Below, piece after piece: positions 1-49,916 of a stretch of DNA of 49,916 nucleotides. Origin of the DNA: Christensenellaceae bacterium (GTDB taxonomy: Bacteria; Bacillota; Clostridia; Christensenellales; DTU072); NCBI GenBank assembly GCA_031259965.1, contig JAIRKT010000010.1:1-49916 (forward strand), in the 5' to 3' direction. Position numbers and translations under genes: made by a program. Numbering within the stretch: the first letter of the stretch is position 1; each line of letters begins with the position of its first letter. Below the pieces are notes generated by a model, which saw nothing but the letters and a program-made list of their open reading frames with translations, ran no database searches and was not told where the DNA came from.

Positions 1-1443
1 CATGGCGGTAGTGATTTATATTTAGGCACTGTGGTTGACAAAGAAAAAGGAATCTTTTACAATCGAAATAAAGGATTTTTCAAGTTTACGATCGAAAATG
101 GGATTGAGTTAATTGCAACAAATGAAGCAGTTTATTACAAATATCTCCTCGACTCGCCTCCAGATATTTCTGAAAAACCAAAAATTATAGATTTTGGTGA
201 TTTTTGGTATTTGGATGAAATGCTCAATTCATCAGGATTGAAAGATATTATTTTAAAAACCATACCTGCTGAAAGTGATACACTTTTAGCACTGATATCT
301 TACAATCTTCTAGACAATAGTGCAAATGTCTATGCTGAAAGATGGTATTACAGATCCTATGCTCAATACGTATATCCAAATGCTCATTTGCAAACTGCAA
401 GAATAAGTGAATTTTTAAAAAGAGTTGGGACGGAGGAGATCATGAGAGATTTTTTTGATTTATACATTCCCTATTTAAAAGCAATGTCAGACGTCTCAGA
501 AAATATTTTAATTGATAGCACATCTCTCGTCAACAATATTAACTTTGAATTTTCAAAACTTGTTAATCATAATGGAGTTATAAAAAAACAGACACGATTA
601 ATATACGTCGTTGAACGCAATACAAGTTTACCTGTATATTTTAGATATGTAGCAGGAAATATAGTTGATGTTGTGACTTTAAGGCTAACAATTAACCAAT
701 TACGGGCACAAAATATGAACGTAAAGCATGGAATATTAGATGCAGAATATTGCTCAGCAAAAAACATCAAATACTTAAATGCAAATGATATTCCATTTAT
801 AATACGAATGCCATATAACGAGCTAGCAAAAAAAATAGTAAACGAACATGGTTCAGATGTTTGTGATGACAAATATAGTCTTTTGTATAATGATAGAATA
901 GTTTACATAAAGAAAGTAAAATTAATGATATTTAGCATTGAATGTTATATCTATATTTGTGTAGATGCAAATAGAATGTATTCAGAGAAAATTAAACATA
1001 TGCAAAAATCTGCACTTAACAAACAAAAACCTGTTGATACGGTCGCAAAAGACAAATTTGGTTATTTTGTTTTTATTTCATCTGAGTCTATGGAAACATC
1101 CGAAGTGATGCCAATGTATTACATGAGGCAGACAATTGAGCAAACAATTGATATATTAAAAAACAATACGACTATTTTACCTTTGGGTAGTCATAGTGAA
1201 GAAGCATTCAGAGGACATTTACTAATAGCATTTATGGCAACCATTGCTTTAATAACTATTAAAAATAAATTGAAAAAAAGAAATAAATTGAAAGATTTAC
1301 CTGCTATAGAATCATTAGCAAACATGCGAGGAATAAAAGCAAGTGTTTATAATGATCAGTTGGTTACGAGTGAACCAGATAAGCATGCAAATTTAATAAT
1401 TAATGAGTTAAAATTAGATGTTCCGTCTAAAATATATTTATAG
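1..1443 (+). mobile_element. IS1634/IS4-type DDE transposase, 5' end cut by window edge
   Basis: The reading frame is open to base 1 (upstream residues HGGSDLYLGT precede the GTG that the ORF track uses as start), so the true start lies outside the window. It carries the three acidic regions of an RNaseH-fold DDE transposase: D in 'LIDSTS' (near residue 162), D in 'GILDAEYC' (near residue 239), and the IS4-superfamily YREK signature in 'YYMRQTIEQTIDILK', which matches Y-x2-R-x3-E-x6-K exactly. The opening 'VDKEKGIFYNRNKG' is typical of the IS1634 branch. The protein would cut and paste its own element. No stop or frameshift is visible, so it may be functional. The right inverted repeat should lie just after 1443 but cannot be recognised without the left end. 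Confidence 0.88.
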
Positions 1444-1586
1444 GTATAGTAAATCACGGGAGATACAGGTTATTTGTTATATTTGATTTTGTGACTGATA
1501 ACATACAGATGTTAACCGTAAATTTCTCAGGCATTACAGATTTAATTGCTCTCCCTTTCTCCAAACATATTGCTCTGACTTGTCTC

Positions 1587-2909
1587 TTAAATTGACAATT
1601 TATAGATCGATAATTCATCATTACTAGCTGCTTGGTTTATAATCAATGCAAATTTTTTGTTGATAAATACTAAACTAAAATTAAAGCTACCTTGAATGTT
1701 TTTCTTAAGTTTAGGAATTAAATTATTGTCATAGAATGTAGTGCAGCTTGTTTCATTATATTCTTTTATTATTAATAGGTATATGTTATCTAAAATGACA
1801 CAATCTAAAATTTCACTCTCTGTTGTTATGGTTGTATCATCTAATGGTGAAATTAAGCCGTCACCATTAATTAGGTAATTAAGTTTTCTGCCATTTAAGT
1901 TTTCTAAATTTACGAGTAATGTTTTAGTTCCTATGAAGGCCTCAATTTTTGTGTAGATGTCTAAAAAATAACACTCCTGATTAACCATTTCATAAAGGCT
2001 TGTATAAATCGTCATTAATGCAGAATTGGAAGTAGTTTCTATACAGATATAACAAAACTCCTTATTTTTTATTGTGGGCATGACAGCTATCAGTTTTTTA
2101 TTCAATATAATGCTACTTGTATATGCGTTTAACTGCTTGTTTAAAAATATTATTTCATAAAAACTATCGTTATTTAAAAATATCACAAAACAATCATTGG
2201 TTTCAATTATATCTACTATTATGCCATCTGGCAAAATCAAACCACTAGTTAAAATACCATTGTTATAAAAGAAAGTTTCGTTTTTACCCCTATTTAGTAT
2301 TAGCAAACAACACTCTGGGTTTGAATAGATTGTTATGCCTGTCGCTTGTAAAAGTGAGGTTGTTGATACTATTTCAAGATCACTGTCTAACTCAAATAGC
2401 ATTGATCCACTGTCTTTTGAGACAGCAACCAAAAGTCCAGTCAAACTAACTTGCGAGGACAAATAACTAGAATCACTATTAACAGACAAACGCGTGAGTT
2501 TTGAAATAGTCCCATCCTCTAAAAGTTTCATAACAACAACAGTTTGATATTCACTATTAAAGTCGCCGCCTGTTGAATAACATGTTGTTATAAGTAAAGT
2601 ACTATTATGAATAGTATGAGTCTTGTTATAGGTTATATTACCTTCTATTTTAATTGTTTGTTCAAATTCGAATTCTGTGCTAGTAGTTGCACTTTTAGGG
2701 AAATTATCGTATAGTGCACTTGTGGCGTTGTTGATTAAATCAGTGTGCGGCACATTTACTTGTTGCTTTTCTATAGGCTCACTATCACCACTAATTGCAT
2801 TATGCATGCTATTTTTAAAGTAACCGTCTTTATTGCTTGCAATTATGGATAATGCAATAATAGTAGTTAACAAAACGATTGCAATAATTTTAGGCATTGA
2901 TTTAGGCAT
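1587..2909 (-). CDS. Membrane-anchored extracytoplasmic protein of unknown function
   Basis: This 440-residue protein starts with a short basic stretch and one hydrophobic segment (about residues 7-24, 'IIAIVLLTTIIALSIIA'), with no cleavage motif or lipobox. It is therefore probably anchored with the remainder outside the cell. The exported part is rich in beta-prone stretches that recur at roughly 40-60 residue intervals, which would suit a beta-propeller, but I recognise no family. GTGGAG lies four bases before the first ATG, which supports this start over the second Met. It is the last gene of the minus-strand mur segment and converges on the transposase. It could have been co-transcribed with murG or use its own -10 at 2931. 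Confidence 0.7.
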   Translation of the reverse strand: MPKSMPKIIAIVLLTTIIALSIIASNKDGYFKNSMHNAISGDSEPIEKQQVNVPHTDLINNATSALYDNFPKSATTSTEFEFEQTIKIEGNITYNKTHTIHNSTLLITTCYSTGGDFNSEYQTVVVMKLLEDGTISKLTRLSVNSDSSYLSSQVSLTGLLVAVSKDSGSMLFELDSDLEIVSTTSLLQATGITIYSNPECCLLILNRGKNETFFYNNGILTSGLILPDGIIVDIIETNDCFVIFLNNDSFYEIIFLNKQLNAYTSSIILNKKLIAVMPTIKNKEFCYICIETTSNSALMTIYTSLYEMVNQECYFLDIYTKIEAFIGTKTLLVNLENLNGRKLNYLINGDGLISPLDDTTITTESEILDCVILDNIYLLIIKEYNETSCTTFYDNNLIPKLKKNIQGSFNFSLVFINKKFALIINQAASNDELSIYKLSI

Positions 2910-2930
2910 AATTCTCCACTTATTATTGAG

Positions 2931-2936
2931 ATTATA
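2931..2936 (-). promoter_or_regulatory. Possible -10 box of the anchored-protein gene
   Basis: A TATAAT hexamer on the minus strand lies 21 bases before the ATG at 2909. No convincing -35 sits 16-18 bases further upstream, so this is a weak call. Confidence 0.3.
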
Positions 2937-2998
2937 CTACATTACCAAACACTTTTTACACAAAAGCAAAATAAGACTATATAAAACAAAAGACGACA

Positions 2999-4006
2999 TC
3001 AAATAATACTGAGTATTTCCTTTACAATATTAGATGCCGCATTAGAAACAATAGCTTTAGGCGGGGATAAAGAGTTAGTTAATTCAATTTCTTTTAACAA
3101 TCTATATGGTGTTAAATCCTTTTGCTCTAAGATTCTAATAATTCCCAATTTTTGATAGCAACGTGCATTTTCTAGTTGATCACCTCTGCTAGGACCAGCC
3201 GGGAGAGGTATACATAAAGTTTTTTTGCCGAGTGCAGCGCACTCTGATAATGCATTGGCTCCACCGCGCGTTATAACGATGTCTGATGCTGCATAAAGGT
3301 CGCATATGTTGTTTACGTATTCGAATTTAAAATACCCTCTCATCTCTATCAGATGGCTGGTTTTACCCGTTATATGAAAAACATTAAATTTGGAAGTTAA
3401 TTGCTTTAATATTGGATAAACTGCATTGTTAATAGCAGTTGAACCAGAACTACCTCCAATAATTAAAACTATAGGTTTATTATCTAAACTATACATGTTT
3501 CGTATGTTTAATGGATTTGCTGTTAAAATTTCATCGCGTACTGGATTTCCCAGATATATTCCTCCTCGAGTTTCAGCAAATGAGGTGAGTACTAGTTTTG
3601 CAAAAGGAGCTGTCAACCTATTTGCAAGGCCTAGTGAATAGTCACTCTCGTGTACTATTAAAGGAATTTTGAGCAGAATAGATGCTATGCAAACTGGGAG
3701 CGATACATAACCACCTTTACTGAAAACAATAGTCACGCATTCAGATTTTAAAATATCTTTAGACTCGGCGATGCCTCTGAGTAAAATTTTTGGAATTTTT
3801 AGATTAGAGAAAAACTTATTACGGTTTAGTTTGACAGAAGAGACAGAATAAAAAGGAATACCAGAGGGTGGCACTAATTTATTTTCAGGTGATGTGTTAC
3901 CTATATAAATAATATTATCGAAATATGGCTTTAGTTTTGGAACAAGTGCTAGGGCTGGCATTATATGACCAGCACTGCCTCCGCCTGTTATTGCTATTAC
4001 ACTCAA
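2999..4006 (-). CDS. murG: UDP-GlcNAc:lipid I N-acetylglucosaminyltransferase MurG
   Basis: MurG is the peripheral membrane GT28 enzyme that adds GlcNAc to lipid I to form lipid II, the last cytoplasmic step of peptidoglycan synthesis. The N-terminal glycine loop 'GGGSAGHIMPALA' (residues 8-20) and the second loop 'GGSSGSTAIN' (about 184) match the family, as do 'TRGGANALSECAALGK' with the UDP-GlcNAc-contacting Glu and the 'RGDQLENA' segment. At 335 residues it is slightly shorter than usual (350-360). The start codon is TTG, chosen because TAGGAG lies eight bases upstream; no ATG is available near the conserved N terminus. It follows murC with a 366-base gap that holds a small ORF. Confidence 0.95.
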   Translation of the reverse strand: MSVIAITGGGSAGHIMPALALVPKLKPYFDNIIYIGNTSPENKLVPPSGIPFYSVSSVKLNRNKFFSNLKIPKILLRGIAESKDILKSECVTIVFSKGGYVSLPVCIASILLKIPLIVHESDYSLGLANRLTAPFAKLVLTSFAETRGGIYLGNPVRDEILTANPLNIRNMYSLDNKPIVLIIGGSSGSTAINNAVYPILKQLTSKFNVFHITGKTSHLIEMRGYFKFEYVNNICDLYAASDIVITRGGANALSECAALGKKTLCIPLPAGPSRGDQLENARCYQKLGIIRILEQKDLTPYRLLKEIELTNSLSPPKAIVSNAASNIVKEILSII

Positions 4007-4096
4007 AACAAATTCTCCTATATTTTAATATTAACAAGGTTAGTATGAGAATCCTTGCAGAAATTATCAAGAGTACTGAAATCTCTATGCCTAGCT

Positions 4097-4102
4097 ATTA
4101 TA
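4097..4102 (-). promoter_or_regulatory. Possible extended -10 promoter for murG
   Basis: The minus strand reads TGCTATAAT, a TGn-extended consensus -10, about 90 bases before the murG TTG. The -35 region is poor. It would give murG its own transcript in addition to read-through from murC. Confidence 0.35.
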
Positions 4103-4124
4103 GCATAACTAGGATCTTGTTATC

Positions 4125-4373
4125 CTATAAAACTATGATTAGGATGCTAGTTAATGATATTGTTAGTATTAATTCTAAACCAAATAACAATAATATTTTT
4201 CTAACTAAGTTTTGCAGGTTTATATACACAATGTTATATAGATCTGCTATACAATAGAGACTAATGAGTCGATGCGCTATGGCATAAAAAGTATTGCGAA
4301 AGTGAGTGAAATCATGAAATCTGTAAATTTTTGATGCACGCAGAGCTTGTACAAGAAGTTGACAGATGAGCAT
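4125..4373 (-). CDS. Small hydrophobic ORF coupled to murC (hypothetical)
   Basis: An 82-residue ORF starts at an ATG that shares its A with the murC TGA (TGATG), an arrangement typical of translational coupling. The last 30 residues are strongly hydrophobic ('ILLLFGLELILTISL') and would form one membrane segment; the first part is basic and aromatic. Many Firmicutes have ftsW or divIB near murG/murC, but I see no motif of either, so I cannot say whether this is a small membrane protein, a decayed remnant or chance. No Shine-Dalgarno of its own is seen. It ends 119 bases before murG. Confidence 0.35.
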   Translation of the reverse strand: MLICQLLVQALRASKIYRFHDFTHFRNTFYAIAHRLISLYCIADLYNIVYINLQNLVRKILLLFGLELILTISLTSILIIVL

Positions 4374-5755
4374 CAAAAGAGGAGTTTTGCGAGCATGTCT
4401 ATATCACCAGCTCCAAGTATAACTAACAAATCATCAGGCCTTAGTAATTCTGATATATGAGAAGCTAGATTTAGTAAATTTGCAAAATAAAAAGTTTTTT
4501 TGCCACTTTCCTTAACATGTTCATATAGTGAAAAAGCGGGCAATCCATCTGATTCGACTTCGCGTGCTGGAAATTCTTTGAAAATATATACCAAATCCGC
4601 GTCTGAAAAGGAAGCAACAAAATCTAATAAAAGGCTCTTAGTGCGAGAGTATGTGTGAGGCTGAAAAACGCAAATTACCCGATCGCGACGCAGTGTTACA
4701 GCTGTTTCTAGAACCGCTCTAATTTCTGTTGGATGATGAGCATAATCGATAAAGACAGATGCGCCATTAGTGGTTTGAATATTTTGAAAGCGACGTTTAA
4801 TTCCAGGGAATGATTCAATCCCTGCTTTTATAATTTCATTTGGAATTCCGAGTGTTTTGCATATAGAAAAACAGGCCAGTGCGTTATATAGGTTGTAATG
4901 GCCCGGAATATTAAGTCTTGCAAAAAGTGTGCTCTCTGAGCTTACTAATCTAGCTGAATAACAAGCGTCGCTGTTCAAAGCTGGATTGCAGACAGAATAG
5001 TCCATGTTTGGAGAATCGCCATATGTTAATATCCTAATTGAGTTTGGAAAACTAGAAATCCCAGTTAAATGCGTTTTGTACAAAAAATATTGTGAATTTG
5101 CATTGATTAAAAGTGTGCCACCATTTTTTATACCAATAATGAATCTATCAAAAGCCTGGTATACTGAATTGATGTCAGGATAGCTATCGGGATGATCAAA
5201 TTCAACATCTAAAAGCAGGACTATGTCAGGTTTTAGATCTAAAAAAGCCCTTTCGTATTCACATGCTTCTGTGAGAAAAAAGGAGTGACCTTTATATAAC
5301 AAGTTTCCTAAATCCCCTTTTAGATGACCGCCTAAATGTGCTGTAAATGTAGTGTTTGCTTGCAACAACACATGAGAGATCATGCCAGTCACTGTGGTTT
5401 TGCCGTGCGTTCCTGCAACCGCTATTGTCTTGTCAAAACCAGTTGATATGAGTGCTAAAAACTTGCTGCGGGTAATGTGTGGGATATTATGGTCTCTAGC
5501 ATATGTTAACTCTAAGTTGTCGTCTTTAATAGCTTGAGTATATACTAGTAAATCAGCAGACCTGACTAATTCAAGGTCATATCCTATTGATATGTGTGCG
5601 CCCCATTGGTTTAAAATTGCAATTTCGTCTGAATAGACTAAGTCTGATCCAGTTATTGTTTTTTGATAAAGAATCATCAGTTTTGCAAGCGAAGACATGC
5701 TAATGCCTCCGATGCCAGTGAAATGAAGTCTTTTTATATCATCTAAATTTAGCAT
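4373..5755 (-). CDS. murC: UDP-N-acetylmuramate--L-alanine ligase MurC
   Basis: MurC is the cytoplasmic ATP-dependent ligase that adds L-alanine to UDP-MurNAc, the first residue of the peptidoglycan stem peptide. Visible are the N-terminal Rossmann-like 'FTGIGGISMSSLAKL', the Mur-ligase ATP loop 'AGTHGKTTVTG', the central 'LTEACEYERAFLDLKPDIVLLLD' region, 'DYAHHPTEIRA', and the C-terminal 'FQPHTYSRTKSLL' segment. The ORF track starts at a TTG seven codons upstream (5776). I prefer the ATG at 5755 because 'MLNLDDIKRLHFTGIGG' fits the usual MurC N terminus. Neither start has a clear ribosome binding site. It lies 84 bases after the Gtf3-like gene in the same direction. Confidence 0.95.
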   Translation of the reverse strand: MLNLDDIKRLHFTGIGGISMSSLAKLMILYQKTITGSDLVYSDEIAILNQWGAHISIGYDLELVRSADLLVYTQAIKDDNLELTYARDHNIPHITRSKFLALISTGFDKTIAVAGTHGKTTVTGMISHVLLQANTTFTAHLGGHLKGDLGNLLYKGHSFFLTEACEYERAFLDLKPDIVLLLDVEFDHPDSYPDINSVYQAFDRFIIGIKNGGTLLINANSQYFLYKTHLTGISSFPNSIRILTYGDSPNMDYSVCNPALNSDACYSARLVSSESTLFARLNIPGHYNLYNALACFSICKTLGIPNEIIKAGIESFPGIKRRFQNIQTTNGASVFIDYAHHPTEIRAVLETAVTLRRDRVICVFQPHTYSRTKSLLLDFVASFSDADLVYIFKEFPAREVESDGLPAFSLYEHVKESGKKTFYFANLLNLASHISELLRPDDLLVILGAGDIDMLAKLLF

Positions 5756-5839
5756 CCATATATTTATATGCAACAAAATAGCAATAGTTTACAAATGGTC
5801 AGGTGATGGTTAAATTTTGTTAAATTTTGACAAAAAAAA

Positions 5840-6907
5840 TTAGTTATTTCTTGACAAGATATCATCAATGATATTACCTAGAATATCACCATTCATGAGG
5901 GACTTCGCTAAAACCAAAACATTTCTGTGCATTTCATTGTATTGCTCATCGGTTATATTGTTTATAACAGAAGGGAGATCAATTAAAGAATCGACTACGA
6001 TACCGATGTTGTTTTTAAGAACAAAATCCGCCATTGCAGCCTCACTCCAGACAATGATAGGGAGTCCTGCAATTATATATAATGAGGTTTTGTGAGGATT
6101 GTTATAGCGCAAATATTCGCCATACCTGCCAGAGCAAGTAGTACATGAATTGCCATCCCATATAAGTCCAAAGCTCCCTTCTATCTTTTGAATTAATTCC
6201 TCAGGATCGAAACAACCTTTAAACTGTAATTTATCGTTTGTTATCTTATCTTCTTCGAGATACATTCCATATAGATTTAAGGTAAAATCAGTTGAGTTTT
6301 TTCCATATTCGTAGAGAAAACCTGCTTTGATAGAATTTAGATTGCCAGCAAAAACTATACCATCATTTTTTTGTCTTTCACATGTATTAATGTTATCAGT
6401 TAAATAATCAAAGATATTCAAATTGATAATTTCGCTGTTATCTGTCATTGCTAATAATTTTTCTGTCATTTTTGGATTATGAGATATAATGTATTCAGCG
6501 TGTTCAAACACTTCCTTCTCAGCACGTGCGGGATCGTTTCGTATAGATGCAATATCATGCACAACCAAGCAGGCTTTATTGCGACGAATCGCACGAATAA
6601 CAGCTGCATCTGGTATGCGCCTTGGTGGATAAGGATATTGTATAAATATCATATGCCCTTTTAAGGTGCGCAGCTTAAAAGAAACACTAATCCGTTGCAT
6701 TATAGCGAACAACACACCAAAAATGGTTTTTTTGTTTTCAAAGAAGATTGGATTTTGGTTAAATTTTTTCAGGTTGTGTTTTTCGAATATTTTTTCTACA
6801 TCCGCCGTAGCTTTATATCCAGCATGATTTGCCCAATTCTCTTTAGGCATTGATGATAAAAAATAATTCATAATATTCTCCTTATAGCTGCCTGTGTGTT
6901 TATTCAT
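5840..6907 (-). CDS. Gtf3/WbbI-like sugar transferase (galactofuranosyl- or glucosyltransferase type)
   Basis: The 355-residue protein has the layout of the Gtf3/beta-1,6-galactofuranosyltransferase group (GT-B fold): an N-terminal domain with 'FIQYPYPP' and 'CLVVHDIASIRND', a middle 'GIVFAGNLNS' segment, and a C-terminal donor-binding domain with 'GLIWDGNSC', 'YNNPHKTSLYIIAGLPIIVW' and 'NIGIVVDSLIDL'. The family transfers hexose or galactofuranose to glycans or glycoproteins from the cytoplasmic side. No signal peptide or membrane segment is apparent. It sits between the polymerase gene and murC, so a role in the surface glycan made by this locus is the simplest reading. The donor sugar cannot be told from sequence. 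Confidence 0.78.
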   Translation of the reverse strand: MNKHTGSYKENIMNYFLSSMPKENWANHAGYKATADVEKIFEKHNLKKFNQNPIFFENKKTIFGVLFAIMQRISVSFKLRTLKGHMIFIQYPYPPRRIPDAAVIRAIRRNKACLVVHDIASIRNDPARAEKEVFEHAEYIISHNPKMTEKLLAMTDNSEIINLNIFDYLTDNINTCERQKNDGIVFAGNLNSIKAGFLYEYGKNSTDFTLNLYGMYLEEDKITNDKLQFKGCFDPEELIQKIEGSFGLIWDGNSCTTCSGRYGEYLRYNNPHKTSLYIIAGLPIIVWSEAAMADFVLKNNIGIVVDSLIDLPSVINNITDEQYNEMHRNVLVLAKSLMNGDILGNIIDDILSRNN

Positions 6908-7042
6908 GTCAAAATACTATTTGTGATACAGGATGATCGCATATCTTTTAGTACTTTAGTCGAATTAGTTTATAATACATTATTCATTAAAAACTGTCAA
7001 AATTTTTCACATACAAATGTAAAAAACAAAACTTGTCATAAC

Positions 7043-8554
7043 TCAAACAGCTCGTTGTTTTTTAATTAAAAGCCTTGCAATAAGCTTTGCAAAAATGAAT
7101 ATTGTAAGGCAATAATAAACTACATCACGGATTATAAGAGATGATGTTTGACGTGGGAGGGTAGCAATAGCTAGGGTTATTAAAAAAGCCAGGATCGCAT
7201 GGTCAGGATTTCTTCTGATTGTCTGAGAATTTAGTTTGCTAGATATCAAACTAACAAACCAACCTTGTGGTATCATAAACAACCAACCAAGTGCTAGTCC
7301 ACCATTAATATAGGCTTCAGTAATCATATTAAACCCAGGCGCGAATCCATCTAGCTCCGCAACCTCAGCTAGCCATGCTTCGAAGTTAGAGTATGTTTCG
7401 GCAGGATGAACATCCCAGAATCCCATATTTGGGATTATGGATGTAAATGCCCAAAAATATCCACTTCCATATCTGTAAGGATAAATCGACGGCACCAGTT
7501 CAATAGACTTCATTAAAGTGTTTATTTGTTTTCCGAACATAGTAAGCGTTTCAAAAAGAAAATCAACATTTATGAAACTTGTAAATACCGCGGTTATAAC
7601 ATCCTGAATTTGTCTGTTTTTCATTGATCTGATTTTGCCTACTCCTGATACTACAACCAATGCGAAGTATGCGATTATGAACAAAAGAACAAGCCGTCGG
7701 CCTTTGAATTTTTTGACAAAAAAGTGCTCAATTAGTAGTAGTCCCATAGCAATAACCATTGCACTGCTTCGTATGCCTATATATAAGCTAATTAGGATAT
7801 GAATTGCGAAAATTGGGACAAAAAGCAAACGGACATGTTTGTAACACTTAATAGAGATTATATAAATACAAAAAAGGGACGGAATGAAAAAATTATCAAG
7901 CAAGATAAGGATGCGCGGGAGGTTGTTTAATGCACGCAGAAGAGAAAGATCATATCCAGAGGATCTGGCTAGTTGAATGCTGCCAAGCGTCGTTAGAACA
8001 AACGGAAATGAAGATATAATCAAAAAAAACAATGAGGCGATAAAGAAGGATTTATATTTAATTTTAGTTTCAGTGATAGGGACTTCATTTTTTGAAAAAG
8101 AAGCATCATGAGTTCTTAAAATTGCTTTTTTCGTTAGAAAAACTACACCTCCAAAATGAAAAGCACAAATGCAGATTAGCGAGAAATATTCTGAAACAAA
8201 CACATACTCACTCGAGGCCCAATACGAATTAAAAACATCACGCACAGGGTCAACTAGATTAAAGGGATATAGCAGGGCTTGACCATAACAGAAGGCGAAG
8301 AGAAAAAAGGCGAAAAGCATGTAAACAGATATAATGTGTCCAGTGAGTTTTTTCCAGGAAATGAGAAAAATTATCACTAAGACCCAACCAAAAATACCCA
8401 TCACAGAGTAATGTATCTTTTCTAAATATGAATCTTTAAAGAAGAAATAAAACAAAGATACAACAAACACAAAAACAGCTAAAGTAAAAGTAGTGCATCG
8501 CTTATAGAAGGTTATTTTCTCAGAAAAGAGGTTGTAATTAGTTAACAATACCAT
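7043..8554 (-). CDS. Wzy-like oligosaccharide repeat-unit polymerase
   Basis: This 503-residue integral membrane protein has about 11-13 hydrophobic helices and a long external loop near residues 345-410 rich in aromatic and acidic residues ('YRYGSGYFWAFTSIIPNMG', 'FAPGFNMITEAYINGG'). That pattern fits O-antigen/capsule polymerases of the Wzy group, which join lipid-linked repeat units on the outer face of the membrane. The E-A-Y-x-N-G-G segment is common in these proteins. It overlaps the preceding GT4 gene by 17 bases, which argues for one operon. A polymerase without a recognisable flippase in the window suggests Wzx is encoded elsewhere. An O-antigen-ligase-like role is the alternative. 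Confidence 0.8.
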   Translation of the reverse strand: MVLLTNYNLFSEKITFYKRCTTFTLAVFVFVVSLFYFFFKDSYLEKIHYSVMGIFGWVLVIIFLISWKKLTGHIISVYMLFAFFLFAFCYGQALLYPFNLVDPVRDVFNSYWASSEYVFVSEYFSLICICAFHFGGVVFLTKKAILRTHDASFSKNEVPITETKIKYKSFFIASLFFLIISSFPFVLTTLGSIQLARSSGYDLSLLRALNNLPRILILLDNFFIPSLFCIYIISIKCYKHVRLLFVPIFAIHILISLYIGIRSSAMVIAMGLLLIEHFFVKKFKGRRLVLLFIIAYFALVVVSGVGKIRSMKNRQIQDVITAVFTSFINVDFLFETLTMFGKQINTLMKSIELVPSIYPYRYGSGYFWAFTSIIPNMGFWDVHPAETYSNFEAWLAEVAELDGFAPGFNMITEAYINGGLALGWLFMIPQGWFVSLISSKLNSQTIRRNPDHAILAFLITLAIATLPRQTSSLIIRDVVYYCLTIFIFAKLIARLLIKKQRAV

Positions 8555-9659
8555 ACAAATCCTTTAAAACATTTACGTTGGAGGTTGTGTCATAACCTAG
8601 TTCTTTCAATTTGTTTTTCCTCTCATTAGTGTTTGGATATTCACTAAATGATGACATACAGAGACTGGCCCATTTTCCATCAGATTCATCTATTGAGATG
8701 AATTTAATCGTATTAAACAAATCAACTCTTCTATCAATTGAGTCAGATATTAGGCATGGGACGCTGGCTGCTTGTGCTTCAATTAAAGATACTGGGAGTC
8801 CCTCAAAAGTGGAAGGCATAATGAATAGATCCATAACTTTTAGTAATGAGCAAATGTCTTGTCGATTGCCTAAAAACATAACCTTATCATTAATGTTTAA
8901 ACTGGCAACCTTTTGCATGATCCGTTCTTTTAAAATACCATCTCCAATTAGAATAAGGAATGAATTTGATTTAGTTTTTAAAAGTTCATTAAAAACATCA
9001 ATAATTTTAATGTGGTTTTTTGCTTCAACAAATCTTCCTATATGCCCTAAAACAAAAGAATCGGGGGGTAAATTAGTTTTACTTTTCAAGTTAATTTTAT
9101 CAGATTGTGATATGTTTTGTGCAAATTTTTCTACATCTATTGAATTGTTCAGGATTAAGGAGTTGTGTGCGCCACGTTTTCCAAAAAGGGCGAGTGCAGC
9201 GTCATGCCCGCATGCTATTTTTTTTGTTGAATATTTATTCATCAAAAACCGAAAAGCGAAGAAGAGCATTTTATTTAGGTTTGAGTTCTCTATATTTGCA
9301 AACCTTGTATTATGGCTATGCGATATACGAATTGGGACGCCTGTTTTTTTTGCAGCTAGAGCAACACCCCCTCCTAGATAGTCAATGTGGCTGTGAACAA
9401 TATTATAAGGTCCATTATCCTGCATAACCCTTTTTAGGAATTCAAAATTTTTCGAGAATCCGACCTCTTTTATAGGAGAATTATGAAAAACTTTATGTCC
9501 ATTAGATATAACGATTTGCTCGAGTGGAGTTATTTTTGCTCCATTAACAACAAAATCAGTTTGAATTTCAGTAGGATCTAGGTGCTCTATTAAATTTAAG
9601 ATCATGCGTTCTGCGCCTCCAAAACCCAGAGAATCCAGAACCTGCAAAACTTTAATCAC
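8538..9659 (-). CDS. GT4-family glycosyltransferase (EpsF-like)
   Basis: A cytoplasmic GT-B glycosyltransferase of family 4 with 373 residues. The acceptor domain opens with 'VLQVLDSLGFGGAERMILNL', where GGAER is the hallmark of exopolysaccharide GT4s. The donor domain has 'FVLGHIGRFVEAKNH' and the E-x7-E motif in 'EGLPVSLIEAQA', which contacts the nucleotide sugar. It overlaps the upstream GT2 gene by four bases and the downstream polymerase gene by 17, so all are likely translated from one mRNA. It probably adds one sugar to the lipid-linked repeat unit. Donor and linkage are not predictable from the sequence. Confidence 0.9.
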   Translation of the reverse strand: MIKVLQVLDSLGFGGAERMILNLIEHLDPTEIQTDFVVNGAKITPLEQIVISNGHKVFHNSPIKEVGFSKNFEFLKRVMQDNGPYNIVHSHIDYLGGGVALAAKKTGVPIRISHSHNTRFANIENSNLNKMLFFAFRFLMNKYSTKKIACGHDAALALFGKRGAHNSLILNNSIDVEKFAQNISQSDKINLKSKTNLPPDSFVLGHIGRFVEAKNHIKIIDVFNELLKTKSNSFLILIGDGILKERIMQKVASLNINDKVMFLGNRQDICSLLKVMDLFIMPSTFEGLPVSLIEAQAASVPCLISDSIDRRVDLFNTIKFISIDESDGKWASLCMSSFSEYPNTNERKNKLKELGYDTTSNVNVLKDLYGIVN

Positions 9660-10630
9660 TTTAAAACCTCTTTAGACTTTATACAATAAGCCCCAATGTA
9701 ATTGTTTTTAATTTTTTTATTACCATCTAATATCCCTTTAAAAGGTGCTAAACTAAGTGTTAGACATGAGTTAACTAAAGCATTAATCCAAACGCCAAAG
9801 ATTAAAAGGCGATATGCTAATTTATTTTTAAAGGTCTTTTTAATATTTTTATCATAGAACCACCTATAAAAACAAATTAGAGAATCACAATATTTCCTAT
9901 GGTTAAACCTGCCAACTTGATTATGGTTGTGTATTATAACAAGTGAATAACATCTAGTAACAATATATTTTTTTGAGATTCTATATGAAAGGTCATAATC
10001 ATCGCCTAGACAGTACGAATATAGTTCATCAGAAAAACTAAATTCTTTAAACAACTCGCTTCTGTAACAACAAGCACCCCCTGACAATTTGTATGTAGCG
10101 ACGATGCGATCTTTCTTGTATTTAGACACAAGCTCTTTGGGTAAGTCATTTCTGTTAACTCTAAACACACCAGTTTTAGTAAGACTTGTTATAAATTTTT
10201 TTAGCCTAGATGGAGTTTTGTTTGTCTTTAGTGCAAAACACATTGCCATAATCTCAGGAAATTTGTCCATTTTCATCATAATGTCAGATAGACTATTATC
10301 CGTTAATACAATGTCATCGTCAAAAATAAAAGTGTATTTTCCAGATGCATATTTGAGGCCTACAATTCTAGCCGCATTTCCGCCGTCAAGTGATGGATCA
10401 TAACAGTAGATAATTGGAATTGTTTTAAAACGGTCATCAAAAACTTTATCCATAGCTGCATCACTTTGATCTACTATTATGACAGCGAAATTACTATATG
10501 AATCCTGTAATGATTGTTTTTCTAATGACTCTAAAAAATCAATGAGCGCTTGAGGTCGATTTTTTGTAGGTATCACAATAGAGAATGCGGCAGTATTGTT
10601 TTCATTAAAATTATACAAGGTGGTTTTCAA
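9656..10630 (-). CDS. GT2-family (GT-A) glycosyltransferase
   Basis: The 324-residue protein begins with the GT-A nucleotide-binding start 'FSIVIPTKNRPQALIDFLESL' and has 'GGNAARIVGLKYASGKYTFIFDDD', where the DDD is the metal and UDP-sugar binding motif. A later 'DYDLSYRI' provides the usual downstream acidic/aromatic signature of GT2 enzymes. The C terminus has weakly hydrophobic stretches ('LLIFGVWINALVNSCLTLSLAP') that could attach it to the membrane. It overlaps the CDP-alcohol gene upstream and the GT4 gene downstream by four bases each. It should add one residue to the repeat unit; the sugar is unknown. Confidence 0.9.
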   Translation of the reverse strand: MKTTLYNFNENNTAAFSIVIPTKNRPQALIDFLESLEKQSLQDSYSNFAVIIVDQSDAAMDKVFDDRFKTIPIIYCYDPSLDGGNAARIVGLKYASGKYTFIFDDDIVLTDNSLSDIMMKMDKFPEIMAMCFALKTNKTPSRLKKFITSLTKTGVFRVNRNDLPKELVSKYKKDRIVATYKLSGGACCYRSELFKEFSFSDELYSYCLGDDYDLSYRISKKYIVTRCYSLVIIHNHNQVGRFNHRKYCDSLICFYRWFYDKNIKKTFKNKLAYRLLIFGVWINALVNSCLTLSLAPFKGILDGNKKIKNNYIGAYCIKSKEVLK

Positions 10631-12180
10631 GGGCGCCCTCCAGTTAGAGATTTTAGTTGTTCTCTAAGAACTGTGCTAGATACGCTTTTGGTATAAGGAA
10701 CCCATACGATATCTACGCCTACCGAATTAAATGTTTTTTCAAATGATTTCCATAGAGGTGAATCTTTTAAATCATCGCCGATGAACAAGGCATCAAATTT
10801 TAATTGCCCAAGATTTTTTAACCTGTCAAGATCATAAAGAGGAATCACTGAAGTGACACCTTTAATAGCTGCAACAACGGTGCTTCTATCATCATAACTC
10901 AAAATTGGCGGCTCTTTTCCAAGACTTATAGACAATTCATCAGGTTCTTTTACACCTACAATTAATTGATTAGACATCGAGACGGCTTTCTCTATAATGT
11001 TAAGATGCCCTACGTGGAAAATGTCAAATGTGCCAGGCGCGAATCCAATATTGTATTTTTTTGTGTAAGCAAGTTGAACTGGCTCGGAGACGAAACTTTG
11101 CACGTTATTTTCAAACACGCAAGGTGTTTTCTTTTTTAATGTTGTAGTTAGGTTTGGATCGAGTTCTAAATTTTCAATATCACGCATTAGGTAATAACTA
11201 TCAAACGCAATACCAATGGAAGCATTTTCAATTGTAATTGCATTGTCTACATACGCTATAGCGGTTGCTAAGCGTAGTCTGTCTGTTATGGTGTTTATTG
11301 CATTATTACCTATTACAAGAGAATCTTGCAAAATGCCTACTACAAGATTAAAAGTATGCTTTTTTAACTCTTGTAGTTGAGTAATGGTTTCCTTATTCAA
11401 TATATCAAAAGCACCAATACAAAGTATGGTTTGATACATTTTAACGTGTTTAATATGTGCTTTGTATGCATAATAAGAAGATGATGCAAGAAGCCCACAC
11501 ACTGAAAACAGTGCGTAAAATACTATCATAACGTCGAAAACGTTAAATATTAGAGATATAATAAGAAAAGGCATAAAAAAGCCTGATATGCCGAGTTCTT
11601 TTTCGATACGCAGTCTAATATATGATAAACTTTTTTTTCTGATGTCAACTTGAGCTTGAATTTTTTGAGGGTTGCAATTTAGATATTTTTGGTGAATCAG
11701 ACGCGCCAAAATATCTGAAATTGATGCAATGGCGCCTAGCATGAGGAAATAATGTTTATCCATATGAATAATGTTTGAGGTATGATATGCCGCAATACCT
11801 ATAGAGAGATAAACATAAGCTGAAACAAAATATCCACTAAACGCATCGATAAATTCACCCATTTTTGAGGATTGTTTTTTTACACGTGCTATATTACCAT
11901 CAACACAATCCATAACAAGCCATAATTCTACTAAAACCACACCTGCTATAATAAAATTAGGATTATTGATAGACAAAAATACACACCCAGCGACGGCAAC
12001 AAAAACTGAAAAAATCGAGGCCATCCAAGGTGAAAAACCGACATTTATAAAAAGTGCTGTAAACAAAAATGAAGGCCTTCGAACTGCTAGTTTTGCCCAA
12101 AGCGAGCTGTTTTTGTTTTTGCTTTTAGGTAAAGACTTTGTAATTTCAGCTAGTGTATAAAATTTTCTCATTTTACACAC
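10627..12180 (-). CDS. CDP-alcohol phosphotransferase fused to a degenerate and an intact cytidylyltransferase domain
   Basis: A 517-residue fusion with three parts. Residues about 25-240 form a CDP-alcohol phosphatidyltransferase membrane domain with the signature start 'DCVDGNIAR' (D91, D94, G95, A98, R99) and G108/D112; the position expected to hold the fourth catalytic Asp is Gly116. Residues about 250-316 align with a TagD-type cytidylyltransferase fold ('GAFDI', 'LVVGI', 'DRLRLATAIAYVD'), but the HxGH site reads NKET (262-265). Residues about 376-510 are an intact cytidylyltransferase with 'GTFDIFHVGH' (HVGH 389-392) and 'SVSSTVLREQL' as the ISTT-like segment. The live domain could make a CDP-alcohol (CDP-glycerol-like) whose phospho-alcohol the membrane domain transfers to lipid or glycan. 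It overlaps neighbouring glycosyltransferase genes by 13 and 4 bases. Substrate unknown. Confidence 0.85.
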   Translation of the reverse strand: MCKMRKFYTLAEITKSLPKSKNKNSSLWAKLAVRRPSFLFTALFINVGFSPWMASIFSVFVAVAGCVFLSINNPNFIIAGVVLVELWLVMDCVDGNIARVKKQSSKMGEFIDAFSGYFVSAYVYLSIGIAAYHTSNIIHMDKHYFLMLGAIASISDILARLIHQKYLNCNPQKIQAQVDIRKKSLSYIRLRIEKELGISGFFMPFLIISLIFNVFDVMIVFYALFSVCGLLASSSYYAYKAHIKHVKMYQTILCIGAFDILNKETITQLQELKKHTFNLVVGILQDSLVIGNNAINTITDRLRLATAIAYVDNAITIENASIGIAFDSYYLMRDIENLELDPNLTTTLKKKTPCVFENNVQSFVSEPVQLAYTKKYNIGFAPGTFDIFHVGHLNIIEKAVSMSNQLIVGVKEPDELSISLGKEPPILSYDDRSTVVAAIKGVTSVIPLYDLDRLKNLGQLKFDALFIGDDLKDSPLWKSFEKTFNSVGVDIVWVPYTKSVSSTVLREQLKSLTGGRP

Positions 12181-13397
12181 TCCATTAGTTTTGAATAGAA
12201 AAGTTTCATTTCATTAAGAACAAAAGAAGTATCATACATTTTTATTTTTTCCTTATTGTGCATACCCATTTCACTTGCAAGCACAGGGTTGTGTAAAAGA
12301 GTATTAATAGAATCTGCAAAAGCACAAACATCATTAGGGTCAATTAAGAAGCCGCCTGAATCATCAATCAAATCGACATGTCCTCTAATTTTTGATGCCA
12401 CCACAGGAAGTTTTGATGCCATCGCTTCCATTACAGAACACGGGAGACCTTCTTGTAGCGAAGATGTTACAAAAACATCGGCTGATGTGTATATAGAAAA
12501 CATTTCTTTTTGGAATCCCATAAAAAAGATTCTATCGCAGGCATTGCTTTTGTTTGCAAATGCTATTAATTGGTTATATAGAATCCCACATCCACATATT
12601 AAGAGAATCGCATTCTCATCAATTTGTTCCATAGCCTTTATTAAAACCAAATGATTTTTGCGAGGGATGCACTCACCCACTGATAGCAAAATCTTTTTAG
12701 ATTGATCAATATTAAAAGTTTTGCAAAACTCGAGTTTGTCTAGCTTCGGATTATTGAAAGAATCAGTATCTATGCCAATTCCATTTATTTTATAGACCAA
12801 TGAACTGTTTGATCTTAATTTAAACGAGGCAGCTGCTCTATAATCTTCTTCATTCATCGTTATTAACATATCTGTTTTTTTTGCTAAATAACGCTCAATA
12901 TTTTTATACAGAAAGTTATTTAAACTAGAATTCCCTTCAAAGAAATGAAATCCGTGTGCTGTATAGACTATTCTTTTGCAATATTTATGCCCTGCTAATC
13001 TAGAAATTGCACCACCAACCGGTTCATGACAATGTAAGATGTCATAGTTATTTTGCCTGATTAATTTTTTGAGTTCAATGAATGCTGTTAAATTTTGGAG
13101 TCTAAGAGGATGCCTATTAAAATGCAACTCATGAATTTTAATTTTTAAGCTGCTTTTAAGGTTGTCAAAGTAAAAACCAGTTTTAGAGCAAGCACACTCA
13201 ACAATGCAACCATTTGTTAGCATCGATTTGATGTGTGGAACTAAAAAATGCCATATCATCGAATCGGTGGTTGTGACTATTAGAATTTTAGATGCCTTTA
13301 AACCAAAAGGATTATTACCTATAGTTTCAGCAGAGACTTGTGAAACTTTACTCGTGTCTGCATCGCTTGGTTTTATATTTGAAATTTCATCTGTCAT
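12168..13397 (-). CDS. GT4-family glycosyltransferase (EpsD-like), first gene of glycan locus
   Basis: A 409-residue GT-B enzyme. After a polar 35-residue N-terminal extension, 'KILIVTTTDSMIWHFLVPHIKSM' starts the acceptor domain. 'DILHCHEPVGGAISRLAGH' and 'IVYTAHGFHFFEG' are typical of the EpsD/capsular GT4 branch. The donor domain has 'ILLSVGECIPRKNHLVLIKAM' and the E-x7-E motif 'EGLPCSVMEAMA'. It is the promoter-proximal gene of the minus-strand glycan operon and overlaps the CDP-alcohol gene by 13 bases. The 221-base gap upstream shows no consensus promoter that I trust. The extension might not be translated if initiation is internal, but no better start with a ribosome binding site is evident. 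Confidence 0.9.
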   Translation of the reverse strand: MTDEISNIKPSDADTSKVSQVSAETIGNNPFGLKASKILIVTTTDSMIWHFLVPHIKSMLTNGCIVECACSKTGFYFDNLKSSLKIKIHELHFNRHPLRLQNLTAFIELKKLIRQNNYDILHCHEPVGGAISRLAGHKYCKRIVYTAHGFHFFEGNSSLNNFLYKNIERYLAKKTDMLITMNEEDYRAAASFKLRSNSSLVYKINGIGIDTDSFNNPKLDKLEFCKTFNIDQSKKILLSVGECIPRKNHLVLIKAMEQIDENAILLICGCGILYNQLIAFANKSNACDRIFFMGFQKEMFSIYTSADVFVTSSLQEGLPCSVMEAMASKLPVVASKIRGHVDLIDDSGGFLIDPNDVCAFADSINTLLHNPVLASEMGMHNKEKIKMYDTSFVLNEMKLFYSKLMECVK

Positions 13398-13618
13398 ATT
13401 TTCCCAGTTATGTGCTAGAAATTAACAATTAGCTAGATCTTAGAGGTGAGGCTACAAGCAAAAACAGGTTAATTTACAAGGAACAACTCTCCTCTGCTAT
13501 TTTAAATTTTTAGATAATTGATAAACATATTTTAACATATTTTTTTAAATATTGCTAGCAAAATATTAATGTCTAGTGATGCGCTCGATATTAATTTTTG
13601 GTTTTGTTTTAGTAAAAT

Positions 13619-15250
13619 TTATTCAGTTAGTAATTTTACATATTTTTTCAAATAACCTGTTAAATTTGTGGTTGTTTTTAATTTAGTGTGTTTTTGTCTG
13701 TATTCTATAACTGAAGAACAAAAATCGGTATTTTGAATAATTTTTTTATTCATATCAATAGTGATAATATCATTATCTTCTATATAAGCAATAGGTCCAC
13801 CTAGTGCGGCTTCTGGTGTTATGTGGCCTATAGCCGCTCCTCTTGTTGCTCCTGAAAATCTACCATCGGTTATTAAAGCCACAGATGTGTCAAGCCCCAT
13901 CCCAACTAGTGCTGATGTGGGCTGTAGCATTTCACGCATGCCAGGCCCCCCAGCAGGACCTTCATAGCGTATAACTATGACATCTCCTTTTTTAATTTTA
14001 CCTGATATTATTGCGGAATAAGCACTTTCCTCACTATCAAAAACACGCGCAGGACCGCTAAATACTTGCATACCAGGATCAACCGCGCTCCTTTTTACTA
14101 TGCAGCCATTGGGTGCTATATTCCCAAACAACACACACAAGCCACCATCCCTAGCATAAGGAGAGTCGAATTTTTTGATTATATCTTTTTTCTTGATGAA
14201 TTTTGATTTAATATTTTCGCCTATTGTCCTCCCATTAGCGGTCAGAGCATCTAATAATAATAGTCGTTTTATTTCGTGCATAAGTGAATAAATTCCACCA
14301 GCCTGGTGAAAATCTTGGAGATGGTATAGACCTGCAGGAGCAAGTTTGCATAATGTAGGGGTTTGAGCACTTAAAATATTAACTAATTCCAAATTGAATT
14401 CTCTTTCACATTCTCTGGCGATTGCACTTAAATGCAATACAGTGTTAGTAGAGCAACCAAGTGCCATATCAACAATTAATGCATTACGGATTGATTTTTC
14501 GTTAATAATATCTCTAGCTGTTATGTTGTTCTTTAAAAGATCAATGATAGTTTCTCCAGTCAACTTAGCCAGTCTCCTGCGTTCAGAATAGACAGCTGGT
14601 ATAGTACCATTTCCTTCTAACGCTATGCCTATTGCTTCACATAAACAATTCATTGAATTAGCGGTAAACATTCCTGAGCAGCATCCAGAAGTGGGACAGG
14701 CGACGGATTCAATTTCGCAAAGTTGTTCTTTAGATATTTTGTTGTTTGCGAAAGCGCCTGCTGCCTCAAAAACTGAATTGAGATCTGCATATGTTCCTGT
14801 ATTGTCAATAGACAACATGGGACCACCTGATACAAAAATAGAAGGCAAGTCTAGTCTTACAGCTGCCATTAACATTCCAGGTACAACTTTGTCGCAATTT
14901 GGGATAAACACTAAAGCGTCAAAACGATGTGCTCTCACCATGCATTCAATAGAATCAGCGATAAGGTCGCGTGATGCTAGGGAATATTTCATTCCATCAT
15001 GTCCCATTGCAATTCCATCACAAATTGCAATTGTGTGGAATTCAAAAGGAATTCCACCAGCCGCAAGAACGCCTTGCTTAACAGAGTATGCAATTTTATC
15101 TAAATCAATATGTCCAGGCACAATATCATTATGAGAATTAACAATGCCAATAAAAGGTTTTTGGATATCCCGATCTGAAAGCCCAGCGGCTTTTAGAAGC
15201 GATCTGTGGGGGGCGGTTTTTGCGCCCTTTTTGAATATATCACTATTCAT
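13619..15250 (-). CDS. ilvD: Dihydroxy-acid dehydratase IlvD
   Basis: IlvD is the cytoplasmic Fe-S dehydratase that converts dihydroxy acids to 2-keto-isovalerate and 2-keto-3-methylvalerate, the third common step of valine and isoleucine synthesis. Cluster-ligand regions are present: '[13 protein letters not shown]' near residue 120 and '[19 protein letters not shown]' near 190. '[20 protein letters not shown]' is the conserved C-terminal block. At 543 residues it is near the usual 550-570. The gene begins immediately after ilvC with no gap and is the last gene of the ilv operon. No strong terminator is seen after it. Confidence 0.97.
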
Positions 15251-16249
<999 letters not shown>

Positions 16250-16272
16250 TCAAATTTACCTCGATTTATTAT

Positions 16273-16647
16273 TTAATTTATAGCAATACATTCAATCTCA
16301 ACGAGAGCATCTTTGGGCAGTGCTGCTACCTCTATAGTGCTTCGCGCTGGGTATGGCTCGCAAAAGAAACTAGCATAAACCTCATTCATAGCAGAAAAAT
16401 CTGAAAGGTTTTTGAGAAACACTGTTGTCTTTACAACATTAGTTAAATTTAGGTTCTCTGAGGCTAGTATCGCAGTAACATTATTTAGTACTTGCTTTGT
16501 CTGAGAAACAATACCCTCTTTTAGTAAACACGTGCCGGGGTCTATTGGTAATTGACCAGATAGAAACAAAAATCTGCCAGCTTTTACACCTTGCGAATAT
16601 GGTCCGATAGCACTAGGTGCTAGATTAGAATGGATAGATTTTTTCAT
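16273..16647 (-). CDS. ridA: RidA-family enamine/imine deaminase
   Basis: A 124-residue YjgF/UK114 protein. 'GPYSQGVKAGRFLFLSGQLP' and 'PARSTIEVAALPKDALVEIE' hold the conserved Arg and Glu of the trimer-interface active site. RidA hydrolyses reactive 2-aminoacrylate and related enamines released by PLP enzymes such as threonine deaminase, preventing damage to PLP-dependent enzymes. Its place inside an ilv operon fits this, because the isoleucine branch begins with threonine deaminase; IlvA itself is not in the window. It lies 25 bases after ilvN and 23 before ilvC. TAAGGAGAAT precedes the ATG. Confidence 0.93.
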   Translation of the reverse strand: MKKSIHSNLAPSAIGPYSQGVKAGRFLFLSGQLPIDPGTCLLKEGIVSQTKQVLNNVTAILASENLNLTNVVKTTVFLKNLSDFSAMNEVYASFFCEPYPARSTIEVAALPKDALVEIECIAIN

Positions 16648-16672
16648 AAATTATTCTCCTTAAAAATTTTTA

Positions 16673-17194
16673 TTAAGTTGATTCTTTCTCTGACTTTGAA
16701 ATCAGAGATATTTGCCCGCGATCCAAAACTGTGATCCCTGTTCTTGATAGTTCAATAATTCCAAATTTTTCGACGTATTTTATAAAGGCATTAAGTTTAT
16801 CTTCTTGCCCTGTTATTTCTACAATCATAGACTCAGGCGCCATGTCTACAACCCTGCCTCTAAATATATTGATTGCTTCTAATAATTGTCCCCCATTATC
16901 AGGTGAATGCATGATCTTAACAAGCATTAATTCGCGTGTTACAGAGTTGAGTGGATCTGCTAATTCTGCTGCAATTACGTCTATTAACTTGCGTAATTGT
17001 TGAAGAATTTGCTCAAGCAATGATTCATTGCAATCGACCACTATAGTCATTCTAGAGATGCTTTCATCATCCGTACAACCGACACTTAAGTTATCAATGT
17101 TGTAGCCTCTGTTTGCAAATAGTCCAGCAACCCTAGTCAAAACACCATAGCGGTTATGTACTAACAGAAATATAGGATATTTTTTTGAGTTCAT
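16673..17194 (-). CDS. ilvN: Acetolactate synthase regulatory (small) subunit
   Basis: The 173-residue protein has an N-terminal ACT domain ('FLLVHNRYGVLTRVAGLFANRGYNI', residues about 9-33) followed by the C-terminal domain of IlvN/IlvH-type subunits ('TRELMLVKI', 'VVDMAPESMIVEITGQEDKL'). It binds the catalytic subunit IlvB, activates it and confers feedback inhibition by valine. The long two-domain form (over 160 residues) is the IlvH-like type. It starts eight bases after ilvB ends. Confidence 0.95.
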   Translation of the reverse strand: MNSKKYPIFLLVHNRYGVLTRVAGLFANRGYNIDNLSVGCTDDESISRMTIVVDCNESLLEQILQQLRKLIDVIAAELADPLNSVTRELMLVKIMHSPDNGGQLLEAINIFRGRVVDMAPESMIVEITGQEDKLNAFIKYVEKFGIIELSRTGITVLDRGQISLISKSEKEST

Positions 17195-17202
17195 AAAACT
17201 AT

Positions 17203-18861
17203 CTACCTTATAATTATATCATTAATTGTACCATTTGGTGGTATCATTGGAAATACATTTTCGTCCTGATCTAATATACAATGAATTAAAACAGGCTTTT
17301 TAGAGGTCTGACGCGCTTTCTGCAGCGCTTTTTGTAGTTCATCTATAGTGTGCACACTAAAACCAAATGCGCCAAATGCACAAGCCAGGTCGACATAATT
17401 TGTTTTGCGATTCAGAGTGGTCTGCGAATAGCGTCCGCCATAAAACATGGTTTGCCACTGTCTTACCATGCCAAGTGCATTGTTATCTAAAACTATAACT
17501 ACCACTTGTAGGTTATACTGGGCACATGTTGCTAATTCGTTCAAATTCATGTGAAAACTACCATCACTTGTAAACAACACAACCCTTTGATTATTTAACG
17601 CAATGCAAGCGCCTATGGCAGCACCCATTCCATATCCCATAGTTCCAAGACCACCACTCGTTAGAAATGCGCGTGGTTTGGTAAATCCATAGTATTGTGC
17701 CGTCCACATTTGATGTTGTCCGACATCGGTTGCAACAGGCGTTTCTCCCAGCACATTTTGTACAGATTCTATTATATCTTTTGGTGTTAGTTTGTTAGCA
17801 GATTTGCATAACAAATTTGCTTTAGAATTTTTAAGTTCATATATATGGTTTAACCATGTGTCCTTTGCTTTAATCTGCATATTATCTATGAGCGTTTCTA
17901 GGATCTCCCTCACATCACCTATAATATACTCGTCGACTTTAATATTTTTATTAATTTCCGCTCTGTCAATATCAATTTGCAAAACCTTGCAATGTTGCAG
18001 AAATTTTTCTTTATTTCCAGTAGCTCTGTCTGAAAATCTAACACCTATAGCTATTAATAAATCACATTCAGATAAGGCTTTAGTCGCGGCATAGCGTCCA
18101 TGCATTCCAGCCATACCTAGGGCTAGTTTGTGATCATATGGAATTGCTGTAACACCCATTAGACTAGTAGCGACAGGTGCGTTTAATTTTTCAGCGAAAT
18201 CAACTAGCGCATTGCTCCCGCCTGAGATTACTACACCACCACCTGCATATATATACGGCCTTTTAGCATCTCTTAATAAAGATATAGCAGAAGCTACATT
18301 AATTTTGTATGATTTTAATGGAGGTTTAAATTCACAACAATCATCATATTCCACAACCTCTTGTTGAATATCTTTTGGTATATCAATTAACACAGGGCCA
18401 GGCCTGTCAGATGATGCTATGTAAAATGCTTCATGAACGATGCGTTTAATATCTTTAGCGGAGCGCAGTGAATAGTTATGTTTAGTAATTGGCATTGTAA
18501 TACCTACAATATTAACTTCTTGGAAAGAATCCTTTCCAATTAAACTAGTTGAAACGTTACCAGTGATAGCAATTAAGGGCACACTATCTAGAAAGGCATT
18601 AGCAATTCCTGTTACTAAGTTTGTAGAACCAGGGCCAGATGTTGCAATAATAACACCTGGCTCTCCTGACATCCTAGCATATCCGTCTGCAGCATGCGTG
18701 GCCCCTTGCTCGTGCGCGGTTATATAGTGAGTAATTTTGTCAGTGTTTTTGTATAATTCGTCATAAATATCTAAAACGCTACCGCCAGGATAACCGAATA
18801 TTTTACGAGCTCCCAAAACTATTAGTTCGCGTATTAGTATTTGTGCCCCCGTTAATTTCAT
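17203..18861 (-). CDS. ilvB: Acetolactate synthase catalytic subunit IlvB
   Basis: A 552-residue thiamine-diphosphate enzyme that condenses two pyruvates, or pyruvate and 2-ketobutyrate, at the entry to the branched-chain amino-acid pathway. It has the catalytic Glu in 'ITAHEQGATHAADGYAR' (near residue 48), the FAD-type central domain, and the TPP motif from 'TSDGSFHMNLNELATC' to 'VVIVLDNNALGMVRQWQ'. 'FGYPGGSVLDIYDEL' near the N terminus is typical of biosynthetic AHAS. GGAGG lies four bases before the ATG. It is the first structural gene of the operon and is preceded by the attenuator. Confidence 0.97.
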   Translation of the reverse strand: MKLTGAQILIRELIVLGARKIFGYPGGSVLDIYDELYKNTDKITHYITAHEQGATHAADGYARMSGEPGVIIATSGPGSTNLVTGIANAFLDSVPLIAITGNVSTSLIGKDSFQEVNIVGITMPITKHNYSLRSAKDIKRIVHEAFYIASSDRPGPVLIDIPKDIQQEVVEYDDCCEFKPPLKSYKINVASAISLLRDAKRPYIYAGGGVVISGGSNALVDFAEKLNAPVATSLMGVTAIPYDHKLALGMAGMHGRYAATKALSECDLLIAIGVRFSDRATGNKEKFLQHCKVLQIDIDRAEINKNIKVDEYIIGDVREILETLIDNMQIKAKDTWLNHIYELKNSKANLLCKSANKLTPKDIIESVQNVLGETPVATDVGQHQMWTAQYYGFTKPRAFLTSGGLGTMGYGMGAAIGACIALNNQRVVLFTSDGSFHMNLNELATCAQYNLQVVVIVLDNNALGMVRQWQTMFYGGRYSQTTLNRKTNYVDLACAFGAFGFSVHTIDELQKALQKARQTSKKPVLIHCILDQDENVFPMIPPNGTINDIIIR

Positions 18862-18896
18862 GATCCCTCCAAAAACTACAAAAATTAATGTAAATT

Positions 18897-18930
18897 AAAA
18901 AAAGACTCCTCTGCTTGTGCCTAGGAGCCT
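18897..18930 (-). terminator. Attenuator terminator before ilvB
   Basis: On the minus strand a 7-bp stem GGCTCCT/AGGAGTC (one G-U) with a 12-base loop is followed directly by seven T. It lies 36 bases before the ilvB ATG and would stop transcription unless an antiterminator forms. Confidence 0.85.
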
Positions 18931-18957
18931 TTAGTAAATCAAACTTTAACTAATTTT

Positions 18958-19056
18958 TCAGGCCTCGTTAGGCATTAGAAATGTTTTCTTGCCAAGGAGG
19001 ACAAGAATTATAACTAAAATGACTATAGAGACTATGCTGAAAAACAATGCAAACAT
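18958..19056 (-). CDS. ilv leader peptide (32 aa, Ile/Val/Leu-rich)
   Basis: A 32-codon ORF too short for the ORF track. It starts MFALFFS and continues with the run 'IVSIVILVIILVLL' (residues 8-21), in which 13 of 14 residues are Ile, Val or Leu, then 'GKKTFLMPNEA' and TGA. It stands where a ribosome-sensing leader peptide is expected, between a consensus promoter and a terminator before ilvB. The -10 ends only nine bases before the ATG, so the transcript probably starts within about three bases of the start codon and the leader would be read as a leaderless mRNA; no Shine-Dalgarno is present. A small membrane microprotein is the alternative, but the adjoining switch structure favours attenuation. 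Confidence 0.82.
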   Translation of the reverse strand: MFALFFSIVSIVILVIILVLLGKKTFLMPNEA

Positions 19057-19065
19057 GTTAAAATT

Positions 19066-19094
19066 ATTATACCTTAATTTTTAAAAAAGATCAA
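19066..19094 (-). promoter_or_regulatory. Promoter of the ilv operon
   Basis: On the minus strand TTGATC (-35) and TATAAT (-10) are separated by exactly 17 bases. The -10 lies nine bases from the leader-peptide ATG. Confidence 0.82.
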
Positions 19095-19180
19095 CTAAAA
19101 CAAGCGGCATCAGGTTAGTAAAAATAAAGTAATTAAGATTTTTGCCTTAACATATCAAAAAAACAAAGGATTTAAGGTTG

Positions 19181-20059
19181 TTAATAAACTGGATATGTTG
19201 GATTAATGTTCTTTGTTATGTCTAGAAAAAATTGCAAGTTCCAGTGTTTTAATTCATTTGAATTAGTGACAAATGGCAGCACATCTTGTTTCGCAAGATC
19301 AATATCAACTGATGTAAAATGTTCGTTTAGTAAATTTATTAGACTAGTGCGAACTAAATCAAAATTGCTATCAATGAAACCAGAATTAACGAGTTTTGCT
19401 TTCAAATAAGGCATATTAACAGCTGAGTTTTGTGAAATATAAAAAATGTAATCATAGAGATCTCTCCCCTTTATGCGATTTTTCCAGGCGCGACAGAGAA
19501 CAGCGTGTAATTTGCCAGCAAATAGCGTTGGCATATCATGGAGTTTAATCTGATAAAATGAAGGAAAAAACTTATTTTTGTTTTCAAATGTTGCAAAACC
19601 AGGAGTATTTAAATCCACATCAATTTTTATTTTTATAACTTCCTCAGGATGCACAGCTTTTAAACTGCGTGTGTTAGGATAGAAGAGTGAAAGATTCTCT
19701 TTTAAATTGCCCGTTAAAAATGCGCTTGCTATAGCTGGGTTAAATGGATTAGTTTTAGGTTCAGCCTTAAAGTTTAAACCTATCGCGCAGAGCTCGTTTT
19801 CTACGAAGGGTAGATAGTGACTTAAGTTAAAATTTAAATCAGCTAAAACAAGTGAGAAGTCCAAATCCTCCGAAAATCGTCTGAGAGCATAGAAAATACG
19901 CAGGGCTGTGCCTCCATGAAAGGCAGCCTTTTTGAAAAAGCGAGCCCTGGACAAGCCACATAATATAACTTCTTGTGTGATTTCTTTTAAGGCATTTTTT
20001 GCATCTTTCAAAGATTCAATTTTATATTTATGAAGCATTTGATCTAAAAGAGTTTGCAA
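19181..20059 (-). CDS. abiEii: AbiEii-type toxin, nucleotidyltransferase
   Basis: The 292-residue protein has the AbiEii/DUF1814 nucleotidyltransferase core 'FHGGTALRIFYALRRFSEDLDFSL' (about residues 48-71), with the G-G-T-A-L-R and S-x-D-L-D-F elements that bind the metal and nucleotide. 'LFAGKLHAVLCRAWKNRIKGRDLYDYIFY' is the second conserved block. AbiEii toxins arrest growth, and related MenT enzymes add nucleotides to tRNA. Its start overlaps the AbiEi antitoxin gene by 16 bases, the usual antitoxin-first order. The system often serves in abortive phage defence or element maintenance. Confidence 0.9.
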   Translation of the reverse strand: MQTLLDQMLHKYKIESLKDAKNALKEITQEVILCGLSRARFFKKAAFHGGTALRIFYALRRFSEDLDFSLVLADLNFNLSHYLPFVENELCAIGLNFKAEPKTNPFNPAIASAFLTGNLKENLSLFYPNTRSLKAVHPEEVIKIKIDVDLNTPGFATFENKNKFFPSFYQIKLHDMPTLFAGKLHAVLCRAWKNRIKGRDLYDYIFYISQNSAVNMPYLKAKLVNSGFIDSNFDLVRTSLINLLNEHFTSVDIDLAKQDVLPFVTNSNELKHWNLQFFLDITKNINPTYPVY

Positions 20060-20655
20060 ATAGCACCTCCGTCTTCGACAAATTTCGTGAGAAGTTTAAG
20101 TGATGTTGAATTGTAAAGTGGTGCAAATTTGCGGATATCCGCAAATTTGAGTTTTTTGAATTCATCTAAATCGATTCTTAAATCATCAAACAACATTTCT
20201 CGTAAATCTCTTAACGATCTAACAGGCGAGAGCGAATATAATTTATCACATAGTGCCTTTTCAGGCGATGCTATTTGGTATGAATAATCGTGACTTTCGG
20301 CTAATCGAATTTCAACACCAATATTGTATACAGAGGATGGGACATCTCTGTATGTGAAAGTTCCAAAAGCATTGGTATATAGTTTTGTTTTGTTTTTTAA
20401 AAAAGTAGCAGATGTATAGGTATTATAGACAGTCTCAGGAATCATCGAATATGTATATAGAGCATAGTCAAAAGAAAGATAGGAAGGGCCATAAATCAGT
20501 CCCGCTAAATATTCACCAGCTATTTGTGAGTCACTCTCATAAAGACCTCTCCTTATTTGGATTAGTCGTCTAGACTGAACATCACGTCTGATTTTGCCTT
20601 TCACATCTGTGAAATTATGATATTTTAGAATTAAATCGTCAAATGTAAAAACCAT
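20044..20655 (-). CDS. abiEi: AbiEi-type antitoxin / transcriptional regulator
   Basis: The 203-residue protein has an N-terminal winged-helix-like region ('RDVQSRRLIQIRRGLYES', about residues 27-44) and a C-terminal AbiEi domain ('SFDYALYTYSMIPETVYNTYTSAT', 'YQIASPEKALCDKLY'). AbiEi antitoxins neutralise AbiEii without stable protein binding (type IV) and repress their own promoter through the N-terminal domain. It precedes and overlaps abiEii. A consensus promoter lies 18 bases upstream, leaving a short 5' UTR with a weak ribosome binding site (AGGT). Confidence 0.9.
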   Translation of the reverse strand: MVFTFDDLILKYHNFTDVKGKIRRDVQSRRLIQIRRGLYESDSQIAGEYLAGLIYGPSYLSFDYALYTYSMIPETVYNTYTSATFLKNKTKLYTNAFGTFTYRDVPSSVYNIGVEIRLAESHDYSYQIASPEKALCDKLYSLSPVRSLRDLREMLFDDLRIDLDEFKKLKFADIRKFAPLYNSTSLKLLTKFVEDGGAICKLF

Positions 20656-20672
20656 AGTTTACCTATTACTTA

Positions 20673-20701
20673 ATTATATCAAACCGCACACAAAAAATCA
20701 A
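20673..20701 (-). promoter_or_regulatory. Promoter of the abiE operon
   Basis: On the minus strand TTGATT and TATAAT are separated by 17 bases. The -10 ends about 17 bases before the abiEi ATG, so AbiEi binding near here would autoregulate the pair. Confidence 0.8.
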
Positions 20702-21090
20702 CAAGTTTGAAAAATGTAAAAGGTTTATACTAAAAAATTACAAATTATAATGATTATTAGTGCCAGTTGGTTTTAATTTAAAAAACCATCTGGATAAAAT
20801 CAACAAATATTTTCAATAATTAAATTATGAAAGTTGAATTTGGAATTTGTTTGTGAGTTTATTTTATTTAAAAAAACACACTATTGGATGAAATATGCAA
20901 ATTTTCACAAGAAGTCAAATTTTAAATTCCGAAGTTAAACCAAACCGGTGCTAAAATCAAAAACGCGTAGAGAATCTGAAGCATAAATATTTTTTGTAAA
21001 ATTTTTCAAATTTTAGGGCTTTATCATTCTTAGTTTTATGCTTGTTTGTTGAGTTTTATTCGTTTTATATTATTTTTATTGATTTATACC
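20702..21090. other. Non-coding gap between abiE and the AlbA_2 cassette
   Basis: The gap is AT-rich with no credible gene or tRNA. It holds one strong hairpin (20763-20793) and otherwise low-complexity A/T runs. It ends at the left 19-bp direct repeat. Confidence 0.6.
20763..20793. repeat. Intergenic 12-bp stem hairpin
   Basis: CCAGTTGGTTTT is followed by a 7-base loop and AAAACCATCTGG, making 11 of 12 pairs. No U-tract follows on either strand, so it is not a standard terminator. It sits between the divergent abiE promoter and the AlbA_2 cassette. Confidence 0.6.
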
Positions 21091-21109
21091 TTACTATGAG
21101 AATTAACTC
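21091..21109 (+). repeat. Left copy of 19-bp direct repeat flanking the AlbA_2 gene
   Basis: TTACTATGAGAATTAACTC is repeated exactly at 22682-22700, with nothing similar outside the 19 bases. The pair brackets the AlbA_2 gene, its promoter and its terminator, as expected for a target or attachment-site duplication. Confidence 0.75.
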
Positions 21110-21161
21110 AAGAAAAATATGCCGTGGTAAGCTGTTATTGTTTATCTTTAATAATAAATTA

Positions 21162-21170
21162 TGGTATAAT
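21162..21170 (+). promoter_or_regulatory. Extended -10 promoter of the AlbA_2 gene
   Basis: TGGTATAAT is a TGn-extended consensus -10 only six bases before the ATG at 21177. The -35 is weak. If used, the message would be leaderless. Confidence 0.5.
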
Positions 21171-21176
21171 AAGGTT

Positions 21177-22529
21177 ATGGAAAATCAAAACTTGGAATGG
21201 AAAGAAGTTTGGAAAGACGACTGCCTTAAAACGCTTTGTGCATTTGCCAATACTGACGGCGGAACAATGGAAATTGGTCGTAATGACAAAGGCGTTGTTG
21301 TTGGAGTTAAGGCCGCAAAGAAATTATTGGAAGATTTGCCAAATAAAATAGCCCAAACACTCGGCGTTATAGCCAAAATTAAATTGCAAAAAGACATTAT
21401 TTCAATCCATGTGCCTGCTTATACCAACGCAATCTCTTATCACGGGAAGTTTTATAAACGGGTTGGTTCTACCACACAGGAAATTATCGCATTGACATTA
21501 ACAGAATTTATTTTGAAGAAGCAAGGCAGAACTTGGGACACTTTAACCGAAGATACAGCCACCATAGAGAACCTTGATATTGTTGCGATAGAAGTGTTTA
21601 AAAAAAAGGCACAAAAGGCAAGACGTTTGCCGCCCGATGACATTTTGTTGTCTACCCCGAAATTGCTGGATAAATTGTTACTCTTTGACAAAAACAAAAA
21701 ACTTGTAAATGCTGGACTTTTATTGTTTGGCGAAAACCCCGAAAGATACGCCATTGGTGCATTCGTAAAAGTTGGGGAATTTGCTGAACACGAAAATTTA
21801 TTATTTCAAGACGAATTTCACGGGGCTTTAATTAGATTGCCCGATGAAATATCAAAAACGATTTACCATAAATATTTTAAGGTTCTCGTTTCGTATGAAG
21901 GCATTATGAGAGTTGAAACAGAAGCTGTTCCACAAGAAGCATTAAGGGAAGCAATATTAAATGCCATTATTCACAACGATTATAAAACGGGCATTCCAAT
22001 TCAAATTAAAATTTATGAAGACAAAATCATAATCTACAATTGCGGAAAACTGCCTGATGATTGGACAATAGACACACTTCTATCTGCTCATAAATCACAT
22101 CCAAGAAATCCGCTTATTGCAAATACATTTTTTCGTGCGGGTTTCATTGAAAGTTGGGGTCGTGGTATAGAACGAATGAACGAAATTTGCGATAACGAAA
22201 ATTCCCCACGCCCAAGATTTGAGGTTCACGGCAATGACTTTGCGATTATATTTAACTTTTGTGATAAATATATCCAATTATTGTCACAGGGCGAGCCAAT
22301 AAACGCTACTGTAAACACTACTGTAAACACTACTGTAAAACTAACAAAAACTCAAAAACAAATACTTAATTCAATATCTCAAAACAATGCAATTACAACA
22401 GCAGAATTATCGAGCCAATTATCTTTGCATATTGTTTCAATAAAAACTGCAATAAAAAAGCTACAAGAGTTAGGGCAAGTCAAACGCATTGGAAGTGATA
22501 AGACAGGGCATTGGGAAATTGTAAAATAA
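21177..22529 (+). CDS. AlbA_2 (Schlafen-like) / RecG-like ATPase-domain regulatory protein
   Basis: I start at ATG 21177 (MENQNLEWKE), because this is the usual N terminus of the AlbA_2 family; the 45 residues added by the ORF track are not family-like. The protein has 450 residues. The AlbA_2 domain ('EWKEVWKDDCLKTLCAFANTDGGTMEIG', residues about 7-34) is followed by the C-terminal HATPase_c_4-type region with 'AVPQEALREAILNAIIHNDY' and 'PRNPLIANTFFRAGFIESWGRGIERM'. A Thr/Val/Asn repeat linker precedes a winged-helix end ('TAELSSQLSLHIVSIKTAIKKLQELG'). Such proteins are putative transcriptional regulators or defence factors; the exact role is unknown. Base and codon use look richer in GC than neighbours, and direct repeats flank it, suggesting transfer. 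Confidence 0.88.
   Translation: MENQNLEWKEVWKDDCLKTLCAFANTDGGTMEIGRNDKGVVVGVKAAKKLLEDLPNKIAQTLGVIAKIKLQKDIISIHVPAYTNAISYHGKFYKRVGSTTQEIIALTLTEFILKKQGRTWDTLTEDTATIENLDIVAIEVFKKKAQKARRLPPDDILLSTPKLLDKLLLFDKNKKLVNAGLLLFGENPERYAIGAFVKVGEFAEHENLLFQDEFHGALIRLPDEISKTIYHKYFKVLVSYEGIMRVETEAVPQEALREAILNAIIHNDYKTGIPIQIKIYEDKIIIYNCGKLPDDWTIDTLLSAHKSHPRNPLIANTFFRAGFIESWGRGIERMNEICDNENSPRPRFEVHGNDFAIIFNFCDKYIQLLSQGEPINATVNTTVNTTVKLTKTQKQILNSISQNNAITTAELSSQLSLHIVSIKTAIKKLQELGQVKRIGSDKTGHWEIVK
22308..22341 (+). repeat. 12-bp in-frame tandem repeat in the AlbA_2 gene
   Basis: ACTGTAAACACT occurs about 2.8 times in a row and encodes the linker 'ATVNTTVNTTVK' between the ATPase-like part and the winged helix. 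In-frame units allow copy-number change without breaking the gene. Confidence 0.85.
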
Positions 22530-22541
22530 TTTCCGTTGTTT

Positions 22542-22568
22542 TTCGGGTGGTTTAATACCCGAATTTTT
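22542..22568 (+). terminator. Terminator of the AlbA_2 gene
   Basis: TTCGGGT pairs with ACCCGAA around an 8-base loop and is followed by TTTTT, starting 12 bases after the stop codon. Confidence 0.85.
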
Positions 22569-22586
22569 ACAACATTGCGAATATAT

Positions 22587-22639
22587 CCCAAGTTTACCAC
22601 TTGTTTTGAGAACTGTATAATTATAGTACCCAAATTTTT
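22587..22639. repeat. 53-bp dispersed repeat, copy A
   Basis: This stretch matches 35446-35498 at 48 of 53 positions in the same orientation. It contains a small hairpin CAAGT/ACTTG that both copies keep. It lies just inside the right direct repeat of the AlbA_2 cassette. Confidence 0.75.
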
Positions 22640-22681
22640 CATTTCCACACGTAAGATCCACATGAGGGGCTGAAACGGACG

Positions 22682-22700
22682 TTACTATGAGAATTAACTC
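22682..22700 (+). repeat. Right copy of 19-bp direct repeat
   Basis: Exact copy of 21091-21109, 1591 bases away. The 11-mer AATTAACTCTT, which begins in this copy (22692-22702), recurs 25 bases later at 22717-22727, overlapping a -35 box. Confidence 0.75.
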
Positions 22701-22725
22701 TTAGAGATTGTTAGATAATTAACTC

Positions 22726-22754
22726 TTGATTGTTTTGCTTCTCTGTGTTATAAT
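22726..22754 (+). promoter_or_regulatory. Promoter upstream of the hydrolase gene
   Basis: TTGATT and TATAAT are separated by 17 bases. The start of transcription would be near 22761, leaving a leader of about 310 bases before the hydrolase GTG. Two AATTAACTCTT repeats precede or touch the -35 and could be operator sites. Confidence 0.75.
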
Positions 22755-22760
22755 TATCAT

Positions 22761-23071
22761 GTATAATTTTAATACTATAAATTGATATATTAAAACATTC
22801 TGCAACCTGTGGTTTTTATCTTTTATGTGACGTGACGTTTGCTAGCTAATTTCAAAACAAGTTTCTTTTGTCACTCACTATCACTCTTCAGTCGCATGCT
22901 AGGCAGATGTGGGTTCGTCAGTTTCTTTATAAACAAGCCTTAAGAAGTTTGAGATAAATTAAAAGAAAAACAACCACAAAAATAGATTTTTGATATACAT
23001 GCCAGTATGCAATTGACAATATTAAAAAAGTTGCAAATAACGAGATTACTTAAGGAGAATAATATAGGCTA
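22761..23071 (+). other. Long 5' leader of the hydrolase gene
   Basis: About 310 bases with no ORF, tRNA or recognisable riboswitch. It includes locally GC-richer segments (GTGACGTGACGTTTGC, AGGCAGATGTGGGTTCG) unlike the AT-rich flanks. An AGGAG lies near 23053, 14 bases before the GTG. Confidence 0.4.
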
Positions 23072-23998
23072 GTGAAAACATTTTTTATGGACACATTTGA
23101 CAGGAAGAAAATACACGTTTGTGTATGGGATGATGTTTCTGTCATAAAAGGATGCGTGGTGATTAGTCATGGTATGGCTGAACATGTTGAAAGATATAAC
23201 GATTTTGCGCTATTTTTAAACGATAAAGGATATGTTGTAGTAGGTGATGATCATCGTGGCCATAAACATAATTCTGCGGGCGCAAAGGGAATGGTCGAGG
23301 GGGATTCTTTCTTCCAGACTGTCCGCGACATGAAGGATGTAGTTGATATGTCCAAGCAAAAGTATTCTCAAAATGTCGTTTTACTAGGGCATAGTTATGG
23401 TAGTTTCTTGAGCCAAAGGTTTATAGAACTCTATTCTCAAGACATAAATGGTTGTATTTTGTCTGGTACTGCATATATGATTTCGCCATTAATATCTTTT
23501 GGAAAAAAGGTAGCTAACTTTCAAAACGTTCTTTTTGGTCCTGATAAAATTGCATATTTTATAAACACCTTAAGTTTTGGTTCGTATAACAAGCAATTTA
23601 AGAGTGAGGGTTTAGAATTTGCATGGTTATCTAGAGACAAGAATCAAGTTTTGAAATATATAGATGATGAATATTGTGGTTATGAGATGTCACTAGGTTT
23701 TTACAAGTCTTTTTTTAAAGGACTTTTAGCAACTCACGCAAAAGAAAGGACAGGCGTTCGTAAGGATTTGCCTATTTTGATTGCAGTTGGCGGTGATGAT
23801 CCAGTTTCAAACAAAGCATCACTCGCATATAAACTAGAGGATCAATACAAAAAAGTTAACAAATTAAATAAAGTAGAAATCAAAGTTTATGATGGTGCAC
23901 GTCATGAAATTTTAAATGAAACAAACAGAGATGAAGTTTATGCAGATTTTCTGACATTTATAGAAAAATGCACACAAGGCTTTCAAACATCAGTTTAG
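23072..23998 (+). CDS. Alpha/beta hydrolase, monoacylglycerol lipase / lysophospholipase type
   Basis: A 308-residue Hydrolase_4-family protein. 'VVISHGMAEHVERYNDFALFL' forms the oxyanion-hole region (HGMAEH is typical of lysophospholipase L2/MGL). 'VVLLGHSYGS' holds the nucleophile Ser in GxSxG (near residue 111). 'ILIAVGGDDPVSN' supplies the Asp, and 'YDGARHEILNE' the His. 'DHRGHKHN' is the conserved DxRGHG-like segment. It likely cleaves mono- or lysoglycerolipids in the cytoplasm; no signal peptide is present. The start is a GTG, the first possible codon after an in-frame stop, with an AGGAG at a rather long distance. It stands alone, downstream of the AlbA_2 cassette. Confidence 0.9.
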   Translation: MKTFFMDTFDRKKIHVCVWDDVSVIKGCVVISHGMAEHVERYNDFALFLNDKGYVVVGDDHRGHKHNSAGAKGMVEGDSFFQTVRDMKDVVDMSKQKYSQNVVLLGHSYGSFLSQRFIELYSQDINGCILSGTAYMISPLISFGKKVANFQNVLFGPDKIAYFINTLSFGSYNKQFKSEGLEFAWLSRDKNQVLKYIDDEYCGYEMSLGFYKSFFKGLLATHAKERTGVRKDLPILIAVGGDDPVSNKASLAYKLEDQYKKVNKLNKVEIKVYDGARHEILNETNRDEVYADFLTFIEKCTQGFQTSV

Positions 23999-24074
23999 AT
24001 TTATTAAGCTTTTACCTTGAGGTTTGTGTAAAAATATATGAAAGAAATATGATGCTATCTAAAGCATAATTAGT

Positions 24075-24102
24075 TTGTATTAAACTGACGAGATTGTATA
24101 AT
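24075..24102 (+). promoter_or_regulatory. Promoter of the GLUG lipoprotein gene
   Basis: TTGTAT and TATAAT are spaced by 16 bases, 51 bases before the ATG. Confidence 0.6.
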
Positions 24103-24153
24103 TTAATTTTACAAACAAAGTGATGATTTGTATAACTAAAAATGGAGCGTTAA

Positions 24154-25791
24154 ATGAAATTAAACGTAAAAAAAAGAAAAATTAATATACTTTTGTTGCT
24201 TTCATTGTTTATACTAGTGATGGTAATGGCTTTGTCCGCATGCAATGATAAAGAGTCAACACATAAAGGAAGAATAGAGATAAACATCAATAATTTAGAT
24301 GATCTAAAAGCAATAAATGACAAATTGGGAAGTGACTACAATGAGGCACTCTTCAGACTAAACAATGATATTATAGTAGATATTGCAGATTCATGGCAAC
24401 CTATAGGTTACGATATTGATAATTCATTTAGAGGTACATTTGATGGAAGAGGATCCGATGGCGCAAATCATAAGATAACCATAATAGCAGAAGCAGGGGT
24501 GCAGAGTAACTATAACCACTTTGGTTTGTTTGGTTATTTGTATGGTTCAACTATAAAAAATCTATCGTTAGATATAAATTATACAATTGAAACATTTAAT
24601 GAAATAACATACGTAGGTGGTCTTGCTGGATATGCGTTTGGAAGAGTAACACTCGAAAACATTGAAGCAACAGGATTATTAGAACCAATTCCAGCGCGGC
24701 AGTTAACTCCATCTGGTGGAGGACTAGTTATAGACAAGCAAGTGTTTGTTGGAGGCCTTATTGGATATGGTATAGGCGAGTTTTCAATCAAAGATATAGA
24801 TTCAACCATAGATATAGAAGTAAAAGAAGAATATGTTAATACTCCTGAGTATTCACAAAACAACTCATTTGAAAAGGCATATGTAGGTGGAATAGTGGCT
24901 TACTTGAGAACCCCAGACATATCCACCACTAATGCTGTCCGAAATAGAATTGAAGATATAAAGGTGAATTCAAATATAGAAGCCGAAGCACTTAATGTTT
25001 ATGCGGGTGGTGTGGTTGGAGTTGTCTACAATTCTGATATTTTGACATTAGATATAGCGGAGGGCGGCAATAATATACTCAGGGCAAAAGGTGATAATCA
25101 TACCTATGTAGGCGGAGGATTTGGTCTAATCGATAATTGTACAGTAACCAGACTGTATACAAAATTAACGATCAAAATAGAGTCAGTGGGTGGGACAAAT
25201 TCATCAAGAAGTTTTGGTGGTGTAGCAGGATATATTACCAACCAGACACTATTAAAAGATGTGGAATTTAATGCAGATATTCACACCGAAGTTAGTGCTG
25301 ATTCACAAGCATATGGAGGTGGTATCGCAGGCACCCTTAGCAATTCAACAATTAAAGCCACCAAAGTGGGTTTAGATGGGGATTATGGTTTTATAATAAA
25401 CAACATGAAAGGCACAGCTGATGATTACTATTCTTTTTTTATAGAGGGATCGCGCAAAAGTTATATGTTAACCAATTATGCAGGGTTAGCGGGGCGTATT
25501 CATGGTAAATCTGTCATAGATGTTGTTACTGTTAATTTCCGTGCATATCAAGGTATAGTAGTCGAAATCTCATCATCTATCGATGTTGAAAAAGATGATA
25601 ATGATGATCCGATAAATGTTACAACAAAAGATACGCCTACTATAACTGACGCGAAATATTATGTTGATAAAATTGTAGCTAAAGTATACGAAGATAAAAC
25701 AGCGGAGTCTGAACGCGTTGAAAAGTATATATGGAACAAAATTGGTACAGAAATAGAAGAAGAATCTGGTGAGGAACCCGGAGAAGATTAG
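24154..25791 (+). CDS. Surface lipoprotein with GLUG-type repeats
   Basis: The 545-residue protein has a basic N terminus, a hydrophobic segment (residues 12-28) and a lipobox 'ALSAC', so it should be exported, lipidated at Cys30 and displayed on the outer membrane face. At least seven repeats carry a G-G-x-x-G core ('YVGGLAGYAFG', 'FVGGLIGYGIG', 'YVGGIVAYL', 'YAGGVVGVVYN', 'YVGGGFGLIDN', 'FGGVAGYITN', 'YGGGIAGTLSN'), the GLUG pattern of beta-helical surface and adhesin-like proteins. The C terminus ends in an acidic Glu/Gly-rich tail. GGAG lies just before the ATG. A role in adhesion or cell-wall interaction is inferred from the fold only. Confidence 0.85.
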   Translation: MKLNVKKRKINILLLLSLFILVMVMALSACNDKESTHKGRIEININNLDDLKAINDKLGSDYNEALFRLNNDIIVDIADSWQPIGYDIDNSFRGTFDGRGSDGANHKITIIAEAGVQSNYNHFGLFGYLYGSTIKNLSLDINYTIETFNEITYVGGLAGYAFGRVTLENIEATGLLEPIPARQLTPSGGGLVIDKQVFVGGLIGYGIGEFSIKDIDSTIDIEVKEEYVNTPEYSQNNSFEKAYVGGIVAYLRTPDISTTNAVRNRIEDIKVNSNIEAEALNVYAGGVVGVVYNSDILTLDIAEGGNNILRAKGDNHTYVGGGFGLIDNCTVTRLYTKLTIKIESVGGTNSSRSFGGVAGYITNQTLLKDVEFNADIHTEVSADSQAYGGGIAGTLSNSTIKATKVGLDGDYGFIINNMKGTADDYYSFFIEGSRKSYMLTNYAGLAGRIHGKSVIDVVTVNFRAYQGIVVEISSSIDVEKDDNDDPINVTTKDTPTITDAKYYVDKIVAKVYEDKTAESERVEKYIWNKIGTEIEEESGEEPGED

Positions 25792-26100
25792 TAAGCAAAT
25801 TGTTCTTCGCATGCTAACTAAAGCACTTCGATTTATGCCACGCAAGAATTATCATTAGATTAAGACTCACTGTTTCTTTGTGTGATAATTGTGTCTAAAA
25901 TAGTTTTATAACTATCCTTCTTTAATTATGCAACGAGGGTTAGAGAATTTATTAAGTAGTGGTATTCTGTATAGTTTACGTCTTTTGAAATAAAGTCATG
26001 CAAAACTTTAGCGTCCAAATGATGCTATATAGATTTGATCTTCATAGCAAAACCTGAGAGGCAATACTATGGCTTTGTAAAATCTATTAACATTCATTAA

Positions 26101-26129
26101 TTGACACTGAAAAATAATTAATGTATAAT
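26101..26129 (+). promoter_or_regulatory. Consensus promoter of thrS
   Basis: TTGACA, a 17-base spacer and TATAAT: a perfect sigma-A match, about 190 bases before the thrS ATG. Confidence 0.9.
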
Positions 26130-26200
26130 AAACGTACTAAAATTTCAGAAAGTATTTATAATTCTATAACGGCATTTGTAAATACAAAAAATTTCTAAGA

Positions 26201-26237
26201 ATCTTATTTCAAAAAAAAATCTTATTTCAAAAAAAAA
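26201..26237 (+). repeat. 18-bp tandem repeat in the thrS leader
   Basis: ATCTTATTTCAAAAAAAA occurs twice head to tail, each with an A9 run. It lies in the untranslated leader. Confidence 0.85.
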
Positions 26238-26320
26238 TCGTGAATTATGAATTAATCCATAGTTCACACAAAAATTTTAAAAATTCCTAAATTCCAAAAA
26301 AACATCACAGAGAGAAAAAG

Positions 26321-28255
26321 ATGAAAATTAAACTAAGAGAAAATATTATAGAATTTCAAGACGACATGACTTTACTAGCCATTGCTAAAAGCATAAGTGA
26401 TAGTTTTGCTAAAACCGTTATAGCGGCCAAAGTAGATGGCACACTAATGGATCTAAATACTAAATTAAAAAAGGACGCCGAAGTAGAGTTCATAACATTT
26501 AAAACAGAAGAAGGCAGGCGTATATACAGGCATAGTGCGGCACATATACTAGCTCAGGCAGTAAAACGCATCTTCCCAACTGTAAGGGTTGCAATTGGTC
26601 CTGCTATAGAAAATGGGTTTTATTATGATTTTGATTTTAGAACTAATATAACGCAGGATGATCTAGTCACAATTGAAAAAGAGATGATTAAAATAATTAA
26701 AGAGGATATTCCAATTATTAGAGAGCCCAAATCACGAAAAGAGGCATTGAAATTTTTCTTTGATTATCAAGAATCATACAAAATAGAACTTATAAATGAA
26801 TTACCAGCCGATGCACAAATAACTGTGTATAGGCAGGGTGATTTTGTGGATTTATGCAAGGGACCACATGTGCCAAGCACAGGTTATATAAAGGCTGTGA
26901 AATTAACCTCTTTAACAGGTGCTTACTGGCGAGGCGATGAGCAAAACAAAATGCTTACGAGAATATATGGTACAGCATTTGATAAAAAAACCGACCTGGA
27001 AGCATACCTACTCCAATTAGCAGAAGCAAAGATGAGAGATCATAACAAGCTTGGCAGAGAATTAGGTTATTTTATGACTGATGAATGCATAGGTCAGGGA
27101 TTACCATTACTCATGCCAAAGGGTGCTAAACTTTTTAAAATTCTGAACCGTTTTATAGAAGATGAAGAAGAAAAACGTGGATATCTTTTAACTAAAACTC
27201 CTTTTATGGCAAAGAGCAAGTTGTACAAGATGTCTGGTCATTGGGAACATTATAAAGATGGGATGTTTATAATTGGCGATCCAGAAAAAGACGCAGAAGT
27301 ATTTGCACTTAGACCAATGACATGTCCATTTCAATACACCATATATAATAACGGACTTAAGTCGTACAGAGATCTACCAATTAGATATGGCGAGACCTCA
27401 TCTCTCTTTAGAAACGAGTCAAGTGGCGAAATGCATGGACTTATAAGAGTTAGACAATTTACGATAAGTGAAGGTCACATAATTTGCATGCCCTCACAGC
27501 TCGAATCCGAGTTTAAGGGTTGTTTAGATTTGGCGCAATATGTGCTTAATTGTTTGGGGCTCTTAGAAGATGTATCATTTAGATTTTCTAGATGGGATGA
27601 AAAAGACAATGCAAAATATATTAATGATCCTGTTGCATGGGAATATGCAGAAGGCGAAATGAAAAAGATACTAGATAATATAGGCCTAAAATACACAGAG
27701 AGTATAGGAGACGCAGCTTTTTATGGTCCAAAACTAGATATTCAAATAAAAAATGTTCATGGCAAGGAAGACACACTTATTACTATACAGATAGATATGT
27801 TTTTATCTGAAAGATTTGATATGTCCTATATTGATGAGAACGGAGATAAAATCAGACCATACATTATTCATAGAACTTCCCTTGGTTGTTATGAGAGGAC
27901 TATGGCTTTGCTCATCGAAAAGTATAAAGGTGCTATGCCTTTGTGGTTTGCACCAGATCAAATTCTGGTAATGAGTTTAACAGATAGGACTGCTGACTAT
28001 GTAGCTGCGATAGCAGAAATTCTTCGAAAATCAGGATTTAGAGTCAAAACCGATACAAGAAATGAGAAGATAGGATATAAGATTAGAGAAGGCCAAATTG
28101 AAAAAATACCATACATGTTAATTTTAGGCGACAAGGAAAAGAATGATAATATGCTCTCTGTTAGATCACGGTCAAGTGGGGATCTGGGAACAATGACACT
28201 AGAGGAGTTTGTTACAAAACTGAATAAAGAAATAGATGAAAAGGTATGTAAATAA
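26321..28255 (+). CDS. thrS: Threonyl-tRNA synthetase
   Basis: This class II synthetase charges tRNA-Thr. The 644-residue protein shows the full bacterial layout: TGS domain (1-60), editing domain with 'HSAAHILAQAVK' (the HxxxH metal site near residue 72), and catalytic core from about 240 with motif 2 'RPMTCPFQYTIYN' and 'YGETSSLFRNESSGEMHGLIRVRQF'. 'RPYIIHRTSLGCYERTMALLIE' forms motif 3. The C-terminal anticodon-binding domain starts near 545 ('LVMSLTDRTADYVAAIAEILRKSGF'). The initiation region AGAGAGAAAAAGATG is purine-rich rather than a canonical AGGAGG. It is monocistronic in appearance, with its own strong promoter. Confidence 0.98.
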   Translation: MKIKLRENIIEFQDDMTLLAIAKSISDSFAKTVIAAKVDGTLMDLNTKLKKDAEVEFITFKTEEGRRIYRHSAAHILAQAVKRIFPTVRVAIGPAIENGFYYDFDFRTNITQDDLVTIEKEMIKIIKEDIPIIREPKSRKEALKFFFDYQESYKIELINELPADAQITVYRQGDFVDLCKGPHVPSTGYIKAVKLTSLTGAYWRGDEQNKMLTRIYGTAFDKKTDLEAYLLQLAEAKMRDHNKLGRELGYFMTDECIGQGLPLLMPKGAKLFKILNRFIEDEEEKRGYLLTKTPFMAKSKLYKMSGHWEHYKDGMFIIGDPEKDAEVFALRPMTCPFQYTIYNNGLKSYRDLPIRYGETSSLFRNESSGEMHGLIRVRQFTISEGHIICMPSQLESEFKGCLDLAQYVLNCLGLLEDVSFRFSRWDEKDNAKYINDPVAWEYAEGEMKKILDNIGLKYTESIGDAAFYGPKLDIQIKNVHGKEDTLITIQIDMFLSERFDMSYIDENGDKIRPYIIHRTSLGCYERTMALLIEKYKGAMPLWFAPDQILVMSLTDRTADYVAAIAEILRKSGFRVKTDTRNEKIGYKIREGQIEKIPYMLILGDKEKNDNMLSVRSRSSGDLGTMTLEEFVTKLNKEIDEKVCK

Positions 28256-28266
28256 TAAATTTTACA

Positions 28267-28485
28267 TTAAAACTTTTCTAAACTAACAGACACACATGAT
28301 TTTTTGTCAATATAGGCTGCACAGATCACATGGGTTCTGGTATTTGAAATCTTTACACGTGCACAAAACTCTACTATAGTGAGGAATCTAAAATCAATGA
28401 TGGCGACATTTTTAAGGCAGGCATCCTTATTTCTACGATAGTTTAAAACCTGCCATGCTACAACAGGTGTCTTATTAACACACAT
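28267..28485 (-). CDS. Possible small hypothetical protein (72 aa)
   Basis: A free-standing ORF in a 635-base gap, not antisense to a gene. Its composition is balanced and protein-like ('LKNVAIIDFRFLTIVEFCARVK', 'THVICAAYIDKKSCVSVSL'), with alternating hydrophobic strands, and the segment is GC-richer than its flanks. There is no Shine-Dalgarno or clear promoter, and I recognise no family. A structured RNA is an alternative: GGCAGG/CCTGCC could close a loop inside it. Confidence 0.35.
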   Translation of the reverse strand: MCVNKTPVVAWQVLNYRRNKDACLKNVAIIDFRFLTIVEFCARVKISNTRTHVICAAYIDKKSCVSVSLEKF

Positions 28486-28890
28486 AACAATATTTTTTAA
28501 CGTACACTATTTGAAAACCCATATTGTAAAATGTATGGTACGCAAAATAGTAAATTTACAGGTTAAAATGCTGTTCTATGTTTTGTGTAAAAAAAATAGT
28601 GATTTGGTGTAGATGCGGATTGTGATGAAGACTAATAAAATTTAAAAAACTCCAACGAAAAGGTTATAGCAAAATTAACTTTTAGTTTAATAAAAATCCT
28701 ATTTTGAAATTTCTTACATTTTGAAAAAAGGCAATAACTATTGCATTTTTTTACATAATGTTATATAATATTTAAGTGCTGATTTTAAAATTGCTATAAC
28801 TCTATTTTTAAGTTGCATAAGACTTTTAAAATTCTAGATATGTTACTTAATGAGCAGTTTTAAAAATACAGATGCATATACTGGGTAAAC
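28486..28890. other. Non-coding gap before the small membrane protein gene
   Basis: About 400 AT-rich bases. Apart from the promoter at 28741-28769, which would give a leader of roughly 115 bases, I see nothing specific. Confidence 0.5.
28741..28769 (+). promoter_or_regulatory. Promoter of the 214-aa membrane protein gene
   Basis: TTGCAT and TATAAT are separated by 17 bases. Confidence 0.7.
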
Positions 28891-29535
28891 ATGCGAAATT
28901 TTGCTGAACAGGCACGAATTGTTAAGACTATTATTTATTTATTAGTTTCGTGGGCATTATGTGCCGCGATACTTCTTGTCGTTTATTTACCACTATTGTT
29001 ACCTGATCTGGAATTAACCGGAAAAATTCTAGAAGTAGAAATACTCGCGAAAATTTCAGAGAGATTCACTAGCGATATGTTTATGAAAATAGGTTTCGGA
29101 GCAGTCGTTGGAGTGATATTATTTGCATTGCCAATTATAGTTTTAGTGTTAGTTTTAAAAAAGAAGTTTGCGCCAAGTCCTTTTCCAGATGGCATAGATA
29201 AACGCAAATTTAAATTAAAGGATCACTACATTTTAGATCAACTCTTGGATTTTTTCTTTAGTGGTGGTTTGACTCTTGCAAGGGGTTATGATGCCGAAGA
29301 AGTGTTTACCGCTAATGGTGTTCATTTTGCTTCAATACGTTTTAAAAAAGGCTCTATTTATGTATTAATTGATCATGAATATGTCAAATCTGGGCAGCGC
29401 CCCGATCGGAGTGGATATATACCCATAGATCAAGTTGCAAATATTCAATCGGCTAAGGACAAGATCTATGCTGCATACTTGTCTTGTTTTAAACAAAAAC
29501 CTCAAAATCCAAAACCACGCACAGCATCGCGATAA
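28891..29535 (+). CDS. Membrane protein of unknown function, two TM segments
   Basis: The 214-residue protein has two hydrophobic helices (residues about 12-37 and 66-90) linked by a short external loop, then a soluble C-terminal domain of about 115 residues. That domain begins after 'LKKKFAPSPFPDGIDKRKFK' and is presumably cytoplasmic by the positive-inside rule. 'VFTANGVHFASIRFKKGSIYVLIDHEYVKSG' has the look of a small beta-rich domain, but I do not recognise the family. The tail is basic. Only a weak GGG precedes the ATG. It lies 98 bases before the large surface-protein gene in the same direction. Confidence 0.7.
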   Translation: MRNFAEQARIVKTIIYLLVSWALCAAILLVVYLPLLLPDLELTGKILEVEILAKISERFTSDMFMKIGFGAVVGVILFALPIIVLVLVLKKKFAPSPFPDGIDKRKFKLKDHYILDQLLDFFFSGGLTLARGYDAEEVFTANGVHFASIRFKKGSIYVLIDHEYVKSGQRPDRSGYIPIDQVANIQSAKDKIYAAYLSCFKQKPQNPKPRTASR

Positions 29536-29571
29536 GTGCTAATAAATCACATAATCTAATTAAAAATGGTT

Positions 29572-29605
29572 AAGCGCGATCAGATTTTAATAAATCCCCG
29601 CGCTT
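29572..29605 (+). promoter_or_regulatory. Two-tier hairpin between the membrane protein and surface protein genes
   Basis: AAGCGCG pairs with CGCGCTT, and inside it GATTT pairs with AAATC. It is GC-rich for this genome and followed by TAATAAC, not a U-tract. It may slow or process the transcript between the two genes. Confidence 0.5.
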
Positions 29606-29633
29606 TAATAACAGTCAGAAGGTTCATTTATTA

Positions 29634-32126
29634 ATGAGAAACCAATTTAAGTCATCTAGTGTCTTTCGTTCGCAGGACGCGGATCCTCAATGCGAGACCA
29701 AACCATATAAATACCAAAACCAATATTTTAATGCTAAAACTGAAATAAAAAATAGTACTAAAAACTTTATTAGTATTCTTTTAATTTTGTTTGCAACTCT
29801 TTTGCTCTTAGGTTTTTGTTTAATCGCATTATATGCACCAGATAATTCTTTAACTGAAGTTACAATCAAGGTAGAGAATAATACATGTAAAATACGCTTT
29901 AATGATTTAACTAGTGTGGGGGATGCGGAAGAGAGTGGTGATTTTTCTAATTTAAAAGGAACAGATATTTTTTCTATAATATCAAGGCCAGCGATGTTTG
30001 CGACATTCAATGTTAAAACAGAAGACGAAAATGTTGCAATATATAAAAATGGCATTTTATATGGTTTAAGAATTGGTGCAACTCAAGCCATAGTCCTTGC
30101 AAACGATGGCAGAGAGGTTGGTACATTTAACATAGAAGTTACAGATGAAAAGGGGCGTCTCTATTATGATGTTACCTTTTTGGATGCCAAAGGAGAGGGG
30201 AGTAATGTGGTATACAAAATATTGTCAGGTAAAACACTAAAAGAATCTGAACTGCTACTGCCACTGCTGCCAACCAAACCTGGATATAATGCCACAGAGT
30301 GGCAGCTAAACAATGTTAAATTTGATCTAAATGTTGTCATTAAGGACGATCATGTAATTAAACCAGTGTGGAGTGAAACCTCGGTAATATTAACATCCTC
30401 AAGCATAGAGCTAAATGGAACGTATGGCAGTTGGTTTGAATCTGATCTCAAAGAATATGTGAATGACAAACATGACAAAAACAGATTCATATTTACTATT
30501 GATAATACCGAAAAATTACCTGACGAGCTAAATTGGTCTCAAGATGGTTTATTGCAGGGTAGCCCTGTCACCTTAAACATTGACAATGGGACTAATTTGC
30601 CTTTTGTGTTTTTAGTTAAAATAACTGATAGTGCAAACATGAACACAAACACGCTAGAAGTTCGTTTTCTAGTAGAAAAGCGTACAATTTCCGCAATATT
30701 TATTGAAGGAGATAGTCTAGTATATAATGGTGACGATCAGACAATAGATGCAGCTCTTGTAGGGGTTGCAGATGCAGATTTAGAGGCCGTCGCTCCTTTA
30801 ATTGGATACAGCAAATCGGGGATTTCACCACCTACTAATTCGGTTTTACATGCTGGAACTTATGTTGCAACTATAAATGGTTTGATGGGTACTAAAAGCG
30901 ATTATTACACCCTAAAGGATGTCGTTACAAAAACTTTTAGTGTGGCACCTACACAAGCGACGTTAGTTTTTACTAACATCCACGGTGAACAAATATCATC
31001 GTTTGAAACTCAATACATTGGTGGATTTGTAGATGTATATGGAAAGGTTGTGAATCTATATCCAGGTGACGAATGTGAAGTAATAATGTCATATTCAGAT
31101 ATGCCGGTAGAAGTAGGTGTTTATACTGCACATATCGAATCAATAACTAATCCTAACTACTATATTGAAAATAATAACCAAAGTTGTACAATTACTATAA
31201 TCAGAGCAAATTTAAATATTGAATGTGATAATTTTCAGATTTCGTATGGCACGTCACGTCAGGGCATTTATTATACATTTTATCTTGACTATTATAGTCC
31301 TCTAGAAACACCAGAAATGATTAATGTGTTAAATCAGTACGTAATAAATGAGGCATTAGACGAATGTGGAGAATACTATTGGACACTAGATCCTAACATC
31401 GAAAAAGAGCAAACAGAGGGAGTATTTAGAAATTTCACAATAAAATCCATAAAGCCTGGTCTTTTTACTGTAGTGCGGCGCTCTGTTACAATAAGAAGTT
31501 TAGAAGGAATGTCCTTCAAAAAAGAGTATGATGGGAATGCTTTTCTTTATCCCTTATCTCTTGAGGCGACATACGATGTGCAAACCGATGAAAAAGATGA
31601 AAATGGGATTTTGATAACAGAGACAGAAATTGGTTTTCATATTATTATTATTATTGGAGGAGAGGAAAACCCACAGATAAATGTAGGTGTGTACAAAGAT
31701 TATGAATTATATGTTGAGGGTGAAAAAACTTTTCTAAACAATTATATTTTTTCTTTACCTGTATGGTATACTATCGAAATTCAAAAGCGCATTATATCTC
31801 AAAATTCGCACCTAGTAGGTGTTGAAGTTCGCAGTAAAACCCTAGCCGAACTCGGACAAATTTTTTCTAGTGAAGCATTGTTGTATCTGAATGATCCAGC
31901 TGTTGATAATTTGGCTATTGACGTTGTAAACTATGACGCAAGATTTAATTTTGATGGATATAGTTCAGAAAATTTACCAGAAGTTGGCCAATATGAAGTA
32001 AGAATCAGATTAGTGCTGAGTGAAGCAGACAGCAAAAATTTTGAATTTAAGTTTTTGGTGGAAATTGGCGAAGATGAAATAGAATACACAGAATACTTTA
32101 CAGCATATGGATATGTTACAGAATAA
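29634..32126 (+). CDS. Large N-terminally anchored surface protein with Ig-like, InlB-B and MBG-like domains
   Basis: The 830-residue protein has a 42-residue polar N terminus and one hydrophobic segment (about 43-67, 'FISILLILFATLLLLGFCLI'), then an extracellular region. Near 110-155 is a Big_2-like Ig fold ('NVAIYKNGILYGLRIGATQAIVLAND'). At 176-248 is an InlB B-repeat/Flg_new-like domain ('YDVTFLDAKGEGS'...'NVVIKDDHVIKPVW'). From about 350 come MBG-like modules ('AIFIEGDSLVYNGDDQTIDAAL', 'YVATINGL', 'YKDYELYVEG'). No LPXTG or C-terminal membrane segment is present, so it is held only by the N-terminal helix. This domain set is common in Firmicutes adhesins. It converges on the ABC permease gene. 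Confidence 0.8.
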   Translation: MRNQFKSSSVFRSQDADPQCETKPYKYQNQYFNAKTEIKNSTKNFISILLILFATLLLLGFCLIALYAPDNSLTEVTIKVENNTCKIRFNDLTSVGDAEESGDFSNLKGTDIFSIISRPAMFATFNVKTEDENVAIYKNGILYGLRIGATQAIVLANDGREVGTFNIEVTDEKGRLYYDVTFLDAKGEGSNVVYKILSGKTLKESELLLPLLPTKPGYNATEWQLNNVKFDLNVVIKDDHVIKPVWSETSVILTSSSIELNGTYGSWFESDLKEYVNDKHDKNRFIFTIDNTEKLPDELNWSQDGLLQGSPVTLNIDNGTNLPFVFLVKITDSANMNTNTLEVRFLVEKRTISAIFIEGDSLVYNGDDQTIDAALVGVADADLEAVAPLIGYSKSGISPPTNSVLHAGTYVATINGLMGTKSDYYTLKDVVTKTFSVAPTQATLVFTNIHGEQISSFETQYIGGFVDVYGKVVNLYPGDECEVIMSYSDMPVEVGVYTAHIESITNPNYYIENNNQSCTITIIRANLNIECDNFQISYGTSRQGIYYTFYLDYYSPLETPEMINVLNQYVINEALDECGEYYWTLDPNIEKEQTEGVFRNFTIKSIKPGLFTVVRRSVTIRSLEGMSFKKEYDGNAFLYPLSLEATYDVQTDEKDENGILITETEIGFHIIIIIGGEENPQINVGVYKDYELYVEGEKTFLNNYIFSLPVWYTIEIQKRIISQNSHLVGVEVRSKTLAELGQIFSSEALLYLNDPAVDNLAIDVVNYDARFNFDGYSSENLPEVGQYEVRIRLVLSEADSKNFEFKFLVEIGEDEIEYTEYFTAYGYVTE

Positions 32127-32145
32127 CAAGATCAAGCAACACTTA

Positions 32146-32168
32146 ACTAATTAAATTTTTTAGTTTTT
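32146..32168 (+). terminator. Weak possible bidirectional terminator
   Basis: ACTAA/TTAGT with T-tracts on either strand lies between the convergent surface-protein and permease genes. The stem is short and AT-only. Confidence 0.3.
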
Positions 32169-33920
32169 ACTAAAGTTTTTTATTATTGATATGGGGGAAC
32201 GAAAATAGAGGTTTATTAATGGTAAAGAAGCTGCTATTATTACCGATAAAATCGTAAATCCAAGTATGATGCCTTGTGCTGCGGGATTAATAGAAAAAAA
32301 GACTAAATCCGAGTTTATCCTGTTGACAAAGGTCAAATTAATTTCTCGCATTGTTATAAAACTTAATGGAATTGATAATACATAGGAAATAATTGATGTC
32401 AAAAAAATCTGTAAACCGAATATTAATGAAATATTTCCATTACTTGCACCCATAGTTTTTAGTACGCCAATTTTATAATTATTCTTTTTAATTGTTAAAA
32501 TTGCAAACAGGAACATTGCTGAAAAGCTGACGCAGATGATTATTGCTTCTACTATCCGCGAAAAATCTTTAACATCATTTAAATAATAATCGGCATCTCT
32601 TATAAGCAACCCATATGAGGTATAGTCAGTATATCCTTCATAATAATAGTAGGGGTTCTCTGAATAAAATGAGTCAGAATGCGTGATAAATTCGAAATTT
32701 TTTAAAGTGGCTCTGTTTGCTTTCCAATCAGTGCCTAGTGATAAATAAATTTGTCTGAATTCTCCATTGCTCATATAAAAATCATCTTCGTTTGGTGTAT
32801 AGCAATATAACACAGGCTCAGTTAAACCCTCAACAACAACACCTAGAATTCTATGAGAAAAACCTATAAGATAACTACGTTCAATACTTGTATCATAAAA
32901 ACAATCGAGTCCAGAAACAAAATAATTTTCCAAAAAAAGCAGCGCTATCTCTTCATTAACATTTTCAAGGGCTGTACGCATTAAATAAGCGACTGTTGAC
33001 ATGTTAACAAACACACCTCGTTCCTGTTCGTAGTTTTCGACTGTCGACAAAAATTTGGTGTTTTCAAGATTAACATACTTTGCCTTTTTAATGTTTGTGT
33101 TTGTAGTTGTCTGGGTTGAATTATTAACAAAATAGCATTTAAATAATGAGTCATATTGATTTTCTTTGGCTACAAGTTCAACGAATTCAGGGTAGCAGAA
33201 AATCACCTGCAAACTTGTCAGATAAGTTTCTTCAAATTGGTGTGAGTTTCTGTCTTTGTCTATATAAGAATATCTTGTATAGTCACTTTTTAATATACCA
33301 CTAACATTCAACACAAGGCCTGTGTCTTGATCAATTAGTTTCGCACCAACTATGCTTGTCATATCACCATTGAAGAGTTTGTAATAAAGCAAGTTGTTTG
33401 CCATATAATCGTATATTAAAATTTCATTTGTTTTTTGTGGTTTTTGCCCATATAACAATTGAAGATGAAAACTTGAAAAATCATCTACAGCTATCATTTC
33501 TCTAAAACCGCGAGCATAAAATTGAAAGGCTGTTTGATCGGTATAAATAAAATCAGATGTAAAATCATGCAAATTTTTTTCGAAGAAAAAGGAAGGATAA
33601 TATGTTGCTTTGTCTGTAGCGATGCTTTTTAATTTTGCTATATCGGCCATATTTGCTTTTTCGTAAAAGACAACAGGCCCATTTTCAATATACTTTTCAT
33701 TAGTGTACGGATCAACTTCTTCACGTGGATAATCGATGTATTTTGCGAGCTGCAGGACGTAATGATTGTTTGATTTAAGTGTGTTTATAAAAGCATCTTC
33801 TTTGTTGTACTGCAATAAGGACAAGAACACCACAGATAGAGCTATTGTTGCGGCAAACAAGAAAATAATAACTAAATTACTTAACAACCCTTTAATATAA
33901 ATATCCTTTACTAATAGCAT
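32160..33920 (-). CDS. FtsX/MacB-like ABC transporter permease
   Basis: A 586-residue permease with one N-terminal helix (about 12-34), a large extracytoplasmic domain (about 35-460) and three C-terminal helices in the FtsX core ('IVEAIIICVSFSAMFLFAILTI', 'ISLIFGLQIFLTSIISYVLSIPL', 'IILGFTILSVIIAASLPLINLYF'). This 4-TM layout belongs to type VII ABC systems (MacB, LolCDE, BceAB-like), which move or extract molecules at the outer face rather than import them. 'IGVLKTMGASNGNISLIFGLQ' is the conserved coupling region. Its start overlaps the ATPase gene by 29 bases. The substrate could be a peptide or a product of the neighbouring peptidase; this is inference. Confidence 0.85.
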   Translation of the reverse strand: MLLVKDIYIKGLLSNLVIIFLFAATIALSVVFLSLLQYNKEDAFINTLKSNNHYVLQLAKYIDYPREEVDPYTNEKYIENGPVVFYEKANMADIAKLKSIATDKATYYPSFFFEKNLHDFTSDFIYTDQTAFQFYARGFREMIAVDDFSSFHLQLLYGQKPQKTNEILIYDYMANNLLYYKLFNGDMTSIVGAKLIDQDTGLVLNVSGILKSDYTRYSYIDKDRNSHQFEETYLTSLQVIFCYPEFVELVAKENQYDSLFKCYFVNNSTQTTTNTNIKKAKYVNLENTKFLSTVENYEQERGVFVNMSTVAYLMRTALENVNEEIALLFLENYFVSGLDCFYDTSIERSYLIGFSHRILGVVVEGLTEPVLYCYTPNEDDFYMSNGEFRQIYLSLGTDWKANRATLKNFEFITHSDSFYSENPYYYYEGYTDYTSYGLLIRDADYYLNDVKDFSRIVEAIIICVSFSAMFLFAILTIKKNNYKIGVLKTMGASNGNISLIFGLQIFLTSIISYVLSIPLSFITMREINLTFVNRINSDLVFFSINPAAQGIILGFTILSVIIAASLPLINLYFRSPISIIKNFSKN

Positions 33921-34688
33921 AGTGTCTGAATGATATTCGAGTTTTTCGTTTTTTTGTTCCCATAATAGATAGTTTATTGCTTATGCAAGGTTGGGAGTCA
34001 TTGTTGTTTAGCAATTCATCACTTATAATAATCCCATCATTCAATGTGATAATTCTATCTGCAAAATCGCGAGCAAAATCCTTGTCATGAGAAACAACTA
34101 TTACTAAACGCATCTTTGCAACTTCTTTGAATATTTCGTAAATTTCATTTGATGCTTTACTATCAAGATTTGCAGTTGGTTCATCACAAAGAATAATCTT
34201 ACTATCTTTTGCTATAGCACGCGCTATTGCTATCCGTTGTTGTTGTCCACCACTCAAAGAATTTATCATGCGATTAGCTAGGCCATCCATCCTTACAAAT
34301 TTTAATGCCTCCATGGAACGACTGGTGGTATCCGCCTTTATTTTGCCCTGCAAGCGACAGGCTAACCCTATATTTTCTAAAACCGAATAATCTTTCAACA
34401 AATTGAAATCTTGAAAAATCAAACTTATGAAGGAACTTCTATAAAAATTAAAATCTTTTACTTTGAAATCTGTTAATAAATCACCATTAATGCTGATATC
34501 TCCAGAAGTTGGCTTGTCAATCCCCGCTATAAGATTCAAAAACGTTGTTTTCCAGAGGCACTTTTCCCAACAATACTTACTAAACCACGCTCAGGAAAAC
34601 TAAGTGTTACCCCATTAAGTGCCTGAACTGTGTTACCGGTTTTTTTGTTAATAATGTATTCCTTTCGCAGATTTGTTAATGCTATCAT
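33892..34688 (-). CDS. MacB/LolD-type ABC ATPase, frameshifted in the Walker A motif
   Basis: The ORF track shows only the last 215 residues beginning at an internal TTG. Upstream, from ATG 34688 (AAAGG six bases before it), a second frame encodes 'MIALTNLRKEYIINKKTG' through 'LVSIVGKSASGK', then runs into a stop. One extra A in the AAAA at 34548-34551 would restore 'GKSASGKTTFLNLIAGIDKPTSG', a perfect P-loop, giving about 265 residues. The downstream part has 'LSGGQQQRIAIARA' (signature), 'IILCDEPTANLD' (Walker B) and 'VVSHD' (H-loop). It may be a recent pseudogene, a sequencing indel, or expressed by -1 slippage. It pairs with the FtsX permease it overlaps. Confidence 0.85.
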
Positions 34689-34755
34689 AGATCGCCTTTA
34701 TATAAAGATATGAGAATTAGTCCTTGTTATGAAACTGTAGGAGATACAGATTTTT

Positions 34756-35408
34756 TTATTCACCATATTGCCACTCTACATTATATCTGTCAAACTCTGA
34801 ATAATCATCCAATTCATACTTGGTAGCAGGATGTGGGGAGATCATGACTGTCCAACCTGCCATTTCTGTCGCTTCAATGTGACATAAGCCAAAGGTATGG
34901 CCTAATTCATGCAACGCTGTATGTTTTTTATATTGTAAATTCTTAGAATCTAGAGCACTCTTAACATAAGTTATTGTAGATCCACTTATTACTCCTGTGG
35001 TTGCGCTAAAACGTGTGGTGTTATATGCATTCGTTCCATCGCTGTAAGTGCTAACTATGGAATACTTAAATGAACTATTTGACGCTGTTGTAGTGGTTAT
35101 TGTTATTGTTGATGTTAAAGTGTTGGCCTTAGCTATGGCATATTCCGAAATAGTTTTATAACTTCCAGCTACAGATGAAGGGATATAATAACTTATCGTT
35201 CCATATGGCAGATGTCTTATTGCACCGCTTTGAGTTTTGTTATAAGCCTTGGCCTCCCCATAGTCCTTAACCGCCTGCCTTTTTCGCGCTTCCGTCGGAT
35301 TGCATGCAGATAAGATCATCGCAAGAAGCAAAACACATAATATGATAGTTAAGAAAGTTGCTGTTTTTTTGTGCAGTTTGCATGTTTTGTAGTCACATTA
35401 TCAGTCAT
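34756..35408 (-). CDS. Zinc metallopeptidase lipoprotein (metzincin-like), frameshifted in signal region
   Basis: The mature part contains 'HTALHELGHTFGLCH', a full HExxHxxGxxH metzincin zinc site, and later a Met in 'WTVMISP' that may be the Met-turn, so it is probably an exported M10-like peptidase. The track starts at TTG 35331 inside the signal peptide. A better start is ATG 35408 (AAGGA nine bases upstream), reading 'MTDNVTTKHANCTKK'. One more A in the A7 tract at 35364-35370 would continue into 'TATFLTIILCVLLAMILSAC', a complete lipoprotein signal with lipobox. The in-frame A_AAA_AAA heptamer could also allow -1 slippage. It is first in the set with the ATPase and permease. A secreted protease paired with an exporter-like ABC suggests peptide processing. 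Confidence 0.8.
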
Positions 35409-35445
35409 TACTATTATTCCTTAGCGCAGGTCGCCACCCATAATA

Positions 35446-35498
35446 CCCAAGTTTGACACTTGTTTTGAGAATTGTTTAATTATAGTACCCAGATTTTT
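35446..35498. repeat. 53-bp dispersed repeat, copy B
   Basis: It matches 22587-22639 at 48 of 53 positions. On the minus strand it lies about 40 bases upstream of the metallopeptidase start and contains TACTATAATTA, so it could provide that gene's promoter. Confidence 0.75.
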
Positions 35499-35852
35499 TG
35501 GAAGTTTTTAAATTTTTATGTAAACTCTTAAATAAGTCAAAGATTTTGATTTTTTTGAAACAAGATTCTTAGAAAATTTTCGTGTTTATAACTTTTATTA
35601 GGGAATTATAAATGCCTTCTAAAATTCCATTTGCATTGAAAAAAAAGATTTCTAAAATTTCAATAGCTTTATTATATAGTTTCTTTCGCAGGTTGTCAAC
35701 ACCTAAATCTGTTTATATCCAATATATCCAAATTTGCGTGTATTTCCATCCACGAGTTGTAAAAACTGTTGTTTTTTGGTAGTTTTAATATTAATTCTGC
35801 ATATTCAATGTGACTTTTTTGATTATTGCCAAACAACCGATGGTTTTTTTGC

Positions 35853-35908
35853 ATGACAAGGTATGAGATATTCATATCGCATCCACTCGAATGGTTTAAC
35901 CTTGTCAT
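35853..35908. repeat. 10-bp perfect inverted repeat with 36-base loop
   Basis: ATGACAAGGT at 35853 is the exact inverse of ACCTTGTCAT ending at 35908. There is no gene context. Confidence 0.6.
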
Positions 35909-36325
35909 AAAAAAGAAGTTGGTTATAATTTAAATCAAAAAAATCGCATGCTAGACTTGATTAACAGTCTTCATTTAAAAATAATCATCAATATGCGGTT
36001 TTATCACATTCCAACCCTTTAATGGCTTCTTTTATTCAAGATTTAATTTTGATAGAAACAAATATAAATTGGGCACAGCCGAAAACCTACCTATTTAATG
36101 ATGCAATGATCTGCCTGGTAAATTACATTTGATTTTTAAAGTTTACTGTCGTTTAGCAATTTTGTTTAATATTTTAATTTCACTTTGTTCATTTTTTAAT
36201 TATTCCCTTGCTAAAGCAGAGTTGCTTATCATAGAATGTTGCTCCATGCTTTAGAATTAATTACCAAGTTAGTTTAATTATTGAAAATTTTATTCGATCG
36301 AATGCAAAAAAAGCATTTAAAATAG

Positions 36326-36354
36326 TTGACTAAAATAAAACAAAATGGTATATT
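36326..36354 (+). promoter_or_regulatory. Promoter of the infC-rpmI-rplT operon
   Basis: TTGACT and TATATT are separated by 17 bases. The leader to infC is about 128 bases. Confidence 0.8.
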
Positions 36355-36442
36355 ATTAAACAAGCAGAAGTTTTTCTCACCTGACGCGAATAGTGTCTAG
36401 GTTAAACAAAATTTAAACATTGTTTTTCCTATGTGTGTTTTT

Positions 36443-36467
36443 TGCTTTTGCTAGAAGCACTTTTTTT
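36443..36467 (+). terminator. Attenuator hairpin in the infC leader
   Basis: TGCTT pairs with AAGCA around a 7-base loop and is followed by CTTTTTTT, ending eight bases before the AGGAGG of infC. In Bacillus and relatives L20 binds the infC leader to control this operon through such a terminator; that this leader does so is inference. Confidence 0.6.
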
Positions 36468-36488
36468 ATTTATTAGGAGGACATCCAC

Positions 36489-37004
36489 ATTTTTAAAGAA
36501 CTGTCAACCAATTATAGTATTAATGACCCAGAAGTTCGTTTAATTGACAATGAGGGCCAGCAATTGGGAATAAAGTCCACATATGAAGCAAGGAAGATGG
36601 CAGAGAGTCAGAATTTAGATTTAGTAATGATTTCGCCAACAGCTACTCCACCTGTATGTAAAATTATGGACTATAAGAAATACAGATTTGATATTATTAA
36701 AAAAGAGCGAGAAGAAAAGAAGAACCGAAAGGTTGTGGAATTAAAAGATATTTGGCTTTCTGCTACTATTGATATAGGTGATATAGAAACAAAAGCCAAG
36801 CATGCTCGCAGATTTTTAGAAGACGGTGATAGAGTGCGTTTGACTATTCGAATGAAGGGAAGACAGCAAGTGCATCCAGACATTAGTGTTGGGATTATGA
36901 ATGATTTTTATGAGCGTTTAAAAGACGTTTCATTAATAGAAAAAAAGCCAACACAGGATGGCAGATCAATAACCATGATCATTGTGCCATTAGGAAAGAA
37001 ATAA
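36489..37004 (+). CDS. infC: Translation initiation factor IF-3 (AUU start)
   Basis: The ORF track begins at an internal TTG (36564). Upstream the frame is open to ATT at 36489, eight bases after a perfect AGGAGG, and encodes 'FKELSTNYSINDPEVRLIDNEG', the normal IF-3 N terminus. The start is therefore AUU, the codon that lets IF-3 repress its own translation in well-studied bacteria. The 171-residue protein has the N-domain ('IKSTYEARKMAESQNLDLVMIS', 'KIMDYKKYRF'), a basic linker and the C-domain ('DRVRLTIRMKGRQQVHPDISV'). IF-3 binds the 30S subunit, prevents 50S joining and checks start codons. It is followed 20 bases later by rpmI. Confidence 0.97.
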   Translation: MFKELSTNYSINDPEVRLIDNEGQQLGIKSTYEARKMAESQNLDLVMISPTATPPVCKIMDYKKYRFDIIKKEREEKKNRKVVELKDIWLSATIDIGDIETKAKHARRFLEDGDRVRLTIRMKGRQQVHPDISVGIMNDFYERLKDVSLIEKKPTQDGRSITMIIVPLGKK

Positions 37005-37024
37005 TTATATAAAAGGAGAAAAAA

Positions 37025-37222
37025 ATGCCTAAAATGAAAACACATAGTGCTTCAAAAAAGCGCTTTAGAACCACGGCAACTGGGCTGATCAAGAGGACCA
37101 AGTGCAACAAGAACCATATTCTTACGAAGAAAAACCGAAAGAGAAAACGCAATTTGCGTCATGGTGGTTATGTTTGTGAAACAGTTCAAAAAACTGTAGC
37201 ATCGATGCTAGGCAATCATTAA
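37025..37222 (+). CDS. rpmI: Ribosomal protein bL35
   Basis: A 65-residue, highly basic protein starting '[20 protein letters not shown]', the standard L35 N terminus, with '[17 protein letters not shown]' in the middle. It belongs to the large subunit. AAAAGGAGA precedes the ATG. It lies between infC and rplT as in most bacteria, with 20- and 17-base gaps. Confidence 0.98.
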
Positions 37223-37239
37223 AATGGAGGTAAATCACT

Positions 37240-37596
37240 ATGAGAATTAAAAGAGCTGTTAATGCTGTAAAAAAACGCAGAAAAATATTAAAGCGATCAA
37301 AAGGTTATTTTGGTAGCAAGTCAAAATTGTACAGAGTAGCGCGACAGGCTGTAATGAAGAGCATGCAATATGCATACGTAGGCCGAAGACTAAAAAAGAG
37401 AGATTTTAGAAGACTATGGATTGCACGTATTAATGCAGCAGCAAGGACCAATGATTTGTCATATAGTAGGTTAATACATGGCCTTAATATAAGTGGTGTT
37501 ACACTTAACAGAAAAGTATTGGCTGATCTTGCTGTAAACGATGCTCCTGCATTCACAAAATTGTGTGACGTTGCTAAAACAGCGTTGAACGCATAA
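37240..37596 (+). CDS. rplT: Ribosomal protein bL20
   Basis: The 118-residue basic protein has the canonical L20 segments '[18 protein letters not shown]', '[20 protein letters not shown]' and '[20 protein letters not shown]'. It binds 23S rRNA early in 50S assembly and, in Firmicutes, can repress the infC operon by binding its leader. TGGAGG lies before the ATG. It is the last ribosomal gene; the methyltransferase starts seven bases later. Confidence 0.98.
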
Positions 37597-37603
37597 AAAG
37601 TTA

Positions 37604-38362
37604 ATGGATAAGTTATCATCGGCCAAAAACCCTATTGTTTCGAAATTAAGAGCTTTAAAAAGCAAGGAAGGTAGAGATGAGTTCGATGAGTATTTGGTTG
37701 AAGGTGGCATAATTGTTACTGATATGCCAAAAAAGATGATAAAACAGTTGTTTGTTAGAGAAGACTCTATACAAAAATATCAGACCCTTATAGACACCAT
37801 GACATCTGATGTATATGTCTTAAAGGATTCAATATTTAAGGTTATATCTGACACGGAAACTTCTAGTGGCATAGTAGCTGTAGCCGCGAGGAAGATTCCC
37901 ACTGACATAAGCCATTTACGCCCAGTTATTGTGTTAGATGAGATTAGAGACGCAGGGAATATGGGCACCATTATTAGATCTGTTGTTGCGTTTGGTGTTT
38001 ATGACATCATTGCTATAAATTGTGTGGACCATTATAACCCAAAAGTTGTGAGAGCTTCTATGGGTGGTATATTTCATTCAAATATTGTAAATTTATGCGA
38101 TAGCAAGAAGCTAAAGAAAATCTTAAATGACCATCTAATAATAGGGCTTGACAGCAGAGGTTCAAACATATATGATTTTAATCCAGACTGCAATTGGGCA
38201 TTAATAATTGGAAGTGAAGCGCATGGAATATCTAGTGAAGCGCGAAGCATAGTTGACAAGCTGTTAGCAATTCCAATGTTATCTGGAAAAATTGAGAGTT
38301 TAAACGCTGCGGTTAGTGCTGCAATTGCAACTTCATGGTTTTGCAATAGTAAAATAATTTAA
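37604..38362 (+). CDS. TrmH-family (SpoU) RNA 2'-O-methyltransferase
   Basis: The 252-residue protein has an N-terminal substrate-binding domain (1-95) and a trefoil-knotted SPOUT domain with three motifs: 'RDAGNMGTIIRSVVAFGV' (motif 1, Asn and Arg), 'LIIGSEAHGIS' (motif 2) and 'IPMLSGKIESLNAAVSAAIA' (motif 3). It should methylate a ribose in rRNA or tRNA with AdoMet; the target cannot be assigned. It follows rplT by seven bases, a common arrangement in Clostridia, so it is probably co-transcribed. No Shine-Dalgarno is obvious. Confidence 0.93.
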   Translation: MDKLSSAKNPIVSKLRALKSKEGRDEFDEYLVEGGIIVTDMPKKMIKQLFVREDSIQKYQTLIDTMTSDVYVLKDSIFKVISDTETSSGIVAVAARKIPTDISHLRPVIVLDEIRDAGNMGTIIRSVVAFGVYDIIAINCVDHYNPKVVRASMGGIFHSNIVNLCDSKKLKKILNDHLIIGLDSRGSNIYDFNPDCNWALIIGSEAHGISSEARSIVDKLLAIPMLSGKIESLNAAVSAAIATSWFCNSKII

Positions 38363-38375
38363 TTGGGAGACGCTT

Positions 38376-39110
38376 ATGTCTGGACACAGCAAATGGGCAA
38401 ATATTAAACAAAAGAAAGGAAAGACGGATGCAGCAAGAGGTAGCGTTTTTACTAAAATAGGACGCGAGATTGCAGTGGCTGTTAAGCAAGGTGGTCCAGA
38501 CCCATCTAATAATTCCAGATTGCGTGATGTTATAGCTAAAGCCAAACAGAACAACATGCCCAACGACAATATAATGCGTTCAATTAAAAAAGCTAGTGGT
38601 GAGCTGGGTGGAGTTGATTATGAGGAAATAACTTATGAAGGATACGCAGCCGCTGGTGTTGCAATAATAGCAGAGGCACTGACAGACAATCGCAATCGAA
38701 CAGCAGGCGAATTGAGACATTTGTTAGATAAATATGGTGGTTCACTAGGACAGTCAGGATGTGTTTCTTTCATGTTCAAAAAGAAAGGTGTAATAATAGT
38801 AGATAAGAAGGATATGTCTGAAGATGATATCATGATGTTAGCACTCGAAGCTGGCGCTGATGATGTTATTGATGCAGGTGATGTTTATGAAATATATACC
38901 GCAGTTTTTGATTTATCTGAAGTAAGCACGAAGATGAAAGAGGCGGGTGCAATAGTTCTAACTGCGAATGTTGATATGATACCTGATGTAGAAATTGATC
39001 CCAAAGAACAGACACCACAGGTAGTCAAACTAATTGAAATTTTAGACGAATTAGATGATATACAAAACGTTTATCATAATGCTATATTACCAGAGGATGA
39101 TTCTGAATAG
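38376..39110 (+). CDS. yebC: YebC/PmpR family (TACO1-like) regulator
   Basis: A 244-residue protein starting 'MSGHSKWANIKQKKGKTDAARG', the invariant YebC N terminus, followed by 'NNSRLRDVIAKAKQNNMPNDNI' and 'YEGYAAAGVAIIAEALTDNRNRT'. Members act as DNA-binding regulators or, as shown for TACO1 and some YebC proteins, help ribosomes through proline stretches. Its place right after the translation genes agrees with the translational role. GGGAGA precedes the ATG. It starts 13 bases after the methyltransferase gene. Confidence 0.96.
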   Translation: MSGHSKWANIKQKKGKTDAARGSVFTKIGREIAVAVKQGGPDPSNNSRLRDVIAKAKQNNMPNDNIMRSIKKASGELGGVDYEEITYEGYAAAGVAIIAEALTDNRNRTAGELRHLLDKYGGSLGQSGCVSFMFKKKGVIIVDKKDMSEDDIMMLALEAGADDVIDAGDVYEIYTAVFDLSEVSTKMKEAGAIVLTANVDMIPDVEIDPKEQTPQVVKLIEILDELDDIQNVYHNAILPEDDSE

Positions 39111-39139
39111 CAAAACTAATCGTTTAATATAAAGGAAAC

Positions 39140-40393
39140 ATGACGACACAACAAATTTGTGCCAGTGTAAAGAATGCATCGATAGAGTTTGCTTCTATGT
39201 CCACTGACAAAAAAAACAAAATACTTAAAAATTTAAGAAGTCTAATTTTAGATGAGGCCTCTTCTATTTTAAACGCCAATAAAACTGATTTAGAACAAGC
39301 ACGCGAGAGAGGCAGAGATGAAGCCTTTATAGACAGACTAACACTCAATCTAAAGAGAATATCTCAGATGGCTGATGGCGTGATGAAAATAATATCATTG
39401 CCAGACCCTGTGCGCGAAATCACATGTGAAAAGGAATTATCTAATGGACTTCTGTTGCGAAAAGCGCGTTTTCCTCTAGGTGTTATTGGTATAGTTTTTG
39501 AAGCAAGGCCTAGCGTTGCTATTGATTGCGCCGCGCTTTGCATTAAAAGCGGCAATGGTGTTGTTTTAAGAGCAAGTAGAGAGGCGAAGGCTAGTGTGAA
39601 TCTGCTTACGGGTCTCGTTAAAGAGGCACTTGAGAATAATTTTGTTTCACCAAATCTTTGTGGTAATATTCTAAGTGTAGATCATAGTGATACTATCCAA
39701 ATGCTAAAACTTAGTGACTATATAGACGTTATTATTCCAAGGGGTGGTGATAAACTTAAAAGATTAACCTTTCAAGAAGCAACGATGCCTGTATTAGCTG
39801 CTGCTGGTGGTAATTGTCATATGTATATAAGCGAATCTGCTGATGAGGATATGGCTATTAAAGTGGCGCTTGATGCAAAACTCGATAGACCTGCTACTTG
39901 TAATGCACTAGAAACGCTATTATTAGATAGAAGTTTGAAAAGCGAGTTTGTACAACGAATTTTAACCAGGCTCCAAAATGCCGGAGTCGAAATACGTGGC
40001 ACAGCAGAAGTAAATGACATTTTCCCATTAATAATTATAGACCGCGATGAGTTTTATGTTGAGTATGAGTGTGAAAAAATTAAAGTAGCGTTTGTATCAA
40101 ATGTAAAAGAAGCGTGTTCGCATATAATTCAATATGGGAATGGACATAGTGAGGCGATTATAACAAGCAATGAGGAAGAAGCTGATTATTTTATAAACAA
40201 TACAGATTCAGCAGCTGTTTATATAAATGCCTCTACAAGATTCACAGATGGGTTTGAGTTTGGGTTGGGCGCCGAAATGGGAATCAGTACTCAAAAAATA
40301 CACGCCCGTGGGCCTATAGGATTAAATGAACTTACAATTGAAAAATATATTGTAAGAGGATCAGGACAAACTAGAGGCAATGTAAGCAGGTGA
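39140..40393 (+). CDS. proA: Glutamate-5-semialdehyde dehydrogenase (gamma-glutamyl phosphate reductase)
   Basis: ProA reduces gamma-glutamyl phosphate to glutamate semialdehyde with NADPH in proline synthesis. The 417-residue ALDH-superfamily protein has 'FPLGVIGIVFEARPSVAIDCAALCIKSGN' (about residues 111-139), the nucleotide-binding 'VIIPRGGDKLKRL', the catalytic Cys in 'DRPATCNALETLL', and 'GFEFGLGAEMGISTQKIHARGPIGL' near the C terminus. proB, normally its partner, is not in the window. AAAGGAAAC precedes the ATG. Confidence 0.97.
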   Translation: MTTQQICASVKNASIEFASMSTDKKNKILKNLRSLILDEASSILNANKTDLEQARERGRDEAFIDRLTLNLKRISQMADGVMKIISLPDPVREITCEKELSNGLLLRKARFPLGVIGIVFEARPSVAIDCAALCIKSGNGVVLRASREAKASVNLLTGLVKEALENNFVSPNLCGNILSVDHSDTIQMLKLSDYIDVIIPRGGDKLKRLTFQEATMPVLAAAGGNCHMYISESADEDMAIKVALDAKLDRPATCNALETLLLDRSLKSEFVQRILTRLQNAGVEIRGTAEVNDIFPLIIIDRDEFYVEYECEKIKVAFVSNVKEACSHIIQYGNGHSEAIITSNEEEADYFINNTDSAAVYINASTRFTDGFEFGLGAEMGISTQKIHARGPIGLNELTIEKYIVRGSGQTRGNVSR

Positions 40394-40613
40394 CTCCTGA
40401 TAAAGTTGCAAAACACAAAATCATAGTAAAAAACAACATGTTTTTGTTTTGAAATTAAAAGAAAACAAAAAATGCAAAAGCAGGCAGATTTAACTTATTC
40501 ATAAACAATGGGTTATATAAGTTCTGTACATAGTTGAAAACTTAAGAGATAGACAAACTATTTTTTGATAGTGACAGCTAAAAATTTTAACAATGCAAGA
40601 GGAAAAATACGAC

Positions 40614-41591
40614 ATGAGCCGAATGAAAAGAATAGCTGTATTAACAAGTGGGGGAGATGCGCCTGGCATGAACGCTGCCATCAGAGCGGTTGTGAGATAT
40701 GCTAGCAATAGTGATGCTAAATTAGATGTGTATGGAATTGAACGCGGATATGCGGGTCTTATAAACGGCAGATTATCTAGAATGGATGGACGCTCTGTTT
40801 CAGATACTATACATCGTGGTGGTACTATATTAAAGACAGCTAGATGTCCTGAATTCACGACGGATGATGGAATTAGCCAAGCTGTAAAAGTTTTGAAGGC
40901 CTATGAAATAGATGGCCTCGTTGTTATAGGTGGGGATGGTTCCTTTAGAGGAATGAAAGATCTCTATGATAAACATGGTTTTCTTTGTACAGGAATTCCA
41001 GGCACGATTGACAATGATTTAGGATATACGGATTACACACTTGGATTTGATTCAGCGGTAAATACTGTTTTGGGTGCGATTAATAATATTAGAGACACAA
41101 TGACATCTCATGATAGAGCGTGCGTCATTGAGGTTATGGGCAGAAATTGTGGTGATATCGCATTATACGCTGGACTTGCGGGTGGTGCAGAAGCTATGGT
41201 TGTGCCTGAGATCCCATTTAATATTGATGAATTAGTAGACAAAATGAGGCGCAATGTTCTAAAAGGCAAGGCCTCAGACATAATACTTTTAGCTGAAGGT
41301 ATGACTTCTTGTGAGGCCCTTAAAAAGGAACTTGAGGAAAAGACGGGGATTACCTTAAGAACAGTTAAACTGGGGTATATTCAAAGAGGTGGCACGCCTA
41401 CACTAGCAGACAGAGTTCTAGCGGCCAGGTGTGCTGTGAGAGCTGTAGATCTTTTAATACAGGGCAAAGGTGGTAGAGTAGTAGGAATACGAAATAACAA
41501 AATTGTTGATGAGGAAGTTGGAGCGGCTTTGGCTACGAAAAAAGTGTTTGATAAAGAGTTGTATAAAATTGCCACAATCTTAGGGCAATAA
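40614..41591 (+). CDS. pfkA: ATP-dependent 6-phosphofructokinase
   Basis: I prefer ATG 40614 (MSRMKRIAVL), because GAGG lies 11 bases upstream; the track start (40593) has no ribosome binding site. At 325 residues this matches bacterial PfkA (about 320). It has 'IAVLTSGGDAPGMNAAIRAVV' (ATP loop) and 'GGDGSFRG', whose Gly where PPi enzymes have Asp marks an ATP enzyme. Also present are 'GIPGTIDNDLGYTDYTLGFDSA' (catalytic TIDND), 'EVMGRNCGDIALYAGLAGGAE' and 'LGYIQRGGTPTLADRVLA'. It phosphorylates fructose-6-phosphate in glycolysis. It is immediately followed by a PPi-dependent enzyme, 33 bases downstream. Confidence 0.96.
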   Translation: MSRMKRIAVLTSGGDAPGMNAAIRAVVRYASNSDAKLDVYGIERGYAGLINGRLSRMDGRSVSDTIHRGGTILKTARCPEFTTDDGISQAVKVLKAYEIDGLVVIGGDGSFRGMKDLYDKHGFLCTGIPGTIDNDLGYTDYTLGFDSAVNTVLGAINNIRDTMTSHDRACVIEVMGRNCGDIALYAGLAGGAEAMVVPEIPFNIDELVDKMRRNVLKGKASDIILLAEGMTSCEALKKELEEKTGITLRTVKLGYIQRGGTPTLADRVLAARCAVRAVDLLIQGKGGRVVGIRNNKIVDEEVGAALATKKVFDKELYKIATILGQ

Positions 41592-41624
41592 TAATATATA
41601 AACCACTCAAAGGAGGAAGTTTTA

Positions 41625-42884
41625 ATGGAAAAGTTAGTAGGCGCATGTGTCTTTGGTCAGTCTGGTGGTCCATCAGCAGTTATAAACGCCAGCGCATCAG
41701 GTGTTTTTTCTGAGGCACTGAACCAACCAAACATCACAGAAGTTTATGGTGCCGCACACGGGATCAAGGGTATTTTGGATGAGAATTTTTATGATATCTC
41801 AAAAGAAAAACCACACGAACTCTGGTTGTTAAGAAACACACCTTCATCCGCACTGGGATCGGTTAGATACAAATTAAAAGATCCACGTGTTGATAACACA
41901 GATTACAAGAGAATTTTGGAAGTATTTAAGAAATACAATATCCGTTATTTCTTTTATAATGGTGGTAATGATAGCATGGATACTTGCAATAAGATTTCTA
42001 AGTTCTTATTGGGAGCTGGGTATAAATGCAATATAATAGGCGTACCTAAGACAATAGATAACGATCTATTTGGAACTGATCACTGCCCTGGTTATGGAAG
42101 CGCGGCCAAGTATGTAGCGACGACTATAATGGAATTAAATCTTGATGCAACGGTTTACAACATAGGTCAGGTAACTATAATCGAAATAATGGGACGCAAT
42201 GCAGGCTGGCTTACAGCTGCTGCACAACTTGCAACCGCAGTTGGCGGATATGGCGCCGATTTGATTTATCTGCCAGAAGTACCATTTAACACTGATAAAT
42301 TCATTACTGATGTTAAAGCAGTTACTGAAAAAAACAAGGGCAAATGCATAGTTGCTGTATCTGAAGGAATCAAAGATAAAAACGGGAAATATATAAGTGA
42401 AGTTCTAAATGCAGCATCTGCTACTAAAGATAATTTTGGACACACCCAGCTAGGCGGACTTGCTTCAAATCTAGCAAATTTAGTGAAAGAGAAGTTGGAT
42501 TGCAAAGTTAGAGCTATTGAGTTTAGTTTAATGCAAAGATGTGCTGCTCACTTAGCTTCTGCTGTTGATGTCGAAGAAGCTTATCTAGCAGGACAAACAG
42601 CTGTTAGAATGGCATGCAATGGCGAGACTGACAAAATGGTAGTTTTCGAAAGAGATACTTCAACTGGCACATATAGATGCATTCCTAAATTAATTGATGT
42701 AGCACTAGCCGCAAATACAGAAAAGAAAGTTCCTTTAGACTGGATAGTTAATGGCGGTACTGCTCTTTCAAAAAAGTATATTGATTATGCACTGCCTTTA
42801 ATTCAAGGAGATAGCAAAGCACCTCTAGAAAATGGACTTCCAAGATTTGCAAAACTTGAAAAAATACTGGTTCCAAAGAAATGA
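41625..42884 (+). CDS. pfp: Pyrophosphate-dependent phosphofructokinase
   Basis: The 419-residue protein catalyses the reversible PPi-linked phosphorylation of fructose-6-phosphate. The PPi signature is visible: 'GGNDSMDTC' (Asp in place of the ATP-type Gly) and 'GVPKTIDNDLFGTDHCPGYGSAAKY', where Lys in PKTIDND replaces the Gly of ATP enzymes. 'IEIMGRNAGWLTAAAQLA' binds the sugar phosphate. GGAGG lies nine bases before the ATG. Following pfkA directly, it gives the cell both an irreversible and a reversible enzyme for one step. Confidence 0.95.
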   Translation: MEKLVGACVFGQSGGPSAVINASASGVFSEALNQPNITEVYGAAHGIKGILDENFYDISKEKPHELWLLRNTPSSALGSVRYKLKDPRVDNTDYKRILEVFKKYNIRYFFYNGGNDSMDTCNKISKFLLGAGYKCNIIGVPKTIDNDLFGTDHCPGYGSAAKYVATTIMELNLDATVYNIGQVTIIEIMGRNAGWLTAAAQLATAVGGYGADLIYLPEVPFNTDKFITDVKAVTEKNKGKCIVAVSEGIKDKNGKYISEVLNAASATKDNFGHTQLGGLASNLANLVKEKLDCKVRAIEFSLMQRCAAHLASAVDVEEAYLAGQTAVRMACNGETDKMVVFERDTSTGTYRCIPKLIDVALAANTEKKVPLDWIVNGGTALSKKYIDYALPLIQGDSKAPLENGLPRFAKLEKILVPKK

Positions 42885-42887
42885 TTT

Positions 42888-43661
42888 ATGCCAAGAAAAA
42901 GAATTGCTCTAATTTTAATTATCGTTATCTTAGTACTTATTATACTAGCTGGCGTGATACTTGCTATAGTTATAACTAAGCCAAAGTTATACGTGCCTAC
43001 TCCTGTTATACAAGAAATTTCTGAAGGGAGCATACAGCAAAATATTTATATAACATGGGAGGCGCAAGATAGTGCCATCGGTTATGAAATTGAGTATAAG
43101 TATGACATAAAGCCAGATGAGGTACATAACTTAAAAATCAAGTCACCTAGTATTAGTGTTGAGAGGCTGAAAGGTTATTTTTCTATTCGTGTTAAGGCCT
43201 GTGCTAAATACGAAAGGGAAGACACGGAATTTTCAAAATGGAGCACATCTGAAATTTCTGGGATAAAACTAAGTGCCCCCAATAAACTGATTATTGATTA
43301 TCATGCTAATCAGAGTGATGCATATTACTCTATAATGAAAGAACTATGGGAACCTGTAGAATATACCTATAATGGTGAAAAAAAGGAAATTGTATTTTAC
43401 GAAGTGATTCAAGTTCCACCTGGCAAAACACTAGAGGAGCAATTTCTTTTAAACGAACGCAATGATAGAGTAATGTCAATGACTACAATGTTAAATTACA
43501 AAATGCATACTGGCACACCTGGTGTATATAAACTGTATGTAAGGGCTGTACATGATAAAGGAGAGTTTGGTGAGTTTGGAACAATAGAGGGAGAGCCTAT
43601 TGAATTATACTATGTCTTTGAGGATGGGGAATGGGCATATTGTGAATTTGAGGCATATTAA
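42888..43661 (+). CDS. Membrane-anchored protein with fibronectin-III-like domains
   Basis: The 257-residue protein has a basic start and one long hydrophobic anchor (residues 6-28, 'ALILIIVILVLIILAGVILAIVI'), then an extracellular part. 'IYITWEAQDSAIGYEIEYKY' and 'SIRVKACAKYEREDTEFSKWS' are the W...Y-x-Y and RV-A...S-W-S strands of an Fn3 fold. A second, weaker copy follows from about 130 to 255 ('YKLYVRAVHDKGEFGEFG'). It begins three bases after pfp, suggesting coupling to the glycolytic genes although no functional link is evident. No catalytic motif is seen. Confidence 0.75.
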   Translation: MPRKRIALILIIVILVLIILAGVILAIVITKPKLYVPTPVIQEISEGSIQQNIYITWEAQDSAIGYEIEYKYDIKPDEVHNLKIKSPSISVERLKGYFSIRVKACAKYEREDTEFSKWSTSEISGIKLSAPNKLIIDYHANQSDAYYSIMKELWEPVEYTYNGEKKEIVFYEVIQVPPGKTLEEQFLLNERNDRVMSMTTMLNYKMHTGTPGVYKLYVRAVHDKGEFGEFGTIEGEPIELYYVFEDGEWAYCEFEAY

Positions 43662-43693
43662 AGACATTAAAAAGGAGTATTTATTTAATTTAA

Positions 43694-45517
43694 ATGATAA
43701 GAAATGATTTAAGGAACATAGCTATTATTGCGCACGTCGACCATGGTAAGACTACTTTGGTCGATGGAATGTTAAGACAAGGCGGGGTTTTTAGAGAAAA
43801 TCAGATAGTAGAAGAGTGCGTAATGGATAGTAATCCGCTTGAGAGAGAAAGGGGAATAACTATTTTAGCAAAAAACACATCATGTATTTATAATGGGGTT
43901 AAAATTAATATTGTTGACACCCCAGGACATGCTGATTTTTCTGGTGAGGTGGAACGAGTACTGAAGATGATTAATGGAGTTGTTTTGTTAGTCGATGCTT
44001 ATGAAGGCCCAATGCCACAAACGCGATTTGTTTTAAGCAAGGCTCTAGAAATGGGGCATAAAGTTATTATTGTAATAAACAAAGTTGATAAAGCTGATGC
44101 AAGACTCAAAGAGGTATTGGACGAGGTGTATGATCTTTTATTGGATCTTAATGCAGAAGACGAGCAGCTCGAAAGCCCTATCATATATTGCAGTGGAAGG
44201 TCAGGTACTGCTTCGTATAGCCCTGACCAGCAGACTAGCAATTTAATTCCATTATTTGATACTATAATTAATCATATTGATCCACCTGAGGGCGATCCAG
44301 ATGGACCTTTGCAAGTTTTAGTGTCAGCTATAGATTATAACGATTATGTAGGGCGCATTGCAATAGGGAGAATTGATCGTGGGGTACTGCATGTAAATCA
44401 AGATGTTGTCATATGCAATTATCATTCGCCTGAGAGGGTAAAATCTAAGATAACTAACATTTATCAATTCTCTGGTTTAAACAGGACAACGACTGAGAGT
44501 GCTAGTGTTGGTGATATTGTCTCTTTTAGCGGTCTTGAAAATGTTACAATAGGACAAACAATATGCGCGCCTACTCAAGTAGAACCTGTTAAATTTGTTA
44601 AGATATCAGAGCCTACATTGCAAATGCAATTTTCAGTTAACAATAGTCCGTTTGCAGGTAGAGAGGGAACGTTTGTGACTTCACGTCATTTAGCCGCAAG
44701 ACTAAATAAAGAGATGTTAAAGGATGTATCACTAAAGGTTGTGCCAGGCGTTTTAAGTGATACTTTCATAGTTTCAGGCCGTGGGGAAATACATTTATCG
44801 ATACTGATAGAGAACATGAGACGTGAAGGTTATGAGTTTCAAGTTAGCATGCCACAGGTGATTAATAAGCGTATAGATGGCGTTTTGTGCGAACCTGTTG
44901 AGCGTTTAATAATAGAGGTCCCAGATGAGAGCGTGAGCGTTGTAATGGAAAAGATGGGGAAAAGACAAGGTGACCTTATAAGTATGGCTCAGTTTAATAA
45001 CAGAATGAAATTGGAGTTTCAAATACCAGAGCGTGGTTTGCTTGGATATAAAAACGAATTTTTGACAGACACGAGAGGTGAGGGCACAATGAATAGTGTT
45101 TTTGATTCATACCAACAAGTCAAAAAAGCTATTCCAGTGAGGCCTTATGGCGCACTCGTGGCGTATGAAACTGGAGAGGCTGTAACATATGGCTTATTTA
45201 ACGCACAGGGCCGTGGAACACTGTTCATAGACCCAGGCACACCTGTATACGCAGGAATGGTTGTTGGTGTTTCACCTAAAAGTGATGATCTAACTGTTAA
45301 TGTGTGCAAGCGAAAGCATGTGACAAATATGCGAGCATCTGGTAGTGATGAGGCATTGCGTTTGGAGACGCCAAAGCGCTTATCTCTAGAGCAATGCATT
45401 GAGTTTTTAGAAACCGATGAAATGCTCGAAGTAACGCCCAAATCATTAAGAATAAGAAAAATAATTTTAAATCATGACGAAAGAATGCGAAAATCGATGA
45501 AAGAAAAGCGAGCATGA
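43694..45517 (+). CDS. typA: Ribosome-associated GTPase TypA/BipA
   Basis: A 607-residue translational GTPase. G1 '[15 protein letters not shown]', the TypA switch region '[16 protein letters not shown]', G3 'VDTPGHADF' and G4 'INKVDKADA' are in the first 140 residues. They are followed by the beta-barrel domain, EF-G-like domains ('[18 protein letters not shown]', '[17 protein letters not shown]'), and the TypA-specific C-terminal domain ending near '[13 protein letters not shown]'. TypA acts in 50S assembly and low-temperature or stress growth. It starts 32 bases after the previous gene. Confidence 0.97.
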
Positions 45518-45546
45518 TTGAAATTTTGTGACAAATTTGGTAAAAT
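45518..45546 (+). promoter_or_regulatory. Promoter of the DUF1508-like gene
   Basis: TTGAAA and TAAAAT with a 17-base spacer, starting immediately after the typA stop. Transcription would begin near 45553. Confidence 0.65.
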
Positions 45547-45552
45547 ATAAGT

Positions 45553-45586
45553 ATGCTTAAAAAATTCTGATTATTTTTTAAAGCAT
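45553..45586 (+). promoter_or_regulatory. 5'-terminal mRNA hairpin
   Basis: ATGCTT pairs with AAGCAT and inside it AAAAAAT with ATTTTTT (one bulge), a stem of about 13 pairs. It would be at the very 5' end of the transcript, followed by the GGGG ribosome binding site. Confidence 0.55.
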
Positions 45587-45598
45587 GGGGTTTTATTT

Positions 45599-46456
45599 AT
45601 GTTTGAAAAAATCATTGAATTTTTAACTACTGGTTATAACGCTGCTTATCTCGGTGGCGCGCTTGTAGTACTCGTGATAATATTAGTTTTGACAATAAGA
45701 TCTATAAAGAACACAATAAACTCAAAGAAAGTTGCGGAGACTGAATCTTTGGATGAATTTGCTGTGCTAGAAGAAAAAGATTTGTTAAATCATTATGAAG
45801 ACGAAATTGATTATAGTTACTTAACGGCGGATTTAGAAGACGAAGATGAGATAGTTGAAAAAAAGAAAAAAGAGCCTCCCAAAATCCCTCTTGTTAATGA
45901 AACTGCTGATGTGTTAGTTGAATTAAAACCAATAGCACCTAAAGAAAAACCACTTAAGATAGTAGAAGAAATTAAACTAGCAAGACAAGAATATTCTTTT
46001 GATGATTCGGATAGCTTTGAAGATTATTTTCTAAATTTTGATGGGACTATACTAGTTTATCCTGACTTTGCATGCAAATACAGAGCAAGATACATATCAC
46101 CTACAGGTCAGGCTATAGCTCACACTCCAGATGTGTATGACAGAAATCTTTTAGACAAAATCATTAATTCTATAAATACTATAGCACCCATAGCGACATT
46201 AACAGATTTAAATGGACCATCCGAATTTAGGAGTTACACGAAACCTGAATTTGCACTATTTAAAGATAGTGATTCAAAAACAAGGTTTAAGTTGATTGCA
46301 GCTAATCTAGATGTTTTGCTAACGAGTAAGGGATATAACAACAAAGAAGAATGTTTAAAAGGTATAAAATCCTTGTTGCATGTTATATCAAAGCATAAGC
46401 TAAAGGAAGCGCATGAGAACAGATTTTTAAATGATATGCAGTTAAATGCAGTATAA
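45599..46456 (+). CDS. Membrane protein with C-terminal DUF1508 (YegP-like) domains
   Basis: The 285-residue protein has one N-terminal membrane helix (about 15-36) and an acidic, Lys/Glu-rich linker (about 45-130) that is probably cytoplasmic. The C-terminal 'EFALFKDSDSKTRFKLIAANLDVLLTSKGYNNKEECLKGIKSL' follows the DUF1508/UPF0339 pattern (RF-L-A-N...LTS-GY...C-GI-S). A preceding stretch ('GTILVYPDFACKYRARYISPTGQAIAHTPDVYDR') looks like a diverged first copy. The function of this domain is unknown. The linker resembles spacers in cell-division or envelope scaffold proteins, but that is only an impression. Confidence 0.75.
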   Translation: MFEKIIEFLTTGYNAAYLGGALVVLVIILVLTIRSIKNTINSKKVAETESLDEFAVLEEKDLLNHYEDEIDYSYLTADLEDEDEIVEKKKKEPPKIPLVNETADVLVELKPIAPKEKPLKIVEEIKLARQEYSFDDSDSFEDYFLNFDGTILVYPDFACKYRARYISPTGQAIAHTPDVYDRNLLDKIINSINTIAPIATLTDLNGPSEFRSYTKPEFALFKDSDSKTRFKLIAANLDVLLTSKGYNNKEECLKGIKSLLHVISKHKLKEAHENRFLNDMQLNAV

Positions 46457-46495
46457 AGAATAAGTTATGTTCAATTTTCAAGGAGGTTTGTTATT

Positions 46496-46870
46496 GTGAT
46501 ACATGAATCTGGTGAAGATTATCTTGAAACAATTTATATTTTAAACCTGGCCCGAAGTGATGTGCATGCTATTGACATAGCTAATGAACTCAATTTTTCA
46601 AAGCCATCAGTAACTCGTGCTCTTAAAATTCTCAAAGCCAGTGGGTATATTGTGATTGATGAAGAAAACCATATTACTTTCACTGAAGAAGGTTTGTCAA
46701 AAGCAAAAGACGTTTATGAGAGGCATTTAAACATAACAAAATTTCTCATGATATGTGGTGTTAGCGAGCCAATTGCCGCAAAAGACGCTTGTAAACTAGA
46801 ACACGATATAAGCATAGAAACTTATGAGAGAATCAAAGAGATAGTATCAAAAAACGCATTATCCATATAG
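46496..46870 (+). CDS. DtxR/MntR-family metal-dependent transcriptional repressor
   Basis: The 124-residue protein has the DtxR layout: N-terminal winged helix ('SGEDYLETIYILNLARSDVHAIDIANELNFSKPSVTRALKILKASGYI') and dimerisation helices with metal-ligand candidates ('ERHLNITKFLMICGVSEPIAAKDACKLEHDIS', with H, E, C and H). It lacks the SH3-like third domain, as in MntR. It should repress metal uptake or homeostasis genes when Mn or Fe is bound; no target is adjacent. The start is GTG, nine bases after a perfect AGGAGG. Confidence 0.92.
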   Translation: MIHESGEDYLETIYILNLARSDVHAIDIANELNFSKPSVTRALKILKASGYIVIDEENHITFTEEGLSKAKDVYERHLNITKFLMICGVSEPIAAKDACKLEHDISIETYERIKEIVSKNALSI

Positions 46871-47127
46871 AATGAAATTTTAAAAACCATTAAAAATCAT
46901 AAACTGAATTCAAATATAGAGTGCTATTTTAAACAAATAGCCAAAATTAAGTCTTTTAAATCGGTGTATTAAGTGTTGTTTGATCCAATAATTGCATTTG
47001 AAATTTTACGTTGCACCTTAGGCAGAGTTGGAATATATCTTTTTGTTTTCCTTTGAATAGAATTTTATGTATTGCTTTTAGCTGATTGAATCTTTAAATC
47101 CACAATATAAAATTCGAGATTTTTTTT
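46871..47127 (+). other. Gap before the second peptidase/ABC cluster
   Basis: AT-rich, with no ORF, tRNA or clear terminator. The cluster promoter follows at 47128. Confidence 0.5.
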
Positions 47128-47156
47128 TTGACAACTTCTAAAGTGCTTGTTATAAT
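47128..47156 (+). promoter_or_regulatory. Consensus promoter of the second peptidase/ABC cluster
   Basis: TTGACA, a 17-base spacer and TATAAT, a perfect match, about 30 bases before a GAGGG ribosome binding site. Confidence 0.9.
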
Positions 47157-47192
47157 ATTTGCATTAAAAATACATAAAGAGGGAAATAATTA

Positions 47193-47502
47193 ATGTTATC
47201 AAACATAGTATATGACACACACACATTGTTTTTAGAAGATCAAAAATTAAAAATTTTAATTCTAAAAAAAAGAGGTCGTTGATTTTCTTTCAAGTTTTCT
47301 GATTTTTCTTTTTACTTTTATCTTAATATACGACTTTATAGTTTTTCCTCAAATCACAACTGGAACCTCTGATGACATTTTAGAAAATTCTTATCTCGTT
47401 TCGTCATATGTTGAAAACATGTATAAAGGCAAAAAAGATTTTAGCATTAAGTCTATCATGTATAAGATAATTCCTAGCCCAAACATACTCAAGCGAAAAT
47501 GA
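47193..47502 (+). pseudogene. Frameshifted N-terminal part of the cysteine peptidase (membrane anchor)
   Basis: An ATG at 47193, nine bases after GAGGG and downstream of a perfect promoter, opens a frame 'MLSNIVYDTHTLFLED' that stops after 29 codons. Just past the A8 tract (47264-47271) another frame, which lacks any start codon of its own, continues 'EVVDFLSSFLIFLFTFILIYDF', a membrane helix, then 'DILENSYLVSSYVENMYKGKKDFS' up to a TGA at 47500. That TGA overlaps the peptidase ATG (AAAATGA). Loss of one A (or gain of two) in A8, and gain of one A in AAAA at 47496-47499, would join all three parts into one anchored peptidase of about 290 residues. Mutation, sequencing indels or slippage could each explain it. 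Confidence 0.7.
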
Positions 47503-48065
47503 ATAAATACTACAATAATTATTATAGTTTAAATAGCATTTCGTCTGTAGAGGGTACTTGTTCTGAAGTAGCGACGACTTTATTAATGAAGTCACATAAA
47601 GCAAACTCAAATAATGATGAATATATTTTTCGCACGATAATGAATATAACAGTAGATAACAATTATTGGCAAAAAGATCTCAAAGATAGTAAAAACACAG
47701 GCACAAGATCTGACAAGATTGATTCTCTAGTAACCAAAACTTTCTCATTCTGGGGTTCCAAGAAGAAAGGTAATAATGATCACTTGAATATTTATTCCAC
47801 TATAACTAGCAATATAAACAATGGAAAAACTACAATTTTGTCATGTTCAAATCACAGTATGCATGCTGTTGGATATACAGAGTATACAGTTACTTACAAA
47901 ACAAAAGTGGTATGTTTTTATATACCAACGACTAGCGTTGTGAAGTTTGTAATAGTTAATGATGGGTGGCATAGTGTGACAAACAATGCAGATAATAAGC
48001 AGTATTCATACTATCCAGCTGATCTAATATCGGCTACCCAATTTGCTTTAACAAAGGTAGCATAA
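47499..48065 (+). CDS. Papain-like (C39-type) cysteine peptidase domain
   Basis: The 188-residue reading frame has the Cys-His-Asn layout of C39-like peptidases: 'SVEGTCSEVATTLLM' (Cys21), 'SNHSMHAVGYTEYTV' (His122), and 'VIVNDGWHS' (Asn154/Asp155). The ATG overlaps the stop of the preceding fragment (ATGA), so it could be translated by coupling, but without that fragment it has no signal or anchor, which is unusual for this family. C39-like enzymes cleave leader peptides or act as bacteriocin or surface proteases. The next gene starts one base before its stop, and an ABC ATPase follows, suggesting a processing/export or immunity module. Confidence 0.72.
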   Translation: MNKYYNNYYSLNSISSVEGTCSEVATTLLMKSHKANSNNDEYIFRTIMNITVDNNYWQKDLKDSKNTGTRSDKIDSLVTKTFSFWGSKKKGNNDHLNIYSTITSNINNGKTTILSCSNHSMHAVGYTEYTVTYKTKVVCFYIPTTSVVKFVIVNDGWHSVTNNADNKQYSYYPADLISATQFALTKVA

Positions 48066-48766
48066 TGAATTTACATAATATATTAAAAAACAAGAGCCTT
48101 ATTTTTTTAATAACAATAATATTGATTATTTCCATAGGTATAACATGTTATTTTGTATTAATTTCAATGAAAAAGGACGTTACCATAATGAGTTTTGATA
48201 GCAAGGTTTCATTGTCATTTGGCAAACGAAAAGTAGGGAAAATTACTGTTGATAATCATTTTAAAAAAATTAGTTTTGCTGTGAAGGATGACTTGATTGA
48301 TGAGATAATTAATTCAGAATATGTGATCGCGACTTATGAAGAATCAAACAACATCACATTACTACTATCATACAAAGGCTATTTTTTTATAGCGGATTGT
48401 GATCGAGTATATTCTGCAGTTCGAATTTCAAATGGATTTGGTGAGGTGTACCTTAGTAGGACTACAGATTCATTTGTGCCTTTTTTGAGATATGCACAAA
48501 TAGATTTAACAGATAATGGAGAAATGGCTGACTATAATTTTTTCAGTTGGAATGAGTTAATGTTTGCTGATGATTTTGAGTCACTAGCTCGTTTATATAA
48601 TAAGCTAGATAGTGGTTATTTGAGGAGCATTAACGAGGATGATAAAACGATTCTACTTAATTGTTACCAAAAAGAGCCTGAAAATCGTATTAGTGAAAGT
48701 TTTGCATTAAAAATCGTTTGTCAAGCTGAAGGCGTTGATTTTGAGGTGGAGTATTTAACTAAATGA
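48065..48766 (+). CDS. Anchored extracytoplasmic protein of the second ABC cluster
   Basis: The 233-residue protein has one N-terminal membrane helix (about 13-34, 'LIFLITIILIISIGITCYFVLI') and a soluble, presumably external, domain with several beta-strand-like stretches ('NNITLLLSYKGYFFIADCDRVYSAVRIS', 'FGEVYLSRTTDSFVPFLRYAQI'). I recognise no family. It overlaps the peptidase stop by one base and the ATPase start by four, so it is part of the same translation unit and may be an accessory or substrate-binding part of the transporter. Confidence 0.75.
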   Translation: MNLHNILKNKSLIFLITIILIISIGITCYFVLISMKKDVTIMSFDSKVSLSFGKRKVGKITVDNHFKKISFAVKDDLIDEIINSEYVIATYEESNNITLLLSYKGYFFIADCDRVYSAVRISNGFGEVYLSRTTDSFVPFLRYAQIDLTDNGEMADYNFFSWNELMFADDFESLARLYNKLDSGYLRSINEDDKTILLNCYQKEPENRISESFALKIVCQAEGVDFEVEYLTK

Positions 48767-49608
48767 ACGATCAAAATATATTAACTTTGAATAATGTTTT
48801 TAAGTCGTACTCCGAGAATGAGGTATTATTGGGGCTTTCTCTAAATCTAAATGAAGGTGAGTGCGTAGGAATTGTAGGAAAAAACGGATCTGGCAAAACC
48901 ACGCTCCTTCGCATAATCGCAGGCCTTTTATTGCACTTCAGTGGATATGTTAATAGACATGGGAAGGTTGTATCTGCACTAATAGAAGCACCTGCATTTA
49001 TAAACGAGTTTACAGGCAGAGAAAACATTGAATATTTTCTTCCCAAAAAATACCAGACTCACGCAATTAGCCTAGCAAAGAGTTTAGATGTCAACGAATA
49101 CCTAGACAAACCAGTGCGTGCTTTTTCACAAGGAATGCGTCAAAAACTGGCTTTATCCATTGTGTTTGCTCGAGATACAGATATTATATTATTAGATGAG
49201 CCATTTAATTCAATTGATATTGAATCGAGTAATCGTATAATTGAATTAATTAACAATTCTAAAGATAAAGGCAAAGGCATAATAGTTGTTACGCATAACA
49301 TCTCTAAAATAGATACTTATTGTGATAAGGTTTTGTCGCTCGAATCTGGAATATTAAAATTATCAGATAAAACTAGAAATATTGACCAGCAGAAATATAA
49401 AATACAATTTTCTTTAGAAGATGATTTCTTGCAGGCACAAACTCTGTTGGGAGAATACATATTAGAGGCTGATTCAATAACAAAAAATACTCTAACAGTA
49501 ACATTTCTAAATGGTGGTTTGGCTAGTATCTTAAAAAAGTTGTCAACCTGTAATATTTTAAATATTGTTGAAATTAAATTTAATTCTGAAGGTGGTGAAA
49601 ATGGTTAA
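48763..49608 (+). CDS. ABC transporter ATP-binding protein (BcrA/ABC-2 type)
   Basis: The 281-residue ATPase is complete: Walker A 'GIVGKNGSGKTTLLRII', Q-loop region near 'SALIEAPAFINEFTGRENIEYF', signature 'FSQGMRQKLALSIVFA', Walker B 'DIILLDEPFNSID' and H-loop 'VVTHNIS'. The Q-loop/helical region resembles BcrA-like drug and lantibiotic self-protection transporters of the ABC-2 class. A C-terminal domain of about 70 residues follows. It energises the permease whose gene overlaps its 3' end by eight bases. Confidence 0.93.
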   Translation: MNDQNILTLNNVFKSYSENEVLLGLSLNLNEGECVGIVGKNGSGKTTLLRIIAGLLLHFSGYVNRHGKVVSALIEAPAFINEFTGRENIEYFLPKKYQTHAISLAKSLDVNEYLDKPVRAFSQGMRQKLALSIVFARDTDIILLDEPFNSIDIESSNRIIELINNSKDKGKGIIVVTHNISKIDTYCDKVLSLESGILKLSDKTRNIDQQKYKIQFSLEDDFLQAQTLLGEYILEADSITKNTLTVTFLNGGLASILKKLSTCNILNIVEIKFNSEGGENG

Positions 49609-49916
49609 TGAGTTTAAACGAATAATCAACAGCAAAGGAACGATGATAATAGTAAATTTTCTCATTATCTTGCTATTTGTTTTGATTTGCAGTTATGCTT
49701 TTGATACGGCTCCGCGATCTGGTTTTGCTTACAAAAAATACACTTCTTTTGATGAATTAAAATCCAACATAAGCGATGTGCAGAATGAAATTGAAATGTT
49801 CAAAGAAAACCAAATAGATGATCCAGAAACACTCGCAATTTATCAAAAAAGGATCATGGTAGGCAAGTTTTTACTAGAAAATGAAATTGAATACGATTAT
49901 TTGAGTTTTAAAGTGA
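49601..49916 (+). CDS. ABC-2-type permease, truncated by window end
   Basis: Not in the ORF track because no stop is reached. From ATG 49601, overlapping the ATPase gene by eight bases, 105 codons read 'MVNEFKRIINSKGTM', then a membrane helix ('IIVNFLIILLFVLICSYAF', residues about 16-34), then a polar region rich in Glu and Lys ('SFDELKSNISDVQNEIEMF') that would be external. A helix followed by a large external loop is typical of the first part of ABC-2 permeases. The rest lies outside the window. Confidence 0.8.
   Translation, partial: MVNEFKRIINSKGTMIIVNFLIILLFVLICSYAFDTAPRSGFAYKKYTSFDELKSNISDVQNEIEMFKENQIDDPETLAIYQKRIMVGKFLLENEIEYDYLSFKV

Follow-up and report, generated by a model that had tools for sequence, protein, structure and literature searches.

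Leader-peptide attenuators are already known in the Bacillota, and leaderless ones in the Actinobacteria. Mutations in the ilvD attenuator of Staphylococcus aureus relieve repression, and ilv leader-peptide attenuation has also been predicted in Lactococcus and Streptococcus; an earlier note on the DNA analysed here, which held such control to be unusual for Firmicutes, was therefore too strong (PMC5794164). The S. aureus leader resembles the present one in belonging to the Bacillota and in combining a short ORF rich in branched-chain amino acids with a terminator and an antiterminator upstream of an ilv operon (PMC5794164). It differs in its length of 26 amino acids, its three Ile codons followed by two Leu codons and scattered further Leu codons, its putative ribosome-binding site and the additional involvement of CodY (PMC5794164). 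No sequence homology is seen between the two leaders. Among the Actinobacteria, leaderless leader peptides including ilvL have been described in Streptomyces lividans (PMC8079986), and altered codons in the ilvB leader of S. coelicolor were without effect (PMC1262725).

The locus considered here lies on the minus strand of the window, a stretch of 49,916 nucleotides from a Christensenellaceae bacterium (assembly GCA_031259965.1, contig JAIRKT010000010.1, positions 1 to 49,916). It is very probable that a ribosome-mediated transcription attenuator controls the ilvB-ilvN-ridA-ilvC-ilvD operon at this locus, with stalling, read-through and a response to amino acids modelled on classical attenuators.

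The leader locus and the ilv operon

The leader ORF is situated between a TTGATC-17-TATAAT promoter and the ilvB operon, with a terminator and a competing antiterminator downstream (Table 1). The elements reported in the earlier note are present: the promoter followed by nine bases and an ATG (19094-19056), the 32-codon ORF with 13 of 14 consecutive residues being Ile, Val or Leu (I8-L21), and the terminator with its 7-bp stem GGCTCCT/AGGAGTC and T7 tract (18929-18897). The TGCCTA/TAGGCA antiterminator that was said to use the end of the leader ORF is also there (18974-18969/18923-18918), but the real pairing is larger than the 6 bp quoted and amounts to 12 pairs. The intrinsic terminator, a stem followed by T7, sits between the leader ORF and the structural genes and has a z-score of -3.6 to -3.7. 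It was omitted by the mechanical promoter/terminator scan because its loop is longer than the limit of that scan. A run of end-product codons, a terminator, a mutually exclusive antiterminator and a position before the cognate operon that is conserved in relatives are thus all found, as expected of an attenuator.

The structural genes follow 3′ of the leader in the order ilvB-ilvN-ridA-ilvC-ilvD, the ridA-type deaminase gene being embedded between ilvN and ilvC. Directly upstream of the leader is an AbiEii-type nucleotidyltransferase gene (PF08843, 19181-20059). The upstream partner ORF of this gene (region 19181-20655) has no Pfam match and may encode an AbiEi-type antitoxin.

Table 1. Positions of the leader elements and operon genes in the window
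Feature	Position	Strand	Basis and remarks
-35 hexamer TTGATC	19089..19094	-	sequence; homologous to TTGACC of sister species G001
-10 hexamer TATAAT	19066..19071	-	17-nt spacer from -35; 9 nt upstream of leader ATG
ilv leader peptide ORF MFALFFSIVSIVILVIILVLLGKKTFLMPNEA	18958..19056	-	32 codons, ATG at 19056, stop 18960-18958, without Shine–Dalgarno; homologues in relatives
Sensor block, codons 8-21 (I8-L21)	18994..19035	-	13/14 Ile/Val/Leu, Val mostly GTC
Antiterminator 5′ side (TGCCTA ... GAG.CCT)	18960..18974	-	within last leader-ORF codons
Antiterminator 3′ side (AGGCTC.TAGGCA)	18918..18930	-	overlaps terminator 5′ arm and loop start
Terminator hairpin GGCTCCT/AGGAGTC	18904..18929 (arms 18929-18923/18910-18904)	-	sequence, fold z-score
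T7 tract of terminator	18897..18903	-	sequence
ilvB, acetolactate synthase large subunit	17203..18861	-	TIGR00118, 7.5e-211; Shine–Dalgarno GGAGGG at 18870-18865
ilvN, acetolactate synthase small subunit	16673..17194	-	TIGR00119, 6.5e-54
ridA-type imine/enamine deaminase	16273..16647	-	TIGR00004, 1.1e-48
ilvC, ketol-acid reductoisomerase	15251..16249	-	TIGR00465, 2.4e-135
ilvD, dihydroxy-acid dehydratase	13619..15250	-	TIGR00110, 2.8e-214

Conservation, composition and other readings of the leader

The comparison across related genomes for conserved Ile/Val/Leu codons, proposed as a check in the earlier note, reveals leaders rich in these residues before ilvB in 22 genomes of the order to which the window's genome belongs, drawn from six families, and at five further loci. 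Twelve of these genomes, the window's included, belong to the same family and carry the leader together with a terminator (the others are G001, G002, G003, G010, G011, G014, G017, G019, G021, G022 and G029); the remaining ten represent the other five families, f3, f14, f29, f4 and f18. The five further loci come from a named collection and include Oribacterium sinus and two Lentisphaerota. No leader is seen before ilvB in G025, G013 and G060, where another biosynthetic gene precedes ilvB. The ilvB genes of the Lentisphaerota (L001 and L009, up to 54% identical) are likewise accompanied by Ile/Val/Leu-rich leaders and terminators, which suggests that ilvB was transferred together with its attenuator.

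A T-box, or another RNA that senses tRNA or a ligand, could also govern ilvB and leave the ORF incidental. T-boxes precede ilvB in other members of the order: one lies directly before the gene in G058, of the same family, and the remaining sampled upstream regions of the order hold either T-box motifs, assigned by motif only, or neither element. The window's genome itself has three T-boxes. Against this, no T-box covariance-model match (RF00230) was obtained upstream of the window's ilvB, and all Rfam families stay below their cut-offs in the window's leader and at 17 related loci. At relaxed thresholds, the best sub-threshold matches are at chance level, with PyrR at 24.7 bits against a cut-off of 54. 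Control of ilvB by such an RNA can be regarded as extremely improbable. As the genome does contain T-boxes, these coexist in it with leader-peptide attenuation. One of its T-boxes (L120, G000:C115:9707-9959) lies upstream of an asparagine synthetase-like gene.

The sensor block is exceptional within its genome (G000). With Ile, Val and Leu making up 24.9% of residues genome-wide, at least 13 of 14 is expected with a probability of 1.5e-7 per 14-residue stretch. Genome-wide counts refer to 1.55 Mb sampled from the 2.24-Mb draft. In this sample, 2 of 10,067 short ATG ORFs reach 13/14, and a scan for a short ORF, a terminator and a large ORF in succession returned the window's locus as the sole Ile/Val/Leu case. 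No further convincing leader-peptide attenuator was found in the same 1.55 Mb.

The leader peptide consists of one hydrophobic segment followed by KK, and it could be a small transmembrane peptide with a function of its own, for instance a type I toxin-like or a regulatory one, that lies before ilvB by chance. The composition of the leaders argues otherwise. The best 14-residue blocks of 26 leaders are 82% Ile/Val/Leu and contain no Phe (0/364 residues), whereas Phe amounts to 9.9% of the residues in membrane-like segments of the window's genome; of 499 such segments, only 7 contain at least 12 Ile/Val/Leu. Val codons in the blocks are biased to GTC, which accounts for 47% of them compared with 10% in the window's genome, and for three of the four in the window's own block. 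In addition, it is the position of the leader before ilvB that is conserved and not the peptide sequence, and the end of the ORF retains its pairing with the terminator. A membrane peptide is thus highly improbable, and this reading was rejected on residue composition.

Antiterminator pairing and the proposed mechanism

In the minimum free energy (MFE) fold of the window's transcript cut before the terminator 3′ arm, positions 18974-18960, at the end of the leader ORF, form 12 pairs with 18930-18918 and occupy the entire terminator 5′ arm and the start of the loop. The antiterminator pairing is present in the corresponding fold of all 25 leaders analysed. The earlier note had also proposed looking for covarying stems, and the alternative pairing proves to be preserved across related genomes in a swap test: among these 25 leaders, the mean duplex energy with the leader's own partner is -17.9 kcal/mol, against about -12.2 kcal/mol with exchanged partners, and 0 of 20,000 permutations were as good. 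Complementarity is kept as the sequence changes, the paired segments being ATGCCTA/TAGGCAT, GGTTTGCC/GGCAAACC, GGTTTTGCC/GGCAAAACC, TGTACTGCC/GGCAGTACA, TGCGATTG/CAATCGCA and TTGTATACA/TGTATACAA. The exception is the leader of G021 (L091), in which the ORF end (HTANKVISR) pairs with the terminator by 4 bp only; this is possibly a decayed or frameshifted attenuator.

The conserved Ile/Val/Leu-rich leaders and the swap test strongly support the attenuator proposed in the earlier note, and because of them leader-peptide attenuation at the window's ilvB appears near certain on comparison across genomes.

For the full-length leader of the window's genome at equilibrium, the terminator is favoured even with the ORF end free. 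Antitermination would therefore have to be kinetic, with the antiterminator made first, and we infer that it wins by forming first, as in other co-transcriptional switches. The antiterminator is favoured outright in several relatives (e.g., G014, G029 and G010). A small local hairpin (GCCT/AGGC) is also possible within the ORF end.

Codon 21 is the last of the sensor block, the antiterminator arm starts in codon 28 and the stop is codon 33. A ribosome covers about 12-15 nt on each side of its decoding site. On the assumption of this footprint, the antiterminator arm would stay accessible while a ribosome is stalled in the block and would be covered by a ribosome that has reached the stop codon.

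The mechanism may be envisaged as follows. RNA polymerase would start just 3′ of the TATAAT hexamer, and a ribosome would load on the leader ATG, nearly at the 5′ end of the mRNA. A lack of charged Ile-, Val- or Leu-tRNA would make the ribosome stall within codons 8-21. The ORF end would then remain free to pair with the antiterminator 3′ side before the terminator 3′ arm is made, and the polymerase would read through to ilvB. When charged tRNA is plentiful, the ribosome would reach the stop codon and cover the ORF end, which would allow the terminator to form and to stop transcription in the T7 tract, near 18897.

The 5′ end of the leader mRNA and known systems

No Shine–Dalgarno sequence is present in TATAATAATTTTAAC, which precedes the window's leader ATG. 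The sister species G001 has a homologous promoter, TTGACC-17-TATAAT, separated from the ATG by 26 nt, and an SD-like AGGAAA motif. Most other relatives have a 5′ region of about 20-50 nt in which a Shine–Dalgarno sequence is usually recognisable.

Leaderless-type starts do occur in the window's genome. Among 793 ATG-first genes (first starts, in the 1.55-Mb sample), a promoter-like -10 ends 6-7 nt before the ATG in 15, and 14 of these 15 are without a Shine–Dalgarno sequence; the distance is 3-5 nt in three genes and 8 nt in one. The class lacking a Shine–Dalgarno sequence, with the -10 at 6-7 nt, suggests leaderless mRNAs in a Clostridia genome. In a published survey, the leaderless genes of Firmicutes belong mainly to Lactobacillales and Mycoplasma (PMC3160421). 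A Schlafen/AlbA_2-domain gene in the window also looks leaderless, with TATAAT-AAGGTT-ATG at 21177 (21165-21182) and the -10 located 6 nt before the ATG; the start listed for it (21042) probably lies too far upstream. The TATAAT-ATG arrangement recurs in two similar genes of this genome (L166 and L234).

The 9-nt spacing of the window's leader exceeds the 6-7 nt at which these genes peak sharply, and so the leader would be near-leaderless at most, with a 5′UTR of 2-3 nt. The same discrepancy could mean that the leader is translated from a longer mRNA starting upstream, lacking a Shine–Dalgarno sequence yet not near-leaderless. This is rather unlikely: only one promoter-like site was detected on the minus strand in 18840-19400 by the promoter scan, and that single promoter corresponds to the G001 promoter. 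It is moderately likely that the window's leader is translated from a predicted 5′UTR of only about 2-3 nt, left after deletion of the Shine–Dalgarno-bearing 5′UTR still found in the sister species.

Since G001 keeps the homologous promoter, the 26 nt and the SD-like motif, the near-leaderless state would be derived in the window's genome and not lineage-wide. The 5′UTR was probably shortened in this genome, as judged mainly from the pair G000/G001, and the evidence for the near-leaderless state comes from a single draft genome. The leaderless reading of the earlier note thus holds in part. The absence of a Shine–Dalgarno sequence, the -10 ending 9 nt before the ATG and the leaderless-type gene class in the genome speak for it, but relatives have ordinary 5′UTRs, usually with a Shine–Dalgarno sequence, so that it does not describe the lineage's general mode. 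On balance, the evidence leans slightly towards a sensor peptide read from a near-leaderless mRNA through a recent deletion of the Shine–Dalgarno-bearing 5′UTR. For control by stalling, initiation would now have to be leaderless (possibly 70S); a minority of genes in this Bacillota genome would use such starts. As the leader seems to have lost its ribosome-binding site by natural deletion, this genome can serve to test whether attenuation in the Bacillota can be driven by leaderless initiation.

In several uncultured Clostridia families, ilvB would be placed under leader-peptide attenuation and not the phylum's usual T-box. Both solutions occur inside one family (a T-box in G058, leaders in the others), which may make the swap of two sensors of tRNA charge traceable on the tree. 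Rfam holds no model for the Clostridia ilvB leader. No description of these leaders was found in the literature searched; nor did it yield a match for an attenuator with a near-leaderless leader in the Bacillota, which is not proof of novelty.

The T-box of Bacillota ilv operons (RF00230) has the same target genes, the same uncharged-tRNA signal and the same terminator read-through, but it binds tRNA directly, without translation, and is absent at the window's ilvB. Streptomyces lividans ilvL (PMC8079986) and Corynebacterium glutamicum ilvBNC (PMC11857589) also have a leader peptide before ilvB followed by terminator-like hairpins, on a leaderless mRNA, a state only predicted, as near-leaderless, in the window. 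Both differ in being actinobacterial, and the S. lividans peptide has 13 amino acids, among them two Leu, one Val and one Ile, and a start mapped by RNA-seq (PMC8079986). Mycobacterium tuberculosis ilvB1NC, which belongs to another phylum, has a short LVVI block and experimental support (PMC13236596). It shares with the window's locus an upstream ORF rich in branched-chain amino acids, whose end is hidden when the ribosome sits on the stop codon, and a two-state terminator/antiterminator (PMC13236596). Judged by sequence comparison, the window's leader would work like, and by all features tested is, a leader-peptide attenuator.
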